Assembly: GCF_001307805.1 (NCBI RefSeq)
Contig: NZ_CP013862.1
Coordinates: 3,782,001-3,846,000 of the forward strand
Direction: 5' to 3'
DNA length: 64,000 nucleotides
Origin: Lentibacillus amyloliquefaciens
GTDB lineage: Bacteria > Bacillota > Bacilli > Bacillales > Amphibacillaceae
Part shown: positions 1-64,000 of the stretch, piece after piece
Layout: each line of letters opens with the position of its first letter
Position numbering within the stretch: the first letter of the stretch is position 1
Program-made: the position numbers and the translations under genes
The notes under the pieces: model-generated
The model's database searches: none
The model's input: only the letters and a program-made list of their open reading frames with translations
Told to the model about the DNA's origin: nothing

Positions 1-1
1 G

Positions 2-322
2 TTTCTAGTTAACCGTATTCTTGTCCCGATGATAAATGAATCAGTATATTGTGTAATGGAAGGTGCCCAACCAAAAGATGTAGATGAAGCTATGAGGTTA
101 GGGGCAAACCACCGTATGGGTCCACTTACTCTTGCTGATTTTGTAGGGTTAGACGTGCTTTTAGCAACAATGGAAGGTTTATATAATGGCTTTCACGATT
201 CTAAATATCGTCCCTGTCCTTTATTAAAAAAAGTTGTAGAGTCAGGAAATCTCGGTATGAAAACAGGAAAGGGATTCTACAATTACGATGAATCAGGTAA
301 ACAACTGCAACAATCATTTTAA
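2..322 (+). CDS. 3-hydroxybutyryl-CoA dehydrogenase, C-terminal part (cut by window start)
   Basis: The reading frame is open from the window edge and ends at TAA 320-322. The visible 106 residues are the helical C-terminal domain of the 3-hydroxyacyl-CoA dehydrogenase family: [10 protein letters not shown] near the start, then G-A-x-H-R-M-G-P-L-x-L-A-D-F-x-G-L-D, and the terminal G-x-K-T-G-K-G-F-Y-x-Y. This domain forms the dimer and closes over acyl-CoA. The enzyme oxidises 3-hydroxyacyl-CoA with NAD(P) in beta-oxidation or butyrate/PHB metabolism. The Rossmann domain lies outside the window. No gene for the same pathway follows within the window. Confidence 0.9.
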
Positions 323-411
323 ATCTGTTAATAATCAAGATTTTAATTAAATGTATAGTGAACACGTAATTTTAATTTGACCACATAAATAACCGTATTC
401 TTACTAATTGG

Positions 412-437
412 TAATTACAGCCAACGAAATGTGCTAC
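412..437. mobile_element. Decayed IS end (related to the element at 4399-4827)
   Basis: These 26 bases match the left end of the defective element at 4399 at about 20 of 26 positions and share the core CGAAATGT. No partner end or transposase gene is visible nearby, so I read it as a solitary remnant. The stretch 323-1021 holds no intact gene; its only other recognisable content is the broken integrase at 655-978. Confidence 0.45.
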
Positions 438-654
438 GATTTGTCAATATTGTCCAGGAAAATTCAACGGATTATACATTGGCGTATATATGCTATTTTA
501 GTATCTGTCATCTAAAAGTGCATGTTCAAGGAGTTTGCATTCAGCATAGATAAGTCAACATTGATTGTTACAGAGCAATTAATATTTGCAAGATATAAAG
601 GACAAACTTAATAACCTGGACTTAACGCACTTTTTCCTGTATTTTAGTATTGGT

Positions 655-978
655 GTGATTGATTAAGGCTTACCTATGTTTGATGGTGTCACGAAGTTTC
701 CCGTTTTTGTCGCAATCACAAAACCTTGCTCGTTGTAGTCGAATCCAACTTTCATTTTTGCTCATTCTGGTGCTTCTTAAGTTCAAATACGTCAGCATCA
801 GAAATAGTAATAGACCGCAACTCGGACCATTGTTAAGTTCACCTATCACAATTTGCTCCTGTTCATCTTTTTGTAAGGACCGTCGCACATGGATAACTTT
901 GTCATTCAAATCAACTGAATCCCATTTCAATCCAAGTATTTCCCTTTGCCGCATACCTGTTTGGGCGAATGTTGAAAC
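655..978 (-). pseudogene. Tyrosine recombinase (phage-type integrase) fragment, frameshifted
   Basis: Read on the minus strand from 978, the frame gives F-A-Q-T-G-M-R-Q-R-E-I-L-G-L-K-W-D-S-V-D-L and then V-I-H-V-R-R-S-L. This is the box I region of tyrosine recombinases around the first catalytic Arg. Further on, a different frame gives Y-N-E-Q-G-F-V-I-A-T-K-T-G and T-P-S-N-I, typical of the same protein just before box II. The two pieces are therefore separated by frameshifts. The HxLRH box and the catalytic Tyr are absent. It is a relic of an integrative element; compare the tRNA-Arg 3' fragment at 8741. Confidence 0.7.
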
Positions 979-1021
979 TTAGAGAAGGGACTTTTTGTCT
1001 TAAAAAATTGATTTTTGTGTC

Positions 1022-1050
1022 TTGACAAAGATTTCAAACAATATTAATAT
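1022..1050 (+). promoter_or_regulatory. SigA-type promoter for the GntR gene
   Basis: TTGACA (1022-1027), a 17-base spacer and TAATAT (1045-1050) make a near-consensus vegetative promoter. It lies about 55 bases before the regulator start. No TGTCCGGACA operator overlaps it, so autoregulation through that site is not evident here. Confidence 0.7.
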
Positions 1051-1106
1051 AAATGTTAGTTGCTAGGGTATGATATATAAAATTTGAAACTAGGATAGTT
1101 GATAAA

Positions 1107-1820
1107 ATGAGTGATTTTCTTAATAAAAATAGTAGTATTCCATTATATTATCAAGTTAAAGAGGTGATAAAAGAAAAGATAAAGTGTGGAGAATGGAAAA
1201 ATGATGAAAAGATACCAAATGAATTGGAATTGGTAAATCAATTTAGTGTCAGTAGATCAACCGTTCGTCAGGCTATTTTGGAGTTAGTGGCTGAAGGGTT
1301 ATTGATAAGAAGAAAAGGGCGTGGTACTTTTGTAAAAAAGCTCCAACATGAAGGTAACTTTATGACCTTTTCTTATCCTGATGAACTTGGTAAAAAGCAT
1401 ATTCCTGTTAGTACAGATGTTATAGAAGGACCACTAGAATATTTACATATTTTAAAGTTATATAACAGTAAAAAAATAAATGAAATAATTCGTTTAAGGT
1501 ATTTTAAAGAAGATCCGGCTGTTATCGAAAGGACTTATCTTCCCTTTTATCTTTTTCCAGATATATTAAACAAAGATATGACAAAACCCATATATGATAC
1601 TATTATAGATGATTACAAAATTAATATAGTTCATCATAAAGTTTATATAGAACCAATATTACTTGGTGAGTATGATGCTAATCTGTTGGGAGTTCATTCA
1701 GGTCAGCCTGCCTTAAAAACAACAAAAATATGCGAAACTTCAAACAATTTACCGATATTGTTAACTATAAGTGTCTTTAGAGAAGATAGAAGTAAATTAT
1801 TTTATCAATATGATGTATAG
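1107..1820 (+). CDS. GntR-family regulator, HutC/UTRA subfamily
   Basis: A 237-residue protein. Residues 10-75 form a GntR winged helix: I-P-L-Y-Y-Q-V-K, P-N-E-L-E-L, V-S-R-S-T-V-R-Q-A-I, and G-R-G-T-F-V. The rest has the layout of a UTRA effector domain, which in this family binds small molecules such as sugars, amino acids or their derivatives. It precedes the dehydrogenase/TRAP genes on the same strand and is separated from them by 340 bases holding two palindromic boxes. It is therefore the best candidate for their substrate-sensing regulator. The effector is unknown. The ribosome site before ATG 1107 is weak. Confidence 0.85.
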   Translation: MSDFLNKNSSIPLYYQVKEVIKEKIKCGEWKNDEKIPNELELVNQFSVSRSTVRQAILELVAEGLLIRRKGRGTFVKKLQHEGNFMTFSYPDELGKKHIPVSTDVIEGPLEYLHILKLYNSKKINEIIRLRYFKEDPAVIERTYLPFYLFPDILNKDMTKPIYDTIIDDYKINIVHHKVYIEPILLGEYDANLLGVHSGQPALKTTKICETSNNLPILLTISVFREDRSKLFYQYDV

Positions 1821-1839
1821 AAACAAAGTCATCCTATCC

Positions 1840-1851
1840 ATGTCCGGACAT
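1840..1851. promoter_or_regulatory. Candidate operator 1 (ATGTCCGGACAT)
   Basis: A perfect 12-bp palindrome between the GntR gene and its putative target operon. An identical copy lies 114 bp downstream. Perfect short dyads next to a GntR gene are commonly its binding sites, but binding here is inferred. Confidence 0.5.
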
Positions 1852-1953
1852 AATAACATATAAGTTGATTTTTAATAAAAGAGTATAGATTCGTTCACAT
1901 GAGATGAATTATGGGGTATAGAAACAAAACCATTTTGGGAGTTATTGTCTATT

Positions 1954-1965
1954 ATGTCCGGACAT
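1954..1965. promoter_or_regulatory. Candidate operator 2 (ATGTCCGGACAT)
   Basis: Second identical 12-bp palindrome. The centre-to-centre distance of 114 bp is close to eleven helical turns, which would suit looping between two bound dimers. This is an inference from spacing only. Confidence 0.5.
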
Positions 1966-2077
1966 TACAACATATAGAATTGAAAATAAAAGAGTAGAGG
2001 TTCCTTCACATGCAAGTGATCAAAGGTTATTACATTATGAATTAAGAAAGTTAAGGAATAATTGTAGTATCTTTTTT

Positions 2078-2141
2078 GGAATTTCACAGTTTAATGTAAG
2101 CGCATACTACATTGTGAAATTCCTATCAAGTTAAGTATAAA
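2078..2141 (+). promoter_or_regulatory. Inverted repeat with embedded cre-like site, and a candidate promoter
   Basis: GGAATTTCACA (2078-2088) is exactly complementary to TGTGAAATTCC (2113-2123), and AATGTA/TACATT pair further inside. The centre, 2094-2108, reads ATGTAAGCGCATACT, which fits the CcpA cre consensus WTGNAARCGNWWWCA at 14 of 15 positions. TTGTGA (2112-2117), 18 bases and TATAAA (2136-2141) could be the promoter of the operon. If so, transcription starts only about 10 bases before the ribosome site. Confidence 0.5.
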
Positions 2142-2158
2142 AAAACTAGAAAAAGGAG

Positions 2159-3301
2159 ATGTTTAAAATTAATATTACAAATTTAAATGATTCAAAAGTT
2201 TGTATTATAGGGGCAGGCAATGGTGGTTTAGCAGCAGCCGCAGATTTAACCTTACGGAGACATGAAGTTATCTTGGCTGAATTGCCTGAGTTCGAAGAGA
2301 ATATTAGCGAAATTAAAGAGAGAGGAGGAATACACCTCGAAACATTAGAAAGAACTGGATTAAAAGGTGGGTTTGCGAAACTTTATAAAGTAACAACAAA
2401 TATTTCTGAAGCAATTTCTGAAGCAAAAATAGTATTAATTATCACACCTTCTTTTGCTCATAAAAAAATAGCTGAAGAGTGCGCTGAATTTTTAAAAGAG
2501 GAACATACAATTGTATTAGCTCCAGGTAATTTAGGAGGAAGCATTGAGTTTTATAATAGTTTAATTGATAATGGTGGAAATATGAATGTTAATATTTCTG
2601 AAATGGAATGCATGATGTTTGCATGTCGAAAAAAGGATAATAGTACCATTTATATTAGGGGATATAAGCATAATCTTGGCTTTTCGACTTTTCCTTCGAT
2701 ATCGACGGACAGGGAATTTGAAAGAGTTAAAGAAATTTATCCTAATATAGTGAAAAGGCAAAATGTTATTGAAACCGGGTTTTCTAATATAAATCCTATT
2801 TTACACGTGCCTATACTTATATCTAATTTAAGTATTATAGATAATAAAAAGAATGTTTTAATGTATCATGAGGCCTTAACCAAGTCTATAGAAAAAATAA
2901 CTGAACATTTAGATAAAGAAAGAATGTCTTTAAATAATTTTGGTGAAGATATTCAATTAAAACCAATGAGTGATATCTATAAAAGTTGGTATTACCATCA
3001 AGGAGCAAGGGGATCCTCCTTTGTGGAATTAGCGGGGGAAAACCCAATTTACTATGAAAGTGAACTCCCTAATACTTTAAACCACAGGTATTTATTAGAA
3101 GATATACCTTATGGGTTAATTCCTATGATTTCTATGCTAGATAAATTTGAGATACAAAGTAAGAATATAAGGTCTATAGTAAATACTGCTAGTTTAATTT
3201 CCGAAATTGATTTTTATAAAAAGGCTAGAACTTTAAAAACATTAAAGCTGCATAAAAAAAGTAAAGAACAAATTATTAATTATATTAAATATCGTAATTA
3301 A
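2159..3301 (+). CDS. Octopine/opine dehydrogenase-family protein
   Basis: 380 residues. The N-terminal Rossmann fold has G18-A-G20-N-G-G23, directly after V-C-I-I. The C-terminal half fits the octopine/nopaline dehydrogenase domain: N-I-N-P-I-L-H-V-P-I-L-I-S-N with the catalytic His near residue 217, and later E-D-I-P-Y-G-L-I-P. Family enzymes reversibly reduce the imine formed between an amino acid and a 2-keto acid. Beside an uptake system and a regulator, the oxidative (degradative) direction is more likely. Start: AAAAAGGAG abuts ATG 2159 with no spacing, so translation may begin slightly downstream at a non-ATG codon; no better ATG exists before the Gly motif. Substrate unknown. Confidence 0.8.
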   Translation: MFKINITNLNDSKVCIIGAGNGGLAAAADLTLRRHEVILAELPEFEENISEIKERGGIHLETLERTGLKGGFAKLYKVTTNISEAISEAKIVLIITPSFAHKKIAEECAEFLKEEHTIVLAPGNLGGSIEFYNSLIDNGGNMNVNISEMECMMFACRKKDNSTIYIRGYKHNLGFSTFPSISTDREFERVKEIYPNIVKRQNVIETGFSNINPILHVPILISNLSIIDNKKNVLMYHEALTKSIEKITEHLDKERMSLNNFGEDIQLKPMSDIYKSWYYHQGARGSSFVELAGENPIYYESELPNTLNHRYLLEDIPYGLIPMISMLDKFEIQSKNIRSIVNTASLISEIDFYKKARTLKTLKLHKKSKEQIINYIKYRN

Positions 3302-3347
3302 TTTTTATAAAGAATTACAAATAATATTAATAAAGGGTGGATTAAAA

Positions 3348-4361
3348 ATGTTTAAAAGAAAGTTATATATTAGTGTTTTGATGCTATTTACTCTCTTATT
3401 TATTGCTGCTTGTGGTAACGAATCAGGCACGGATGGGTCAGGGGGTAATGATGACCAATTTTTAGATTTTATAACGGGTGATCCCGAGGGAACTTGGGCT
3501 GCAATAGGAACTGGTATATCTGATAGAGTTAACGAGTCTTTAGATGGTATTGAAGTGGTTTCTAAACCAGGATCTGGATCTGTTGGAAATCCTGAGGCCG
3601 TTTCAATTGAGAAAGGTGATATTGGTATGTCCTATAACCCTTTTCTTTTAAAAGCAGAAAATGGAGAGGCTCCATTTAGTGATAAAATGACGAATTTAAG
3701 AGCAGTAGCATCATTAACTCCAACTGTAGTTCACTTTATTCAAAATTCTGATATGAAAATTGACTCTTTAGAAGAACTTATTTCAACACAAACAGATATT
3801 ACTTTAGGTATTCCTCCTGAAGGACAGGGAAGTAATTACATTGGTAATATGATTTTTGAATCACAAGGTATAGAAAGTATTGAAGACACTCTAAACGATT
3901 GGGGTGGTGACATTTATTATGGAAACATGTCTAACTTAACTGATGCATGGAGTAATAGACAAATTGATAGTATAATTTCCACTTTAAATGTTCCAGGTTC
4001 CGCAATAGAAGAATCTATGGCTGCCTCTGAAGGAAAGTTAATGAATATCGGTGATGAATTAGCTAATGTATTAATTAACGAGCAAGGATTTGAGCCTTAT
4101 ACTATACCTTCAGGAACATATAATAATCAAGAAAAGGATGTCGAAACGGTAGGATTATCAATAATTGTTTTTGCGAGGGATGATGTTTCAGATGATGTTA
4201 TCTATGAATTAACTAAAACTATCTATGAAAATGAGGATTATTTAGCAAACGTCCATAGTTCATTTGAAAACTTCAATGCGGATAATATGGCAGATAACTT
4301 AACCCTAGAGGTTCACCCAGGTGCGGAGAAGTTTTATCAAGAAAAGGGATTAATGGACTAA
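3348..4361 (+). CDS. TAXI-family TRAP transporter solute-binding lipoprotein
   Basis: 337 residues. A lipoprotein signal has K-R-K, a hydrophobic stretch and lipobox I-A-A-C with Cys22, followed by a Gly/Ser/Asp-rich linker. The mature part fits the TAXI group of TRAP binding proteins (G-D-P-E-G-T-W-A-A-I-G near the start, then P-G-S-G-S-V-G-N-P and G-I-P-P-E-G-Q-G-S-N). In Gram-positives it would be anchored outside the membrane and feed the fused permease at 4994. TAXI ligands known so far are mostly carboxylates and amino acids, consistent with an opine-like substrate. Ribosome site AAAGGGTGG precedes ATG 3348. Confidence 0.88.
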   Translation: MFKRKLYISVLMLFTLLFIAACGNESGTDGSGGNDDQFLDFITGDPEGTWAAIGTGISDRVNESLDGIEVVSKPGSGSVGNPEAVSIEKGDIGMSYNPFLLKAENGEAPFSDKMTNLRAVASLTPTVVHFIQNSDMKIDSLEELISTQTDITLGIPPEGQGSNYIGNMIFESQGIESIEDTLNDWGGDIYYGNMSNLTDAWSNRQIDSIISTLNVPGSAIEESMAASEGKLMNIGDELANVLINEQGFEPYTIPSGTYNNQEKDVETVGLSIIVFARDDVSDDVIYELTKTIYENEDYLANVHSSFENFNADNMADNLTLEVHPGAEKFYQEKGLMD

Positions 4362-4388
4362 AAACCTATCCCTTTCCCTTCATTTTTT

Positions 4389-4858
4389 AAAGTATGCCTG
4401 ATAACGGCCAGCGAAATGTACCACTGAATAATAACCTTTTTACCAGTCATTACACAAAACACTGCACTTTTATGGAATGAAGCCTGAGCCACAGCGAAGC
4501 TGCTTGCCATTGACTGTAACGCCCGATTCTTTGCAGACGCTGGAAGGGGTAGGGGCCCGTCAGCGAATGCTTAGAATCGGATTGTCCGTGTTATCATGTT
4601 TGAACAGGTGTGCCTCTTAGGCATTATTTCTGCCACACCTGCGATAGTTCCACAAGTCGGACAAAAGTTAAGTCAATGGTGGCGGGCTACTGAATTCGCA
4701 CTGCTTCAGACAAAGCATAGTAATCCATTTCCTGTGTGGTAAATTGGGTTGGCATCACTTGGTAAATTGTTTGTCACACACTGGTACAAAAGATGGCGGA
4801 GGTGGTAAAAACCGCTGGCCGTAATCAATGCCCTATAAAAAGGCATACTTATTTTGTT
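4389..4858 (+). terminator. Hairpin terminator split by an IS insertion
   Basis: AAGTATGCC (4390-4398) lies left of the inserted element. CTATAAAAA and GGCATACTT plus ATTTTGTTT (4842-4858) lie right of it. Removing the element and one target copy restores a 9-bp perfect stem with a 9-base loop and a T-rich tail, 28 bases after the binding-protein stop. Such a partial terminator between binding protein and permease would lower permease expression relative to the binding protein. It is now interrupted by 434 bases. Confidence 0.6.
4399..4827. mobile_element. Defective insertion element (IS21-like ends) without a transposase gene
   Basis: The left end TGATAACGGCCAGCG and right end CGCTGGCCGTAATCA are inverted repeats, with about 21 of 26 bases matching over the longer ends. 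The element starts with TG and ends with CA and is flanked by a 5-bp direct repeat ATGCC (4394-4398 and 4828-4832). These are IS21-like traits. The 429 bp hold no open frame resembling IstA or IstB, so this is an internally deleted or MITE-like copy. Assignment to IS21 rests only on the ends. Confidence 0.7.
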
Positions 4859-4993
4859 TCACATATCCGAATGGAAGGATAACATAACCTTAGACTCACC
4901 TTTTTGTATTTGGTTGGCTAAATACCTTGCATCACCACAAAAAAGTGAGATGTCATAACTGTTTTAAATTTATATATATGAAAGGAGATAAAT

Positions 4994-6886
4994 TTGAGAA
5001 AATTAAAAGGTTTCCCTAGAATCATTGCCTTTGTATTAGGTGTATCTTTAACAATTATTACATTTTATACAGCTTTCACCGGTTTATTTCTTGCGAGCAT
5101 ACAAAGATCAATTCACCTTACCCTGATATTATCAATTATTTTTTTATGGTTCCCAGCATCTAAAAAAATATCACCTAAAGATAGACCATCAATAATTGAT
5201 TATATTTTATCATTTGCATCTTTATTTATATTATTTTGGACACTAATCAATACTAGTAGATTTTTGAACAGAATTGTATTTGTATCAGAAATGAGTACGA
5301 TTGATATGATTGTTGGAGTAGCATTAGTTGCGCTCAGTATTGAGGCGGGAAGAAGAACAATGGGGTTAGTTTTGGTTGTTCTTTCTCTAATATTTATTGC
5401 TTATGGAATATTTGGCCAACATTTTCCGCCTTTGTTATCGCATTCGGGGTTTCATTTGCGAGAATTTGTTGACCTTATGTATTTATCGCAAAGAGGATTA
5501 TTTAGCTCGTTAATGGGATTATCAGCAACTATTTTATTTATTTTTATTTCTTTTGGAACTTTTCTTCAGGCAACTAAAACAGACGAACACTACATGGATC
5601 TAAGTTTGTCAATAGCTGGACACAGGCCAGGTGGTCCTGCTAAGGTTGCTGTTTTGAGTAGTGCTGCAATGGGAAGTATTTCAGGGAGTACTATGTCGAA
5701 TGTTGTTACAACAGGCAACCTAACAATACCTTTGATGAAAAAAACTGGGTATAAGGCTCATGAGTCTGGAGCAATAGAAACAGTTTCTTCAGCTGCTGGT
5801 CAAATTATTCCACCTGTTATGGGAACAGGGGCGTTTCTTATAGCAGCAATAATAGGTGTTGAATATTTGGAAATTGTTAAAGTTTCTATTATTCCTGCCA
5901 TAATTTTTGTAATGTCAATTTGGTTTTTTGTGGATCTTAAAGCCAAAAGAAATGGTATTTTTGGGTTAAATAAAAATGAAACACCGGATTTTTTAGATAC
6001 CTTAAGAAAAAGCTGGCACTTGTTTTTACCCCTAATAATTTTAATAATAATGCTTATTTTAAAATTTACACCATTCATTGCAGGAAGTGTAGCAACTTTA
6101 TTAATATTTGTTTTGTCATTTGTTAGAGCAGACTCAAGAATGGGAGTAAAAAAATTCTTTTTAACATTAGAGAAATGTTCTATTAACATGGCAATGATTA
6201 CAGGGATAATATCATGCGCCACTATTATTGTTGGAGTTATAAATCAATCCGGAATAATGAATAGAACAACCTCTATAATTTTATCTTTGGCTAATGACAA
6301 TTTAGTTATGACGATTGTTATTATCTGTTTGATTTCCTATTTTTTAGGAATGGGACTACCTGTTGTTACGGCATATATATTAGTCGCAACACTAGGCGCT
6401 CCTGCGCTAATTGAATTAGGAATTCCGGCTATAGTAGCGCACTTGTCAATATTCTGGCTTTCTCAACTATCAACTATAACACCGCCAGTTTGTATGACAG
6501 CATTTGCAGCAGCGGCAATAGCTAAGGCACCTCCTATGAAGACAGGATTTTCATCCTTAAAAATGGGAATTAGTTTTTATATTATTCCTATTATATTCTT
6601 GTTTTCTACAATCTTAACTGACGGCTGGCTAACAACTATTACTATTGGTTTAGTATCAGTTGTTGCGATGTATTTATTTGCTGCTAGCCTAGAAGGATAT
6701 TTTTTTGGGAAAACAAATATCGTTATGAGAATATTAAGTTTCATAGCATTTTTGTTTATTATTACATCCACATTAAATACTGTAATTGATTTTCAAAATT
6801 CTATTATGATGTTTTTGTTTGGGTTAGTATTGGTTGCCGTTATGTGGATTTTCCAGAAAAGAAGGAAAGTGCAATTGGTAAATTAA
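4994..6886 (+). CDS. TRAP transporter permease, fused 4TM/12TM (DctQ-DctM fusion)
   Basis: 630 residues, almost entirely hydrophobic, with about 16-18 membrane segments. The size and layout match the fused TRAP permeases that work with TAXI binding proteins: a short N-terminal Q-like part, then the DctM-like part with G-S-I-S-G-S-T-M-S-N-V, P-P-V-M-G-T-G-A-F, G-M-G-L-P-V-V-T-A-Y and T-P-P-V-C. It drives ion-coupled import. The start is TTG 4994, chosen because AAAGGAG (4981-4987) is 6 bases upstream and no ATG fits. It is separated from its binding protein by the split terminator and IS. Confidence 0.9.
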   Translation: MRKLKGFPRIIAFVLGVSLTIITFYTAFTGLFLASIQRSIHLTLILSIIFLWFPASKKISPKDRPSIIDYILSFASLFILFWTLINTSRFLNRIVFVSEMSTIDMIVGVALVALSIEAGRRTMGLVLVVLSLIFIAYGIFGQHFPPLLSHSGFHLREFVDLMYLSQRGLFSSLMGLSATILFIFISFGTFLQATKTDEHYMDLSLSIAGHRPGGPAKVAVLSSAAMGSISGSTMSNVVTTGNLTIPLMKKTGYKAHESGAIETVSSAAGQIIPPVMGTGAFLIAAIIGVEYLEIVKVSIIPAIIFVMSIWFFVDLKAKRNGIFGLNKNETPDFLDTLRKSWHLFLPLIILIIMLILKFTPFIAGSVATLLIFVLSFVRADSRMGVKKFFLTLEKCSINMAMITGIISCATIIVGVINQSGIMNRTTSIILSLANDNLVMTIVIICLISYFLGMGLPVVTAYILVATLGAPALIELGIPAIVAHLSIFWLSQLSTITPPVCMTAFAAAAIAKAPPMKTGFSSLKMGISFYIIPIIFLFSTILTDGWLTTITIGLVSVVAMYLFAASLEGYFFGKTNIVMRILSFIAFLFIITSTLNTVIDFQNSIMMFLFGLVLVAVMWIFQKRRKVQLVN

Positions 6887-6933
6887 ATGGTAAATTCATG
6901 TAAGTAAAAACACACAGGAAAGGAACTGTTACT

Positions 6934-7899
6934 ATGTTAAATGTTATAAATTCAGTAGTTACTGCTGAAAAAATAGTAAAAAAAAATCTAGCAATAAAAC
7001 CGCAAGAAGAAGTTGTTATAGTTGCTGATTCAAAATCTGATTTAGAAATTGTTTATACCCTAGCTGGAGTTATAAAATCTGTTGGGGCTGAATATACAAT
7101 AGCGATTATGCCAGATAGAGATCACTCTAATGCAGCAATTTTAACAAATTTTATTAATAAAGGACTCGAATCAGCTGATGTTTTAATAGGATTAACAAGT
7201 GCCTCTGGGGCTCCTTGTTATTCTGAGGTAGCGCAACAACTATTTTATAGTGGGAAAGTTAGATCAATGTCTATGGTGTTTAGAAACCTAAATCATTTAA
7301 CTGAAGGAGGAGCTACAGCTGATTATGATAAAATTGCTGAAAAGGCAAGTAAACTTGCGAGTATTTGGAAAAAGGGGAAAGAAATTAGAGTAAAAAGTGA
7401 AAAAGGAACAGATATTAAAGCCCCTATAGTTAAAGAGAGAGTCCGTGTTGAAGATGGATTTGCTACTAATCCAGGAGATGAATGTGCATTTTCAGATGGT
7501 GAAGTTTTTATGTATCCAGTTGCTGGGGCTGATGGATTAGTTGTTCTTGACGGACCTATCTATCGTTTTGGCTTACCAATGGGTCCCGTGAAAATTGAAG
7601 TTAATAATGGTAAAGCTATATCTATAGAAGGAGGAGAAGAAGCTGGTAATCAATTAAAAGAGATTGTATTTTCGACTAAAAACGCTGATAATTTTGCTGA
7701 ATTTGCCATAGGATTAAATCCCCAATCATTTAAAAATGGAGATTTTGAAGAAGAGAAGAAAGCTCTTGGAAATGTTCATTTCGCATTGGGAAAAACTCCT
7801 GTTGTTTATAGCCCTATTCATATGGATCTAATTATGAGGGAAGGAACAGTTGAAATTGACGACCAAATTGTATTGGAAAATGGTAAATTGTTGGTTTAA
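6934..7899 (+). CDS. M29-type aminopeptidase / NicX-fold metalloenzyme
   Basis: 321 residues. The C-terminal half has the pattern of the M29 peptidase/2,5-dihydroxypyridine dioxygenase (NicX) superfamily: G-P-V-K-I-E-V-N-N-G-K, A-E-F-A-I-G-L-N-P, L-G-N-V-H-F-A-L-G and S-P-I-H-M-D. Likely metal ligands are E190, E256, H282, H296 and D298, the five-ligand set of M29 peptidases. NicX-type enzymes use only His, His and Asp. A soluble aminopeptidase would fit release of an amino acid from an imported conjugate, but a ring-opening or hydrolytic role on a small molecule is equally possible. It lies 48 bases after the permease with a good ribosome site, so probably in the same operon. Confidence 0.72.
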   Translation: MLNVINSVVTAEKIVKKNLAIKPQEEVVIVADSKSDLEIVYTLAGVIKSVGAEYTIAIMPDRDHSNAAILTNFINKGLESADVLIGLTSASGAPCYSEVAQQLFYSGKVRSMSMVFRNLNHLTEGGATADYDKIAEKASKLASIWKKGKEIRVKSEKGTDIKAPIVKERVRVEDGFATNPGDECAFSDGEVFMYPVAGADGLVVLDGPIYRFGLPMGPVKIEVNNGKAISIEGGEEAGNQLKEIVFSTKNADNFAEFAIGLNPQSFKNGDFEEEKKALGNVHFALGKTPVVYSPIHMDLIMREGTVEIDDQIVLENGKLLV

Positions 7900-7996
7900 T
7901 CTTCACGAATGTAGGATCCCTTTTATGAAGCGAATATACCTATGAAATAAAGTAGGCTGACGAAATGCCAATCAAGTACGGGCGGCATGATGTAAA

Positions 7997-8440
7997 TCAT
8001 CGCCCCAAGCCATGGATATATAAGGATTTGAATGTAAGGTGCGAGTCAAAGGCTAACATTTTGCACCTTATTGTAGGCTTCTCATAAATTGACTCACTAG
8101 CGTTGCATAAACAATGGCGTATCTGATCAACTAATTGATAAAAAATGGCTGCCAACAAATTGGAATCCACAGTACGGTGTTTTCGCGACAATTGGGAAAC
8201 GCTAATTGAACCCAGCCCCAATTCCTGTTGAACCTCGTCATCAAAAAGTGTATCACTCATCGCATGTAAGCTTTCCACCTCTTCCAGGTGGGACAATAAT
8301 AACAGTTTGATGTAGGAATAAGTCGTAAACTTTTTCGTGTAGCGATCTTGCCCGGTCTGCGTAATTTGTTCTGTAAGTTTTTCAATATTAATGGGTGCAA
8401 CCCATTTACCAAATGATGATAATAGTGTATGATTGTCCAT
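7997..8440 (-). pseudogene. IS4-family transposase, N-terminal remnant
   Basis: From ATG 8440 (AAAGGA 8 bases upstream) the minus frame encodes the N-terminal domain of an IS4-type transposase: S-F-G-K-W-V-A-P-I-N-I-E-K, Y-S-Y-I-K-L-L-L-L, L-H-A-M-S-D, and S-I-S-V-S-Q-L-S-R-K. The frame stops at 7997 after about 147 residues, near a weak match to the first catalytic Asp (A-F-D-S). The remaining 200-plus residues of the DDE domain are missing, so it cannot be active. Confidence 0.75.
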
Positions 8441-8577
8441 ATTCTGAGTTCCTTTATATTGGATTTGGACAACAACCACCAATTCCATTATAAAGGATTT
8501 TTTTATACCCGGAAACCTATACTTTGGATAATTAACAAGATTATCAATTTTCTTTTATTATTTATGCAACGCTAGTG
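8095..8577. mobile_element. Truncated IS flanked by a 17-bp perfect inverted repeat
   Basis: CACTAGCGTTGCATAAA at 8095-8111 is repeated in inverse at 8561-8577. The second copy lies 121 bases before the transposase start, where a terminal repeat would be expected. The first falls inside the broken transposase frame. The simplest reading is an internal deletion that joined one end to the middle of the gene. No clear target duplication is visible. Confidence 0.55.
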
Positions 8578-8740
8578 GTTTAATTTGGCTTTTTGCCATC
8601 TTATTTTTGGTCACAAAATTGGTAACGTATAAGTCGAAATAACCTGAAACAAACTAATGCAAATTTGCTAATACACACCTTCGAAACCTTGCAATAACAA
8701 CAAATCAAAATCTTGTATAATCTATTAAAATGCTCTGACA

Positions 8741-8789
8741 CGGTTTCCGGTACCAGGCGTCGGGGGTTCAAGTCCTCCCGGGCGCATCA
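8741..8789 (+). pseudogene. 3' fragment of a tRNA-Arg(CCG) gene, probable attachment-site remnant
   Basis: The sequence starts inside an anticodon arm (GGT-TTCCGGT-ACC, anticodon CCG) and continues through a variable loop, a T arm (GGGGG, TTCAAGT, CCTCC) and an acceptor strand CGGGCGC plus A. The D arm and 5' acceptor strand are absent upstream. It ends TCA instead of CCA. Partial tRNA 3' ends of this length are typical att sites of tyrosine-recombinase elements. Confidence 0.7.
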
Positions 8790-8796
8790 TAAGAAT

Positions 8797-8836
8797 GGCA
8801 AGGGTTGCAATGTTATTGTTATCCTTGCCTTTTTTA
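8797..8836 (+). terminator. Intrinsic terminator after the tRNA fragment
   Basis: GGCAAGG (8797-8803) pairs with CCTTGCC (8823-8829) and is followed by six Ts. It fits the original terminator of the tRNA gene. The rest of 8837-8984 shows no recognisable feature. Confidence 0.75.
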
Positions 8837-8984
8837 TTTATTCTAACTATTTTCTAACGTTCACCTCCAGCATGTGTCGGATTTTCAAAAAAATTCCGTT
8901 TAAGACATTCGGGTAATTGCCTAAGGGTTTTTAATTGGATAAACTGTCTACAGGTTAAGTCTGAAAAGTAAAGGTGTCAAAATT

Positions 8985-10097
8985 ATGAAGCATATCATTA
9001 TCGGAGCAGGAATCCTTGGCGCATCAACTGCTTACCATTTGGCTAAAAAGAATGAAAAAGTCACCGTCATCGATCGGCATGAACCCGGCCAGGCAACGCG
9101 AAATGCAGCTGGGATTGTCTGTCCGTGGCTGACCAATCGGAGCAATAAGGCGTGGTACGAACTTGTGATCAGGGGTGCGAAATTTTATCCTGCACTTATT
9201 GAAGAGCTTACGCGTGAAGGCGAAAAGGAAACTGGATACGAACAAGTTGGAGCGGTGAATATCTTTGATACTGAGGAAAAATTGGGCCGGAAGATGGAAG
9301 TCGCTTATAAACGGAAAGAAGATGCACCGGAAATGGGTGAGATAACGAGATTGTCGCCTGAACAGACCAAACGACTTTTTCCACCCGTTTCAGAAATCTA
9401 TCGGGCCATTCACATTTCAGGAGCAGCGCGTGTGAATGGAGCAGCACTGAACGATTCCCTTCTCCGTGCAGCACAGAAAAATGGAGTTGATGTGATTCAT
9501 GGAGATGCCTCATTATTATTTAAAAATGAGGCAATACAAGGTGTTGAGGTAAATAGTGAATCTCACTATGCTGACCAAGTGATTGTCACGAATGGAGCTT
9601 GGACGAATGCTTTATTCGAGGCCGTTGGGATGAAGTCAAAGGTTACGTTTGAAAAGGCGCAGATTATCCACTTACACACGCCGGGGATGGATACGAGTCG
9701 TTGGCCTGTCATGCTACCGCCATTCAACCATTATATGCTTACGTTCGGCGGTGGAAAGATTGTTATCGGGGCAACTAGAGAAAATACCAGTTCTTTCGAT
9801 TCCCGTGTCACGATTGGCCCTGTCCACCAGTTGATGGACAAAGCATTAAGTGTTGCGCCTGGTTTGGCTGACGCTTCCTATCTGGGTACGAAGGTAGGTT
9901 TTCGCCCCTTTACACTAGGATCCTTGCCAGTTATTGGCCGGGTTCCGGGTTTTTCAAATGTTTTAATTGCGAATGGATTAGGAGCATCAGGTTTGACGAG
10001 CGGTCCGTATGTGGGCGCTCAGCTTGCAAAACTTGCGATTGGTGAAAAGCCGGAATTCAGTATGGAATCATTCGATCCTAAAGATTTGTTCGTATGA
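8985..10097 (+). CDS. FAD-dependent amino-acid oxidase/dehydrogenase (DAO family)
   Basis: 370 residues. The N-terminal FAD dinucleotide motif is I-I-G-A-G-I-L-G-A-S-T-A-Y-H-L-A, followed by V-I-D-R and R-N-A-A-G-I-V. The C-terminal R-P-F-T-L-G-S-L-P-V-I-G and G-L-G-A-S-G-L-T-S-G-P are typical of the DadA/glycine oxidase group. These enzymes oxidise amines or D-amino acids to imines, passing electrons to oxygen or quinones. It stands alone with its own ribosome site (AAAGGTG). GC content rises here relative to the block to the left, so this is probably the first core gene after the island. Exact substrate unknown. Confidence 0.8.
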   Translation: MKHIIIGAGILGASTAYHLAKKNEKVTVIDRHEPGQATRNAAGIVCPWLTNRSNKAWYELVIRGAKFYPALIEELTREGEKETGYEQVGAVNIFDTEEKLGRKMEVAYKRKEDAPEMGEITRLSPEQTKRLFPPVSEIYRAIHISGAARVNGAALNDSLLRAAQKNGVDVIHGDASLLFKNEAIQGVEVNSESHYADQVIVTNGAWTNALFEAVGMKSKVTFEKAQIIHLHTPGMDTSRWPVMLPPFNHYMLTFGGGKIVIGATRENTSSFDSRVTIGPVHQLMDKALSVAPGLADASYLGTKVGFRPFTLGSLPVIGRVPGFSNVLIANGLGASGLTSGPYVGAQLAKLAIGEKPEFSMESFDPKDLFV

Positions 10098-10210
10098 AAA
10101 AGCTGTCCCATTAGACGGAAGTTTCCTGGGCTACTTGGAGTACATTTTAATGAAAGTCTCTTTTCGTTGCTTTTTAACCTTCGCAGTTGATAAAAACTGC
10201 GAAGTACTAT
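10098..10210. repeat. End fragment of dispersed Bacillaceae repeat
   Basis: The stretch contains CTTCGCAGTT (10179-10188) and AACTGCGAAG (10195-10204), a 10-bp perfect hairpin. The block before it matches the inverse of the end of the large repeat at 31000-31455 (TTTTTAACCTTCGCA). It also may end transcription of the preceding gene. Confidence 0.55.
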
Positions 10211-10254
10211 AATAAATATTTGATTCAATTGTATCTCTGAAAATAAACAAAAGA

Positions 10255-10270
10255 TGTGACATATATCACA
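10255..10270. promoter_or_regulatory. Crp/Fnr-type palindrome upstream of sigma-54 gene
   Basis: TGTGA-N6-TCACA is a perfect Crp/Fnr-family site, centred about 87 bp before the sigma-54 start. In Bacillus, Fnr and ArcR recognise this kind of box. A hairpin TTTTGCC/GGCAAAA (10297-10318) lies between it and the gene. Confidence 0.5.
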
Positions 10271-10348
10271 ACAATGGAACCGCTGCGGACGTGAGTTTTT
10301 GCCTGTTTTGTGGCAAAATGGAACTAGAAAGGTTAAGGGGGAGTCACG

Positions 10349-11620
10349 ATGAAGCCGTCGATTGTTCAGGAACAGACATTACAAATGAAAATGAATCAGT
10401 CGCTTATTCAGGCTATTCATTTATTGCAGTTTTCCGGTATGGAAATAATTGATTACATCCAGGAACTCTCCAAGGAAAATCCCTTAATTGAAGACGTGAA
10501 TTTTGACTACGAGATAAGCCAATTTAAGCAAGGATCTTCAAATGATGTATCCATTGGTGAAATTAATCAGTCAGAATTATCGATGTATGAGCACCTGAAA
10601 AGTCAGCTTTATGCCCTTGATATTCCAAACAACTTAAGACAAGCTGTCAATTTCGGGATTGATTCGCTTGATGCAGACGGCTATTTGGATATCGAAATGG
10701 CGTTTTGGGCGGAACAATGTCATATAACCGTTCGACAGACAGAAGAGACGCTGGAGCTTATTCAGCAGCTGGAGCCTGCCGGAATTGGTGCCCGTTCGCT
10801 AAAGGAATGTATTCAGTTGCAAATGCCCGCCTCAAAACAGTTTTTGGATGAATTGCTGACAGACCATTTAGATTGGGTTGCTGAAGAGAATATCCGGGAG
10901 ATCAGTGAGCATTTCAATCTATCAGAAAATGAAACTGAGAAAACATTGAAACAGATTCAATCGTGTCACCCCAAACCGGGACAACTCTTGTCCGCCAAAA
11001 AAACAGAGTATATTATCCCCGAGGCATATATTTATGAGCAGAACGGCAACTGGCAAATTTCATTTTATAAATGGCACTCACCAACAATTGAAATTAATGA
11101 ATCGTATAAAAATCTTCAAGTGGAAGAAAAAGAAGCTGCGGACTATTTAAAAGAAAAATTCAATCAGGTTAATTGGCTGAAGCAGGCGATTAAATTTCGG
11201 GGCAATACGCTTGAAAATGTGATTAGAATAATCGTTGAAAAGCAGCGGATGTATTTTGAACACGGGGCTTTTATGCTTCAGCCTTTAACTTTAAAGGAGG
11301 TTGCGGCTGAATTGGGTATGCATATATCGACTGTCAGCCGCGCCATCACCCATAAATACGTCCAGACAAAACAAGGTGTCATTCCGCTGAAATTTTTCTT
11401 GCAATCAGGCGTCCGGCAAAAGGATGGTGAGCAAACAGCATCATTTGTTATTAAGCAATTAATCGCTGAGATGATCAACAATGAAGATAAACAAAGGCCG
11501 TTATCAGACCAGACGATTACAAATCGGCTGCAGCAGGAATTTGGAATCAGGGCAGCCCGCAGAACGGTAATGAAATACAGGCAGCGTCTGGGGTTTGCGT
11601 CGTCGGCGAAACGAAAGTAA
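10349..11620 (+). CDS. sigL: RNA polymerase sigma-54 factor
   Basis: 423 residues. The Gln-rich N-terminal activator-interaction region has Q-T-L-Q-M-K-M-N-Q-S-L-I-Q-A-I-H-L-L-Q. The core-binding middle region follows, then the helix-turn-helix (M-H-I-S-T-V-S-R-A) and the RpoN box near the end, A-A-R-R-T-V-M-K-Y-R. It directs transcription from -24/-12 promoters with an enhancer-binding activator. As in B. subtilis, sigL is directly upstream of cggR with a small gene between. Ribosome site AAGGGGGAG precedes ATG. I saw no convincing -24/-12 promoter for its use inside the window. Confidence 0.95.
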   Translation: MKPSIVQEQTLQMKMNQSLIQAIHLLQFSGMEIIDYIQELSKENPLIEDVNFDYEISQFKQGSSNDVSIGEINQSELSMYEHLKSQLYALDIPNNLRQAVNFGIDSLDADGYLDIEMAFWAEQCHITVRQTEETLELIQQLEPAGIGARSLKECIQLQMPASKQFLDELLTDHLDWVAEENIREISEHFNLSENETEKTLKQIQSCHPKPGQLLSAKKTEYIIPEAYIYEQNGNWQISFYKWHSPTIEINESYKNLQVEEKEAADYLKEKFNQVNWLKQAIKFRGNTLENVIRIIVEKQRMYFEHGAFMLQPLTLKEVAAELGMHISTVSRAITHKYVQTKQGVIPLKFFLQSGVRQKDGEQTASFVIKQLIAEMINNEDKQRPLSDQTITNRLQQEFGIRAARRTVMKYRQRLGFASSAKRK

Positions 11621-11634
11621 TGGAGGAGAAATAA

Positions 11635-11880
11635 ATGAGACAGATACGGTTTTATACAAAAGAAAATTGTCCGTTATGTGATGACGCACTTGTGATGCTT
11701 GACTTGCTACGTCACGAATATCCTTTTGATCTCGAAATAAGAGACATTTATTCAAACGATAAATGGCTGGAAAAATATCAATTGGAGATACCCGTGGTTC
11801 AAATCGATGATAGGACAACTTTGAACTGCGAAGAAATCAGTTATGAAGCACTCGAGAAAGCTCTAAGTAAAGGAGAGTGA
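11635..11880 (+). CDS. Glutaredoxin-family thiol protein
   Basis: 81 residues with thioredoxin fold features: R-F-Y-T-K-E-N-C-P-L-C near the N terminus (CxxC) and the cis-Pro segment I-P-V-V-Q-I-D. It is probably a small glutaredoxin-like disulfide reductase. It starts 14 bases after sigL with ribosome site GGAGG, so it is very likely co-transcribed with it. The target is unknown. Confidence 0.85.
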   Translation: MRQIRFYTKENCPLCDDALVMLDLLRHEYPFDLEIRDIYSNDKWLEKYQLEIPVVQIDDRTTLNCEEISYEALEKALSKGE

Positions 11881-11889
11881 ATCAATCAT

Positions 11890-11917
11890 TTGTATAAAAA
11901 TCGATGTATGATATAAT
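11890..11917 (+). promoter_or_regulatory. Promoter of the cggR-gapA operon
   Basis: TTGTAT (11890-11895), 16 bases, TATAAT (11912-11917). It sits right after the glutaredoxin stop and before the CggR operator, as in B. subtilis. Confidence 0.65.
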
Positions 11918-11961
11918 ATAAATTGTAAGGGAAAGGATTCTTGATATTTTTTTGCCCGTTG

Positions 11962-11997
11962 CGGGACAGATTTTAACCAGGCGGGACAATATAAGTC
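11962..11997 (+). promoter_or_regulatory. CggR operator (two CGGGAC half-sites)
   Basis: CGGGAC occurs at 11962-11967 and 11982-11987, exactly 20 bases apart, the spacing of the known operator CGGGAC-N6-TGTC-N4-CGGGAC-N6-TGTC. The second TGTC is AGTC (11994-11997) and the first is degenerate (TAAC). Binding of CggR represses the operon until fructose-1,6-bisphosphate releases it. Confidence 0.85.
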
Positions 11998-12019
11998 CAG
12001 TTAGTTTAGGAGTCTTTTT

Positions 12020-13051
12020 ATGCAGGAATTGATCGACATTCAAAAGAAATTATACCCGGACTTGTTGAAGATTATGCAGCAACGCTATAAGCTGATGCAA
12101 AACGTCGAACGTCTGCAGCCGATTGGGAGGCGTGCTTTAGCCGATAACCTCAATCTGACTGAACGGCACGTGCGCAGCGAGGTTGACTTCTTGGCAAGAC
12201 AAGGGTTAATTGATATGTCATCCAGAGGTATGCAATTGACAAAAGAGGGAAAATTAGTAGTTGATCAATCGGCAGCCTACATGCATCAAATAATGGGCTT
12301 GAGTGTTTTAGAGAAGCAATTGAAGGAAACATTACAACTGGACAACATTATAATTGTTCCCGGTAATAGTGATGAGCAGGAACGTGTGAAGCAAGAAATG
12401 GGAAAAGCCTGTGCAACCTTTTTACGTGAGAATATCGAGGAAGCAGGAACAATTGCTGTAACAGGCGGCACGACGATAGCGGCAGTGGCTGAAATGATGA
12501 CACCATTTGATAAAGCGTCATGTTTATTTGTCCCGGCAAGAGGCGGTATTGGTGAAAAAGAAGAAAATCAAGCTAATACAATTGCTGCTAAGATGGCCAG
12601 ACAGGCAAAAGGAGACTACCGACTGCTTTATGTTCCTGACCCATTAAGTGAATCATCATACCGAACGATGATAGAAGAACCGGCTGTGATTGATATATTA
12701 CAGATCATACAAGGTTCGGATATCGTTTTGCATGGTATTGGTGATGCCATCACAATGGCAAAGCGGCGCAAAACGTCCAACGAAATTATTGGGAAATTGC
12801 AGCAAGAAGAAGCAGTGAGTGAAGCATTTGGTTATTATTTCAATGACGCCGGTGAGGTCGTTCATAAAGTAAAGACAATCGGCCTTCATTTAGATGATTT
12901 AACCGGCAGCAGTCATTCGGTGATCACTGTTGCCGGCGGCAGGTCAAAAGCACGTGCCATCACGTCTTATCTGAAGCAAGGCAGAAGTGATTTGTTAATA
13001 ACAGATGAAGCAGCTGCAGAAACGATTTTAAGGGATAATCATTCCCATTAA
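12020..13051 (+). CDS. cggR: Central glycolytic genes regulator
   Basis: 343 residues. The N-terminal winged helix recognises DNA (G-R-R-A-L-A-D-N-L-N-L-T-E-R-H-V-R-S-E). The C-terminal SorC-type sugar-binding domain has V-T-G-G-T-T-I, V-P-A-R-G-G-I-G and H-G-I-G-D-A. It represses the gapA operon and responds to fructose-1,6-bisphosphate. It is the first gene of the operon, preceded by its own operator, and 36 bases upstream of gapA. Confidence 0.95.
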   Translation: MQELIDIQKKLYPDLLKIMQQRYKLMQNVERLQPIGRRALADNLNLTERHVRSEVDFLARQGLIDMSSRGMQLTKEGKLVVDQSAAYMHQIMGLSVLEKQLKETLQLDNIIIVPGNSDEQERVKQEMGKACATFLRENIEEAGTIAVTGGTTIAAVAEMMTPFDKASCLFVPARGGIGEKEENQANTIAAKMARQAKGDYRLLYVPDPLSESSYRTMIEEPAVIDILQIIQGSDIVLHGIGDAITMAKRRKTSNEIIGKLQQEEAVSEAFGYYFNDAGEVVHKVKTIGLHLDDLTGSSHSVITVAGGRSKARAITSYLKQGRSDLLITDEAAAETILRDNHSH

Positions 13052-13087
13052 AATAAAATGACTAAATGAAATAGGGAGGACTTATAA

Positions 13088-14098
<1,011 letters not shown>

Positions 14099-14113
14099 TT
14101 AAGATTTGATATG

Positions 14114-14142
14114 AAGGAGGAGGTGTTATCCTCCTCCTTTTT
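14114..14142 (+). terminator. Hairpin between gapA and pgk
   Basis: AAGGAGGAGG (14114-14123) pairs with CCTCCTCCTT (14130-14139) and leads into a run of Ts. It would partly terminate after cggR-gapA, allowing lower pgk-eno transcription. It also resembles a super-strong Shine-Dalgarno sequence, but no start codon follows it. Confidence 0.75.
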
Positions 14143-14219
14143 CCATTCAGATACTTTAAGTGTATAATGGGTTTTGAGAGATTATTGAATCTACATACTT
14201 GTGAAGCAGGAGGTTTGTT

Positions 14220-15401
14220 ATGAATAAAAAAACACTGCATGATCTTGATGTGAAGGACAAAAAAGTTTTTTGCCGTGTTGATTTTAACGTCCCGATGAAG
14301 AATGGCGAAGTTACTGATGATACACGCATCAGAGCTGCATTGCCAACAATCGAGTATTTGGCGGAAAACGGAGCCACTGTTATATTGGCCAGCCATCTCG
14401 GCCGGCCAAAAGGCGAAGTTGTTGAAAACCTGCGTCTTGATCCGGTTGCTGAGCAATTGAGTGAATTGCTTAGGAAAGAAGTGGTTAAAACGGATGCGGT
14501 TTACGGGAAAGAAGTAAATGAGGCGCTCTCTGAGGTCAGCGATGGTGATATTGTATTGATTGAGAACGTCCGGTTCGACCCCAATGAAGAAAAGAACGGT
14601 CCTGAATTGGTGCAAGCATTTGCGGATATGGCTGATTTGTATGTAAATGATGCATTTGGAGCAGCCCACAGAGCGCATGCTTCAACAACCGGGATAGCAG
14701 AGAAACTGCCTGCAGCTGCCGGGTTTTTGATGGAAAAAGAAATCGAAGTGCTTACGAAAGCGCTGGACAACCCTGAGCGTCCGTTTACGGCGATTATTGG
14801 CGGTGCCAAGGTGAAAGATAAAATCAATGTCATAGACCATTTGCTGGATAAAGTCGATAATTTGATTATCGGCGGCGGTCTTGCTTATACGTTTGTGAAA
14901 GCACAGGGGTATGAAATCGGAAAATCACTGCTTGAAGAAGATAAGCTTGACATGGCTAAAGAATTCATGCAAAAAGCCCGGGATAAAGGTGTTAACTTTG
15001 TGATGCCGGAAGATGCCATTGTCGCCGATGATTTTTCGGAAGATGCCAACACAAAAACCGTTGATATTACAGCGATCCCGTCAGATTGGGAAGCGCTCGA
15101 TATCGGACCTGAAACCCGCAAAAAATACAAAAAAGCCGTTAGCGATTCCAAATTGGTTATATGGAATGGTCCTATGGGTGTATTTGAATATGGTGCTTTT
15201 GCAGGCGGAACTAAATCAGTCGCTGAAAGTTTGGCTGAAACAGAAGGATACACAATTATTGGAGGCGGTGATTCTGCTGCAGCCGTCGAAAAGTTCGGTT
15301 TTGCCGGTGATATGAACCATGTTTCAACAGGTGGCGGTGCTTCACTTGAATTTATGGAAGGGAAAGTTCTGCCGGGTGTGAATGCACTGGATGATAAATA
15401 A
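14220..15401 (+). CDS. pgk: Phosphoglycerate kinase
   Basis: 393 residues, the normal length. F-C-R-V-D-F-N-V-P near the N terminus is the substrate loop, followed by A-S-H-L-G-R-P-K-G. The nucleotide domain ends with G-G-G-D-S-A-A-A-V and S-T-G-G-G-A-S-L-E. It makes ATP and 3-phosphoglycerate. GCAGGAGG stands before ATG 14220. Confidence 0.97.
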
Positions 15402-15420
15402 TTTTTAAAGAGGTGATAGA

Positions 15421-16179
15421 ATGCGCAGCAAAGTAATAGCCGGGAATTGGAAAATGAATAAAGTGTTGTCTGAAGCTGAGCAGTTTGCTGATTCTGTTAC
15501 AGGGAAACTTCCGAAAGATGACAACGTTGAAGCAATTGTATGTGCACCATTTCCATTTTTGCCGTCATTGGTTGAAAAAGCAAAAGGCAGCAAATTAAAA
15601 ATCGGTGCGCAAAATATGCATTCTGAAGACAATGGCGCGTTCACAGGCGAAGTGAGCCCTGCGATGCTGCATGAGCTTGGTGTTACACACGTGGTCATCG
15701 GGCATTCAGAACGCCGTGAACAGTTCGCTGAAACAGATGACTCAGTCAATAAAAAGGTGCACGCTGCATTCAATCATGATTTGACGCCGATTGTTTGTGT
15801 CGGTGAAACCCTTGAACAACGCGAAGCCAATGAAACAATGAGTCAGATTGAAACACAGGTGCAAAAAGGCTTGGAGGGGCTGACTGATGAACAGATTGGT
15901 TCTGTGATTATTGCCTATGAGCCGATTTGGGCAATTGGCACAGGCAAATCAGCTTCAAGTGCTGATGCTAACCAGGTTTGCACATATATCCGAAATATCG
16001 TTAAAAATATGACATCAGAAAATATTGCCGAACAATTAGTGGTTCAATACGGCGGCAGTGTTAAACCGGCAACGATTGACGAATTGTTGGAGCAGCCTGA
16101 TATTGATGGCGCACTTGTCGGCGGTGCAAGCCTTGAGGCGGAATCTTTCCTGCAGCTTGTGGAGGCAGGTACAAAATGA
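15421..16179 (+). CDS. tpiA: Triosephosphate isomerase
   Basis: 252 residues. A-G-N-W-K-M-N-K at the N terminus holds the catalytic Lys, I-G-H-S-E-R-R the catalytic His, [11 protein letters not shown] the catalytic Glu, and Y-G-G-S-V the phosphate grip. It interconverts dihydroxyacetone phosphate and glyceraldehyde-3-phosphate. It lies 19 bases after pgk and overlaps gpmI by ATGA. Confidence 0.97.
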
Positions 16180-17714
16180 GTGATAATAACCTAGCAGCAC
16201 TCATTATCCTTGATGGGTTCGGTATCCGTGATGAGAATTTCGGCAATGCCGTCAAACATGCAAACACCCCTAACTTTGACCGTTACTGGAATCAATTCGC
16301 CCATAATCAATTGACGGCATCAGGCGAATCCGTCGGGCTGCCTGAAGGGCAAATGGGCAATTCGGAAGTAGGGCACCTTAATATTGGAGCCGGGCGCATT
16401 GTTTATCAAAGTTTGACCCGTGTGAATCTCTCCATCAAGGAAGGCGAGTTCTTTGAAAAAGATGCATTTTTAAAGTCCATTGAACATGCAAAAGCAAACG
16501 ACAAAGCATTGCACATTTTTGGCTTGCTGTCTGATGGCGGGGTGCACAGTCACATCAATCATCTGTTTGCTCTGTTGAAGCTCGCTAAAGACAACAATCT
16601 GGAAAAAGTGTATGTGCACGCATTTCTGGATGGCCGTGATGTTGGACCGCAAACCGCAAAAGATTATATCGCGCAGGCAGAAGCTAAAATGAAAGAATAT
16701 GGCATTGGCGAGTTTGCAACGATTTCAGGACGCTATTATTCGATGGATCGCGACAAACGCTGGGAACGGGTTAAAAAGGCCTATGATGCGATAGTTTATG
16801 GTGAAGGACCATCTTATAAAAATCCATATGAAGTGATTGACGATTCCTATGAAAATGGCATTTATGATGAATTTGTGATACCGTCTGTTTTAACGGACGA
16901 AAACGGTGATCCGGTCGGCAAAGTGGGGGACAACGATTCCATCATCTTTTACAATTTCCGCCCGGATCGTGCCATTCAGATTTCCCGAACGTTTGCCAAC
17001 GATGATTTCCGGGACTTTGACCGCGGCGGGCACCCGCCTAAAAATATCGACTTTGTTATGCTGACGGAATTCAGCGAGTCAATCGACGGCTATGTTGCTT
17101 ATAACCCTGTTAACCTGGACAACACAGTCGGCGAAGTACTTTCACAGCATGATATGAAGCAGCTGCGAATAGCTGAGACGGAAAAATATCCGCATGTCAC
17201 ATTTTTTATGAGTGGCGGACGTGAGAGTGAATTTCCGGGTGAAAAGCGTGTTCTGATCGGTTCACCAAAAGTTGCTACCTATGACTTGAAACCCGAAATG
17301 AGTGTGTATGAAGTGACAGATGCATTACTGGACGAGCTTGATGCCAACACACACAATGCCATTATTTTAAACTTTGCCAATCCGGATATGGTCGGTCATT
17401 CCGGAAAACTTGAACCGACTGTGAAAGCTATTGAAGCGGTCGATGAATGCTTGGGGAAAGTTGTCGATAAAATATTGGAACTTAATGGCAGCGCGATTAT
17501 TACGGCTGATCACGGTAATTCAGACGAGGTCACCACACTGGAAGGTGACCCGATGACAGCTCACACGAAGAATCCGGTGCCGGTCATCGTTACAAAAGAC
17601 GCAGAACTGCGTGAAGGTGGTATATTAGCAGATTTATCACCAACGTTATTGGATTTACTGGATGTTGAAAAACCGGACGAAATGACAGGTGAATCATTAA
17701 TTATAAAAAAATAA
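16176..17714 (+). CDS. gpmI: 2,3-bisphosphoglycerate-independent phosphoglycerate mutase
   Basis: 512 residues, alkaline phosphatase superfamily. The nucleophile Ser lies in [10 protein letters not shown], and metal ligands lie in I-L-D-G-F-G and in T-A-D-H-G-N-S-D. It is a di-manganese enzyme that moves phosphate from C3 to C2 of glycerate and in bacilli is sensitive to pH. Its ATG lies in the tpiA stop (ATGA), so the two are translationally coupled. Confidence 0.96.
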
Positions 17715-17724
17715 CGCTGCTTGC

Positions 17725-18185
17725 GTATAGATTGTTGTTAGCAGTTTCGAACTCGATGGAAAGTGCGACACAGTGAAAATTCTTCCTTCTGATTTCAGTT
17801 AGTGCTATGACACCGCTCCGGAAATACACGCCGCTTTCCGCGGGCGGCTGGTGAGCCAACTCGTGCCAAGGCACTTCGCTGTCTCACCTATGCCTTTGCT
17901 CCCGCAGGGGTCGGCGTGTATTTCCTCCGCTATGGTTGTATGCTCATGTACTGCCAGGCAAACAATGATTATTTCGTAGCGTAGGCAATATACGCAGACT
18001 CCTATGGGAACAGCACGTGTCGTGACGCCCCCGCAAGAAAGCGTTCTTTGCTTTCTGAGGAGGCTGAGGCCGTGCCCATGGAAAGCGGGTTTTATTGCCG
18101 GAGCGGCTTTAAGCACTCATGTGTATTTCCGAAGCGGCGGACGACGCACCAACTCAAATTTAGAGTTAGTTCGCAGTTATGGAAG
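17725..18185. repeat. Large dispersed repeat, copy between gpmI and eno
   Basis: The 528-bp gap that separates gpmI from eno is filled by a non-coding repeat. Its left part (TAGATTGTTGTTA, then TGCGACACAGTGAAAATTC and CTCCGGAAATACAC) matches the copy at 31000-31455. Inside are G/C-rich inverted segments such as CTTTCCGCGGGCGGCTGGTG. In B. subtilis these genes are adjacent, so the element is an insertion in the operon. Open frames here run through the repeat and are not credible genes. Confidence 0.8.
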
Positions 18186-18230
18186 TTTTAAGATTAGAAA
18201 GCAAAGTTTACGAAAAGTATTAAAAAATAA

Positions 18231-19529
<1,299 letters not shown>

Positions 19530-19542
19530 TGATATGAATAGA

Positions 19543-19580
19543 AAGATGGCGATCCAAACGGAGAGCCATCTTTTCTTTTT
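19543..19580 (+). terminator. Terminator of the glycolytic operon
   Basis: AAGATGGC (19543-19550) pairs with GCCATCTT (19565-19572), with loop bases that can extend the stem, then TTCTTTTT. It lies 13 bases after the eno stop. Confidence 0.85.
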
Positions 19581-19584
19581 GCAC

Positions 19585-19970
19585 TGTCGCAGTTGGTGCG
19601 TAGTCTGCCGCTGCGGAAATACACACCGCTGTTATTATGCTTTAAAATCTCATATTTTTTGCGTAATTAAACTTCTTCTGTGAATGTTGATTGGAGTAAA
19701 GAGCAGTCGACTCCTGTGGGAAAGCGGTCAGCTTCTCGAATCCCTTTTGCTGCTTGAATCATCATGAAAAGTCTTCGATCCGGTTTCTCGACTCCCTTTG
19801 GCACCTTTAACCGCTGTAAAATGTCTCCGAACCGGCTTTTCCAGGATCTGAACAGGAAGCGCTCTTTTCGAGGAGACTGAATTGTTGCCCTTAGGTGCGC
19901 GACAACCCAAACTGAAATCAAGATAGCATATACGCCGCAGTTTACATCAACTGTGAAAATTTAAGGCAAT
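19585..19970. repeat. Dispersed repeat, rearranged copy after eno
   Basis: Contains GCGGAAATACACACCGC, GAATGTTGATTGGAGTAAAGAGCAGTCGACTCCTG and GCCGCAGTTTACATCAACTGTG-type blocks that recur in the copy at 31000-31455, in altered order and with gaps. No gene is supported in 19530-20110. The remaining 19971-20110 shows only a ribosome site for the next gene. Confidence 0.65.
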
Positions 19971-20110
19971 AAAGCTTCACAAGAGCCTTTCAATAACTGT
20001 CATCAGCTAAGGTCAAATATTTCAAGAATAGGTCAAAATGAATTGGACAGTAATAAGAAAGAGTGACTTCTTGGGGGAGGGTCTATTACATACAGTGAGG
20101 ATGAAATAGC

Positions 20111-21580
20111 GTGGATCAAAATGTTAAACCGCTAAAACCGGTCATTCTATTAAATATCGATTCATTGATGCCTGAACCGCTGGAAATAGCTGTGCAAACC
20201 GGAAAAGCACCGGCCTTGAAGTTTTTAATGGAAAATGGCCGCTATATTTCCCACATGGTCAGCTCCTTCCCTACAATGTCAGTGACGATTGACAGCAGTC
20301 TTCTGACAGGCACTTATGCTGATCAGCACCAAATTCCCGGTTTAAACTGGTTCGATACTTCTAAAAATGAGATTATTAACTATGGGACAGGATTCAGGGA
20401 GACGAATAAATCAGGGCTCAGAAAATCAGTCCATAACATGCTTTATCGTCTGAATAATCAACATTTGAGCGAGAACGTCAGAACGATTTATGAAGAACTG
20501 GCAGATAAGGGAATTCATTCTGCTTCGATTAATTCTTTTGTCTATCGCGGGAACACACCGCAAAAGCTGCAAGTTCCAGGGTTGCTTCGGGGGTTGACCC
20601 GTTTTAAAGACGGTCAGTGGACAGCGGAAGCTCCATCGATTTTTTCTTTAGGTGTTTTTTCCAAACTGCGTAAACGAGGTGTGGCAACACAAATTGCAGC
20701 CGGAAATTATAAATACACAGCCCGGGAGCTGCGTCATTTAATCCACCGTCGTAAACTACCCGGCTTTACGTTTTGTATTTTTCAGGACTTGGATTTCCGC
20801 ATTCATTTTAAAGGACCAATGGATATAAAGGGAATATCTAAAATTGACCGCCAAATTCAAAAAACGCTCAATTTGTACTCGAGCTGGGAGGAAGCACTGA
20901 ATCAGAATGTATGGATGGTTATGGGTGATAACGGTCATGCGCCGATGGGTTCCAGGTACCGTGACTTTGTGATTGATCTCCGCAAAATACTGAAAAAACA
21001 GCGTATCGCACGAATTCAGCGTCCTATTCGAAAAAAAGATCAGGTTGTCCTCAGTGTGAACCAGCGCATGGCCTATATTTATATTCTTGATGATACGTTA
21101 CCGGTCTCTACTGTTACCGAAAAGCTGAAGAAAGATGCGCGGATTGATATCATCGCCTGGAAAAGTGAGGACGGTGTCAATATCGAATCAGGCATGAGAC
21201 ATGGTTCATTGCACTTTAGTCCGGGCGGCGAATACTCAGATATGTACCAGCAAACATGGCATATGGAAGGAAATCCTGAACTATTGGATTTAACGCTTTC
21301 AAGTGACAACAACATTTCCTATGATGATTATCCGGATGGATTAGCCCGTATTTACGGTGCGTTGCATTCTCAGTCGGGCCGTTTCATTGTCGTTAATGCA
21401 AAACCCGGATGTGAATTTAAAGCACAATCGACACCATTTCATCTTGGCGGTGCTGCACATGGTTCATTGCACAAGCAGGAAACGTTGGTACCTCTTTTGA
21501 TTGCAGGGACCGCCATAAAGCCAAAATACCCGCGGTTTGTCGATATGAAATCTTTTCTGCTGGAGCTGCTTGATCGGTAA
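20111..21580 (+). CDS. Alkaline-phosphatase-superfamily phosphodiesterase/nucleotide pyrophosphatase
   Basis: 489 residues. Metal and nucleophile positions of the type I phosphodiesterase family are visible: N-I-D-S near residue 17, S-F-P-T-M-S-V with the likely Thr nucleophile near residue 57, D-L-D-F, G-D-N-G-H-A-P-M (DxGH) and a late H-G-S-L-H. No signal peptide or membrane segment is obvious, so it is probably cytoplasmic. The start is GTG 20111, following a GAGGATG ribosome site. The substrate (nucleotide or phosphodiester) cannot be told from sequence. Confidence 0.75.
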   Translation: MDQNVKPLKPVILLNIDSLMPEPLEIAVQTGKAPALKFLMENGRYISHMVSSFPTMSVTIDSSLLTGTYADQHQIPGLNWFDTSKNEIINYGTGFRETNKSGLRKSVHNMLYRLNNQHLSENVRTIYEELADKGIHSASINSFVYRGNTPQKLQVPGLLRGLTRFKDGQWTAEAPSIFSLGVFSKLRKRGVATQIAAGNYKYTARELRHLIHRRKLPGFTFCIFQDLDFRIHFKGPMDIKGISKIDRQIQKTLNLYSSWEEALNQNVWMVMGDNGHAPMGSRYRDFVIDLRKILKKQRIARIQRPIRKKDQVVLSVNQRMAYIYILDDTLPVSTVTEKLKKDARIDIIAWKSEDGVNIESGMRHGSLHFSPGGEYSDMYQQTWHMEGNPELLDLTLSSDNNISYDDYPDGLARIYGALHSQSGRFIVVNAKPGCEFKAQSTPFHLGGAAHGSLHKQETLVPLLIAGTAIKPKYPRFVDMKSFLLELLDR

Positions 21581-21724
21581 AAATGATAAAAACATTGACA
21601 CGACACCTTTCTGATGCTGCTGACAAGTGAAGTTTCATAAAGGTGTTATTTAGTTGGTATAGGACAAATACATCAACGAATAATGTTAACAAGGTAATGA
21701 TTTCCAATTTTGGAGAGGATTTAT

Positions 21725-22693
21725 GTGGTGAAAAAGGTGCTGGTATTCGGTGATATTGGCATTGACGATACGGTAGCCTTGATCTATGGCTATTTTGACG
21801 ACGCAATTGATATTGTTGGTGTAGTGGCTAATTATGGAAACATACCAAGGGAAAAGGCACTGGCAAATGTTAATTACGTCAGAGAATTGTTTGATATCGA
21901 TCCATCGATAGAGGTTATCTTAGGTGCTGAGAAACCGATGACTGGTGAAAATCCAAAATTTGTTCCCGAAATTCATGGCGAATACGGGCTTGGACCGATC
22001 GAGCCACCACTTTTGAACGAGGAAGGTGTCGTTGAAAATTTCTTTGAAGTGGTTGAAATTATTAATCGGTATCAAGACCAGGAATTGGTGATTGTAAATA
22101 TCGGAAGGCTGACGTCGCTTGCCACGATGTTTATTTTGTATCCATCTGTTATGGAAAATGTGCGTCATATTTATATGATGGGCGGGGCATTCTGGGTTCC
22201 GGGGAATGCAACGCCGCTCTCGGAAGCCAATTTTCATGGTGATCCGATTGCCGCACAGCTGGTTTTGAATAATGCACCGGATGTAACAATTATCCCGCTC
22301 AATGTAACCCAACAGGCAATGGCGACGCCCGAGATGGTCGATTACATCAACAGAGTGGGTTTGGCGAAAATTATAAAACCGCTTTTGGACTATTATTATC
22401 AATTTTATAAACAGCGAAATCCGAGAATACAGGGAAGTCCCCTGCACGATGTTGTAACGCTGATGGCAACTATTGATGAAGACATGTTTATGTTCAGATA
22501 TTTGCCGGTTGAAATTATCCAAGGTGTAAATGGGGTGGAAAGAGGGCAAAGCATTGCTGATATCAGACCGTATGTGGATCAGCAGGAGTCTGAAAACGGA
22601 GCCGAGAAGTCTCACCGCATTGCACTGGAGCTTGATTACCGTAAATTTTACAACAAATTTATGTCGATTATGACTGGGCAGGTATTTCATTGA
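21725..22693 (+). CDS. Nucleoside hydrolase (IUNH family)
   Basis: About 322 residues. The family motifs G-I-D-D near the start, M-M-G-G-A-F-x-V-P-G-N, E-A-N-F-x-x-D-P-I-A-A and the late H-D-V-V are present. The enzyme splits N-ribosides to base plus ribose. The usual DTDPGIDD motif reads F-G-D-I-G-I-D-D, so the first Asp, which in classical members helps hold calcium and acts as base, is replaced. Start: GTG 21725 follows GGAGAGG by about 8 bases; an upstream in-frame TTG at 21710 overlaps that ribosome site and is less likely. Confidence 0.85.
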   Translation: MVKKVLVFGDIGIDDTVALIYGYFDDAIDIVGVVANYGNIPREKALANVNYVRELFDIDPSIEVILGAEKPMTGENPKFVPEIHGEYGLGPIEPPLLNEEGVVENFFEVVEIINRYQDQELVIVNIGRLTSLATMFILYPSVMENVRHIYMMGGAFWVPGNATPLSEANFHGDPIAAQLVLNNAPDVTIIPLNVTQQAMATPEMVDYINRVGLAKIIKPLLDYYYQFYKQRNPRIQGSPLHDVVTLMATIDEDMFMFRYLPVEIIQGVNGVERGQSIADIRPYVDQQESENGAEKSHRIALELDYRKFYNKFMSIMTGQVFH

Positions 22694-22726
22694 ATGGCAT
22701 AATAGATTGTAAGAGCGTTATACGAG

Positions 22727-23314
22727 GTGATTCCAATCGATCTATTAACAGCCATCAAAGCACGCCGGTCCATTCACAACTTTAAACATGACGAAATAGA
22801 CCATGCCACATTGCGGGAAATTTTAACTTACGGGTCATATGCACCGACGCATTATATGAAAGAACCGTGGCAAATAAAACTGTATGAGAAGGGTGGCAAG
22901 CAGAATTTTGTTGATGCTATCATCGCAAGCTATCAACGCATCGGCATGCTGAAAACGAGTGATGATGATAAGACACAAAAAATGATCGGGTCCATGAAGC
23001 AATTTTTATTGCAGATTCCGCATCATGCATTGATTTATTTTAAAGAAGAAACGGATCACGTCCGATATGAGGAAGAATATGCTGCTGTTTGTGCATTCAT
23101 TCAAAACGCCCAGCTCGCTGCGTGGGCGTATGGTATCGGAATGCTCTGGACCATCACGCCCTATATGCATGATAAAGGATTTGCTGAGGAAATTGGGTTA
23201 GATTCGTCATCTGATAAAATTGCAGCTGTCATGCAAATCGGCTATCCGGAAAAAATCCCGCGTGATAAAGGGAGAACGCCGATCGGTGATAAGCTTGAGT
23301 TTATATCGGAGTGA
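22727..23314 (+). CDS. Nitroreductase-family protein
   Basis: 195 residues. It has the FMN-binding layout of the nitroreductase family: A-I-K-A-R-R-S-I-H-N-F near the start, A-P-T-H-Y-M-K-E-P-W (usually A-P-S-A-x-N-x-Q-P-W) and a C-terminal I-G-Y-P-E-K. It reduces nitro compounds, quinones or flavins with NAD(P)H. The GTG at 22727 lies within the apparent ribosome site GAGGTG, so the true start may be a few codons later. The 33-base gap from the nucleoside hydrolase suggests co-transcription. Confidence 0.85.
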   Translation: MIPIDLLTAIKARRSIHNFKHDEIDHATLREILTYGSYAPTHYMKEPWQIKLYEKGGKQNFVDAIIASYQRIGMLKTSDDDKTQKMIGSMKQFLLQIPHHALIYFKEETDHVRYEEEYAAVCAFIQNAQLAAWAYGIGMLWTITPYMHDKGFAEEIGLDSSSDKIAAVMQIGYPEKIPRDKGRTPIGDKLEFISE

Positions 23315-23345
23315 GAATAATAGAATTAAACCGCTAAAGGAGAAG

Positions 23346-23402
23346 CAGGAACATGGGCTCGAGAGCAGAGACATGAGCGGGAGAACAGGAACATGGGCGC
23401 AT
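23346..23402. repeat. Short tandem repeat, period 20
   Basis: CAGGAACATGGGC begins at 23346, a variant CAGAGACATGAGC at 23366, and CAGGAACATGGGC again at 23386. It lies between the nitroreductase stop and the shared terminator and seems non-coding. Confidence 0.6.
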
Positions 23403-23410
23403 CAAGATAC

Positions 23411-23444
23411 AAAAGTCCGGAACCTTAAAAGATTCCGGACTTTT
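23411..23444. terminator. Bidirectional terminator between convergent genes
   Basis: AAAAGTCCGGAA (23411-23422) and TTCCGGACTTTT (23433-23444) form a 12-bp perfect stem with A and T flanks on both strands. It serves the nitroreductase gene (plus) and ptsI (minus). Confidence 0.9.
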
Positions 23445-23451
23445 AACATTG

Positions 23452-25158
23452 TCATTCGGTTTTTTCTTTTACAAATTCGATGACTTCTTCTGTGCTTCCC
23501 ATTGATAACAGCTTGTCTTTATATGAAGCCATTTTTTCCTTCGACAGGCCACGGAGTTGTGTGCGTGCCGGCAGAATGGAAGTGGAGCTCATGCTGAATT
23601 CGTCAAGACCCAGGCCGAGAAGTGCCGGAATGGCAATCGAGTCTCCTGCCATTTCACCGCACATGCCGGTCCATTTGCCTTCTGCATGTGCCGCGTCAAT
23701 GACTGTGCTGATTAAATTCAGAATCGCGGGATGGTATGGCTGATACAGGTAGGATACACGTTCATTCATCCTGTCAGCTGCCATTGTATACTGAATCAGA
23801 TCATTGGTGCCGATGCTGAAGAAATCGACTTCTTTGGCAAATTGTTTGGCAATCACAGCAGTTGATGGGATCTCTACCATAATACCGACTTCGATGTTAT
23901 CAGATACGCTTTTGTCTTCATTTTTTAAGTTTTGTTTTTCATCGAGCAGGATTCCTTTGGCCTGCCGGAATTCCTCAAGTGTTGCAATCATCGGGAACAT
24001 GATTTTCAAATTGCCATGCACACTGGCTCTGAGTAACGCGCGTAATTGTGTGCGGAACACGTCCTCGTTTTCCAGGCAGAAGCGGATGGCCCGGAAGCCT
24101 AAAAATGGATTTAATTCCTCAGGCAAGTCAAGATAGCTTATTTCTTTGTCGCCGCCAACATCAAGCGTACGGACAACAACCGGCTTGTCTTCCATTTTTT
24201 CAAGCACTTTTTTGTAGGCATCGTACTGTTCGTCTTCTGTCGGCAGCTGGCTTTTTCCCATGTATAAAAATTCAGTGCGATATAAGCCAACGCCCTCACC
24301 GCCATTTGCAATCACGCCATCAACATCATCAGGCGTGCCGATGTTTGCTGCCAGTTCAACTTGTTCTTTATCAGCCGTGATTGTTGGCTCGTCTTTTAGT
24401 TTAGCCCATTCTTCTTTCTGCTTTTCGAAGTTTGCTTGTTTTTCTTTATATACCGCTATCTCATCTTCAGAAGGATTAACGATGACATTCCCTTCAATGC
24501 CATCCACGATAACCATATCATCCTGTTTTACAGCATCTGTTATTTCTTTGGTCCCAACAACAGCAGGGATTTCCATTGATCGTGCCATAATCGCTGAGTG
24601 TGATGTCCTGCCTCCAATATCTGTTGCAAAGCCAAGAACAAATTGTCTGTTCAACTGTGCCGTATCGGATGGTGTTAAGTCGTTGGCGATAACGATGACC
24701 TCTTCATCAATCAGAGCCGGATTCGGTACTGTAACACCGAGCAGATGGGCCAGCACGCGTTTGGCAACGTCCTGGATATCGGCAGCACGTTCACGCATGT
24801 ATTCATTATCCATGTTTTTGAACATATCGATGAACATATTGGTTGTTTCTTCCAAAGCAGCCTCAGCCATGACATTTTCGCCAGTTATTTTATCCTTTAT
24901 TGGGTTAACCAGTTCCGGGTCATCCAGAACGAGCAAATGAGCGGAAAAAATTTGAGCGTGTTCATCTCCCATTTCTTTTTTCGTATGTTCCCGAATCTTT
25001 TCAAGCTCTTGTTTTGCTGTTTCAAGCGCTTTCTCCAAGCGTTCGATCTCTGTATTTGGATTATCGATAGATTTTTTTTCATACGTTAATTCCGGTGTAA
25101 CAAGTTGATACGCTTTAGCGATTGCTATGCCACTAGATGCCGCAATTCCTTGAATCAT
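23452..25158 (-). CDS. ptsI: PTS enzyme I (phosphoenolpyruvate-protein phosphotransferase)
   Basis: About 568 residues, standard length. The N-terminal HPr-binding domain is followed by the phosphorylated His in [12 protein letters not shown]. The C-terminal PEP barrel carries G-V-G-L-Y-R-T-E-F and the catalytic Cys in G-M-C-G-E-M-A-G-D. It passes phosphate from PEP to HPr for sugar uptake. Start: ATG 25158 gives the usual Ile-x-Gly-Ile-x-A-S-x-G-I-A opening and lies about 8 bases after AAGGGTTGG; a GTG at 25179 is in frame but overlaps that site. In Bacillus ptsH normally precedes ptsI; here HPr is not adjacent and the upstream neighbour is a lipase gene. Confidence 0.95.
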
Positions 25159-25226
25159 AAACTTTAACCAACCCTTCACTATAAATTTGCTCCGTGCTTC
25201 ATTTTACACGTATACGCTCCTCCAAA

Positions 25227-26159
25227 TCAAGCATTCTTCCTTTTCAATCCTGCTATCCAGTTCAATAGTATTTGGTAAATGTCATCCCGATTTTGCTCAT
25301 TTAATAATTCGTGCCGGCCATTGTCCATCAGCATGGTCATCACATGATCAAGCCCTGCTTTATTATAAATTTCAGCTGTTTTCCAGACGCCTTTTGTATA
25401 GTTGCCGACAGGATCTTCTGCGCCGCTGATAATGAGCATCGGCAAATCTGAACGTATGTGCCGGTTATTTTTGTGATTGTGAATAATTGATAGTCCTGTC
25501 ATTAAATCTTTGAAAAACCCTGCAGTCGGAATGAATCCGCAATAAGGGTCATCCATGTAAGATTGGACGCTCTTTTCATCACCAGTCAGCCAGTCAAAAT
25601 CTGTTGTCTTATTTTGAATGCGTTTGTTATAGGCGGAAAAAACAAGTGTATTCATGAGTGGCGATTTTTCCTTTGGCGGCAATGCTTCAGCTATTTTCAT
25701 TGCAGTCGTCGTGCTGAGCCATGAGTAATAGCCTGTCCCTGATAAAATAGCACCTTTAATCAAGTGGCTATGTTCCTGGATATAATGTCTTGCCAGGAAA
25801 GATCCCATACTATGTCCCAGCAAAAATAATGGCGTATCCGGATAATCTTGTTTAATTTGGTTTGTAAGGGCAACCATATCGTCCGTCATTTTTTCAAACC
25901 CATTTTCATCTGCCAAATAACCGAGCTGGCCTTGTTTTTCTCCAGTCAGCCCGTGGCCCCTGTGGTCATTTCCATATACCAAAATATTATGATCAACTAA
26001 AAAGTCAGCAAATTCATGATAGCGTCCGATATGTTCAATCATTCCATGAGCGATTTGAACGATGGCTTTCGGCTCTATATTCATGGAGGCCTGAGGCTCC
26101 CACTTTTTCACATGAATTTTAACGTTTCCAGGACGCATCATCCAAAAAGAGTTTTCCAA
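25227..26159 (-). CDS. Alpha/beta hydrolase, monoacylglycerol-lipase type
   Basis: 310 residues. G-N-D-H-R-G-H-G-L-T-G is the typical region before the nucleophile elbow G-H-S-M-G-S. Later acid and His positions are visible as G-A-E-D-P-V-G and N-G-R-H-E-L-L. These are features of the serine aminopeptidase/lysophospholipase group that hydrolyses monoglycerides. No signal peptide. The only in-frame upstream start is TTG 26159 after a weak GGATGAAG; ATG at codon 7 is an alternative. It lies 68 bases upstream of ptsI on the same strand. Confidence 0.85.
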   Translation of the reverse strand: MENSFWMMRPGNVKIHVKKWEPQASMNIEPKAIVQIAHGMIEHIGRYHEFADFLVDHNILVYGNDHRGHGLTGEKQGQLGYLADENGFEKMTDDMVALTNQIKQDYPDTPLFLLGHSMGSFLARHYIQEHSHLIKGAILSGTGYYSWLSTTTAMKIAEALPPKEKSPLMNTLVFSAYNKRIQNKTTDFDWLTGDEKSVQSYMDDPYCGFIPTAGFFKDLMTGLSIIHNHKNNRHIRSDLPMLIISGAEDPVGNYTKGVWKTAEIYNKAGLDHVMTMLMDNGRHELLNEQNRDDIYQILLNWIAGLKRKNA

Positions 26160-26322
26160 TTTGTCTTCATCCGTTCTATCTATACTATAATCTAAGATCT
26201 ATGATAAGATGAAACATAGAAAACGTCCAAAGTTATGCTGATGACAACTTGCGGCATAAGACAATATTGTGCTAAAGTAACGTGTAGGTATATAGCGTTG
26301 GTAACTGGAGGTGCGGTTTAAA

Positions 26323-26556
26323 ATGGAAACTGTCGTTCATATAGCATTATTGATTAATGCCATAATTATGGTTGTATTGATTTTATTGCAATCAGGAAAA
26401 AGCGCAGGGCTTTCCGGAGCGATTTCGGGCGGTGCTGAGCAGCTGTTCGGTAAACAAAAAGCACGCGGAGCAGAATTGTTTCTGCATCGGGCAACGATTG
26501 TTACCGGTGTTCTGTTCTTTGCCCTGGCATTTCTGAGTGCATATATTTTGCAGTAA
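26323..26556 (+). CDS. secG: Preprotein translocase subunit SecG
   Basis: 77 residues with two membrane helices separated by the conserved segment [19 protein letters not shown]. It stabilises the SecYE channel. ATG 26323 is chosen because GGAGG lies 11 bases upstream; the in-frame GTG at 26311 is part of that ribosome site. The order secG, esterase, rnr, smpB is conserved in bacilli. Confidence 0.95.
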
Positions 26557-26562
26557 TAACAG

Positions 26563-26598
26563 ACCCTTATCGCAAATTAAGTGATAAGGGTTTTGTTT
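26563..26598 (+). terminator. Terminator after secG
   Basis: ACCCTTATC (26563-26571) pairs with GATAAGGGT (26583-26591), followed by TTTGTTTT. Confidence 0.85.
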
Positions 26599-26619
26599 TA
26601 GGCTTTTTTATTTACTCTT

Positions 26620-26775
26620 TCCCTTTCGCAGTTGATATAAAATGCGACGTAAGTGCTATGTTGATTTCCGTTCCGGGCAGTCGCGCACCTTAGGGCAACG
26701 CTTCAGTCTCCTCGGAAGGAAAAAGCGCTTCCTGCTCAGGTCTTCAGCTGCCTTTTGATAAACAGCTTTGTTGTT
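26620..26775. repeat. Dispersed repeat, short copy between secG and the esterase gene
   Basis: TTCGCAGTTGATATAAAATGCGACG and TTGATTTCCGTTCCGGGCAGTCGC blocks, then CAACGCTTCAGTCTCCTCGGAAGGAAAAAGCGCTTCCTG. These are the inverse of the right half of the copy at 31000-31455. Confidence 0.65.
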
Positions 26776-26890
26776 TCAGTGGAAAAATGAACGAATTCAC
26801 TGTGCTGAAGAGCATTTTATTTTCAGAAACGGGATAATCGGGTAAGGTATAGTATATGCAGTTGAAATGATAGAAGGAGATGACCCAATA

Positions 26891-27637
26891 ATGAAAATCA
26901 AATTGCCGGAACCATTTACATTTGAAGCAGGACCGCGTGCGGTACTTTTGCTGCACGGGTTTACCGGGCATTCAGCAGATGTAAGAATGCTGGGGCGTTT
27001 TTTGGAGAAAAAAGGCTATACAAGCCACGCACCGATCTACCGTGGTCATGGAAAAGAGCCCGAGGAACTTGTGAAGGCAAGCGCAGATGAATGGTGGGAA
27101 GATGTGACGAATGCTTTCAATCATCTGAAAGAGCTCGGCTATGAGGAGATAGCGATTGCAGGTCTGTCTCTCGGCGGTGTACTGAGCCTGAAATTAACGT
27201 ATACTGAAACGGTCAAAGGTGTTATCCCGATGTGTGCTCCAATGTTTTTTGACAATGAAGAGGAACTCACGAAAGGGTATAAATTTAAAGCACGTGAATT
27301 CAAACAGCTGGAAGGGAAAGATAAAGACACCATTCAAAATGAAGTCCAGGAACTTGTTGATAATTCCCAGGACATGTTTGCCGATCTGGCCGACTTAATA
27401 AATGAGGTCAACCAGAATATTGACACGATTTACACGCCGACATTCGTTGTTCAGGCACGTCAGGATGAAATGATTAACACCGACAGCGCCAACTATATTT
27501 ATGAAAATGTCGAAGCAGATCAAAAGGATATCAAATGGTATGAAGAGTCCGGCCATGTGATTACAATGGGCAAGGAAAAAGAACAGCTTTTTGAGGATGT
27601 TTACCAATTTTTAGAGTCGCTTGACTGGAGTGAATGA
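26891..27637 (+). CDS. Carboxylesterase (Est30/YvaK type)
   Basis: 248 residues. An oxyanion-region L-L-L-H-G-F-T-G-H-S-A-D-V-R-M-L-G-R is followed by the nucleophile elbow G-L-S-L-G-G, a late R-Q-D-E-M-I (Asp) and E-S-G-H-V-I-T (His). It is the cytoplasmic short-chain esterase found next to rnr in bacilli. ATG 26891 is selected because AGAAGGAG sits about 10 bases upstream; the ATG at 26867 precedes that site. Confidence 0.92.
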   Translation: MKIKLPEPFTFEAGPRAVLLLHGFTGHSADVRMLGRFLEKKGYTSHAPIYRGHGKEPEELVKASADEWWEDVTNAFNHLKELGYEEIAIAGLSLGGVLSLKLTYTETVKGVIPMCAPMFFDNEEELTKGYKFKAREFKQLEGKDKDTIQNEVQELVDNSQDMFADLADLINEVNQNIDTIYTPTFVVQARQDEMINTDSANYIYENVEADQKDIKWYEESGHVITMGKEKEQLFEDVYQFLESLDWSE

Positions 27638-27687
27638 TTATAAACAGACAAAAATGTTAATAATACCCATAGAAAGCAGGTGAAACT

Positions 27688-29886
27688 ATGTACGAAAATA
27701 TGCAGGAGCGTTTACGAGATTACTTTAATGATCATAGTGAGAAGCCACTGGCAGTGAATGAGCTGGAAGAAGCACTTAGGCTTGAAGATGCCGTTGAATT
27801 CAAAGAATTGGTGAAAGCCCTGAATACCCTTGAAGAGTCAGGTGAACTCGTTCGCACACGTAAAAACCGTTTCGGTCTGCCGGAGAAGATGAATCTTGTG
27901 CGCGGCCGTGTTCAGATGCATGCCAAAGGATTTGCCTTTTTGATCCCGGATGATGAGGCGCGCGCAGATATATATATCCATCACTCTGATTTGGGATCAG
28001 CTATGAATAACGATAAGGTTATGGCTCGGATTGAAAAGCAAAATGCTGATGGAAACAGACCTGAAGGAACGGTTATCCGTATTTTGGAACGTGCCACACA
28101 TCAGGTTGTCGGCACGTTTGAGGATAATAAGTCATTCGGCTTTGTTATAGCCGATGATAAACGGATACCAAATGATATCTTTATTCCAAAAAGCATGACC
28201 GGCGGCGCAGTAAGCGGTCACAAGGTTATCGCATATATTACGAAATATCCGGAAGGCCGGATGAGTGCTGAAGGTGAAATTGTTCATATCCTCGGTCATA
28301 AAAATGATCCTGGTATTGATATCATTTCAATTATCCATAAACATGGGATCAAAGTCGATTTTCCGGAAGAGGTATTGAATCAGGCAGCCAACACACCTGA
28401 TGAAATTGACCCATCTGAAATGGAAAACCGACGTGACTTGCGCGAGGAGCAAATTGTCACAATTGACGGTGCGGATGCTAAGGATTTGGACGATGCGATT
28501 TCCGTTAAACAATTAGACAACGGCAATTATAAACTTGGTGTTTATATTGCTGATGTGAGTTATTATGTGGAAGAAAATTCTCCTATTGATCAGGAAGCAT
28601 TCGAGCGTGCAACCAGTGTATATCTGGTGGACCGGGTCATTCCTATGATTCCGCATCGATTATCAAATGGCATTTGCTCGTTGAATCCACAAGTGGACAG
28701 GCTGACGCTTAGTTGTGAAATGGAGATCAATATGAAAGGCGAAGTGGTGAACCACGACATTTTCCAAAGTGTGATTAAGACGAATGAACGGATGACCTAT
28801 CATGATGTGAATAAAATCTTAACTGAGAAGGACGAGACACTGCGAGAACGATATGAGCCGTTAGTTCCAATGTTTGAAAATATGGAAAGACTAGCTCAGG
28901 TATTGCGTCAAAAACGCATGGATCGTGGTGCCATCGACTTTGATTTCAAGGAAGCCGAAGTACTTGTCGATGAGACTGGCAAACCGGAAGATGTTGTGTT
29001 AAGAGAACGGTCAGTTGGCGAACGGCTGATTGAGGAATTCATGTTGGCAGCAAACGAAACGGTTGCCGAGCATTTTCATTGGATGGACGTTCCGTTTATA
29101 CACCGAATTCACCAGGATCCCGATGAAAGCAAACTCCAGCACTTTTTCGAATTCATTGCGGGACTTGGTTATGTGGTAAAAGGGACAGCAAATGAAATTC
29201 ATCCATCAGCTCTGCAGAAAGTTATTGAAGAAGTGAAGGGTAAGCCGGAAGAAATGATTGTTTCCAAACTGATGCTGCGTTCAATGCAGCAGGCAAAATA
29301 CGATCCCGGGAGTGTCGGTCACTTTGGACTGGCAACTGATTTCTATACGCATTTCACATCACCAATCCGCCGTTATCCCGATTTAACGGTGCACCGCTTG
29401 ATTAGAACCTATCTGATCGATAAGCAATTGGATTCAAAGACAACCGAACACTGGAAAGAACGCATGCCGGATATCGCCCGACATTCATCGGAAATGGAAC
29501 GGACAGCCGTTGATGCCGAGCGCGAGACCGATGACTTGAAAAAGGCAGAGTTTATGCAGGATAAAATCGGCGAAGAATATACCGGTGTCATCAGTTCGAT
29601 CACCAATTTCGGCTTGTTTGTTGAGCTTGAAAATACAATTGAAGGTCTGATCCATGTCAGCTATCTGACGGATGATTATTATCATTATGATACACGAAGC
29701 CAGGCGATGATTGGCGAACGCACGGGCAATATATACCGAATCGGTGAAGAAATCGATGTGCGCGTTGTTAAAGTGAATGTTGAAGAACGTGTTGTTGATT
29801 TTGAGCTCGTCAAAACCAAACAGCCGCCAAAGAAAAATAAGAACAAGAAAAAGATAAAAGCAAAAAAAGCTAAAAAAGAACAGTGA
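27688..29886 (+). CDS. rnr: Ribonuclease R
   Basis: 732 residues. Order: N-terminal winged helix, two cold-shock OB domains, the RNB catalytic domain with [13 protein letters not shown] holding the magnesium-binding Asp residues, a C-terminal S1 domain ([15 protein letters not shown]), and a Lys-rich tail. It is a processive 3'-5' exoribonuclease able to open structured RNA. It works with tmRNA-SmpB, whose genes follow downstream. Confidence 0.97.
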
Positions 29887-29892
29887 AAAGGA

Positions 29893-29938
29893 GAGGCTAA
29901 TGTGATGCGATTCGGTGCATCATATTAGTCTTTTTATT
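29893..29938 (+). terminator. Terminator after rnr
   Basis: GGCTAATGTGATGC pairs imperfectly with GCATCATATTAGTC around a GATTCGGT loop and is followed by TTTTTATTTT. It separates rnr from the transporter and sigma genes inserted before smpB. Confidence 0.8.
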
Positions 29939-30054
29939 TTTTATAAAAAGTTAGTTGCATTTTTAGTTTTTGAGGAATAGAATGTAACTGTGTCTGCAAA
30001 AGTTTCCTCTGACCAACAATTGTTAATGAGGACAACAAAGAAGGTGAATGGACT

Positions 30055-30864
30055 ATGTCACAAGAAGTTATTCTTGCATTTTTACTGACGTTGTTTGCCG
30101 GTTTGGCAACCGGGATTGGAAGTATTTTGGCTTTTTTTGCCAAAACAACTAATACAAAGTTTTTATCGTTTGCGCTTGGCTTTTCAGCTGGGGTTATGAT
30201 CTATGTTTCTATGGTCGATATATTCCCGAAGGCGCAGGAGGCTTTGGTCGGTGTAATGGGTGAGGAAAATGGCAGCTGGCTGACTGTCGGTGGCTTTTTT
30301 GGCGGGATATTGCTGATTGCTTTAATCGACCGATTCATCCCAAAGCAATCCAATCCCCATGAAATGAAAAAAGTTGAAGATATGAGAAAAAACGGAACGA
30401 AAGTAAATGATCCAGATTTGTTAAAAATGGGGACGTTTACAGCATTGGCCATCGGTATTCATAATTTCCCCGAAGGTATTGCAACGTTTATGTCCGCATT
30501 GCAGGACCCGGCACTTGGTGTGGCTATTGCATTAGCCGTCGCTATCCACAATATTCCTGAGGGTATTGCCGTATCAGTGCCGATTTATTATGCGACTAAC
30601 GACCGTCGCAAAGCATTCCGGCTGTCATTTTTATCCGGTATTGCCGAACCGGTCGGTGCAATCGTAGGATTCCTTTTATTGATGCCATTTTTGAATGATG
30701 TCATGTTTGGCGTTATCTTTGCCGCGGTCGCCGGAATTATGGTATTCATCTCACTCGATGAATTGTTGCCCGCGGCCCAAAAGTACGATGAAGCTCACGT
30801 CTCGATTTACGGACTGATAGGTGGAATGGCTGTCATGGCACTAAGTCTTCTGTTGTTTTTATAA
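30055..30864 (+). CDS. zupT: ZIP-family metal transporter (ZupT type)
   Basis: 269 residues, eight predicted membrane segments. The two metal-coordinating helices carry H-N-F-P-E-G-I-A-T and H-N-I-P-E-G-I-A-V, the signature of the ZupT/GufA branch. A charged loop lies between segments 3 and 4. It imports zinc and possibly other divalent cations. Ribosome site GAAGGTG precedes ATG. No Zur-type palindrome was evident upstream. Confidence 0.93.
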
Positions 30865-30877
30865 TTTCAATGAAGAT

Positions 30878-30914
30878 CCTGAAGTATACTGGTTATAACT
30901 TCAGGCTTTATTTG
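30878..30914 (+). terminator. Terminator after zupT
   Basis: CCTGAAGT (30878-30885) pairs with ACTTCAGG (30898-30905), then CTTTATTTG. Confidence 0.8.
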
Positions 30915-30950
30915 TTGGACAAGCGTACAGTTACCGGGTCAAAATCTACA

Positions 30951-30986
30951 AATGAGGTCTTCCCAATCGGGAGACCTCATTTTTGT
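30951..30986 (+). terminator. Second hairpin terminator
   Basis: AATGAGGTCT (30951-30960) pairs with AGACCTCATT (30972-30981) and is followed by TTTGTT. It lies between the first terminator and the large repeat; no gene lies between them. Confidence 0.8.
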
Positions 30987-30999
30987 TAATTTAGGCTGT

Positions 31000-31455
31000 T
31001 TTCGCATAGATTGTTGTTATCTGCCCCGCACTAGATGTAAACTGCGACACAGTGAAAATTCGCAGTGAGATCTCCTCTTATTCTGATTAATCTTAAGTGC
31101 TTATAGACGCTCCGGAAATACACTTCGCTTTCCGCGGGCGGCTGGTGAGCCTCCTCGAACTCCGTTCTGCGGGGTCTCACCGATACCTTTGTTCCCGCTG
31201 GAGTCTTCGTGTATTTCCTTCGCTGGTGGTGCGCTTTATAATCTCATTTTTTTGGTGCTGAACCAAACCTCACTTGTGAATGTTGATTGGAGTGGAAGGC
31301 AGTCGACTCCTGCGGGAAAAGCAACAGCTGAAGACCCCACAGGAAGCGGTTTTCTTCCGAGGAGGCTGAAGCGTTGCCCGCGGAAAGCGACTGCCTGGAA
31401 CGGAAATCAACATAGCACTACGTCGCAGTTTATGAAAATTGCGAAGGTTAAAAAG
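31000..31455. repeat. Large dispersed repeat, most complete copy
   Basis: This copy shows all parts. It starts with TAGATTGTTGTTA and the TGCGACACAGTGAAAATTCGC block. Then come CTCCGGAAATACAC and its inverse GTGTATTTCC around a G/C-rich centre. Last is a second inverted pair, TTGATTGGAGTGGAAGGCAG and CTGCCTGGAACGGAAATCAA. It ends with CGCAGTTTATGAAAATTGCG. The two large inverted pairs would each fold into a long hairpin. Frames crossing it are not genes. Confidence 0.8.
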
Positions 31456-31552
31456 CAAAAAGTTTATAAAAATAACCTTAATTTAAGCGTATAAATAGCT
31501 GAGCCGCTTCTCTTCCTGAGAATGAATTTAGCCCCAGTGGTAAAACCAAAAA

Positions 31553-31580
31553 TGTAACTTTTTTCAAAATTGTTGCGTTA
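31553..31580 (+). promoter_or_regulatory. Candidate ECF-sigma autoregulatory promoter
   Basis: TGTAAC (31553-31558), 17 bases including a T-run, and CGTTA (31576-31580). This matches the pattern of ECF promoters (AAC in -35, CGT in -10). It lies 31 bases before the ECF sigma gene, as expected for self-activation. Confidence 0.65.
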
Positions 31581-31610
31581 TACTTATAGAAAGATGAAGG
31601 AGGGGAATTA

Positions 31611-32171
31611 ATGGATGATTTGATTGAAGCAAGCAGATCCGGGGATACATTGTCATTCAATAAGCTGATCGATTACTACAGCCCCACCGTTGAACGCTTT
31701 GCTTTTCAAATAGGCGTTACCTATCATGATGTTCCTGATGTTACGCAGGAAGTATTTATACGCATTTACAGATTTTTAGATCAATTTGACGGAAAATCAT
31801 TCACTTCTTGGCTATATAAAGTAACTTTGAATGTTGTGCGGGACTATCACAGAAAACAAACAAGCTGGTTCAACAAATTTTCGCGTATCAAACACGCCGG
31901 TAAAGACTTAATCCATTCTAATAATAGTGTGGAATCCCAAATACTGAAAAATGAAGAGGATCAAATTTTATATTCATGCATTCAGCAATTGGACAAAAAA
32001 TACAGAATCCCGATTGTTCTTTATTACTTTCATGATTTATCGTATGACGAGATATCCCAAGTTACAGGTGTCAAGTTATCGACGGTTAAAGTCAGGATGT
32101 TACGCGGTAAGAATAAATTGAAAAATTTACTGACAGATCAGCAGAATGAAGGAGGTATTTCACATGGATGA
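31611..32171 (+). CDS. ECF-type RNA polymerase sigma factor
   Basis: 186 residues. Region 2 has D-V-P-D-V-T-Q-E-V-F-I-R-I-Y-R and W-L-Y-K-V-T-L-N. Region 4 has I-V-L-Y-Y-F-H-D-L-S-Y-D-E-I and L-S-T-V-K-V-R-M-L-R-G. It resembles the SigX/SigM/YlaC group that responds to envelope stress. The next gene encodes a membrane protein that overlaps its end by 8 bases, the usual sigma/anti-sigma layout. GAAGGAGGGG precedes ATG. Confidence 0.92.
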   Translation: MDDLIEASRSGDTLSFNKLIDYYSPTVERFAFQIGVTYHDVPDVTQEVFIRIYRFLDQFDGKSFTSWLYKVTLNVVRDYHRKQTSWFNKFSRIKHAGKDLIHSNNSVESQILKNEEDQILYSCIQQLDKKYRIPIVLYYFHDLSYDEISQVTGVKLSTVKVRMLRGKNKLKNLLTDQQNEGGISHG

Positions 32172-32892
32172 TAAGCAGTTGGAAACTAAAATGAACCACT
32201 TGCGATCCTCAATTGACAAGATGCCTTCCAGAACGGATAAATCAGCAATTATGCAGAGAATTGACCGATCAAAGAGCAAACGAAGACATCCAAAACTTTG
32301 GGTATATATCGGAACCCTTACCAGTTTAATCATTATATCGTTACTCTTTCTTTCTTCAACTAGCGGTCTGTTTTTAGGAAATGATAAGCAGATGGCGAAC
32401 GAAAGCGCCCCTTCGAATGAAATTGTTGCCACGATTCGAAAAGTCCTTGAAACGCAATTCACAGGGCCTGATGAGGAATTAATTCAATTATTGAATGCAC
32501 CTGAAAATATGACCATTATCGGAAAAGGTGTAGAATCATCAGATGAGGAAAAGCAAACAAACACTGAATTAGAATCCTATTTAAATGAAAAGTATAAAGA
32601 TCATTTCACCGAAAACATGTACAGCGATTTTATCGGTAAATATGCGATGGGATTTCAGACATCCGCACATGAGAATGGTTATAGGCTGGAAGTTGCCGAT
32701 ATTAGCATCGATCAGAGTGAAAATAATGAAAACATCTATGATTTCTCCGTAACAGTACAATATCAAAAAGATGACGGAGAAAAAAATGAAGCTGAAGTAA
32801 CCGGTAATGCACACATGAAAGATGGTAAAATCGGTAATATGGAATACTTGGATGACGAGGGTCTATCACAGGCTTTAAAATCAGACAGTTGA
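32164..32892 (+). CDS. Putative membrane anti-sigma factor
   Basis: 242 residues. A charged N-terminal cytoplasmic part of about 45 residues, one membrane helix (L-W-V-Y-I-G-T-L followed by I-I-I-S-L-L-F-L), and an acidic extracellular domain. I do not recognise a zinc-binding HxxxCxxC motif. The role is inferred from overlap with the ECF sigma gene. ATG 32164 is chosen because AAGGAGG lies 9 bases upstream; the earlier in-frame start at 32146 overlaps that ribosome site. Confidence 0.75.
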   Translation: MDDKQLETKMNHLRSSIDKMPSRTDKSAIMQRIDRSKSKRRHPKLWVYIGTLTSLIIISLLFLSSTSGLFLGNDKQMANESAPSNEIVATIRKVLETQFTGPDEELIQLLNAPENMTIIGKGVESSDEEKQTNTELESYLNEKYKDHFTENMYSDFIGKYAMGFQTSAHENGYRLEVADISIDQSENNENIYDFSVTVQYQKDDGEKNEAEVTGNAHMKDGKIGNMEYLDDEGLSQALKSDS

Positions 32893-32939
32893 ATATATAT
32901 GGGGGGGCGCGGTGTCTGTCCCTTATGTCCCATTGACGA

Positions 32940-32968
32940 TTGGCATAACGGGTGTTTTCTGTTAGAAT
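32940..32968 (+). promoter_or_regulatory. Promoter of smpB
   Basis: TTGGCA (32940-32945), 17 bases, TAGAAT (32963-32968), about 30 bases before the smpB start. It suggests smpB is transcribed separately from the genes inserted upstream. Confidence 0.6.
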
Positions 32969-33000
32969 TAATGTCATGGAAGTAGTAGGAGGACGCACGT

Positions 33001-33468
33001 ATGCCAAGAGGTAATGGGAAGACAATCGCTCAAAATAAAAAAGCAAGACATGATTTTTTTATAGAAGAAACGTATGAAGCAGGGCTTGTACTGCGGGGAA
33101 CGGAAATTAAGTCGATCCGTGCAGGACGGATTAATTTGAAGGATTCGCACGCACGAATCGATCACCGCGGTGAAATGCAGCTTGTTAATATGCATATTGC
33201 GCCGTATGAGCAGGGGAACCGGTTCAATCATGATCCGACCCGTTCGCGTAAACTGCTGCTTCATCGGAAAGAAATCGACAAGCTCGTCGGCCTGATACAA
33301 CAGAAAGGCTATTCTCTGGTGCCGCTGAAGGTGTATATTAAAAACGGCGTGGCCAAAGTGTTGATCGGTCTCGGTAGAGGTAAAAAGAAATATGATAAAC
33401 GTGAAGATTTGAAGCGGAAGCAAATGAAGCGTGATGCTGATCGTGCTGTTAAGGAAAGCCTGCAGTAA
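33001..33468 (+). CDS. smpB: SsrA-binding protein SmpB
   Basis: 155 residues. Motifs: [28 protein letters not shown] and the basic C-terminal tail K-R-E-D-L-K-R-K. It binds tmRNA and places it in stalled ribosomes. It lies immediately upstream of ssrA. Confidence 0.97.
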
Positions 33469-33481
33469 CCCTCGCTTGTCC

Positions 33482-33509
33482 TTGACTTTTGTGGCATCTT
33501 TGTTATAAT
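33482..33509 (+). promoter_or_regulatory. Promoter of ssrA
   Basis: TTGACT (33482-33487), 16 bases, TATAAT (33504-33509). The start of the mature tmRNA is about 72 bases downstream, leaving a short 5' leader to be processed. Confidence 0.7.
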
Positions 33510-33581
33510 CATAAGTGTCGTAATGACAGATAAATGAATAGCGCTCGTTCTATCCAAGCGTATTCTCCATTTTATTTTCAT

Positions 33582-33947
33582 GGGGACGTTACGGATTCGA
33601 CAGGGATAGATTGAGCTCAGACTGCGCGTCGAGGTTACGGCTCGTAAAACGTTACTCGCTAAATATAAACGGCGAAAAACAAGAAACTCCTGCTTTAGCA
33701 GCTGCCTAAGCACTGACTGAAGCGATCCTTCCTGCTATCGCCCGTGTGGCAGATTGAAGGGTCTCAAATGAAGCGGGCTATTCCGTCGTCCACCGTCTGA
33801 GGATGACGGCAGAACACAATCAGACTAGCTGCCGGTAAGCCCGTTGGCAGGCTGAACGGTACGCGAATGATAATATGTCAACTATGCGTGTAGATGTCTG
33901 AGTGGCGATATCTCTGGACGTGGGTTCGATTCCCACCGTCTCCACCA
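33582..33947 (+). ncRNA. ssrA: Transfer-messenger RNA (ssrA)
   Basis: Starts GGGGACGTTACGG and ends in a T arm and acceptor with CCGTCTCCACCA, so CCA is encoded. The 5' and 3' ends pair as the tRNA-like domain. The tag frame runs from the resume codon GGC (33671) to TAA (33707-33709) and encodes G-E-K-Q-E-T-P-A-L-A-A-A. With the alanine from tmRNA this gives a proteolysis tag ending A-L-A-A-A. At about 366 bases it has the usual length. The prophage is integrated at its 3' end. Confidence 0.97.
33920..33947. other. Probable prophage attachment site core (attL) in ssrA
   Basis: The T arm and acceptor end of tmRNA, TGGGTTCGATTCCCACCGTC plus TCCACCA, stay intact, and phage-type sequence begins at once. 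The integrase stop is 63 bases away. Tyrosine integrases of this sort use the last 15-30 bases of ssrA and rebuild the gene on insertion. Exact core limits need the other end. Confidence 0.6.
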
Positions 33948-34009
33948 ATACATAACAAGCATTGGTGTGACAGCATTTTAAAATCTCCGGTAACAATCGT
34001 GGTAACATT

Positions 34010-35074
34010 TTATTTAAAATCATAAATTTTCGCTGGCTTGAAGTCATTTTCCATTTGGGAGATGACTTCTTTTTCTGTGCTTGGATATAAATGCGAATAC
34101 GTGTTTAATGTTGTTGCCACATCTTTATGTCCTAATCGTGCAGCCACTAATGATGCAATCGTGCCTTTATTAATTAAATATGATGCGTGCGAGTGCCTTA
34201 AATCATGTATACGTATTTTCTTAACGCCCGACTGTTTAACGTAATAATCATAATACCGATCCAGTGACGTTGTGGAGATGTGCTTATAAAACTCACCGAA
34301 TATGACATAACCCTGTTTGGGCTTTCGCTCCAATTTAAATTCAGCCAATAAATTCATGACATGCTGTGTCATGAGAATAGACCGTTTGGATGCAGCCGTT
34401 TTCGTGGTTGTTACAGTCCGATTATAGGCTGTTTTATCGACATTAAGGGTATTGGTATCAAAATCCACATCATGCCATGTGAGGGCTAGCGCCTCACCTT
34501 TACGCATACCACTATAATAAAGCACCATGAATAATACGTAATAAAGACTGTCATCCACAACGGCCATAAACTGTTTAAACTCGTCCAGCGTCCAATAATT
34601 AATATGTTTTTCTTCTTCTATATCCACATTTCCTGCACGTCGGGCCGGATTATCGTTCGTGTACTCCTGTTTAATTGCAAAGTTAAAGACGGCCGATAAT
34701 ACCTGATGTATCTTTTTAACGTGACCGGGCGCAAACTCATCAATCAGATCATCCTGCATTTTTGTAATTCGTCTGGCTTTAATATCATTTATTTTTTTAT
34801 CACCGATTCTTGGAATTAAATGTGTGTCAATAATGCTCTTTGTTTTATTATAAGATGATTCTTTCCTCCGGCGCTTGTACCATTCAAGGTACTCATTGGC
34901 CATATGTTCAAAAGAAGGGTTTTCCTCACTCATATTATCAGCATCTAACATAAGTTGCGCTTCTGTCTGTTTAGCTTCCTTCTTTGTCTTAAATCCCCGC
35001 CGTTTAACCTGTTTTCCATTTATGCGCGTGATTAGATAGTATGTGCCGCGTTGTTTGTCTTTATAGATGGGCAT
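34010..35074 (-). CDS. int: Phage tyrosine integrase
   Basis: 354 residues. An N-terminal AP2-like arm-binding part (Y-Y-L-I-T-R-I-N-G-K-Q-V-K-R-R-G-F) is followed by a SAM-like core-binding domain. The catalytic domain has Arg in S-G-M-R-K-G-E-A-L, H-D-L-R-H-S-H-A, G-H-K-D-V and the nucleophile Tyr in T-L-N-T-Y-S-H-L. It recombines the phage with the ssrA site. AAGGAGG stands before ATG 35074. A LexA-type box sits 30 bases upstream. Confidence 0.95.
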   Translation of the reverse strand: MPIYKDKQRGTYYLITRINGKQVKRRGFKTKKEAKQTEAQLMLDADNMSEENPSFEHMANEYLEWYKRRRKESSYNKTKSIIDTHLIPRIGDKKINDIKARRITKMQDDLIDEFAPGHVKKIHQVLSAVFNFAIKQEYTNDNPARRAGNVDIEEEKHINYWTLDEFKQFMAVVDDSLYYVLFMVLYYSGMRKGEALALTWHDVDFDTNTLNVDKTAYNRTVTTTKTAASKRSILMTQHVMNLLAEFKLERKPKQGYVIFGEFYKHISTTSLDRYYDYYVKQSGVKKIRIHDLRHSHASYLINKGTIASLVAARLGHKDVATTLNTYSHLYPSTEKEVISQMENDFKPAKIYDFK

Positions 35075-35103
35075 GGTTTTCCTCCTTTTTTTAACTAATG
35101 CTA

Positions 35104-35115
35104 GAACATTTGTTC
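35104..35115. promoter_or_regulatory. LexA (SOS) box before the integrase gene
   Basis: GAACATTTGTTC matches the Gram-positive LexA/DinR consensus GAAC-N4-GTTC, with A and T flanks extending the dyad (AGAAC/GTTCT). It lies between a TTGAAT/TATATC-like promoter on the minus strand and the integrase start, where a bound repressor would block transcription. Confidence 0.65.
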
Positions 35116-35236
35116 TGGATATGATATACTATATTTATAAATTATTCAAACACATTACATTTTTATTACAGTGTGTTATTATTTCATTAAGCCGTTCGGC
35201 TGAATAAAGCCGGTGAGTAGCCGAGGCTACTCGCTG

Positions 35237-35446
35237 TTACCTGCTCCATTCGTACAAGTCTTCTATATGACAATCGAGGATAGATGCAATATTATAAGCA
35301 ACTTGCAAGGACATTAGCTGTTTATTCAATACATATTTATTAATCTGCTGCACTCTAACGTCCATCAATTCAGCTAATTCCAGCTGCGTCATATCCATTT
35401 CTTGCAAACGATAACGGAGCAGGCATCTACCGACTTTATAAGCCAA
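35237..35446 (-). CDS. Small XRE-family DNA-binding protein
   Basis: 69 residues, nearly all of it one helix-turn-helix domain: M-T-Q-L-E-L-A-E-L-M and V-Q-Q-I-N-K-Y-V, then S-I-L-D-C-H-I-E-D-L-Y-E-W at the end, typical of Cro/CI-like phage and plasmid regulators. TTG start with GAGGTG 5 bases upstream. It lies between repressor and integrase and may regulate the lysogeny block. A hairpin GAGTAGCC/GGCTACTC (35215-35232) follows its stop. Confidence 0.8.
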   Translation of the reverse strand: MAYKVGRCLLRYRLQEMDMTQLELAELMDVRVQQINKYVLNKQLMSLQVAYNIASILDCHIEDLYEWSR

Positions 35447-35491
35447 ACAGACACCTCATTATTTATTTATTACAGCAAAGGCGGTGATGTT

Positions 35492-35551
35492 GTGACTGAT
35501 GATGTTTTAAAGCTGCTTGTTGATTTTGTTGAAATTATTCGTAAAGATTAA
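35492..35551 (+). CDS. Possible 19-residue peptide, opposite to the lysogeny block
   Basis: A GTG start with GGCGGTGATG-type ribosome site about 8 bases upstream encodes M-T-D-D-V-L-K-L-L-V-D-F-V-E-I-I-R-K-D. It runs against the flanking genes and its stop overlaps the repressor gene end by 4 bases. The peptide is amphipathic. It could be a real small phage gene or chance. Confidence 0.3.
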   Translation: MTDDVLKLLVDFVEIIRKD

Positions 35552-35946
35552 TCGTTCATTTTATTATAATACTCTACTGTGAATTTAAGGCTTTCTAGAA
35601 ATTTTTCCCTTTCCTCATCAGTCATGGTGAGGGTTTTCTCTATGAGTTGATTGAGAAATTCCGCATCTTTTAGGTTGAGATTGTTCGCCATTCTCAAGGC
35701 ACGGTCTAATTCATCTGTTGCGTTTTCTTTTTCTGGAAACAGGTCATCTGTAGAAACGTCCAACGCTCTAGCTATTTTAAAAATAGCGTTTTGTTCTGGT
35801 GCGTTTGTGCCTGCTTCATATGATGAAATTGTATTGTGCTTAACCCCAATCATTACACCTAATTCTTTTTGGGTTATTCCCTTTTTCTTTCGTTCTTCTT
35901 TAATTCTCTGTCCGACGTATTCGGCCAATTCTCTTTCAGTCATCAT
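35548..35946 (-). CDS. CI-like prophage repressor (XRE family)
   Basis: 132 residues. The N-terminal helix-turn-helix (I-T-Q-K-E-L-G-V, H-N-T-I-S-S-Y-E-A-G-T) binds operators; the C-terminal part is a short helical oligomerisation tail. There is no LexA-type S24 peptidase domain, so RecA-driven self-cleavage is not expected. Start ATG 35946: AAGGAG lies 8 bases upstream, whereas the longer frame begins at 36009 inside the operator region. It should maintain lysogeny and repress the early promoter. Confidence 0.85.
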   Translation of the reverse strand: MMTERELAEYVGQRIKEERKKKGITQKELGVMIGVKHNTISSYEAGTNAPEQNAIFKIARALDVSTDDLFPEKENATDELDRALRMANNLNLKDAEFLNQLIEKTLTMTDEEREKFLESLKFTVEYYNKMND

Positions 35947-35991
35947 AAATTCTCCTTCCAAATATTTGATTGTATCTATAGTATATACCGT

Positions 35992-36070
35992 TTCATGAAG
36001 TTTATGCAAAAAATATCACGTAAAATGAAATTTAAGTGTTGACACTTGAAATTATTTCATGTAATATGAA
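35992..36070. promoter_or_regulatory. Divergent lysogeny switch: early promoter, repressor promoter and operators
   Basis: Rightward: TTGACA (36039-36044), 17 bases, TAATAT (36062-36067). Leftward: TTGCAT, 18 bases, TATACT on the minus strand. A palindrome TTCAT-GTAAT-ATGAA (36056-36070) covers the rightward -10. A related site ATCAC-GTAAA-ATGAA (36015-36029) and a half site TTCAT (35992-35996) lie toward the repressor gene. These are likely CI/Cro operators. Confidence 0.7.
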
Positions 36071-36100
36071 GTTAATCAAGTTAAGAAATGGGGTGTGAAA

Positions 36101-36322
36101 GTGCGACAGCAAAAGGAATTGGCGGCTATTAGGCGATATTTTAACTACAGTCAGACGAGAATGGCAAATTTGCTCAATATTGACGTTAGAACGTACATTA
36201 ATAAAGAAAATGGCGTAACTCAATTCAAAATGAATGAAATGTTTATCATTAGTAAAATGTTCAAAAAGCCGATTGAAGAAATTTTTTTATACGATGACTT
36301 CATGTTACGTGAAGTTGAATAG
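36101..36322 (+). CDS. Cro-like XRE regulator
   Basis: 73 residues. A single helix-turn-helix: A-A-I-R-R-Y-F-N-Y-S-Q-T-R-M-A-N-L-L followed by D-V-R-T-Y-I-N-K-E-N-G. It is first in the rightward early operon and divergent from the repressor, hence Cro-like. GTG 36101 is preferred because GGGGTG is 5 bases upstream; a GTG at 36095 lies in that site. Confidence 0.8.
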   Translation: MRQQKELAAIRRYFNYSQTRMANLLNIDVRTYINKENGVTQFKMNEMFIISKMFKKPIEEIFLYDDFMLREVE

Positions 36323-36338
36323 TTAAAAATAAAAATCA

Positions 36339-36485
36339 CCATCACCCCACAGATGAATAATCAAACTAGCGGAGTACGCCAGAACCTGTCATTTTCGACA
36401 GTGAGCGACAAGCGGGCCTTACATATTCCAATAAAAATACCGCTAACGCCGGAATGTTTGATTGTTGATCTGTGGGAGGTGATGG
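36339..36485 (+). other. Long inverted repeat in the leader of the antirepressor gene
   Basis: Arms 36339-36366 and 36456-36485 are complementary at 26 of 28 positions with a 2-base bulge. Inside, TAGCGG (36367-36372) pairs with CCGCTA (36440-36445) and CTGTC/GACAG (36386-36401) forms a small hairpin. The transcript would fold into a long rod ending 6 bases before the ribosome site of the antirepressor. No reading frame is supported here. Confidence 0.7.
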
Positions 36486-36504
36486 GAGAGAAGGAGGAAA
36501 ATAA

Positions 36505-37242
36505 ATGAATGAATTAATGACAAGCGGCGTAAAAATGACGAGTTTGGATATTGCTGAAATTGTAGAGAAGGAACATAAAAATGTAATGCGCGACATTCGT
36601 AACGAAATCAGAAGTCTTGGAGAAGAAAATTCACAGCTCATTTTTGAGCAGTCAAGCTATACAAATAGTCGCGGCAAAAGGTACGAGTGTTATGAGTTCG
36701 GAAAAGACGGAGCAATGCAGTTAGCTTTAAAATATGATGCCAAAACAAGACGTAAGGTTATAAAACGAATTGACGAATTGGAACGTGGGTCAAATAAACT
36801 ACCAGGCAATTATAAAGAAGCCCTAATACAACTGGTTACCCAAGTTGAAGAAAACGAAAAGTTAGAAACGCAGAATAATATGTTAACTCAGCAAAATAAA
36901 GAGTTGCGACCAAAGGCTGACTACACAGATAAAATTTTGAAAAACAAAGGTCTTGTTACTATTGGTCAAATCGCTAAAGATTACGGGATGTCAGCACAAA
37001 AAATGAACAGAGAATTGCACAGTCTAGGCGTTCAATATAAACAAAGCGAACAATGGTTACTATATAGAAAATATCAAGATAAAGGTTACACTCACTCAAA
37101 TACAGTAGACATTGTTAAGAAAGACGGGACGCCGGACGTGAGAATGAACACGAAATGGACGCAAAAAGGTAGATTATTCCTTTACGAATTGCTAAAGGAA
37201 CATGAGATCATTCCGGTTATTGAACAGGATGACGCATCATGA
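36505..37242 (+). CDS. Phage antirepressor: Rha-type N terminus with KilAC (ANT) C terminus
   Basis: 245 residues. Residues 1-90 fit the Rha regulatory domain (V-K-M-T-S-L-D-I-A, K-E-H-K-N-V-M-R-D-I-R, Y-T-N-S-R-G-K-R-Y, M-Q-L-A-L-K-Y). A coiled linker follows, and residues 130-240 are a KilAC/ANT domain (L-V-T-I-G-Q-I-A-K-D-Y-G, W-T-Q-K-G-R-L-F-L-Y-E-L-L). Such proteins interfere with repressors and favour lytic growth. GAGAAGGAGG precedes ATG. The long inverted repeat in its leader suggests post-transcriptional control. Confidence 0.85.
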   Translation: MNELMTSGVKMTSLDIAEIVEKEHKNVMRDIRNEIRSLGEENSQLIFEQSSYTNSRGKRYECYEFGKDGAMQLALKYDAKTRRKVIKRIDELERGSNKLPGNYKEALIQLVTQVEENEKLETQNNMLTQQNKELRPKADYTDKILKNKGLVTIGQIAKDYGMSAQKMNRELHSLGVQYKQSEQWLLYRKYQDKGYTHSNTVDIVKKDGTPDVRMNTKWTQKGRLFLYELLKEHEIIPVIEQDDAS

Positions 37243-37460
37243 CCAAAAATATAAATTTATATATCGCTCGTCGCGAGCATGACATTTACCAAAAGGACAT
37301 TGCCAATAAACTCGGCATACATCCACAGACCTATCACGAAAAAGAGCGCGGCAAGAAAGACTTTACCCTAACAGAAGCTCGTATGCTGGCACAGATATTC
37401 GAATGTACGTTGAATGATTTATTCCAGGAAGAAAAAACAAATTTAAAGGTGGTTGATTAA
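37239..37460 (+). CDS. XRE-family regulator
   Basis: 73 residues: helix-turn-helix with Y-Q-K-D-I-A-N-K-L-G-I and T-Y-H-E-K-E-R-G. It overlaps the antirepressor by 4 bases (ATGA), so it is translated with it. The early region thus carries three small XRE proteins besides the repressor. Confidence 0.8.
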   Translation: MTKNINLYIARREHDIYQKDIANKLGIHPQTYHEKERGKKDFTLTEARMLAQIFECTLNDLFQEEKTNLKVVD

Positions 37461-37461
37461 C

Positions 37462-37773
37462 ATGCAAAACATTCAAGCAAAACAAAGCATGTCAACAGAA
37501 GAACTAGCAGTACTAGAAGGTGAATTCGAGGAAGCTAAAAAGCCCAAATGGGTCACATACACATTGTGGTTTTTCTTGGGAGGCATAGGCGGTCACAGAT
37601 TTTATGTAGGTGACACGGGCTATGCAATCGCAATGCTTTTCCTCAATTGGGCGACATTCGGCATATGGTCACTCATTGACGTGTTCCTTATTGGCAAGCG
37701 ATTGAGAAAGAAAAACGCTGAGATCGAAATGGGTTTGATTAACAAAATTAAATTGTTTAATAGGGGTGCTTAA
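37462..37773 (+). CDS. TM2-domain membrane protein
   Basis: 103 residues. After about 35 charged residues come two membrane helices with the TM2 signature: W-F-L-G-G-I-G-G-H-R-F-Y-V-G, then a turn and D-V-F-L-I-G. TM2 proteins are small membrane proteins of unknown biochemical role; phage copies could alter the host membrane or exclude other phages. ATG 37462 is 9 bases after AAAGGTGG; TTG 37453 is less likely. Confidence 0.82.
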   Translation: MQNIQAKQSMSTEELAVLEGEFEEAKKPKWVTYTLWFFLGGIGGHRFYVGDTGYAIAMLFLNWATFGIWSLIDVFLIGKRLRKKNAEIEMGLINKIKLFNRGA

Positions 37774-37774
37774 G

Positions 37775-37990
37775 ATGACCGAATTACAACGATTCCAAAA
37801 CCGTTATTTAGACATCCTGCAAGCAGAAGAACCAACCCGCACCAACAGGCTGAACAACTTATTAGATGACATGCAGGCAATGTACCGCATTCCGTTGCTG
37901 AGGAATACAGAGTTTGAACAAAAGAATCCGAGGATTATGCATCTGTTCAGGATTGTTAGTAAGTCTAGAAATTTTGAGGGGGTCAAGTGA
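37775..37990 (+). CDS. Hypothetical phage protein
   Basis: 71 residues, charged and helical, Asn/Arg/Leu-rich, no motif I recognise. ATG 37775 follows AGGGGTG by 6 bases; the GTG at 37766 lies within that site. It overlaps nothing and its stop touches the next start, so it belongs to the early operon. Confidence 0.65.
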   Translation: MTELQRFQNRYLDILQAEEPTRTNRLNNLLDDMQAMYRIPLLRNTEFEQKNPRIMHLFRIVSKSRNFEGVK

Positions 37991-38236
37991 ATGTTCGACG
38001 TTATGCCAAAAGGCTATAACATCGGTTGGGAAGTTGTGAGTGATAAATGCATAACAACAGGCGCTGTTCCTTCCAGTCATCCATTGGGCGGTTACAGATT
38101 ACAGTATGAAACTTTAATTTGGGAATGGCTTGGAGAAGAAAGAGGACAAATACTAGAACAGATTGTCCACTGGAATCACAAAGAAGCGGAAAAAGTCCAT
38201 GGATATATAGTCGGTAATTTAAAGGGAGTGAAATAA
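37991..38236 (+). CDS. Hypothetical phage protein
   Basis: 81 residues starting directly after the previous stop. An aromatic, mixed composition (G-Y-N-I-G-W-E-V-V, T-L-I-W-E-W-L-G-E-E-R) with a helical C-terminal half. Not recognised. Confidence 0.6.
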   Translation: MFDVMPKGYNIGWEVVSDKCITTGAVPSSHPLGGYRLQYETLIWEWLGEERGQILEQIVHWNHKEAEKVHGYIVGNLKGVK

Positions 38237-38467
38237 ATGACCGTAAAACCAGAAGAAAAACAAGCATTCATGCACCTCACACAAGCAGTCGGTCTGCTTA
38301 TGGAAAATGACTACAAAGGTACTATCACATATCTGAATAACGCACGACATGCGGTTGAGCGATTAGATACTGAACAACGTAACGCTGAAATGTACGAGGA
38401 AGCTAAACGGCTACTGAAAGAGGTTGATCGTCAGGGTGATTTGGAAATGAGGAGGCACCGGTTTTGA
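38237..38467 (+). CDS. Hypothetical phage protein, helical
   Basis: 76 residues, starts directly after the preceding stop with GGGAG 10 bases upstream. Predicted all-helical with charged heptad-like runs (Y-E-E-A-K-R-L-L-K-E-V). Not recognised. Confidence 0.6.
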   Translation: MTVKPEEKQAFMHLTQAVGLLMENDYKGTITYLNNARHAVERLDTEQRNAEMYEEAKRLLKEVDRQGDLEMRRHRF

Positions 38468-38535
38468 CCAATCCAGATAAGTTTTTCCCGGTTGTGGCGT
38501 TGGTTAGTTGGGCGATAGTGATTTTCTCAATATGA
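38464..38535 (+). CDS. Small membrane peptide
   Basis: A TTG start, 9 bases after AGGAGG and overlapping the previous stop, encodes 23 residues. The last 16 are a single hydrophobic helix (F-F-P-V-V-A-L-V-S-W-A-I-V-I-F). Strong ribosome site supports translation; function unknown. Confidence 0.5.
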   Translation: MTNPDKFFPVVALVSWAIVIFSI

Positions 38536-38552
38536 AAGGGGAGTGAGTAAAT

Positions 38553-38726
38553 ATGGAATTCAAAGCATGGGATGAAAAACACGAAAGATATGTTGATGAC
38601 TTTTTAATCACGCCAGATGGACAAGTAATGATAACTGATGATAGATGCGGTGCTTGTGACCAAGATTTTTATTATGTGCCTGAACACGAAATAGAGTTAA
38701 TCAAAGTAATTAAATATAGGCCATGA
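38553..38726 (+). CDS. YopX-like small phage protein
   Basis: 57 residues with an opening F-K-A-W-D-E-K that recalls YopX-type phage proteins, and one Cys-x-x-Cys (C-G-A-C). AAAGGGGAG precedes ATG. The protein is shorter than typical YopX members. Function unknown. Confidence 0.5.
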   Translation: MEFKAWDEKHERYVDDFLITPDGQVMITDDRCGACDQDFYYVPEHEIELIKVIKYRP

Positions 38727-38739
38727 AAGGAGTGATCCA

Positions 38740-38829
38740 ATGTACAACATAAACGATTTTTCTTGGAACATTGCCGGTGCGCTAACAATAACGTTTGCTT
38801 TGTCATACGTAATGTATTTGTGGATATGA
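38740..38829 (+). CDS. Small membrane peptide
   Basis: 29 residues after GAAAGGAG, mostly one hydrophobic helix (I-A-G-A-L-T-I-T-F-A-L-S-Y-V-M-Y-L-W-I). Second of at least three very short membrane peptides in this operon. Confidence 0.5.
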   Translation: MYNINDFSWNIAGALTITFALSYVMYLWI

Positions 38830-38846
38830 AAATAGGAGGTTTTAAA

Positions 38847-39083
38847 ATGAGAGCAAAAATTCAAATTTGGAACAAGGAATACTTTTTAACAGGGATTGAT
38901 TGGTACAGCGAAGGCGGGGATCTTGGCGGCAAATTATGTCACGTTGTGTTTTCTGATGAACTAGGTTCTTTCCATACAGTTTTTAATACCAAAGAACACA
39001 CTCTGTATGAAGAAAACGAGGATGTAAATAAAGGTAGTTTACGCCTTGATTTAAGCAAGAAAATCATATGGATAAAAGAATAG
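38847..39083 (+). CDS. Hypothetical phage protein
   Basis: 78 residues. ATG 38847 follows AGGAGG by 8 bases; the longer frame from 38763 has no ribosome site. Mixed beta-type composition (K-I-Q-I-W-N-K-E-Y-F-L, L-C-H-V-V-F). Not recognised. Confidence 0.6.
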   Translation: MRAKIQIWNKEYFLTGIDWYSEGGDLGGKLCHVVFSDELGSFHTVFNTKEHTLYEENEDVNKGSLRLDLSKKIIWIKE

Positions 39084-39149
39084 TCCACCGCCGCAAACGA
39101 TGGACTGAACAAAATTAAACTTACATCCATTGTAACAGGAGGGATGATA

Positions 39150-39410
39150 TTGAACAATTTCATCAAATTGTATGACGACCAACGCTTTAAAGGCAGACAA
39201 CCATACACCGCATTAGGCTTTGCTGCTTATGCCATATTCTATAAATGTCACGATGATAAATGGACGCAGATGGACGCTGTCATCAATCATTTTGAAAAAG
39301 ACTTTGCTGCTGACGTGGACAAGGTATTTTATAAGCCGTCATTGGCCTTGGCTGATGAGAATGAACGGAAGATGAAAGAGGCTGGTCATAAACAATCTGA
39401 CTTTATGTAG
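39150..39410 (+). CDS. Hypothetical phage protein
   Basis: 86 residues. TTG 39150 is preferred, 6 bases after AGGAGGG; ATG 39144 abuts that site. Helical and aromatic (Y-T-A-L-G-F-A-A-Y-A-I-F-Y-K). It precedes the Gam-like gene by 13 bases. Not recognised. Confidence 0.6.
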   Translation: MNNFIKLYDDQRFKGRQPYTALGFAAYAIFYKCHDDKWTQMDAVINHFEKDFAADVDKVFYKPSLALADENERKMKEAGHKQSDFM

Positions 39411-39423
39411 GAGGTAATTATTC

Positions 39424-39957
39424 ATGGAACTTAACGAATTTCTCGATAATCAAGAACAAACCAACCAGGAAGGTTTTGAGATTACAGACGATCAAAAAGC
39501 AAATTGGGCTTTACGGAAAATCGGACAATATAAGGACCGTCAATCCGAGGTGAACGCAACAGCCGAAGCAGAAACAGAAAAAATCGAAGCGTGGGCAAAT
39601 CAAGAGAATGATAAAGCGCAACAATCTATTGATTACTTTCAAGGCCTACTTGCTAAATACGCCATGAAACAACGCGCGGAAAATCCAAAGTTTAAATCTA
39701 TGAAACTGCCAAACGGTGCGATTCGCTTCCGCAAGCAACAGCCTAAGTTTCATTACAGTGACGATCAGCTGATTGATTATCTTAAAAAGTCCGAACGTGA
39801 TGACTTAATCAAAGTTAAAGAATCACCGGATAAATCAGCGGTTAAGAAAGCATTTACTGTCAACGAGGACAAGCTTATTAATACCGAAACGGGTGAAGCT
39901 GTTGACGGTGTGGAGATTGAACATCGTGACGAAACATTCGAGGTGGTGAGTGAGTGA
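39424..39957 (+). CDS. Host-nuclease inhibitor, Gam family
   Basis: 177 residues. Long helical N-terminal half with W-A-L-R-K-I-G-Q-Y and E-A-W-A-N-Q-E-N-D-K-A, then S-M-K-L-P-N-G-A-I-R-F-R-K-Q-Q-P-K as in Gam-like phage proteins, which bind DNA ends and block host exonucleases. It opens the replication/recombination module and overlaps the next gene. Confidence 0.8.
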   Translation: MELNEFLDNQEQTNQEGFEITDDQKANWALRKIGQYKDRQSEVNATAEAETEKIEAWANQENDKAQQSIDYFQGLLAKYAMKQRAENPKFKSMKLPNGAIRFRKQQPKFHYSDDQLIDYLKKSERDDLIKVKESPDKSAVKKAFTVNEDKLINTETGEAVDGVEIEHRDETFEVVSE

Positions 39958-40649
39958 ATATAACGAGTGCTGCAGATATATCGGAAAGCAGAGCGACGTA
40001 TTTACTTTATGCACCACCAGGAACAGGAAAAACACACACAATCAATTTTCTGGAAGGTAAAACGTTGTATATTGCAATTGACAAAACACAATATCCGTTA
40101 AAAGGCAATAAAAATATAGACATACTCGATTTTGACACCCACAATGCGTGGAGCGCGTGGACAGATTTAATCAAATGGTTAGCGGATAACGATTTATCTA
40201 AATATGACAATCTAGTATTCGATAATGTTTCTGAATTATTTCGATCTATGCTCGGTAATTTAGGGCGCGAAGGAAAAAACAATCGAGTTCCGGAAATGCA
40301 ACATTATCAACAGATAGATTTCTTCATCATTGATAGCTTGAGGTTCATCAATTCATTAAATAAAAAAGTTATTTATCTAGCTTGGGAAACAACGGACGAA
40401 TTTCAAACAGAAGGCGGGCAAATTTTCAATCGGACGTTCCCGGATATACGAAGTAAGATAATCAATAATTTTATGGGGTTATGCCAAGTGGTAAGCAAGC
40501 TGGCAATAAACAATCGAACTGAAAACAGAGGGTTTATATTACAGCCAAGTAATTCGATTTTTGCAAAGAATCAATTGGACCAACGCAAACATTGTTTGCA
40601 GGAAGATATTTTCAAAGTTGGTGAAGAAACAGCGAGTGATGCTGAGTGA
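39954..40649 (+). CDS. Phage nucleotide-binding protein (AAA/Sak4-like ATPase)
   Basis: 231 residues. Walker A at Y-A-P-P-G-T-G-K-T-H-T, Walker B-like K-Y-D-N-L-V-F-D-N-V. The RecA-like core fits the phage Sak4 group, ATPases that help single-strand annealing. GTG 39954, ribosome site AGGTGG. It overlaps both neighbours, so translation is coupled. Confidence 0.8.
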   Translation: MNITSAADISESRATYLLYAPPGTGKTHTINFLEGKTLYIAIDKTQYPLKGNKNIDILDFDTHNAWSAWTDLIKWLADNDLSKYDNLVFDNVSELFRSMLGNLGREGKNNRVPEMQHYQQIDFFIIDSLRFINSLNKKVIYLAWETTDEFQTEGGQIFNRTFPDIRSKIINNFMGLCQVVSKLAINNRTENRGFILQPSNSIFAKNQLDQRKHCLQEDIFKVGEETASDAE

Positions 40650-41980
40650 GTTTCATACTTCATGATTATCAGCAATCGCTTGTCGATAAAACAAGGCAAG
40701 CCTATGCAAGAAAATATAAAGCACCGTGTGTGGTAGCGCCATGCGGAGCAGGAAAATCAGTAATTATTTCAGAAATTGCCCGCATGACGACACTAAAAGG
40801 CAATCGAGTTTTATTCCTGGTACATCGGAGGGAGTTGATTGAACAGATTGAAGAAACATTCCGATTCAATAATGTGGATTTATCAAATGTACAGTTTGGC
40901 ATGGTGCAGACGGTTGTACACAGGTTAGATAAAATGCGAAAGCCGGATCTAATCATAACCGATGAAAATCATCACGGGCTGGCTAAGTCTTATCGCAAAA
41001 TTTATGAACATTTCAGTGATGTGCCGCGGTTAGGGTTTACGGCAACACCTATCAGACTGAATGGATCCGGGTTAGGTGATGTGAACGATGTTTTGATTGA
41101 AGAAGTTGACGCAAAATGGCTTATCGAAAATCAATATTTATCACCTTATAAATATTATGCGCCGAAGCTGATTGATACGCAAAAGTTGAAATTAAACAGT
41201 TTACGGGAGTTTTCCTCCACATCGGTCAATGACGCAATGGACGATAAAACAATTTACGGTGATGTGATTAAACATTATCGGCAGCTGGCAGACAGTGAAC
41301 AGGCGATTGCGTATTGCCACAATGTCGAAGCAAGTAAACAAGTCTCAGATGAATTTAATCAGTCAGGCATACCTGCTGCACATATTGACGGAAAAACACC
41401 GAAAGATGAACGGAATAATGTTATCCAAAAATTCCGAGAAGGTCAGATAAAAATTATCTGCAACGTTGATTTAATCGGTGAGGGTTTCGATGTGCCGGAC
41501 TGTTCCACAGTGATCATGCTAAGGCCCACGCAGTCACTCTCTCTATTCATTCAGCAGAGCATGAGGGGGATGCGGTACAGACCGGGTAAAACGTCAACCA
41601 TCATTGACCATGTAGATAATGTGAGACGGCACGGTCTGCCCGATGATAAGCGAGAGTGGAGCTTGGAGGGTAAGAAAACCGAATCCGGCGAGAAAGAAAT
41701 TCCAATCAAGGAATGTGAAAACTGTTTTGCGGTTTATCCGCCTAACCATAAATGGTGTCCAGAATGTGGGCATCAGCCGGAGGTTAAAGAACAGAAAGAT
41801 TATGAAGTGGATGAAACGGCAGAATTGCAGGAGGTAACGGAATCTGATTTTAGTTTTACGATAGATCACCGTGAACCAAAGGACTGCAAGAATATGAAAG
41901 AGTTATCAGAGTTAGCTAAGAATCGTGGATATAAGCCTGGTTGGGCTTACCATCAAGGAAAATTATTAGGTTATCTATAA
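40646..41980 (+). CDS. Superfamily 2 DEAD/DEAH-box helicase
   Basis: 444 residues. Motif I P-C-G-A-G-K-S, motif II is D-E-N-H in place of DEAH, motif III G-F-T-A-T-P, motif VI Q-S-M-R-G-M-R-Y-R-P-G. A C-terminal zinc-ribbon candidate C-E-N-C and C-P-E-C-G lies near residues 355-375. It probably unwinds DNA in phage replication or recombination. GTG start in the overlap with the preceding gene. Confidence 0.9.
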   Translation: MSFILHDYQQSLVDKTRQAYARKYKAPCVVAPCGAGKSVIISEIARMTTLKGNRVLFLVHRRELIEQIEETFRFNNVDLSNVQFGMVQTVVHRLDKMRKPDLIITDENHHGLAKSYRKIYEHFSDVPRLGFTATPIRLNGSGLGDVNDVLIEEVDAKWLIENQYLSPYKYYAPKLIDTQKLKLNSLREFSSTSVNDAMDDKTIYGDVIKHYRQLADSEQAIAYCHNVEASKQVSDEFNQSGIPAAHIDGKTPKDERNNVIQKFREGQIKIICNVDLIGEGFDVPDCSTVIMLRPTQSLSLFIQQSMRGMRYRPGKTSTIIDHVDNVRRHGLPDDKREWSLEGKKTESGEKEIPIKECENCFAVYPPNHKWCPECGHQPEVKEQKDYEVDETAELQEVTESDFSFTIDHREPKDCKNMKELSELAKNRGYKPGWAYHQGKLLGYL

Positions 41981-41996
41981 AAAAGGAGAGATTTAA

Positions 41997-42515
41997 ATGA
42001 CAGGATTTAATTTAGATTTTAACAACGTTTACGAAGGTAACGGCGGCAAGGTAGAAGACGGTTGGTATGAAGTGATCGTAAATCGTTGTAGTGAAGATGC
42101 GACACCGTCAGGAGCTGAATACACAGAATTTGATTTGATTATACGTAACGATCTGGACCAGCCAAGCAAGAACATGCATATTTTCGAGAAAAACTTCAAG
42201 GCAAAAGCAACCGGAAAATATAACATGACCATATTTAACACCATCGGTAAGGCTTGCCAGCTTGAAAATGGCAAAACATATAACAGCTTTGATGAGCTGC
42301 TTAATGATTTCGTTGGTAAAACGGCCCTTGTTTTCGCAAAAAATGAAACATCCGAATATAACGGAAAAACATACGAAAACCTCAATGTGAAGATGTGGAA
42401 TCAAACGAAATACCCGAATGTCCAGCATCAGTTTAAAGGTGATGGTAAAGGTGGAGCGCCGTTGACAGGTAATGGTGGCCCAATTGATATACAAGATGAA
42501 GATTTGCCATTTTAA
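41997..42515 (+). CDS. DUF669-type phage protein (possible ssDNA-binding protein)
   Basis: 172 residues. OB-like first half with D-G-W-Y-E-V-I-V-N and N-M-T-I-F-N-T-I-G-K-A, then L-V-F-A-K-N-E-T-S-E-Y-N-G-K-T-Y-E-N. The acidic C-terminal tip D-E-D-L-P-F is like that of single-strand binding proteins. DUF669 genes sit between helicase and primase in many phages. AAAAGGAG before ATG. Confidence 0.8.
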   Translation: MTGFNLDFNNVYEGNGGKVEDGWYEVIVNRCSEDATPSGAEYTEFDLIIRNDLDQPSKNMHIFEKNFKAKATGKYNMTIFNTIGKACQLENGKTYNSFDELLNDFVGKTALVFAKNETSEYNGKTYENLNVKMWNQTKYPNVQHQFKGDGKGGAPLTGNGGPIDIQDEDLPF

Positions 42516-42526
42516 GGAGCGATTGC

Positions 42527-44827
42527 ATGTATAGCAACATACCAGACGAACTAAAAGAATTGCGGCAATGGTGCGTTTACCAGATTGTTGAACGTAATGG
42601 CAAGAAAACTAAAATACCGATTGATGCTAACACAGGAAGTTTTGCAAAAAGCAATGATGAAGTTACCTGGAGCAGTTTTGATGCTGCTCTAGGGGCCATC
42701 AATCAATTTGATTGTGATGGTATAGGATTCTTTTTCAAAGAACCATATTTCGGGATTGATATCGACGATGTAGAGGCGGATATCCAGCGTTATCGGAATG
42801 ATGAAGATGATGACAACATCGTTTCTGAATTCGTTGATTTAATGGGGAGTTATGCGGAAGTTAGTCCAAGTGGTAATGGCATTCACATTATTGCAAAAGG
42901 TGAGCTGCCAGACGGTGGGAGCAGGAAAGGTAACATTGAAATGTATTCATCAGGGCGTTTCTTCACGATGACCGGTGATGCAATCGGAGGTTATACCGGC
43001 ATCACAGAAGATGAGCTTGGCAAAGTGAATTACCTCCACAATAAATACATCGCTAGTGATGAACCGGTGAAACAAAATTTATCGGAATCAGAAGGAAACG
43101 GACTATCGGAAAATGACATTATCCGTATTGCTTCAAACAGCAAGAATGGCACACGGTTTAATTTGTTTATGAATAGCGGATGGGATCAATTTTATGATAG
43201 CTGGTCAGAAGCTGATATGGCATTTGCAAATGATCTTGCATTCTGGACTAACCGAGATATAAGCAAAATGGACACGATATTCAGACAGTCATCACTTTAC
43301 CGCGATAAATGGGATTCTAAGCGTGGTGATATGACGTATGGCTATGCGACATTAAATAAAGCTATATCGGAATGCACGAATGTTTTTAACCCGCAAGAAC
43401 ACGATCCCAATTACAATTTGTACGTTTTAGAAAATGATAGCCAGCCGGTATCAAACAAACATTACAGCTATGATGATACCGGAAATGCCGAACGGTTCAC
43501 AGATAATTTTAAAGACATTATTCGGTACAGTTATATCCGTAAAAATTGGTTTTATTATAACGGTAAAACATGGCAGATTGACCAGGAAGGTAAGGTCAAA
43601 GGTCTGGTTGACGATGTGCTAGAAAAAATGAAACAAGAACCGGTTTATACAAGTGATGATGTAGATGAAGAACAGGCCCAAAAGTTTTTGCAGAAACACA
43701 TTAAGTATTCCCGTGGCAGTAATGGAAAAACAAACATGCTTAAGGAAAGTCAGCATTTATTGACTGTCAATCCAGGGTCATTTGATAAAGATGAACATCT
43801 ATTAAACGTGCAGAACGGCTACATAGACTTACAAACAGGAGAGTTGCACGATCACGACAAAAACAAGTTTTTCACTAAGGTTTTATCCATCGAATATACC
43901 GATAAAATAGATTGTCCGATGTGGGAAGATTTTCTGATGCAGATATTCGATGGAAATACAGCCTTGATTAATTATATTCAACGAGCTGTCGGATATTCAT
44001 TATCTGGATCAACAGAAGAACAAATGATGTTTATTCTTCACGGTAATGGCCGTAATGGTAAATCGGTGTTCTTGGATATCATTACCGAAATGTTGGGAAA
44101 TTACACAACGAATATCCAGCCGCAAACAATCATGGTCAAACCACAACAGAGTAGCGCTAATAGTGATGTCGCTAAATTGGATGGCGCAAGATTGGTGACT
44201 TCCACAGAGCCTAATGACGGTATGCGGTTTGATGAAGGTTTAATCAAACAAATGACGGGTGGAGACAAAGTTACAGCCCGGTTTCTATACGGTGAAGAAT
44301 TCGACTTTTTCCCGCAGTTTAAAATCTGGATGGCCACAAACCATAAACCAATCATACGCGGCACAGATGATGGTATATGGCGCAGGATGGCAATTGTCCC
44401 GTTTACCGTTCAGATACCAGAGCATGAAGTCGATAAACAGTTGAAATATAAATTGCGCCGCGAAATGAAAGGCATATTAAATTGGGCGGTTGAAGGCTAC
44501 CGGGAATGGAAACGAATCGGACTGAATGAACCAAATGTCATCAGAGATCAGCGCCAGACATACCGGACAGAAATGGATGTGGTTGAATTGTTTATCGAAG
44601 AATGCTGCATCCGCCGTGATGGTGAGAGAGAGAAATCATCCGATTTGTACAGCATTTATAGCTCATGGGCAAAAGACAATAATCAGTATCTCATGAGTAA
44701 TACAAGGTTTGGTAAAGAACTAGCCAATAAATTCCAAAAGGTGAAAAGTAACGGCGTTTATTATGTAGGTATTAAATTGAAAAAAGACTTCAATAATGAA
44801 GCTTTCCGATTGAACTTAAATAATTAA
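42527..44827 (+). CDS. P4/D5-type DNA primase-helicase
   Basis: 766 residues. The N-terminal primase-like part has W-C-V-Y-Q-I-V, G-I-D-I-D-D-V and Y-A-E-V-S-P-S-G-N-G-I-H-I. The middle has the D5_N region. The C-terminal superfamily 3 helicase has Walker A G-N-G-R-N-G-K-S, followed by D-G-A-R-L-V-T-S-T-E and A-T-N-H-K-P. It would prime and unwind at the phage origin. A candidate iteron array lies directly downstream. Confidence 0.92.
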   Translation: MYSNIPDELKELRQWCVYQIVERNGKKTKIPIDANTGSFAKSNDEVTWSSFDAALGAINQFDCDGIGFFFKEPYFGIDIDDVEADIQRYRNDEDDDNIVSEFVDLMGSYAEVSPSGNGIHIIAKGELPDGGSRKGNIEMYSSGRFFTMTGDAIGGYTGITEDELGKVNYLHNKYIASDEPVKQNLSESEGNGLSENDIIRIASNSKNGTRFNLFMNSGWDQFYDSWSEADMAFANDLAFWTNRDISKMDTIFRQSSLYRDKWDSKRGDMTYGYATLNKAISECTNVFNPQEHDPNYNLYVLENDSQPVSNKHYSYDDTGNAERFTDNFKDIIRYSYIRKNWFYYNGKTWQIDQEGKVKGLVDDVLEKMKQEPVYTSDDVDEEQAQKFLQKHIKYSRGSNGKTNMLKESQHLLTVNPGSFDKDEHLLNVQNGYIDLQTGELHDHDKNKFFTKVLSIEYTDKIDCPMWEDFLMQIFDGNTALINYIQRAVGYSLSGSTEEQMMFILHGNGRNGKSVFLDIITEMLGNYTTNIQPQTIMVKPQQSSANSDVAKLDGARLVTSTEPNDGMRFDEGLIKQMTGGDKVTARFLYGEEFDFFPQFKIWMATNHKPIIRGTDDGIWRRMAIVPFTVQIPEHEVDKQLKYKLRREMKGILNWAVEGYREWKRIGLNEPNVIRDQRQTYRTEMDVVELFIEECCIRRDGEREKSSDLYSIYSSWAKDNNQYLMSNTRFGKELANKFQKVKSNGVYYVGIKLKKDFNNEAFRLNLNN

Positions 44828-44882
44828 TAATTGTTTCAAGATGATAATTATTATAATCTGTAACATTTAAAAACGTAAAAAC

Positions 44883-45152
44883 GGAAGGGTAACGGAAGGG
44901 AAGAGGAAGGGTTGAATGTATAACCCTTCCACCTTAAAAACACCGATATATCAACCTTTATATTATTATTTATTTCTTTTCGGAAGGGTTGGAAGGGTTA
45001 AAAGAAAGTAATTAAAGTCAGGGAAAAATATAAAAAACAGTAGGGCGGGTTTAGTTTTGAAGCAAACCGTTCCGTGAAATTTGATTATGTAGTTCAAAGT
45101 CATTGGCGCGCAAAGGATTTGGCGCTGGAACGGTTGTATTTCAGACCCTTCC
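44883..45152. repeat. GGAAGGGT iteron array, candidate phage replication origin
   Basis: GGAAGGGT occurs at 44883, 44905, 44982 and 44991, GGAAGGGA at 44894, and the inverse ACCCTTCC at 44923 and 45145. The units at 44905 and 44923 form a hairpin. A 50-base AT-rich stretch (44932-44981) lies between the two clusters. The 349-base gap after the primase has no gene. Iterons plus an AT-rich segment beside a replication gene are typical of origins. Confidence 0.6.
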
Positions 45153-45176
45153 GTCATCAAAAAGAGGTGAATCATT

Positions 45177-45365
45177 TTGAAAATTTACGATTTATATCGA
45201 GGTAATGAATTTATTAAAAAGGGTACGTTAAGAGAATTATCTGATTATACACTTTTACATCAAGGGAGTTTATTAAATTACAGTTACCAAAAATACCTTG
45301 AAAAAAATAAAACGAATAATGTTTTAAAAGTCTATTTGGTGGGTGATTCCAATGCGCGAAAGTGA
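45177..45365 (+). CDS. Hypothetical phage protein
   Basis: 62 residues, TTG start after AGAGGTG. Basic, helical, with opening K-I-Y-D-L-Y-R-G-N-E-F, similar in style to the gene at 47892 (phage proteins with a predicted DNA-binding fold). Overlaps the next gene. Confidence 0.55.
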   Translation: MKIYDLYRGNEFIKKGTLRELSDYTLLHQGSLLNYSYQKYLEKNKTNNVLKVYLVGDSNARK

Positions 45366-45684
45366 CGTACAGAACAGTGTCAGACTAGCATTGAATCCTT
45401 ATGCAACGATATTTCGCGGTAATGTCGGAAAAGTACGTATGACAGACGGGCGTTGGTTTGATACGGGGTTGCCCAAAGGCTTCTCAGATTTATTTGGATT
45501 TAGAAAAACAGACGGCAAAATGATTTTTCTTGAAATCAAAAATGCAAAAGGCAGATTAAGAGACGATCAGCGGCATTTTTTAGAGGCGGTCAGTCAGTAT
45601 GATGTGATTTCAGGCGTGGCCCGCAGTGTTGAAGAAGCGATTGAAATTGTGGAGAGGGGATTGAAATTTAATGAACTACACTGA
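45352..45684 (+). CDS. VRR-NUC domain nuclease
   Basis: 110 residues. The fold is shown by E-S-D-V-Q-N-S-V, G-L-P-K-G-F-S-D-L-F-G-F, I-F-L-E-I-K-N-A-K-G-R-L and Q-R-H-F-L-E-A-V. The catalytic D and E-x-K lie in these motifs. Related enzymes cut branched DNA, for example Holliday junctions. ATG 45352 is used because GGTGGG lies upstream; GTG 45343 overlaps it. Confidence 0.88.
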   Translation: MRESDVQNSVRLALNPYATIFRGNVGKVRMTDGRWFDTGLPKGFSDLFGFRKTDGKMIFLEIKNAKGRLRDDQRHFLEAVSQYDVISGVARSVEEAIEIVERGLKFNELH

Positions 45685-45940
45685 AACAGGAAAACGAATC
45701 GGTCAGCTAGTACAAGCTAAAAACGATCAATACGGTGATGCTTTCAATAAATCAGATGACTTTCTGAAAATCTTATATCCGAACGGTGTTAAGCCGGAAC
45801 AGTACAAAGATATGCTGGCACTTGTCCGAGTATTCGATAAACAGATGAGAATTGCAAATGGGAATCAAGGTGAAGAAAATGCGTGGGCTGATATCACTGG
45901 ATATGGAATATTGAAAAGCGGTGATTCTGATGAACTATGA
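45671..45940 (+). CDS. Hypothetical phage protein, possibly nucleotide-metabolism related
   Basis: 89 residues, helical. K-N-D-Q-Y-G-D-A-F, Y-K-D-M-L-A-L-V-R-V-F-D-K and N-A-W-A-D-I-T-G-Y-G form a conserved pattern found in phages next to nucleases and dUTPases. I cannot name the activity. Overlaps both neighbours. Confidence 0.6.
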   Translation: MNYTETGKRIGQLVQAKNDQYGDAFNKSDDFLKILYPNGVKPEQYKDMLALVRVFDKQMRIANGNQGEENAWADITGYGILKSGDSDEL

Positions 45941-46139
45941 ATCAGCAACTAAAGAACAATTACTACAGGTAGCATTAAACGAAGACTGCAGCAACGATGA
46001 TAAATTCAAGGCTTGCCGGTATTTAATCAAATTCAAAATATCCGAATACCGCAAAGTGGGATCGGCTGAAATTAATTTTGATGGGGAGTTGAGTGAGTAT
46101 TGGCAGTATGTGTATGAGAGTACGTTTAAGGGGTGGTAA
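45930..46139 (+). CDS. Hypothetical phage protein
   Basis: 69 residues, acidic, helical. ATG 45930 follows AAAGCGGTG; the GTG at 45921 is in the ribosome site. Not recognised. Confidence 0.55.
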   Translation: MNYESATKEQLLQVALNEDCSNDDKFKACRYLIKFKISEYRKVGSAEINFDGELSEYWQYVYESTFKGW

Positions 46140-46144
46140 ATAGA

Positions 46145-46342
46145 ATGGAACATTTTATAAAGCATCTTGTTTATATATTTGTTTTTCTGTTCTTAATTAC
46201 CATAGGATGGCAGATTTATGAGTTGATTGTGTACGGAAAATTATATCCTAATCAACATGATACATGGTTGGCTATATTTCTGGCGCTGTTTTGTGCAGAA
46301 GCTAGGATACTATTTGAAAGATATGAAAAACGAAAGCGGTGA
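46145..46342 (+). CDS. Small two-helix membrane protein
   Basis: 65 residues. Two hydrophobic segments (L-V-Y-I-F-V-F-L-F-L-I-T-I-G-W and W-L-A-I-F-L-A-L-F-C) and a basic C-terminal tail. ATG 46145 follows AAGGGGTGG by about 8 bases. Its position mid-operon, far from the lysis genes, argues against a holin. Confidence 0.6.
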   Translation: MEHFIKHLVYIFVFLFLITIGWQIYELIVYGKLYPNQHDTWLAIFLALFCAEARILFERYEKRKR

Positions 46343-46348
46343 TATGAC

Positions 46349-46474
46349 ATGAAATTCTGGAAGGGGAAACAATTCAGACCCAGAGTAACGGTACTCAAAA
46401 TGAAAGGTGAAAAACCAACAGTAATACAAGTATCCGGACAACGTTACGTCATGGAACCGGAGGGCAAACGATGA
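46349..46474 (+). CDS. Small basic phage protein
   Basis: 41 residues, Lys/Arg-rich, with K-F-W-K-G-K-Q-F-R-P at the start. It overlaps the next start by ATGA. Ribosome site is GCGGTGAT. Function unknown. Confidence 0.45.
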   Translation: MKFWKGKQFRPRVTVLKMKGEKPTVIQVSGQRYVMEPEGKR

Positions 46475-46548
46475 AACGCATAATCCGATTGATTAAAGCG
46501 ATTAGAGAGTATGAGCCGGAGAAGTGGATGCAAGATGACGGAAAATAA
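46471..46548 (+). CDS. Small phage peptide
   Basis: 25 residues: basic amphipathic helix (K-R-I-I-R-L-I-K-A-I-R-E-Y) then an acidic end. ATGA overlap with the previous gene and GGAGGG upstream support translation. Function unknown. Confidence 0.4.
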   Translation: MKRIIRLIKAIREYEPEKWMQDDGK

Positions 46549-46570
46549 AATTATGAGAGGGGATTTTAAA

Positions 46571-47119
46571 ATGAGTGAAAAAGTGAAGGTTACGAAATAT
46601 GAAAAAGAAAAAATAGAAGAATTTTTAGAGCGATACCATTTATTCGCTGGTGTGCCAATGATAAAGATATTTAATGCGGCTGTTAGAGGCTATGAAGTCG
46701 AGCCGGAGTTTGAAGAGGAGCAATGGATAATCGCATTTCATGATAACGGGAAACACAAATGCACAGCTAAGATAACCGGTATCTATAGCGGATATTTAAC
46801 GGTCGATGTAATCAATGTGCATGGTGAAGATTTACATTTACCACTTGATGGTTATTATGTCATCCGCCACGCCACATTATCTGAAATAGCAGAAGAAAAA
46901 GAGCGGAGGATGTTTGAAGCGAACGGACGTGATTATCGGCAATTTCGAGATGGCGATATTGTCAAAGGCCAAGCGGAGTCAGATGGTCAACGGTTGTTCG
47001 GTGAATTATTATTATCACCCGGAAATCCTCCGAAAATAAACAAAATCGAGACTTTTATTAGTGGGCTGAAAATCATCTGCTTTGCCGAAAACCGCCTAGA
47101 CAGGAGTGGTGACGAATGA
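46571..47119 (+). CDS. Hypothetical phage protein
   Basis: 182 residues. ATG 46571 after GAGAGGGG is preferred to an upstream in-frame start without a ribosome site. A central beta-rich part (K-C-T-A-K-I-T-G-I-Y-S-G-Y-L-T-V-D-V) is followed by helices. Not recognised. Ends in an overlap with the next gene. Confidence 0.6.
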   Translation: MSEKVKVTKYEKEKIEEFLERYHLFAGVPMIKIFNAAVRGYEVEPEFEEEQWIIAFHDNGKHKCTAKITGIYSGYLTVDVINVHGEDLHLPLDGYYVIRHATLSEIAEEKERRMFEANGRDYRQFRDGDIVKGQAESDGQRLFGELLLSPGNPPKINKIETFISGLKIICFAENRLDRSGDE

Positions 47120-47277
47120 AAATAGATTTCAATGATTTAGCAGCGATCGTTGAACATGTGGTAGAAGAGGCGCATGGTTTCGAAAACCCAATACACTCAA
47201 TTGATGATTTGTACGAGTATTTAGAAGAAAATGCGGATGATTTTATTAGAATGAAAAGGATTGGTGATAGCGAATGA
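47116..47277 (+). CDS. Small acidic phage protein
   Basis: 53 residues, highly acidic helices (I-D-D-L-Y-E-Y-L-E-E-N-A-D-D-F). ATGA overlaps at both ends link it to the neighbours. Function unknown. Confidence 0.5.
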   Translation: MKIDFNDLAAIVEHVVEEAHGFENPIHSIDDLYEYLEENADDFIRMKRIGDSE

Positions 47278-47645
47278 GATTAAACAGAGCAATTCAAAAG
47301 TCTATAACAGGAGAACAAAGAAGAATCGAACAACTCGAATCCGAAAATGAAGCAAAACGAGAAGGTATAAACGAACTAGAGGAACGAATAGAAGGTTTGT
47401 CATATGACATTTATCAACTCGATTCCGAAAACAAGGAATCGGAAAACAGATTATCAAGAACTAAGTACGAATTGGATTTATCGTATGAGGTTAATGAGCG
47501 ATTAAAATCCGAAAATGAACGGTTGCGGGAAGCATTAAAAGAGATAGCGGGCTTTAGCTTAGCATCAAATGATCTAATTGCAGTTAGCGCCTTGAAAGAG
47601 GAAAAACGAATAGCGCGTCAAGCCCTGCGAGGTGACAGCAAATGA
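47274..47645 (+). CDS. Coiled-coil phage protein
   Basis: 123 residues. Nearly all of it from residue 15 to 90 is a coiled coil of Glu/Lys/Ser/Asn heptads, with repeated units such as L-E-S-E-N-E, L-D-S-E-N-K and L-K-S-E-N-E. The neighbour downstream is also a coiled coil and overlaps by 4 bases, so the two may pair. Confidence 0.6.
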   Translation: MRLNRAIQKSITGEQRRIEQLESENEAKREGINELEERIEGLSYDIYQLDSENKESENRLSRTKYELDLSYEVNERLKSENERLREALKEIAGFSLASNDLIAVSALKEEKRIARQALRGDSK

Positions 47646-47890
47646 CCACCATAGCCGATTACGAAAAACTCGAATCCAAAATAGAATCACTCCGGGAATC
47701 TAACAAAAAATGGAACTATAAATACCGAAAAGAAGCTGCCAGAAATGAAACCCTGCTTGAGAAATTAAACGATATGGACAGCAACCACAGTTTGATAAAG
47801 CGGTATGAGCACGAGAATACGGAATTGAGAGCAGAAATCAATCAGTATAAAAGGGATTTGCGGAAGATACGAAAGATTGTGGGTGAGTGA
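47642..47890 (+). CDS. Coiled-coil phage protein
   Basis: 82 residues, one continuous predicted coiled coil (L-E-S-K-I-E-S-L-R-E-S and Y-E-H-E-N-T-E-L-R-A-E-I). It shares its start with the stop of the preceding coiled-coil gene. Confidence 0.6.
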   Translation: MTTIADYEKLESKIESLRESNKKWNYKYRKEAARNETLLEKLNDMDSNHSLIKRYEHENTELRAEINQYKRDLRKIRKIVGE

Positions 47891-47891
47891 C

Positions 47892-48095
47892 ATGACGCGA
47901 AAGCAGAAGGAGTGGGCGTTCTATAAAGGAGACGAGTTTCGATTCATGGGAACGACACGTGAATGCGCTGAATTTTTAGGGTCAAGCGAAGAATCTGTCA
48001 GATATTATGCCACAACTGCTTATCAGAGAAAACTGGCAAAGCGAAAAACCATAGACAATTCAACGATAACTGTAGATGTGAGCGGTGTTGTGTAA
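47892..48095 (+). CDS. Small phage protein with HTH-like segment
   Basis: 67 residues: opening A-F-Y-K-G-D-E-F-R-F-M-G-T-T and then C-A-E-F-L-G-S-S-E-E-S-V-R-Y-Y-A-T, which looks like a helix-turn-helix. ATG 47892 lies 7 bases after GGGTGAG. Probably DNA-binding; function unknown. Confidence 0.6.
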   Translation: MTRKQKEWAFYKGDEFRFMGTTRECAEFLGSSEESVRYYATTAYQRKLAKRKTIDNSTITVDVSGVV

Positions 48096-48100
48096 ATAAG

Positions 48101-48155
48101 CATTTTAAGGCTCATGTGACGATTTTAAATCTATCATGACCTAAGATACCTGAAA
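48101..48155. repeat. Intergenic repeat, copy 1
   Basis: CATGTGACG and, 22 bases on, CATGACCTAAGA. A related arrangement (CATGAGCGT, 21 bases, CATGACCTAGAC) occurs at 48615-48660. Both lie in small gene-free gaps of an otherwise closely packed operon. Confidence 0.5.
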
Positions 48156-48186
48156 TAGATTTATAACTAAATTTGGCGGTGATTTG

Positions 48187-48300
48187 TTGAAAATATACGT
48201 ACGAGAGAAAACAGTCGTACAGGAAGGGCAGAAACTTGTGGTTGTGGAGACGTTTTGGTCAAAGCCGGGGAACGATTTTGATTACTTGATATTTGTTTAA
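48187..48300 (+). CDS. Small phage protein
   Basis: 37 residues from TTG 48187 with GGCGGTG 6 bases upstream. Beta-rich: K-I-Y-V-R-E-K-T-V-V-Q-E-G-Q-K. Function unknown. Confidence 0.45.
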   Translation: MKIYVREKTVVQEGQKLVVVETFWSKPGNDFDYLIFV

Positions 48301-48318
48301 ATTAGGAGGCGTTTATAA

Positions 48319-48597
48319 ATGGGATTGAAATTTTGGTTAGTCAGAGAACCTTATTATGCTTTAATCAAAGCGAAAGACGAAGAAGAAGTCGCAAAGCTAT
48401 ACGAAGAAGTTGTCGCGGATATCGAAGAAGAAGATGCGTTTTATGAGGAATGTGCTTGCATCAGTGACAAGATAGCATTAGACGAATTGCATAAAGCTCA
48501 AGATGAAAACGGAAATAGGATGACATATAAAGAGCAAATGGAACTCTATGAAAGAGAAGAAAGTGACGTTCTTTTAATAGAAGAATCGTTGCTGTAA
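48319..48597 (+). CDS. Acidic hypothetical phage protein
   Basis: 92 residues after TAGGAGG. Very acidic (A-D-I-E-E-E-D-A-F-Y-E-E), helical, with several Lys near the start (L-I-K-A-K-D-E-E-E-V-A-K). Not recognised. Flanked on both sides by the intergenic repeat. Confidence 0.6.
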   Translation: MGLKFWLVREPYYALIKAKDEEEVAKLYEEVVADIEEEDAFYEECACISDKIALDELHKAQDENGNRMTYKEQMELYEREESDVLLIEESLL

Positions 48598-48614
48598 CTT
48601 TGCATGTCAATAAA

Positions 48615-48660
48615 TAACCTGCATGAGCGTTTCTAATACATACATGACCTAGACTATTAA
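48615..48660. repeat. Intergenic repeat, copy 2
   Basis: Second copy of the motif described at 48101-48155: CATGAGCGT (48622-48630) and CATGACCTA (48643-48651). Confidence 0.5.
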
Positions 48661-48714
48661 ATTATTAAATGGAGCGCTCAGTGTTGCTTGAAATTAAAAT
48701 GGGAGGTATGTCTG

Positions 48715-48906
48715 ATGCAGATAAACGAAAAAGAAGTAACACTCAGTGAAGATGAAGCAATGCTATTTGGTTCTATATTGTTCGGAACCATAAAGGGGTA
48801 TGACCAAAAGCGAGACGAAGGGCATTATTTTAGCAAAGAAGAAAGAGAAGTTTCCGAAATGATTAAATACATGTTAGAACAACTGGAAGATAACGATATT
48901 ATTTAA
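48715..48906 (+). CDS. Hypothetical phage protein
   Basis: 63 residues, ATG 48715 after GGGAGG. Acidic, helical, with L-S-E-D-E-A-M-L-F-G-S. Not recognised. Confidence 0.55.
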   Translation: MQINEKEVTLSEDEAMLFGSILFGTIKGYDQKRDEGHYFSKEEREVSEMIKYMLEQLEDNDII

Positions 48907-48921
48907 TTGGAGGTATATCCG

Positions 48922-49119
48922 ATGACCAAACAAGAGTTGATTGACTTTTACCAAAAAGAGTATCAAGAACATTTTATAATGGCCGAAAATCACTTGCAGG
49001 ATATGATTGATTCAGCGGATGAGGTGGAAGCTGATTATTCCGAAAAACACTGGACATATCACAGAACAATCGCATCAATGTGCGAGCAGTTTGTTAAATA
49101 TTTAAAGGAGTTGGAATAA
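48922..49119 (+). CDS. Hypothetical phage protein
   Basis: 65 residues, ATG 48922 after TGGAGG; the longer frame begins with the TTG inside this ribosome site. Helical, acidic (K-Q-E-L-I-D-F-Y-Q-K-E-Y, D-S-A-D-E-V-E-A). Stop adjoins the dUTPase start. Confidence 0.55.
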   Translation: MTKQELIDFYQKEYQEHFIMAENHLQDMIDSADEVEADYSEKHWTYHRTIASMCEQFVKYLKELE

Positions 49120-49698
49120 ATGAACCTAGAACAATTAAGACCGATACAAGCTGAGCTAGATAATCGAATTGTGGAAGAACACGGATTGCAAAATGAATAT
49201 CTGCTACCAAATAAAACGGTCGCTCTACTCACTGAGCTATACGAAACAGTAAACGAAGCGCGTTGGTTTAAATTTTGGAGTAAGAACCGCAAACCGAAAA
49301 CTAAAATAGAGCATTTGTGTCCAGTGTGTAACGCCACGGGTCAAGATCCGGAATTAGATCCGTATGGATGCGAAGATTGTGAGGGAACTGGAAAATTAGG
49401 TGAGTCAATTCCTTTGCTGGAAGAATTCACGGACACTGTACATTTCGCGCTCTCTATTGCCAATGATCTGGAACTGCCAGCCTATGAATATACTGAGCCG
49501 GAAAACAATGATTTAAATATACTGACTATCGGACTCACAAACATGATTACCAGGTTGCCAGTTGAAAAGAATATCGAGCAGGTATTGAATTATCTGATTA
49601 AGTTAGGTTATCAGTTAGGATTCGATGAACAGCAAGTGATTGATGAGTATTACAGGAAGAATGAGATTAATCATCATAGGCAGGAGGTTGGTTATTGA
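49120..49698 (+). CDS. Dimeric all-alpha dUTPase with an inserted zinc knuckle
   Basis: 192 residues. Family motifs: Q-A-E-L-D-N-R-I-V-E-E-H-G-L, L-L-T-E-L-Y-E-T-V-N-E-A-R-W-F-K-F-W-S, E-E-F-T-D-T-V-H-F-A-L-S-I and the C-terminal K-N-E-I-N-H-H-R-Q-x-x-G-Y. The metal-binding E-x-x-E and E-x-x-D are retained. Between them, C67-x-x-C70 and C84-x-x-C87 with TG repeats resemble one DnaJ-type zinc module. It hydrolyses dUTP to dUMP and protects phage DNA from uracil. Confidence 0.85.
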   Translation: MNLEQLRPIQAELDNRIVEEHGLQNEYLLPNKTVALLTELYETVNEARWFKFWSKNRKPKTKIEHLCPVCNATGQDPELDPYGCEDCEGTGKLGESIPLLEEFTDTVHFALSIANDLELPAYEYTEPENNDLNILTIGLTNMITRLPVEKNIEQVLNYLIKLGYQLGFDEQQVIDEYYRKNEINHHRQEVGY

Positions 49699-49868
49699 TG
49701 GATTTCATTGAAATTTCTACAGACGAAGCTATTGCGAAGATTTTTGATGGTAATTTAGACAATCTGTACTTTGAAACTTATGACGGTAAAATTGTTTCAT
49801 GCCAAACCAATAAAGTAATTTTCGGTAATTTGAGGGAGAGACGCTATTTTAAGAGGGTGATAACATGA
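49698..49868 (+). CDS. Small phage protein
   Basis: 56 residues after CAGGAGG. Contains I-F-D-G-N-L-D-N-L-Y-F-E and a basic C terminus. Overlaps neighbours at both ends. Function unknown. Confidence 0.5.
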   Translation: MDFIEISTDEAIAKIFDGNLDNLYFETYDGKIVSCQTNKVIFGNLRERRYFKRVIT

Positions 49869-50023
49869 CTGAATCCGAAAAACGCAAACAGTATTTAATC
49901 AATGAATTACGCAAAGTAGGCAGGTTCCCAAATGCTGAACGGTGGAATCTGGCAGACCTGGAATGGGTACACATCAAAGAGAAGAATAAAGCAGCAAGAA
50001 AAATAAATGAAGGCTGTTCTTAA
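49865..50023 (+). CDS. Small phage protein
   Basis: 52 residues, basic and helical, Fur-regulated-type or membrane motifs absent. Pattern E-K-R-K-Q-Y-L-I-N-E-L-R-K, A-D-L-E-W-V-H-I. ATGA overlap with the gene before. Function unknown. Confidence 0.45.
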   Translation: MTESEKRKQYLINELRKVGRFPNAERWNLADLEWVHIKEKNKAARKINEGCS

Positions 50024-50086
50024 ATGGATTGCACACTACTCATTGCCGGGGTGTTAGTGCTATTAATTTTAGGGGTGATTGAGTGA
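50024..50086 (+). CDS. Possible 20-residue membrane peptide
   Basis: Starts directly after the previous stop and overlaps the next start. Almost wholly hydrophobic: L-L-I-A-G-V-L-V-L-L-I-L-G-V-I. No strong ribosome site, so translation would depend on coupling. Confidence 0.35.
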   Translation: MDCTLLIAGVLVLLILGVIE

Positions 50087-50331
50087 GAATTATTATAAAA
50101 TCAATTGAAAGAGTGACCGAACCAATAGAATTGACAACCGCTGATGGTTTGACGGCAGAGGAAATTTTCAATGAACTAGACAGATTTATAATTAATTATG
50201 AAATATATTTTGACGACTTAGAGAAAATCAGCGACAATCTGGAAGTCAAAGAAAAAGATTTGTCCTTTTCGCGAGCTAGACAAATGATTAAGCATAATTT
50301 GATAATTGCGCTTGATGAGGTGATTGAGTGA
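50083..50331 (+). CDS. Hypothetical phage protein
   Basis: 82 residues, GTG start after AGGGGTGAT. Acidic helical (A-E-E-I-F-N-E-L-D-R-F, I-Y-F-D-D-L-E-K-I). Overlaps the RinA-like gene by 4 bases. Confidence 0.55.
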   Translation: MRIIIKSIERVTEPIELTTADGLTAEEIFNELDRFIINYEIYFDDLEKISDNLEVKEKDLSFSRARQMIKHNLIIALDEVIE

Positions 50332-50756
50332 CAACAACAATCAAAATGACAAAGACGACATTCAAGAAATTAGAATCAGAATGGTACAATTATCATCATA
50401 CACTTAAAGAGATTTCGAAATTACGTGAAGAGATCATGAATCCATACCAAGAAGAAGAAATGAATCATGAGGGCGGTCAATCGAATTTACCGGGGCAACC
50501 CACTGAACGGATTGCAACACGATTAACGACTAGCAAGCAACTGAACTATCTCAATGAAATCGTGGACGCTGTTGAACGGGTGTACAATGCCTTGCCAGAT
50601 AATTATAAGAAAGTCGCGCGTTTGCGATACTGGAATAAAAACGGTAAGCTGAAATGGGAAGGGATCGCACTTGAAACAGGCATGAGTGAACGACAGGCCA
50701 GAAGATGGCGAAATGAGATTATACAAGCGACTGGGGAGGTTTTGGGATGGAGATAA
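50328..50756 (+). CDS. RinA-like late transcriptional regulator
   Basis: 142 residues, GTG start. Sigma-factor-like region: L-N-E-I-V-D-A-V-E-R-V-Y-N-A-L, V-A-R-L-R-Y-W, W-E-G-I-A-L-E-T-G-M-S-E-R-Q-A-R-R-W-R-N. This pattern fits the RinA/ArpU group that activates late genes at the same position before the packaging module. Candidate target sites lie at 50940-50984. Confidence 0.8.
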   Translation: MTTTIKMTKTTFKKLESEWYNYHHTLKEISKLREEIMNPYQEEEMNHEGGQSNLPGQPTERIATRLTTSKQLNYLNEIVDAVERVYNALPDNYKKVARLRYWNKNGKLKWEGIALETGMSERQARRWRNEIIQATGEVLGWR

Positions 50757-50938
50757 AAGGAATGGATATAATAATCAATGATGATGGTGAAGTTGCAACA
50801 TTATATGCTGCATTAATGCTTCTTGTTAAAGGAACTGAAGAAAACAAAAGACGGGGAAATTATTTAGATAGGGAAACAAAGGAAGCGTACGAAAAGGGTA
50901 AAGAAATGCTGTCTAAGCTAGAAGATGATTTATTTTAA
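50747..50938 (+). CDS. Hypothetical phage protein
   Basis: 63 residues, overlapping the regulator end by 10 bases. Helical, with N-D-D-G-E-V-A-T-L-Y-A-A-L-M-L-L. Last gene before the late control region. Not recognised. Confidence 0.55.
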   Translation: MEIKGMDIIINDDGEVATLYAALMLLVKGTEENKRRGNYLDRETKEAYEKGKEMLSKLEDDLF

Positions 50939-50939
50939 A

Positions 50940-50984
50940 TGTCCGACTGATGTCCGTTTTGAACCCTGTCAACCGTGTTATATT
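50940..50984 (+). promoter_or_regulatory. Candidate late promoter and activator sites
   Basis: TGTCCG occurs at 50940-50945 and 50951-50956, 11 bases apart on one face of the helix. TATATT (50979-50984) could be a -10; the nearest -35-like TTGAAC (50959-50964) is only 14 bases away. A weak promoter with tandem activator boxes fits RinA-type control. Confidence 0.4.
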
Positions 50985-51038
50985 GGTACCATGGAACAAA
51001 TATCCATAGAACCGCTCAGGATATTTAGTATATATTGT

Positions 51039-51076
51039 AAAGGCATCTGCCATTAGGTGGGTGTCTTTTATTTTGG
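51039..51076 (+). terminator. Hairpin terminator before the late genes
   Basis: AAAGGCATC (51039-51047) pairs with GGTGTCTTT (51060-51068) using two G-U pairs, followed by TATTTT. It lies between the candidate late promoter and the HNH gene, so it may end early transcripts or act in antitermination. Confidence 0.55.
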
Positions 51077-51118
51077 TGCAGGGTTTAAGGGAACATTCGA
51101 TATGGTGGGGTGTCGAGT

Positions 51119-51271
51119 ATGGATATGCATGTAAACATATCATGGCAAGTTATATCAGACATATACGGCATTATGACGGTGGCATTTTATTTTGATGATG
51201 AACTATTTACCGTTGCCGCTGGTGATGCTGAGTATATGACAGAGCGATTGAAAGAGATAAATGAAAGGTAA
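51119..51271 (+). CDS. Small phage protein
   Basis: 50 residues after GGTGGGGTG. Contains W-Q-V-I-S-D-I-Y-G-I-M-T-V-A-F-Y-F. A second in-frame ATG lies two codons later. Function unknown. Confidence 0.45.
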   Translation: MDMHVNISWQVISDIYGIMTVAFYFDDELFTVAAGDAEYMTERLKEINER

Positions 51272-51276
51272 CGATT

Positions 51277-51597
51277 ATGTATAAACAAGTCAATCCATTC
51301 TACTTACAAAAGAAATGGAAGCACAAACGTAATGTGATATTAAGGCGCGACAACTACGAGTGCCGAGAGTGTAAACGATATGGACGGGTAATGCAAGCAA
51401 CAACAGTTCATCATATATATCCACTGGAAGAATATCCAGAGTACAGACTAAGGACACACAACTTGATAAGTCTTTGTGGTAATTGTCATAACATGATGCA
51501 TGACCGGACAACGAACGACATTACACCTAAAGGCGAACAATGGCAAGCAAGGGTGAGAAAAATTGTCGGAGGAGTAAAAGTAAAAGCCGAACGATGA
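51277..51597 (+). CDS. HNH endonuclease
   Basis: 106 residues. C-R-E-C at the start of the fold, T-T-V-H-H-I-Y-P with the catalytic His, N-L-I-S-L-C-G-N-C-H-N. In cos-type siphoviruses an HNH protein beside the terminase is required for cutting at cos. The AAAGGTAACG ribosome site precedes ATG. Confidence 0.9.
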   Translation: MYKQVNPFYLQKKWKHKRNVILRRDNYECRECKRYGRVMQATTVHHIYPLEEYPEYRLRTHNLISLCGNCHNMMHDRTTNDITPKGEQWQARVRKIVGGVKVKAER

Positions 51598-51703
51598 ACA
51601 GCCCCCGCCTTTTAAAAATTCGAATTTAAATTATGCGGAAACCGGAGGATGGAAATTTCTCCAATAGTGCGGGCTTCACAAAAACTTTTTTGGAGGTGAT
51701 GGC
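51598..51703. other. Candidate cos region
   Basis: The gene-free 106 bases between HNH and terminase contain GCCCCCGCC, an AT palindrome AAATTCGAATTT (51617-51628) and GCGGAAACCGGAGG, then GTGCGGGC. G/C-rich dyads around an AT block at this place resemble cos sites of HNH-type phages. The cut position cannot be read from sequence. Confidence 0.4.
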
Positions 51704-52060
51704 ATGGCTAAAAAGAAGATACCGACAGTTGATACAATCAAAAAACGAACAATTGAAGATATGGAATCATTAGGCGTTTACAAGAAAGAATATCGTGATT
51801 TAATCGATATTTACGCTGATACTTACTACTCTTATTTAACCGCACAAAAAGAGTTTGAAGAAGGTGGCAGACAGTTTGAAACTATGACCGCGGCCGGAAA
51901 CCCTAAAAAATCTGGTATTGTTGATAGTATTGAAAAATTAAGGAAAGACATAATTGCATACTCTGACCGGCTTTGTCTATCTCCGAAAAGTTTAGAAACC
52001 GTGACCGCAGAAAAACAAAATAAATCCACGCTCGCCAGTGTGTTGAGTAAACTAGAATGA
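51704..52060 (+). CDS. terS: Terminase small subunit (P27 family)
   Basis: 118 residues. The helical pattern, with Y-A-D-T-Y-Y-S-Y-L and the conserved late D-R-L-C-L-S-P-K-S, fits the phage P27-type small terminase. It recognises cos DNA. Overlaps terL by ATGA. Confidence 0.88.
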
Positions 52061-53790
52061 TAGAACACAAAAATTTTAAGTCGGTAAAAGAGTATGCAGA
52101 AAATATTGTTAGCGGTAAAAAGCTAGCTGGCAAAGAAATCATACAAGCTGGTGAACGATTTTTAAAAGACCTGGATAACGATAATTATGATTTCAATCCG
52201 AAAGATGCTGAATTTGTTATACAAATAATCGAAAAAACGTTTGTTCATGACCAGGGAGAAAAATTAGACGGTTCACCGATACGCGGTGAGCCCTTTTTAT
52301 TGAAACCGTGGCAGAAATTTATTGTCTATAATTTACTTGGCTTTTTCAGAAAGGGAACAAAGATAAGACGCTTTAAAGAAGCATTTATTTATATTCCACG
52401 AAAGAACGGAAAAACAAGATTCGTTGCCGCTCTATCGTGGGCTATGGCTTTATTAGAAAGAAAGTCAGGTTCAAAGATATATATTGTGGGTGCTGCATTA
52501 AGGCAAGCGAGACAGTCCTTTGAATTCATCAAATTTAATGTAGACCGAATGGGAGAGTCCGAAAATTTTCGTATACTAAACAATAACCAAGAGTCCAGCA
52601 TCAGCGGTGATGTGGGGGATGGTTCTTTGCACATCGAAGCACTCGCTGCTAATCCGGACAAACAGGATTCATTAAACAGTAACATTCAAATATTGGATGA
52701 GTTACATGCTTATCGTAATGCTAGGCAATATAATGTTATCAAAGAGGCTGGAAAAGCCTATACAAATAAATTGGCAATTGGCATCACGACAGCCGGTGAC
52801 GACATGACTAGTTTTTGTTATCAACGATTACAGTATTGTCAAAAGATAGTGGAAGGAGCAGTATCCGATGAATCCTATTTTGTGTTCATTGCAAAAGCGG
52901 ATGAGGACGAAAATGGTGATGTCGATTACACAAACCCGGAGCAACATGAAAAAGCAAACCCTAACTACGGTGTGACCATTCGGACAGAGGATATCATAGA
53001 CGATGCTTTACAGGCGCAGAATGACCCGCAGCAGCGCAAGGATTTTTTGGCTTATTCCATGAACATATATACATCTGCAATGCGGGCTTATTTTAATATT
53101 GATGAATTTAAAATCTCAGATAGTCAATATGATTGGACAATCGACGATTTAGCAAAAATGCCTATTACGTGGTATGGGGGGGCTGACTTATCCAAACTAC
53201 ATGATTTAACAGCAGCTGGACTATACGGTAAGTATACTGATAAAAACGGAAAAGAAATTGATATTACAATCAGTCATGCTTTCTTCCCTATTGTAAGAGC
53301 AACACAAAAAGCCGATGAAGATAACATACCATTGTTTGGATGGAAAGATGACGGCGTGTTGACAATGAGTAATACACCCACAGTGAGTTATGATGATATT
53401 GTGCATTGGTTCATTGCCATGAGACAAATGGGGTTCAAAATTAAAAAAGTTGGTTTCGATAAAAAATTTGGTCGAGAATTTTTCTTGAAGATGAAAAAGG
53501 CCGGATTCCGAATTGTGGATCAACCACAGTATTTTTATAGAAAATCAGAAGGATTCAGACGTATTGAGGTTAAAGCAAAAGAGCAAGAGTTTTATTATTT
53601 AGGCAATCAAGCATTTGAATACTGTGTTCAAAACGTTCGAGCAATCGAAAAAACAGACGATATGATTCAATACGAAAAGGTTATGGATGACCAACGTATT
53701 GATTTATTCGATGCATCGGTTTTTGCGTGTTGTCAAATGTTAGAAGATATGGCAACTACAACATCAGTTAGCAAATGGCTGAATAGTTAA
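52057..53790 (+). CDS. terL: Terminase large subunit
   Basis: 577 residues. ATPase domain: Walker A P-R-K-N-G-K-T, Walker B I-Q-I-L-D-E-L-H. Nuclease part: W-Y-G-G-A-D-L-S-K and later [10 protein letters not shown]. It drives DNA into the prohead and cuts genome ends. Confidence 0.95.
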
Positions 53791-53807
53791 GGGGGGGAGG
53801 TGATTAA

Positions 53808-54983
53808 ATGAAATGGTTTGATAGGTGGAGAAAGAAAAAACGGTCACTCAATGAAGCTGAAATAGCCTTATCCAGCGCCGGTTATTTTGACGACGCCGTG
53901 GGCTACACAAAATTATCAGATAACCCGGATGTGAGAATAGCGGTTGATAAAGTGGCAGATTTAGTTTCCAATATGACGATCCATCTTATGGAAAACACAG
54001 ATGAAGGTGATAAGCGCGTCAAAAATGAGTTGTCACGGAAATTAGACATCAACCCTTACCGGTATATGACCCGTAAAAATTGGCTGTATAAAATCGTTTC
54101 AGATTTATTGTTATATGGTGATGGTAATTCGGTTGTTCATATCGGCATGGATGGTGACTTTATTGGAGAATTAACACCATTTCAAATGCAAGCGGTTGGA
54201 TATAGAAGTAGCAGAAATGGTTATCAAATTGAGTATAACAATAAAAAATACGATCCGGATGAGGTTATACATTTCGTGATTAATCCTGATCCGTTATATC
54301 CATTTAAAGGTACTGGTTATCGGGCTACATTAAGAGATGTTGCCAAGAACTTGGAACAGGCCACAAAAACAAAAAACAGTTTCATGAGTGGTAAATACAT
54401 GCCGAATGTGATTGTCAAGGTTGACGCAATGAACGAGGAATTAGCTTCACCGGAAGGCAGGGAATCTGTAAAAGATAAATATTTAAGTTCAACAAACGCG
54501 GGAGAACCGTGGATAATCCCTGCTGAATTGTTGGAAGTGCAGCAAGTCAAGCCGTTGTCTCTCAATGATATTGCCATTCATGAGGGCGTCGAACTGGATA
54601 AGAAAACAATTGCTGGACTCTTAGGAGTACCGGCTTTCTTTTTGGGTGTAGGTGAGTTTGATAAAGCGGAATACAATAATTTTGTCAATACGCGGATTTT
54701 TTCAATTGGACAAGTTATTTCGCAGACATTGACAAGGGATTTGTTGTTTAGTCCAGATTTGTACTTCAAACTAAACCCGCGCAGCTTATATTCATACGAT
54801 TTGCAAGAAATGGTCGGCGCTGGGGTTCAGATGATTGACCGTAACGCTATGCGTAGGAATGAGTTACGAAACTGGATAGGATTGGGACCTGATGAGGATA
54901 TGCACGAATTGATAGTGTTGGAAAACTATGTACCTGCTGACCAATTAGGGGATCAGCAAAAATTACAAGGTGGTGATGAATAA
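53808..54983 (+). CDS. Portal protein (HK97 family)
   Basis: 391 residues. K-V-A-D-L-V-S-N-M-T-I-H-L-M, L-L-L-Y-G-D-G-N-S, V-I-H-F-V-I-N-P-D and P-A-F-F-L-G-V-G are typical of HK97-type portals. It forms the dodecamer through which DNA enters. GGGGGGGAGG precedes ATG. Confidence 0.93.
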   Translation: MKWFDRWRKKKRSLNEAEIALSSAGYFDDAVGYTKLSDNPDVRIAVDKVADLVSNMTIHLMENTDEGDKRVKNELSRKLDINPYRYMTRKNWLYKIVSDLLLYGDGNSVVHIGMDGDFIGELTPFQMQAVGYRSSRNGYQIEYNNKKYDPDEVIHFVINPDPLYPFKGTGYRATLRDVAKNLEQATKTKNSFMSGKYMPNVIVKVDAMNEELASPEGRESVKDKYLSSTNAGEPWIIPAELLEVQQVKPLSLNDIAIHEGVELDKKTIAGLLGVPAFFLGVGEFDKAEYNNFVNTRIFSIGQVISQTLTRDLLFSPDLYFKLNPRSLYSYDLQEMVGAGVQMIDRNAMRRNELRNWIGLGPDEDMHELIVLENYVPADQLGDQQKLQGGDE

Positions 54984-55351
54984 TGGCAGATATTAATAGT
55001 TATGCACCGCAATCAGGAAGGATTATAGGCGAGGACGGAAATATTTATAACATGGTCGATCTATTACAAAACTCTGGCGGAGGCGGTGGAGATATGCTGA
55101 AAGAAACGTATGATACTAACGACGACGGTAAGGTTGACGTTGCAGAGAGTGCTGATAGTGTTGCTTGGGCTAATGTGAGTGGCAAGCCGTCAACGTATCC
55201 GCCAGAATCACACAATCATGATGGTACTTATGCGTCAGCGTCTCATTCCCACGCATCAGGTGTAGCAGCAATCGCAGACCCAACAACAGCAACGGCCGAG
55301 GATGTGGCAAATAAAATCAATGAACTACTGACAGCACTGCAAGGGGGGTGA
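54983..55351 (+). CDS. Putative head decoration/fibre protein with EF-hand loop and His-rich patch
   Basis: 122 residues between portal and protease. Residues 44-55 read D-T-N-D-D-G-K-V-D-V-A-E, an exact EF-hand calcium loop (ligands D44, N46, D48, D52, E55, Gly at 6, Val at 8). Residues 76-90 hold S-H-N-H and S-H-S-H, a pattern of metal-binding turns in phage fibres. A poly-Gly stretch (32-36) and a helical end follow the layout of small fibre proteins. Function is inferred from these and from position. Confidence 0.6.
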   Translation: MADINSYAPQSGRIIGEDGNIYNMVDLLQNSGGGGGDMLKETYDTNDDGKVDVAESADSVAWANVSGKPSTYPPESHNHDGTYASASHSHASGVAAIADPTTATAEDVANKINELLTALQGG

Positions 55352-55926
55352 TGACAATACAGACTAGAGAGGTTTATTTTAATTCCAATTTGCAAACTAG
55401 GGAAACCGACGATAACGAAAAAGTAATTGAGGGTTATTTCATTCGGTTTAATGAGGAAACGGAATTAGCGCCGGGTATGTTTGAAGAAATTAATCCTACC
55501 GCGGTAAGCCGGAGTCTGACAAACAATGATATTTATGCTTTATTTAATCATGATTCAAAGTCACCGCTTGGCAGAACCGGCAACGGTACTTTGGAATTAC
55601 GAGCAGACAATGAAGGCTTGTGGGGTAAATTGAGGTTGAATGAAAACGATCCGGAAGCAATGAGCGTTTATGCCAAAATATCGCGAAATGATATATCCGG
55701 TTGTTCATTCGGTTTCATACCGCTTGACGAGGATATACAGCACCGTGATGACGGTACAGTCAAATTCATTGTAAAGGATGCAGACATCAAGGAAGTATCG
55801 GCGGTAACCTTTCCTGCCTATCCCACAACTTCTGTACAAGCAAGGGAAAAAGATTTGGAACAACACAAAAAGCGTTTGTTTGAACAACGCAAAAAACAAT
55901 TAAAGGAGCGATTAGAGCATGAGTAA
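55351..55926 (+). CDS. Prohead protease (HK97/S78 family)
   Basis: 191 residues. I-E-G-Y-F-I-R-F-N at the start, catalytic His in L-F-N-H-D-S, catalytic Ser in I-S-G-C-S-F-G-F and V-S-A-V-T-F-P-A-Y-P at the end. It trims the capsid precursor. ATG 55351 or the preceding GTG could start; the ribosome site AAGGGGGG is close. Overlaps the capsid gene by 8 bases. Confidence 0.92.
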   Translation: MTIQTREVYFNSNLQTRETDDNEKVIEGYFIRFNEETELAPGMFEEINPTAVSRSLTNNDIYALFNHDSKSPLGRTGNGTLELRADNEGLWGKLRLNENDPEAMSVYAKISRNDISGCSFGFIPLDEDIQHRDDGTVKFIVKDADIKEVSAVTFPAYPTTSVQAREKDLEQHKKRLFEQRKKQLKERLEHE

Positions 55927-57097
55927 CCCAGTAATTCTAGGTGCAAAACTTAACATGCGCCGCGAATCACTCAGAACAATTGATGAGACAATTCAGCAGC
56001 TAAAAGAAAAGCGCGATGAACTCTATGAATCTGTGGAATCAGCCGAAACTGACGAGGATTTACAAGCCATTGAAGGTGAAGCTGATGACAACGACAAAGA
56101 AATCGAAACACAGGAATCCGAAAAACAAAAGCTAGAAGATGAAATCGCAGAATTGGAAAATAAAATCGAGGAATTGAATCAAAAAAGCCCAGATAAACAA
56201 GAAAGAAAGGATGAACGGCATATGTCAAACGAGAAATTAGAAGTAAGGGAAGCAATCAATCATTATGTCAAGACTAAAGGACAAACACGCGATGGCTTTA
56301 CATCAGTAGAAGGCGGGGCGTTGATTCCAGAAGAATTACTCAGCCCACAGAAAGCACCAGAGGACGTTGTAGACCTTAGTAATTTGGTTCGGCGCGTACC
56401 TGTTAACAGCGGTTCGGGAAAATATCCAGTTATCAAAAAGTCTGGAAGCAAGATGAACTCTGTCACAGAATTAGCAAACAATCCGGAACTAGCAAAGCCA
56501 AATATTTCTGAGGTACCTTATGACGTGGAAACTTACCGCGGTTACATCCCTGTATCACAGGAAGTCATTGACGATGCTGATTATGATGTAACACAGTTGA
56601 TTGCTGACGAAATATCAGATCAGGAATTAAACACTAAAAACGCCGCAATCGCCACTGTACTAAAGGCTGCCACGGCAAAAGCAGTAACCGGCATTGATGG
56701 ACTTAAATCAGTGTTCAACAAAGACATCAAAAAGGTTTATAACGCAAAAGCGATCATTTCGTCTTCTCTCTATAATTCTCTTGACACGGAGAAAGACGCA
56801 AACGGACGTTATTTGCTCCAGGATGATATTACGGTAGCATCCGGCAAACGTTTATTCGGCAAAGAAGTAGTTGTTTTGGATGATGACATGATCGGCGGAG
56901 CAGACGGCGACATGGTCGGTTTTATTGGTGACCCTAAAGCAGCAGTAGCATTGTTTGACCGCAAACGCGCGTCTGTTAAATGGGTAGACAATGATGTATA
57001 TGGTCAATTGCTCGCAGGTTTTGTGCGTTTCGATGTGGAAGAAACCGATTCAGAAGCCGGTTTTTATGTGACATATACAGAAGCAACATCAGCATAA
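55919..57097 (+). CDS. Major capsid protein (HK97 fold) with delta scaffold
   Basis: 392 residues. Residues 15-95 are a coiled coil rich in Glu/Lys/Asp, the delta domain that acts as scaffold and is removed by the protease. The mature part has E-G-G-A-L-I-P-E-E-L-L, S-G-K-Y-P-V-I-K-K, and S-Q-E-V-I-D-D-A-D-Y-D, typical of this capsid family. Cleavage probably lies near residue 100, between the coil and the fold. Confidence 0.93.
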   Translation: MSNPVILGAKLNMRRESLRTIDETIQQLKEKRDELYESVESAETDEDLQAIEGEADDNDKEIETQESEKQKLEDEIAELENKIEELNQKSPDKQERKDERHMSNEKLEVREAINHYVKTKGQTRDGFTSVEGGALIPEELLSPQKAPEDVVDLSNLVRRVPVNSGSGKYPVIKKSGSKMNSVTELANNPELAKPNISEVPYDVETYRGYIPVSQEVIDDADYDVTQLIADEISDQELNTKNAAIATVLKAATAKAVTGIDGLKSVFNKDIKKVYNAKAIISSSLYNSLDTEKDANGRYLLQDDITVASGKRLFGKEVVVLDDDMIGGADGDMVGFIGDPKAAVALFDRKRASVKWVDNDVYGQLLAGFVRFDVEETDSEAGFYVTYTEATSA

Positions 57098-57110
57098 TAG
57101 GAGGGGTTGA

Positions 57111-57290
57111 ATGGGCAATAAAGTTTTGAAACCATTCCAGGATAAAACGAACTTTTATAAGCTGTATGAAAAGGGCGACACCTACAAGCACAATGATGCT
57201 GATAGGGTCGCTTCTTTAGTACAAAAAGGATTTTTGCAAGAAACCAAGAACCCACCTAAGAAAAATAAGAAAGTTGATAAAGATGAATAA
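57111..57290 (+). CDS. Small head protein
   Basis: 59 residues after AGGAGGGG. Lys-rich with F-Y-K-L-Y-E-K-G-D-T-Y and a basic tail. Small genes of this type sit just after the capsid gene in related phages. Overlaps the following gene. Confidence 0.6.
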   Translation: MGNKVLKPFQDKTNFYKLYEKGDTYKHNDADRVASLVQKGFLQETKNPPKKNKKVDKDE

Positions 57291-57576
57291 CGAAATAGTT
57301 TCAAATGCGATGGAAATGGTCAAGGCTAGAATAGGCATAAGCACAAGTGTCCGCGATATGTATTTACAAGAGATTATACGGAGCGTAGTTACTCAATTGG
57401 AACAGGAACAAGGGTTGTCATTAAAAAGTGGCAACTCTTATCATTTGATGTTCATTGTCGATTTTTCAGTTTGGCGCTATCAAAACGTAGATGAATCAGG
57501 GGCGATCCCTAGACACTTGCAATTTCGAATGCACAATCTGGTAATCACGGGCGGTGGAAATGATGTACAATCATGA
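57283..57576 (+). CDS. Head-tail connector protein
   Basis: 97 residues. ATG 57283 is used; TTG 57274 has no better site. Helical, with I-S-T-S-V-R-D-M-Y-L-Q-E-I-I and F-S-V-W-R-Y-Q-N. Size and position fit the gp6/gp15-like adaptor that follows the capsid gene. Confidence 0.75.
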   Translation: MNNEIVSNAMEMVKARIGISTSVRDMYLQEIIRSVVTQLEQEQGLSLKSGNSYHLMFIVDFSVWRYQNVDESGAIPRHLQFRMHNLVITGGGNDVQS

Positions 57577-57865
57577 GCTTATTCTGATTCGTACAGAAAC
57601 TGAATATGACGACATCGGCAACCCTATCAAAGTTGAAGAAAAAAACCCTGTATTATGCCAAGTCAATTCGATCGGTTCAAATGAATTTTACGATGCTGCT
57701 GCCCAAGGATTGAAACCGGAGATAGAATTTGTTGTACACGGCTATGAATATTTCGGTGAACAAGTTGTAGAATTCGAGGGCGTTCGGTATTCGGTTATCC
57801 GAGTATACCGTGAAAGTTTCGAAGAAATTGAATTGACATGTGAAAGGGATATTGCTAATGGATGA
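57560..57865 (+). CDS. Head closure (stopper) protein
   Basis: 101 residues, ATG 57560 or 57563 after GGGCGGTGG. Beta-rich small protein with Y-D-D-I-G-N-P-I and F-E-G-V-R-Y-S-V-I-R-V-Y, as in head closure proteins of the gp16/SPP1 type. Overlaps both neighbours. Confidence 0.75.
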   Translation: MMYNHELILIRTETEYDDIGNPIKVEEKNPVLCQVNSIGSNEFYDAAAQGLKPEIEFVVHGYEYFGEQVVEFEGVRYSVIRVYRESFEEIELTCERDIANG

Positions 57866-58223
57866 TTTCGCAAAAGAAATTGCACAAACGTTGTCTGATT
57901 ATACCGATGAAGTGACAGAAGGACTGCAGGAAGCACAGAAGGATGTTGCCAGGCAAAGCCGAAAGCGTCTGAAATCTGACAGTCCAGTTGGCGACTATGC
58001 AGGCGGCGGTGATTACGCCAAAGGGTGGCGCGCTAAAAAGATTAGGAACGGCGGTTATGTTGTTCACAACAAGACAGATTACCAACTTACACATTTACTT
58101 GAATACGGACATGCAAAACGCGGTGGTAGCGGGCGCGTAAGAGCATATCCTCATATACGAAAAGTGGAGCAACAAGCTATTGACGAATACCAACGCCGCG
58201 CAGAAAAGGTGATCCGTGGATGA
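57858..58223 (+). CDS. HK97 gp10-like head-tail protein
   Basis: 121 residues, ATG 57858 after AAAGGG. Opening helices, then D-Y-A-K-G-W-R-A-K and L-T-H-L-L-E-Y-G-H-A-K-R-G-G, the diagnostic pattern of the HK97 gp10 family that joins head and tail. Confidence 0.9.
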   Translation: MDDFAKEIAQTLSDYTDEVTEGLQEAQKDVARQSRKRLKSDSPVGDYAGGGDYAKGWRAKKIRNGGYVVHNKTDYQLTHLLEYGHAKRGGSGRVRAYPHIRKVEQQAIDEYQRRAEKVIRG

Positions 58224-58534
58224 CCCTAAAAGAGTTAGTATCAATTTTAAGGCAATCGGGCTATCCGGTTGCCTATTCTCATTTTGATAACCCGCAGGAG
58301 TTTCCATATATAACGTATCTGACTGCTTTATCGAATAACTTCCACGCTGATGATTCGGTTTACCAGAAAGTTGATACGGTGCAGATTGAGTTATACACGG
58401 ACAAAAAGGATTTACAAGCAGAAAACACAGTCGAACAATTATTGAATGAAAATAATCTGTCTTATGAAGTGACAGAAAACTATATTGACACTGAAAGAAT
58501 GTTCCAAAGAATTTACGAAACAGGAGTGATATGA
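58220..58534 (+). CDS. Tail completion/terminator protein
   Basis: 104 residues. Y-P-V-A-Y-S-H-F-D, P-Y-I-T-Y-L and V-Q-I-E-L-Y-T-D-K-K-D fit the small alpha/beta tail terminator family. It caps the tail tube at the head end. ATGA overlap with the gp10-like gene. Confidence 0.82.
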   Translation: MTLKELVSILRQSGYPVAYSHFDNPQEFPYITYLTALSNNFHADDSVYQKVDTVQIELYTDKKDLQAENTVEQLLNENNLSYEVTENYIDTERMFQRIYETGVI

Positions 58535-59110
58535 ATGGCTAACAAAGTGAATTTTGGTCTAAAAAATGTACATTATGCACCAATTACGAATGACGAAACA
58601 ACAGGCGAACGAACTTATGGATCACCGATCGCTATTCCCGGAGCAGTCGAACTCTCCCTTGAACCACGTGGGGATATGGCTGAATTTTATGCTGATGACA
58701 TGCTGTATTACAGTGCCCAAAATAACCAGGGGTATGACGGAACATTGTCAATTGCAACAATCCCGGAAAAATTCTCTATTGACGCGCTGGGAGAAGAAAA
58801 AGACGAGACAGACATGGTGTTGACAGAAATTCAGAAGAATCAAGGGAAACCATTTGCGCTGATGTTTGAATTTGACGGTGATGTAAAGGCGACGCGTCAT
58901 GTCATGTATTATTGCACGGCAAACCGCCCTACAGTAACCGGAGCAACACGAACGGATTCACTCGAACCTAGTCCGAATGAGTTGACGTTTATTGCAACGG
59001 CTCGGTCTGGCGATTATTACGTTAAAACAAAAACTACCACGAATACAACGGCAGAGGTTTATGATGCGTGGTACGATGCTGTATATGAAAAAACCACAAC
59101 GGCATCTTAA
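58535..59110 (+). CDS. Major tail (tube) protein
   Basis: 191 residues. Beta-rich; F-G-L-K-N-V-H-Y-A-P-I at the start, L-E-P-R-G-D-M-A-E-F-Y-A-D, and T-R-T-D-S-L-E-P-S-P near the end are typical of phi13-type tube proteins. GGAGTG precedes ATG 58535. Confidence 0.9.
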   Translation: MANKVNFGLKNVHYAPITNDETTGERTYGSPIAIPGAVELSLEPRGDMAEFYADDMLYYSAQNNQGYDGTLSIATIPEKFSIDALGEEKDETDMVLTEIQKNQGKPFALMFEFDGDVKATRHVMYYCTANRPTVTGATRTDSLEPSPNELTFIATARSGDYYVKTKTTTNTTAEVYDAWYDAVYEKTTTAS

Positions 59111-59123
59111 GGCGGTGAATTAA

Positions 59124-59480
59124 TTGGAAAAAACACTCACAATTGACGGTAAACAAATAACGTTTAAATCAACGGGTGGAACAGCGCGGCGATACCGCAA
59201 TCAATTCGGACGCGATTTATTTGCCGATTTGATGAAAATGTACCCACTAATGGAATTGCAAAAAGAGGGAATCAGTACGGAAAACCTTGACTATGAAACA
59301 CTTCAAACTATTGATTTTTCAGTATTCGAGAATATCGCGTGGTCGCTTGCCAAAACGGCAGACAGCAATATTCCTGACCCAGATTCATGGTTTGATAGTT
59401 TTGATGAGTTTCCAATCATGGACATCTTCCCAGAATTGCAGGAACTCATCGAGAAGTCATTACAGACTAAAAAAAAGTAA
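59124..59480 (+). CDS. Tail assembly chaperone (short, gpG-like form)
   Basis: 118 residues, TTG start after AAGGCGGTG. Helical, G-G-T-A-R-R-Y-R-N-Q-F-G-R-D and I-A-W-S-L-A-K-T-A-D are typical of gpG-like chaperones that coat the tape measure. It ends at TAA 59478-59480, right after a slippery A-rich run. Confidence 0.88.
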   Translation: MEKTLTIDGKQITFKSTGGTARRYRNQFGRDLFADLMKMYPLMELQKEGISTENLDYETLQTIDFSVFENIAWSLAKTADSNIPDPDSWFDSFDEFPIMDIFPELQELIEKSLQTKKK

Positions 59481-59680
59481 AGGAAGGGGAATCGGGCGGT
59501 GATCCACTCACTACCGATTCTCTTTTATATGCTTGCAAGACAGCCGGGCTTGATTATGAAGATATTGACAATATGGCTATTGGATTCTGTCTTGATTTTA
59601 TAGATGAGTATGTCGAGCAGAATAAGCCGGAGGACAAGAAGGTTAAACAGGCTAGGCAGTCTGATTTTGATTCCTTCTAA
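59124..59680 (+). CDS. Tail assembly chaperone, -1 frameshift product (gpGT-like form)
   Basis: The slippery heptamer A-AAA-AAG at 59471-59477 precedes the stop of the short form. A -1 shift there continues as V-K-E-G-E-S-G-G-D-P and through G-L-D-Y-E-D-I-D to TAA 59678-59680, adding 67 residues. The continuation has no start codon of its own with a ribosome site. Gene order (tube, chaperone pair, tape measure) is exactly where this shift is known in siphoviruses. Coordinates: 59124-59477 then 59477-59680. Confidence 0.85.
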
Positions 59681-59695
59681 AAGGCAGGTGAGGAC

Positions 59696-61963
59696 ATGGC
59701 TAAACGCATAAAAGGTATCACGATAGAGCTTGATGGCGAGACAAAGGGGTTAGACAAAGCATTATCCGGCATCAACAAGAAATCCCGTGATTTACAAGGT
59801 GAGTTGCGCGACGTGGAAAAGCTTTTAAAGTTTAATCCTGGCAACAGTGACCTTATACGGCAAAAATATGACTTGTTAGCTGAGCAGGTTGAGACAACAT
59901 CCGACAAACTCGATCAACTTAAACAAGCTCAGTCACAGGTTGAACAGCAGTTCAAAAGTGGAAAAATTGATGGTCAACAGTATCGTGCATTCCAGAGGGA
60001 AATAACCGAAACCGAAAGTAAACTTGACCACTTTAGAGGTGAAGCTAATAAAGCCTTTGACCAGATAGAAACGCAGGGCGCGGTCAAGGAAACTGGAAGG
60101 CTAGGAAAAGCATTTGATCGGGTATCTAAAAAAGCCCAGGACATGAAAAGTGACATAAGAGATGCTACATCAAAAGCAGGAGCTGCAGCAGGCGCGGCGG
60201 CTGGTGCTGCATTAGCTGGCGTCGGAGGGCAACAAGACAGCGCCAGACGGTTGGCGAGAGTTCAAACTTCTGCTGATGCGGCAGGTGTAGATATATCAGT
60301 AGCAGAACAAGCGTACAAAGACCTTATTGCCGTAACAGGTGATGCTGATTCGGCGAGTGAAGCAGTTTCAAACCTTCTGTCAAGCGGCGTTGACGGAAGC
60401 AATTTATTAGATTATGTAGACCAAATAAACGGCGCATTTATTAATTTTAATGGAACGTTACAAGCAGAGGGTATCGCTGATGGGATTCAAGAAACATTTG
60501 CGAGCGGTGAAGCAGTCGGTCCATTTATGGAACTACTGGAACGCGCCGGAGTTGATATAGATAATTTCAATAAAAAATTAGGTGAAGCAAAGAGCGCGGG
60601 TGAAGGCACAAACTTCATTCTTGACACACTCGCTGAAAATGGCTATGGGAAGTTACTTGAAAGGTATAAAGAACTTAACCCAGAAATAGCAGAACAAGGA
60701 GAATCCCAAGCAGAACTGCAATCAAGTTTAACCAACCTTGCGACAGCCCTAACGCCTCTGCTTACAACGATAACCGATCTTGTAAACAAAGTGGCAAATT
60801 GGGCCGAAGAAAATCCGCAATTAGTTAAAACGTTAGTAATGATCGCGGGCGTTGTTGGCGCTTTGGTGGGTGTGTTTACAGCATTGGCGCCGATTTTCAC
60901 AGCACTTTCAGCTCTGTCAGTAGCTCTTGGTATAGGCATGGCCCCATTGGCAGGAATTATAGCTGCTATTGTTGCTGTTATAGGAAGCTTGGTCGCAGGC
61001 GGTATACTCTTAATCAAAAACTGGGATACAGTTAAAGCCGCCGCTATGGTTACATGGGAAGCTATTAAAATGACCTTTCAAACTGTATGGCAATTTATCA
61101 AAGCTATGATAATAACCACATGGAACACAATACAAACATTTCTGATCGTCGGTTGGAACTTTATCAAAACAACAGCGCTTGCCATATGGACGGCAATTAA
61201 AATCGGAATACAAACTGTATGGAATGGTATAAAAGCAGTGACTATGACCGTGTGGAATGCAATAAAAGGATTTATTACCGGGTTATGGAATGGCATTAAA
61301 AGCACTGCATCATCAGTATTTAACGGAATCAAATCAGCTATAACCGCAGTTTGGAATGGTATTAAATCTGTTTCATCGAGTGTTTGGAATGGCATTAAAG
61401 GCACACTCACCGGCATATGGGATGGTTTGAAATCAAACGTCTCAAGCGCATTCAACACAATCAAAGACACTATCAGCGGCGTGTGGGATAGTGTTAAATC
61501 CTCCACAGATGACATATGGGATGGTATTACCGACAGTGTAAAAGGAGCTGTTAACGGTGTTATTGGTGCAATAAACGGCATGATAAATGCGCTAAACAAC
61601 CTTGATATAACATTACCTAAAATACCAGATTGGGTTCCCGGCATGGGCGGCAAAGGCGGCGGTTCGATCGGCTTTCCCAACATCCCTAACATTCCGAAAC
61701 TCAAAAGAGGAACAAACTATGTCGATGATGAAGGCCTGGCATACCTGCATGAAGGTGAAGCGGTTGTGCCAAAACGCTACAATCCTGCAGCTGGCGGCGG
61801 TGATATGGGCGAATTAGTACAAGCCATCAACAATTTGGCTGGCCGTGATGTTGTGCTGGCCGTCAATGATCGTGAAATTGCAAGGGCAACAGGTGGTGCT
61901 ATGGCGGTTGAATTACAAAATATGAAAGTGAACAGTTCAAGAGGAAGGGGGATAAGAGGATGA
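59696..61963 (+). CDS. Tape measure protein
   Basis: 755 residues. N-terminal coiled coils to about residue 160, an Ala/Gly-rich hydrophobic stretch, a conserved middle region, and a membrane-like hydrophobic part near 380-440. Residues 443-618 are sixteen consecutive 11-residue repeats of the form W-x-x-I-K followed by six variable residues. The end has G-x-x-Y-V-D-D-E-G-L-A-Y-L-H-E-G-E-A-V-V. No peptidase or lysozyme domain was seen. Its length sets tail length. Confidence 0.93.
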   Translation: MAKRIKGITIELDGETKGLDKALSGINKKSRDLQGELRDVEKLLKFNPGNSDLIRQKYDLLAEQVETTSDKLDQLKQAQSQVEQQFKSGKIDGQQYRAFQREITETESKLDHFRGEANKAFDQIETQGAVKETGRLGKAFDRVSKKAQDMKSDIRDATSKAGAAAGAAAGAALAGVGGQQDSARRLARVQTSADAAGVDISVAEQAYKDLIAVTGDADSASEAVSNLLSSGVDGSNLLDYVDQINGAFINFNGTLQAEGIADGIQETFASGEAVGPFMELLERAGVDIDNFNKKLGEAKSAGEGTNFILDTLAENGYGKLLERYKELNPEIAEQGESQAELQSSLTNLATALTPLLTTITDLVNKVANWAEENPQLVKTLVMIAGVVGALVGVFTALAPIFTALSALSVALGIGMAPLAGIIAAIVAVIGSLVAGGILLIKNWDTVKAAAMVTWEAIKMTFQTVWQFIKAMIITTWNTIQTFLIVGWNFIKTTALAIWTAIKIGIQTVWNGIKAVTMTVWNAIKGFITGLWNGIKSTASSVFNGIKSAITAVWNGIKSVSSSVWNGIKGTLTGIWDGLKSNVSSAFNTIKDTISGVWDSVKSSTDDIWDGITDSVKGAVNGVIGAINGMINALNNLDITLPKIPDWVPGMGGKGGGSIGFPNIPNIPKLKRGTNYVDDEGLAYLHEGEAVVPKRYNPAAGGGDMGELVQAINNLAGRDVVLAVNDREIARATGGAMAVELQNMKVNSSRGRGIRG

Positions 61964-62769
61964 ATGAATCAGACGTATTAATTAATGACACAAACATCAA
62001 AGAGTATGGTCTACGTTTGCGACCAGAACATGAACATCCTTCCCCTGAAACAAGTGAAACCACAATAGACATCCCTGGTCAAATCGGTGCGCTGCCTGTG
62101 AAATCGACAACGGGAGTAAGGACGTTTAGTTTACCGTTAGGCGTTATACCGCAAGAAAATAAGTACCAATTGCAACGAAAAATACGAGCATTCACAAATG
62201 TTTTGTTTAATGAATTCGGCAGAACAAAAAAGGTTAAACTTCAATTCGGATATGAGCCGGATAAGTTCTATATGGTCAAACTCAACAGCACAATATCACC
62301 TGAAAGATTAGTGAAATTAGGCATGTTTGATTTGTCGTTTGTAGCCCACGATTCACGCGCTTATTCAAACGCTAAAAATACAGAAATAACGTGGGGAAGC
62401 AAAATAATTACGTTTGAGTACGATTATTTATTAGGACACAAGACACATACAGACGTTGATATAACAAATCCGCAAACGCTGATTTACACAGTACAAGGTC
62501 TAGCAATTAAACCAACAATCGAAATCAGCGGTAGTGCTGATTCATTGTCAATTAATACAAGCAATTACGCTATTAACCTACCTTCTTTTTACAGCGAACA
62601 TTGGGTAATTGACTGCCAAAAGTATATCGTCTCCCGGAACGGTTCAAATGCTTTTAATGATGTGAAATTACGTGAGTTTCAATTGATGCCAGGTGAAAAT
62701 CCTATTGAAATCACAGGAAGTAATATTGATGTGTCAATGCGCTTAACATATCGAGATAAATGGATGTGA
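61960..62769 (+). CDS. Distal tail protein (Dit)
   Basis: 269 residues. The N-terminal ring domain has V-L-I-N-D-T-N-I-K-E-Y-G, and D-I-P-G-Q-I-G-A-L-P; the C-terminal half is beta-rich. It matches the siphovirus Dit family that forms the hub between tube and baseplate. ATGA overlap with the tape measure gene. Confidence 0.88.
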   Translation: MNESDVLINDTNIKEYGLRLRPEHEHPSPETSETTIDIPGQIGALPVKSTTGVRTFSLPLGVIPQENKYQLQRKIRAFTNVLFNEFGRTKKVKLQFGYEPDKFYMVKLNSTISPERLVKLGMFDLSFVAHDSRAYSNAKNTEITWGSKIITFEYDYLLGHKTHTDVDITNPQTLIYTVQGLAIKPTIEISGSADSLSINTSNYAINLPSFYSEHWVIDCQKYIVSRNGSNAFNDVKLREFQLMPGENPIEITGSNIDVSMRLTYRDKWM

Positions 62770-62773
62770 TGAT

Positions 62774-62893
62774 ATGACGACAGTTAAAGTGTTGAATAAA
62801 CCAAAAACCGTTAAATTGATGAAAGCAGAAGTCCATACCGATTTTTTCTTTGTTTCACAAGACCAAGTAACGCCAGTTAATAAGGAGGGATGA
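62774..62893 (+). CDS. Small phage tail-region protein
   Basis: 39 residues, basic N-terminal half (K-V-L-N-K-P-K-T-V-K-L-M-K) and F-F-F-V-S-Q-D-Q. Its end contains the AAGGAGG ribosome site of the next gene. Function unknown. Confidence 0.45.
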   Translation: MTTVKVLNKPKTVKLMKAEVHTDFFFVSQDQVTPVNKEG

Positions 62894-62895
62894 TA

Positions 62896-63168
62896 ATGCC
62901 GGCGAGTTTCAGCGTCAAAGCCGGTGACACCAAAGAGCCTTTAATGTTACAGCTTTTGAACGGCGGCGAACCGGAAAATTTATATGATTGTCGTGTTAGG
63001 TTTTATTGCACTAATGGCATCAAAGGTGATGCAGAAATACGAGATGAAGAAAACGGAATCGTGTGGTATGTATTTAGTGAAAACGAAGTGTCTGATGTAG
63101 GTATATATAAAGCTGAATTTGAAGTGATTTATCCAGATTTTCATACACAGACATTTCAACAGATATGA
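62896..63168 (+). CDS. Baseplate upper protein-like (BppU N-terminal domain)
   Basis: 90 residues. F-S-V-K-A-G-D-T-K-E-P-L and V-R-F-Y-C-T-N, V-S-D-V-G-I-Y-K-A-E-F-E-V fit the immunoglobulin-like BppU domain, but there is no long C-terminal part. ATG 62896 is 7 bases after AAGGAGG; ATG 62890 is closer. It may be a stand-alone baseplate attachment domain or a shortened gene. Confidence 0.65.
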   Translation: MPASFSVKAGDTKEPLMLQLLNGGEPENLYDCRVRFYCTNGIKGDAEIRDEENGIVWYVFSENEVSDVGIYKAEFEVIYPDFHTQTFQQI

Positions 63169-63251
63169 TTGCAAAAGCTGAAAGCTATGGATTAGAATCT
63201 ACTGTTCTGTATTTTGAGTACCTTGTTCAAAAAGGTAAATTACAAATGTAA
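63165..63251 (+). CDS. Small protein coupled to the BppU-like gene
   Basis: 28 residues starting in ATGA overlap with the previous stop: M-I-A-K-A-E-S-Y-G-L-E-S-T-V-L-Y-F-E-Y-L. Helical. It is either a separate small gene or the shifted C terminus of the preceding protein. Confidence 0.4.
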   Translation: MIAKAESYGLESTVLYFEYLVQKGKLQM

Positions 63252-63286
63252 TACTCAACTAACTGATATCGAGATCGGAATAACAC

Positions 63287-63310
63287 AAGCGCTCATAACG
63301 GGCGCTTTTT
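63287..63310 (+). terminator. Hairpin terminator inside the tail region
   Basis: AAGCGC (63287-63292) pairs with GCGCTT (63302-63307), then TTTC. It lies between the BppU-like block and the fibre-like gene, unusual inside a late operon. Confidence 0.6.
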
Positions 63311-63331
63311 CTTATGAAAGGAAGTGATTTA

Positions 63332-63823
63332 ATGGCCGAATTAATACAAGAAACTGACTCACTTAATAAAGGTAGAGTTAAGTTAAATAACGCCATCAAT
63401 GATGCCGAAACTGCCAGGAATACATCAGAGAACGCGGATGATAAAGCAGATCAGGCATTGTTTAATTCAGAATCTACACAAGACCAATTAGACCAGGTTG
63501 TCATAGATGGCGATTCATCAGTCGAAGCAGCACAAGCCCGTGTGGATGTAAATGGAGAATCACACCAAACACTTAAAGAACGAATTGATGATGATTACAG
63601 CGATTTGCTACAAGTCGATGAACAAATAGGAACAACCACATTCACGCGAACAAACGGATTGGTCAGTCAAATAACAACGCCAACCAAAGATGTCACATTC
63701 ACACGTGATGCTGATGGTGTGGTTACAAGTATTACTGAAGTCAAAGCAAATAAAACAGTCGAAACAACATTTACTCGTGATTCAGACGGCGTTGTACAGT
63801 CTATCGATAAGGTGGTGGTTTGA
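63332..63823 (+). CDS. Tail fibre/baseplate-type protein
   Basis: 163 residues, ATG 63332 after AAGGAAGTG. The first 90 residues are a coiled coil rich in Ala/Asp/Asn (T-S-E-N-A-D-D-K-A-D-Q-A-L). The rest has three repeats of F-T-R-x-x-D/N-G-x-V-x-x-I (residues 101-160), beta hairpin-like. Similar proteins act as small fibres or attachment parts. The exact role is unknown. Confidence 0.65.
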   Translation: MAELIQETDSLNKGRVKLNNAINDAETARNTSENADDKADQALFNSESTQDQLDQVVIDGDSSVEAAQARVDVNGESHQTLKERIDDDYSDLLQVDEQIGTTTFTRTNGLVSQITTPTKDVTFTRDADGVVTSITEVKANKTVETTFTRDSDGVVQSIDKVVV

Positions 63824-64000
63824 TGTTTACAGAGATTTTGAATAGTTTTTTGAATGTAAGGAATAAGGTTAAAGACATTAACGGTAATTGGGTTGACCAA
63901 ACCAAACTGAAAGAAACACAAACAACAGCGCACGGTTCACAAATAGCTATGACGAATGGTGATGTGCCGGTTTTCGAGATTTGGGATAAGAAAGTCATTA
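63823..64000 (+). CDS. Phage structural protein, N-terminal part (cut by window end)
   Basis: ATG overlaps the preceding stop (TGATG). The visible 59 residues begin with F-T-E-I-L-N-S-F-L-N-V-R-N-K-V and include Q-I-A-M-T-N-G-D-V-P-V-F-E. It belongs to the tail/baseplate region. Function unknown. Confidence 0.5.
   Translation, partial: MFTEILNSFLNVRNKVKDINGNWVDQTKLKETQTTAHGSQIAMTNGDVPVFEIWDKKVI

Follow-up and report, generated by a model that had tools for sequence, protein, structure and literature searches.

Five open reading frames, all on the plus strand, lie between positions 1107 and 7899 of the window, by which we mean the entire 64,000-nucleotide stretch of Lentibacillus amyloliquefaciens DNA that was analysed. 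The first (1107..1820, 237 aa) encodes a GntR/UTRA regulator of the HutC type (Pfam UTRA, 77 bits; GntR, 70.1 bits) and is followed by genes for an opine dehydrogenase family enzyme (PF02317; 2159..3301, 380 aa; Pfam Octopine_DH, 109.7 bits with a cut-off of 30), a TAXI-type TRAP solute-binding lipoprotein (3348..4361, 337 aa; Pfam NMT1_3, 178.3 bits; NCBIfam TRAP_TAXI [TIGR02122], 174.6 bits), a fused TRAP permease with a TTG start (4994..6886, 630 aa; Pfam DctM, 251.7 bits; NCBIfam TRAP_fused [TIGR02123], 579.7 bits), and an M29-like metallohydrolase (6934..7899, 321 aa; Pfam Peptidase_M29, 41 bits with a cut-off of 27). The binding protein and the fused permease both score above the NCBIfam cut-offs (84.35 and 320.65, respectively) and are thus members of the TAXI-TRAP family. 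The open reading frames and the Pfam and NCBIfam matches bear out the claim of the earlier note that five such genes lie on one strand. The cluster reaches further than that note had it: it takes in palindromes at 1840 and 1954, and the apparently acquired segment to which it belongs starts upstream of the window.

The enzymes and the transporter

The dehydrogenase combines an N-terminal Rossmann motif (GAGNGG) with the C-terminal Octopine_DH domain. Its profile matches 1BG6 with an E value of 1.6e-104 and, based on residue mapping, the catalytic H216, R310, and D315 align with H202, R292, and D297 of 1BG6; a catalytic His-Asp dyad is named for opine dehydrogenases in the excerpt of PMC10787698 used here. 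Judged by its sequence, the enzyme is a true member of the Octopine_DH family, and E41 at the cofactor position suggests that its cofactor is NAD+. Because the catalytic His is present and the 1BG6 match and residue mapping place the enzyme in the opine-dehydrogenase branch, the objection raised in the earlier note, that it might align with a ketopantoate-reductase-like branch, fails; ApbA reaches 19.7 bits, below its cut-off, and over the N-terminal part only.

In the M29-like protein, the five positions E190, E256, H282, H296, and D298, which we take to be the M29 metal ligands, are all invariant among 15 aligned sequences, and these positions together with the Pfam score assign it to the M29 family, while none of the NCBIfam models matched. 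The best solved-structure match is the dioxygenase NicX (7CN3), both with the single sequence (the sole match at E up to 1) and with the profile, which would fit a NicX-type ring-cleaving dioxygenase and a heteroaromatic acid as the imported compound. We consider this very improbable: of the NicX Fe ligands, presumably H265, H318, and D320, the latter two are kept but the H265 position is occupied by Glu256, Glu190 and His282 agree with PepS-type M29 enzymes, and the profile matches the M29 aminopeptidases PepS, AmpS, and AmpT as well. Hence, of the M29/NicX-type enzyme proposed earlier, the M29-type ligands stand and the NicX set does not.

The TAXI protein belongs to the same family as the glutamate-binding VcGluP (8S4J; PMC11574862, consulted as an excerpt) but keeps only 2 of the 13 glutamate-site positions. 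The key residues Y45 and Q93 are replaced by Trp and Tyr, respectively, and we therefore rejected glutamate specificity. By comparison, 9 of the 13 positions are identical across the window and both Pyramidobacter TAXI proteins, and the permease is 52% identical to a Pyramidobacter permease (L042). The permease gene does not follow closely on the TAXI gene; the gap of 632 bp (4362-4993) holds a repeat element (4380..4970) that lacks a long open reading frame (maximum 50 aa), has partly complementary ends (4399-4424 and 4802-4827), and has five other matches in the same genome (the best 90% over query positions 131-448). This repeat may weaken co-transcription. Together with the doubtful start of the dehydrogenase gene, whose ATG in the predicted frame abuts the Shine-Dalgarno sequence, a transposase remnant next door, and the degraded remains of a dehydrogenase gene resembling this one in Oceanobacillus oncorhynchi, it could indicate that the cluster is decaying and is no longer expressed as a unit. 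However, all five frames are open, the permease gene seems to have its own ribosome-binding site, and the catalytic residues are intact, making decay unlikely in our assessment. A promoter and terminator scan returned no more sites than in shuffles (35 vs. 34.4 and 3 vs. 2.8).

Operator-like sites and the surrounding segment

Two copies of an operator-like palindrome, ATGTCCGGACAT, lie between the regulator and dehydrogenase genes, the first at 1840..1851 and the second 114 bp downstream at 1954..1965. A regulator with 90% identity is encoded in O. oncorhynchi (L064:4102-4815; 89% over the first 80 residues and 90% over the remainder); two operator-like sites are found at the corresponding place there (4845 and 4931), and ATGTnCnnACAT palindromes are common to both regulator loci. 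Sites of the form [AT]TGTnCnnACA[AT], a pattern fitted post hoc to sites already known, occur near related GntR genes in seven of eight other loci examined, the exception being L087. GntR/UTRA regulators are typically found with catabolic operons, and we presume that this one represses the operon downstream of it in response to an effector. A cre-like (CcpA-type) site is also present in the dehydrogenase leader, at 2094..2108 on the plus strand, flanked by two imperfectly matching inverted-repeat arms (2068-2093 and 2108-2133). It is the only match in the window to WTGNAANCGNWNNCW, which we take to be the cre consensus, where 1.73 matches are expected by chance. A cre-like element is also present at L064:5150 and in L022 (1225), and none was found in the examined stretches of L051, L055, L057, L061, L071, and L087.

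The cluster is part of a segment of ~24 kb with an intact tRNA-Arg(ccg) gene upstream and a copy of its 3' part downstream (8742..8785, plus strand; 44 bp, 93%), the latter likely marking the right edge of an acquired segment. This segment was not found at the corresponding locus in 11 congeners, and the cluster appears to have been acquired horizontally. Between the M29-like gene and the tRNA copy lies the remnant of an IS4-type (DUF4372) transposase (7997..8488, minus strand; Pfam DUF4372, 40.8 bits; NCBIfam transpos_IS4_1, 35.9 bits, below the cut-off of 115). An ssrA attachment site was rejected; the tmRNA-like Rfam match at 8735-8789 falls below the gathering score, the 3' part of tRNA-Arg fits better, and an intact tmRNA is present at 33582-33947. 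A tyrosine-integrase remnant suspected by eye at 670-954 (minus strand) gave no Pfam match at E 1e-5. Beyond the tRNA copy lies a DAO-family gene (8985-10097), of which one of the 11 congeners (G292) carries a 76% relative in the equivalent position.

Recurrence of the cluster and its parts

The exact five-gene set is absent from all other genomes examined. By contrast, TAXI-TRAP genes occur on the same strand as the opine dehydrogenase gene and no more than 4 kb away in 13 of the 103 other entries (14 of 104 with the window), against a background TAXI density of ~1/Mb (71 genes in 17 genomes, ~70 Mb), the set being partly chosen for the pairing. The TAXI-TRAP adjacency label requires at least eight changes on the tree (counted without a shuffled control), and the pairing is found in other Bacillaceae and in Synergistota. 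In the nine-member clade of the window's own dehydrogenase, a TTT importer lies beside L044 and L046 and a dipeptide-type ABC transporter beside L043 and L047. For 55 of the 104 entries, none of the importer kinds sought was present, many contigs being short and the exemplar set limited. Plasmid searches returned only relatives with less than 60% identity.

The M29-like gene behaves differently. It adjoins none of the 103 other opine dehydrogenase entries as labelled, and M29-like matches occur in 8 of 22 genomes with such clusters (its own included), none at the cluster. Of the neighbourhood that the earlier note proposed to look for in other Bacillaceae, the dehydrogenase and TAXI-TRAP pairing was found and the full five-gene set was not. 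A possible, though in our view clearly not the leading, explanation is that the dehydrogenase and the TAXI-TRAP transporter form a unit without the M29-like gene, which would be part of a different pathway or a passenger of the mobile region. In line with this, mobile remnants lie next door, 13 of 19 M29-like loci have neither TAXI-TRAP nor TTT genes, and around the importer-adjacent M29-like genes elsewhere no opine dehydrogenase was found in the examined stretches. However, the M29-like gene is separated from the permease gene by merely 47 bp on the same strand. Moreover, 6 of the 19 loci have TAXI-TRAP or TTT genes within 6 kb, including that of the nearest relative (42% identity), which likewise directly follows a TAXI-TRAP permease gene.

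A second type of operon, comprising lyase, TAXI-TRAP, and opine dehydrogenase genes, was found in Bacillaceae and Ammoniphilus (L051, L055, L057, L061, L064, and L071). These operons resemble the window in having a related GntR regulator, the same operator type, and TAXI-TRAP together with opine dehydrogenase; they differ in carrying an argininosuccinate/EDDS-lyase-like gene where the window has the M29-like gene, and their TAXI, TRAP, and dehydrogenase proteins are 25-39% identical to those of the window. Their TAXI pockets are unlike the window pocket, arguing against an identical ligand. Nothing close to the cluster-type lyase is encoded in the genome of the window, where the best match has 33% identity. 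In O. oncorhynchi, the 90%-identical regulator now precedes an operon of the lyase type, and a decayed piece of a window-type dehydrogenase gene lies between the two. Because a different operon stands behind the same regulator and a remnant of the old one is kept, the inducer may be usable by both opine-dehydrogenase and C-N-lyase pathways. We tentatively speculate that one regulator with its operators controlled first one and then another operon for a single inducer, the two operons being non-orthologous, that the new operon in O. oncorhynchi displaced the old one and left the dehydrogenase fragment, and that the two types together represent a TRAP-dependent route, widespread and so far undescribed, for catabolising opines or aminopolycarboxylic acids.

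Proposed function and comparison with known systems

We favour, with some confidence, the reading that the cluster is an inducible catabolic operon for importing and breaking down a small N-substituted amino acid. According to this model, the TAXI-type TRAP transporter would import an opine-like secondary-amine carboxylate, and the dehydrogenase would use NAD+ to oxidise its C-N bond, releasing a 2-oxo acid along with an amino acid. As a metal-dependent hydrolase, the M29-like protein would most likely cleave an amide or peptide bond, either of the substrate or of a product. The GntR/UTRA regulator would repress at the two ATGTCCGGACAT sites until an inducer is present, and the cre-like site could perhaps add catabolite repression. 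The analysis shows which genes are present, their families and active-site residues, the operator-like sites, the marks of horizontal origin, and that the pairings recur; we infer the breakdown direction, the substrate class, the use of NAD+, the role of the M29-like protein, and the function of the operators.

It seems unlikely that the dehydrogenase is instead synthetic, making an opine for redox balance or metal binding, with the transporter serving an unrelated nutrient. Relatives of the enzyme adjoin importers of several families, the regulator is of a kind typical of catabolic operons, and the scanned cluster genes include neither an exporter nor a nicotianamine-synthase-like gene. On the other hand, the reaction is reversible, and the excerpts of PMC4575208 and PMC10787698 considered here mostly present NAD(P)H opine dehydrogenases as synthases. 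A nicotianamine-synthase-like gene and an exporter are absent from the next neighbours as well, and the metallophore-like opine suggested in the earlier note is therefore unsupported.

The individual parts all belong to known kinds, and the pairing of TAXI-TRAP with opine dehydrogenase is little described. In CC-licensed PubMed Central, no paper was found that treats opine or octopine dehydrogenase jointly with a TRAP transporter, and among the matches listed for TAXI and opine none is, by title, on this pairing. Where literature seen as excerpts names both opine catabolism and TRAP, opine ABC and TRAP genes appear as separate items. Secondary-amine carboxylates, such as opines, fungal aminopolycarboxylic acids, and EDDS-like chelators, are a little-traced form of organic nitrogen, and the recurrent pairing with a conserved regulator and operator offers a testable ligand class for both protein families.

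Arthrobacter sp. 1C grows on N-(1-D-carboxyethyl)-L-phenylalanine by means of an NAD-dependent opine dehydrogenase (PMC4575208, excerpt). Thus, of the different opine route proposed in the earlier note, the proposed coupling to TAXI-TRAP is the variant element, whereas NAD-dependent opine catabolism as such has a precedent. The Arthrobacter enzyme (CENDH/ArODH; PDB 1BG6) and that of the window share the PF02317 fold family and the same His-Arg-Asp residues; what sets the gene of the window apart is its coupling to TAXI-TRAP and to an M29-like hydrolase. The L-Asp-preferring metagenomic mODHs (PMC10787698, in excerpt) are of the same family and have R111/G198 (ArODH numbering); the window enzyme does not fit this type, having Asn at both positions (1BG6: Ala at 111 and Asn at 198). 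Octopine and nopaline catabolism encoded by Ti plasmids likewise joins opine uptake to oxidative cleavage, the occ and noc regions combining an ABC permease with OoxAB or NoxAB according to the consulted part of PMC4575208. Based on Pfam and NCBIfam, neither a Ti-type ABC opine permease nor an OoxAB/NoxAB-type oxidase is encoded among the cluster genes; rather, the window has a TRAP transporter and a PF02317 enzyme where the Ti plasmid has an ABC permease and a flavoprotein oxidase.

Gene cluster and genomic setting

Five genes on the + strand within window 1107-7899 encode a GntR/UTRA regulator (1107-1820), an Octopine_DH-family enzyme (2159-3301), a TAXI binding protein (3348-4361), a fused TRAP permease (4994-6886) and an M29-like protein (6934-7899); the families, named in the earlier note, were confirmed by Pfam and NCBIfam. 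We conclude that these genes probably form an operon for the uptake and cleavage of an opine-like compound, with direction and substrate class putative. PF02317 (opine dehydrogenase, ODH) has a single match in the 3.86-Mb genome, the Octopine_DH gene, and none in 14 control genomes. The 632-bp gap between the TAXI and permease genes contains a repeat with five other matches in the genome, of which two (3772058-3772349) fall inside the same acquired segment as the cluster.

An intact tRNA-Arg(ccg) gene (3766765-3766839 of the genome) and a 44-bp, 93% copy of its 3' part (window 8742-8785) lie ~24 kb apart, and a DAO-family gene is separated from tRNA-Arg(ccg) by ~24 kb here versus ~1.3 kb in the congener G292. 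None of the five cluster proteins had a match of >90 bits in any of 11 congener stretches, two of which span only ~9 kb. Other genes of the segment encode two sodium:solute symporters, an M24 peptidase, a diacid-type regulator, and AMP-binding, CoA-transferase, short-chain dehydrogenase and thiolase proteins; a glycerate kinase gene there is broken into two ORFs that overlap (10444-11666 of locus L196), and only its second part was scanned. G+C in 1-kb windows is 28-39% at 1001-8000 versus 42-45% at 12001-16000. The interval from tRNA-Arg(ccg) to rpoN is an integration hot spot in congeners; the spacing ranges from ~0.3 to ~14.5 kb in the 10 of 11 congener stretches (L218-L228) holding both.

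Dehydrogenase, TAXI pocket and M29-like protein

The case envisaged in the earlier note, a ketopantoate-reductase-like branch lacking the catalytic His, fails. A profile of seven relatives matched 1BG6, the N-(1-D-carboxylethyl)-L-norvaline dehydrogenase of Arthrobacter sp. 1C (ArODH), at E 1.6e-104, octopine dehydrogenase 3C7A at 2.4e-22, and 2-dehydropantoate 2-reductases at 3.1e-4 or worse over the N-terminal part only; H216, R310 and D315 correspond to H202, R292 and D297 of 1BG6. E41, at the position of D34 in 1BG6, suggests NAD+ as the cofactor. According to the available text of PMC10787698, ArODH positions 111 and 198 switch the preference between L-Phe and L-Asp; the window enzyme has Asn at both and, therefore, belongs to neither type examined in that text. 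The R111/G198 pair reported for L-Asp-preferring enzymes is carried by relatives in L085, L075 and L111, and in relatives adjoining polar amino acid ABC transporters (L024, L026 and L027) Asn replaces the catalytic His. At the start of the ORF (2155-2170), the ATG abuts the Shine-Dalgarno sequence (GGAGATG; GGAGGTG in a remnant in Oceanobacillus oncorhynchi), and an ATT 9 nt beyond it, common to both, might be the true start.

The TAXI pocket was mapped against the glutamate-binding VcGluP, as described in the available part of PMC11574862. Only two of the 13 site residues (S75 and G156) are kept, and Y45 and Q93 are replaced by Trp and Tyr in the window protein and in both of its Pyramidobacter counterparts, so that the pocket differs from the glutamate type described there for VcGluP. 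The window and Pyramidobacter proteins agree at 9 of 13 pocket positions and may share a ligand. By contrast with the window protein, six TAXI proteins from Bacillaceae and Ammoniphilus clusters that also encode a lyase have Tyr and Thr at the Y45 and Q93 positions, and may not bind exactly the same ligand.

The M29-like profile matched NicX (7CN3) at 3.4e-24 and the aminopeptidases PepS, AmpS and AmpT at 2.3e-18 to 1.2e-14; a few ubiquitin chains were among the matches, with no stretch passing by itself. E190, E256, H282, H296 and D298 are invariant across 15 aligned sequences; the position of NicX H265 is Glu in the window protein. Homologues at E 1e-20 or better occur in 101 of 398 genomes of a phylum sample, own included. 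Among 19 loci fetched (16 from among the best of this sample and three from a search of genomes carrying related clusters), TAXI-TRAP or TTT genes lie within 6 kb on the same strand at six, including that of the closest relative (42% identical, L161), and are absent from this range at 13. Several Bacillota have M29-like genes adjoining such importers (L162, L164, L166, L168 and L171), and L164 has the gene twice in tandem.

Recurrence of the gene neighbourhood

A dehydrogenase homologue at E 1e-10 or better was detected in 19 of 397 sampled genomes of the same order, own included, and TAXI and TRAP genes adjoin it in one (L039) of 19 loci fetched from the other 18. Within the family, homologues occur in 10 of 159 genomes, own included, and within the genus in none of 11 other genomes. 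A scan covering 84,980 species, with one genome each and contigs no shorter than 3 kb, gave at least 536 confirmed relatives; the 80 best were retained. Exemplar proteins were then used to label same-strand neighbours within 4 kb in 104 rows, window included, after proteins of <300 aa or <60 bits had been dropped, and two plasmid rows were excluded from the count. TAXI-TRAP genes adjoin the ODH gene in 14 rows, including two from one locus (L094) and the truncated locus L058. Other neighbouring importers were dipeptide ABC (12 rows), polar amino acid ABC (8), DctP-type TRAP (6), SSS (4), YfcC type (4), TTT (2) and one other type (1), and in 55 rows none of these kinds was labelled in this range. 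TAXI genes number ~1 per Mb (71 in 17 genomes, ~70 Mb) in a set selected in part for this pairing.

On the ODH tree, a quick one without bootstrap and with flags on the composition of the window row and on several long branches, the TAXI-TRAP label needs at least eight changes, and the window enzyme falls in a nine-row clade (SH-aLRT 95) with sequences from Synergistota, Selenomonadales, Syntrophaceae and Anaerolineales. The closest clusters by gene order (ODH-TAXI-TRAP) are in two Pyramidobacter genomes, with the TRAP gene of L041 cut by the contig end; their dehydrogenase and TAXI proteins are 39-42% identical to those of the window, and the L042 permease is 52% identical. Of the five-gene neighbourhood described in the earlier note, the ODH-TAXI-TRAP part recurs (the 14 rows include the window). 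Neither Pyramidobacter genome has an M29-like match at E 1e-5.

A protein of ~550 aa, B12-binding-like by eye, is encoded next to ODH in loci of Clostridia, Chloroflexota and Actinomycetota, L119, L053 and L107 among them; 2-oxoacid oxidoreductase-like and butyrate kinase-like genes, likewise judged by eye, are located upstream in L120. An ornithine cyclodeaminase/SbnB-family gene lies within 4 kb of ODH in L059, L066, L072, L085 and L098.

Regulator, replaced operon and comparison with known systems

The window has two copies of ATGTCCGGACAT, each located between the regulator and dehydrogenase genes. These two palindromes account for the four strand matches to the pattern ATGTNCNNACAT in the window (0.71 expected; four were reached by 1 of 100 shuffles). 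A looser form, fitted to the very sites counted, has 33 occurrences across the 1.39 Mb of loci L022-L120; 11 of these lie in the 10.3 kb flanking eight related regulators, seven of which have such sites. The window and the O. oncorhynchi locus L064 share a cre-like site (window 2094); by number, cre-like matches are not above chance. The predicted fold of the leader (2040-2165) is better than that of shuffled versions (z -2.65; equalled by 1 of 200), and the cre-like site is positioned between the arms of an inverted repeat.

The lyase clusters have the order GntR-lyase-TAXI-TRAP-ODH (L051, L055, L057, L061 and L064) or lyase-GntR-TAXI-TRAP-ODH (L071). Regulators related to that of the window are also found in L087 (lyase-GntR-ODH, without TAXI-TRAP) and L022 (GntR-dipeptide ABC-ODH). 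The window regulator is 45-52% identical to those of L051, L055, L057, L061 and L071 and 90% identical to that of L064; in contrast, the dehydrogenase, TAXI protein and permease are only 32%, 28% and 36% identical to those of L064. At the DNA level, L064 4017-4823 matches window 1022-1828 (90%) and L064 5092-5477 matches window 2035-2475 (75%). The latter stretch, between the L064 regulator and lyase genes, comprises the leader and 5' part of a window-type dehydrogenase, the alignment of which contains gaps and three in-frame stops; G869, the coordinates of which coincide with the L064 record, has this fragment too, again with three stops. In Oceanobacillus, therefore, the gene after this regulator was formerly a window-type dehydrogenase, and another operon now occupies that place. 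The 90% identical UTRA part suggests that both operons may serve the same inducer.

The two lyases scanned (L064 and L071) exceed the threshold of the argininosuccinate lyase model, and the L064 lyase matches the Thermus argininosuccinate lyase (3.3e-81), 6RX8 (1.9e-75) and 6G3D (2.4e-75). 6G3H, listed as the same sequence as 6G3D, is given as EDDS lyase in the available text of PMC12363623. The L064 lyase retains the SSIMPQKKNP loop but has Ile and His in place of D290 and Y320 of EDDS lyase. The core idea of the earlier note holds in part: an uptake-and-cleavage operon for an opine-like compound is probable. The NAD-dependent breakdown route already has precedent in the available text of PMC4575208. 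The new elements are the TAXI-TRAP coupling, its recurrence across the tree and the replacement of one operon by another downstream of a single regulator.
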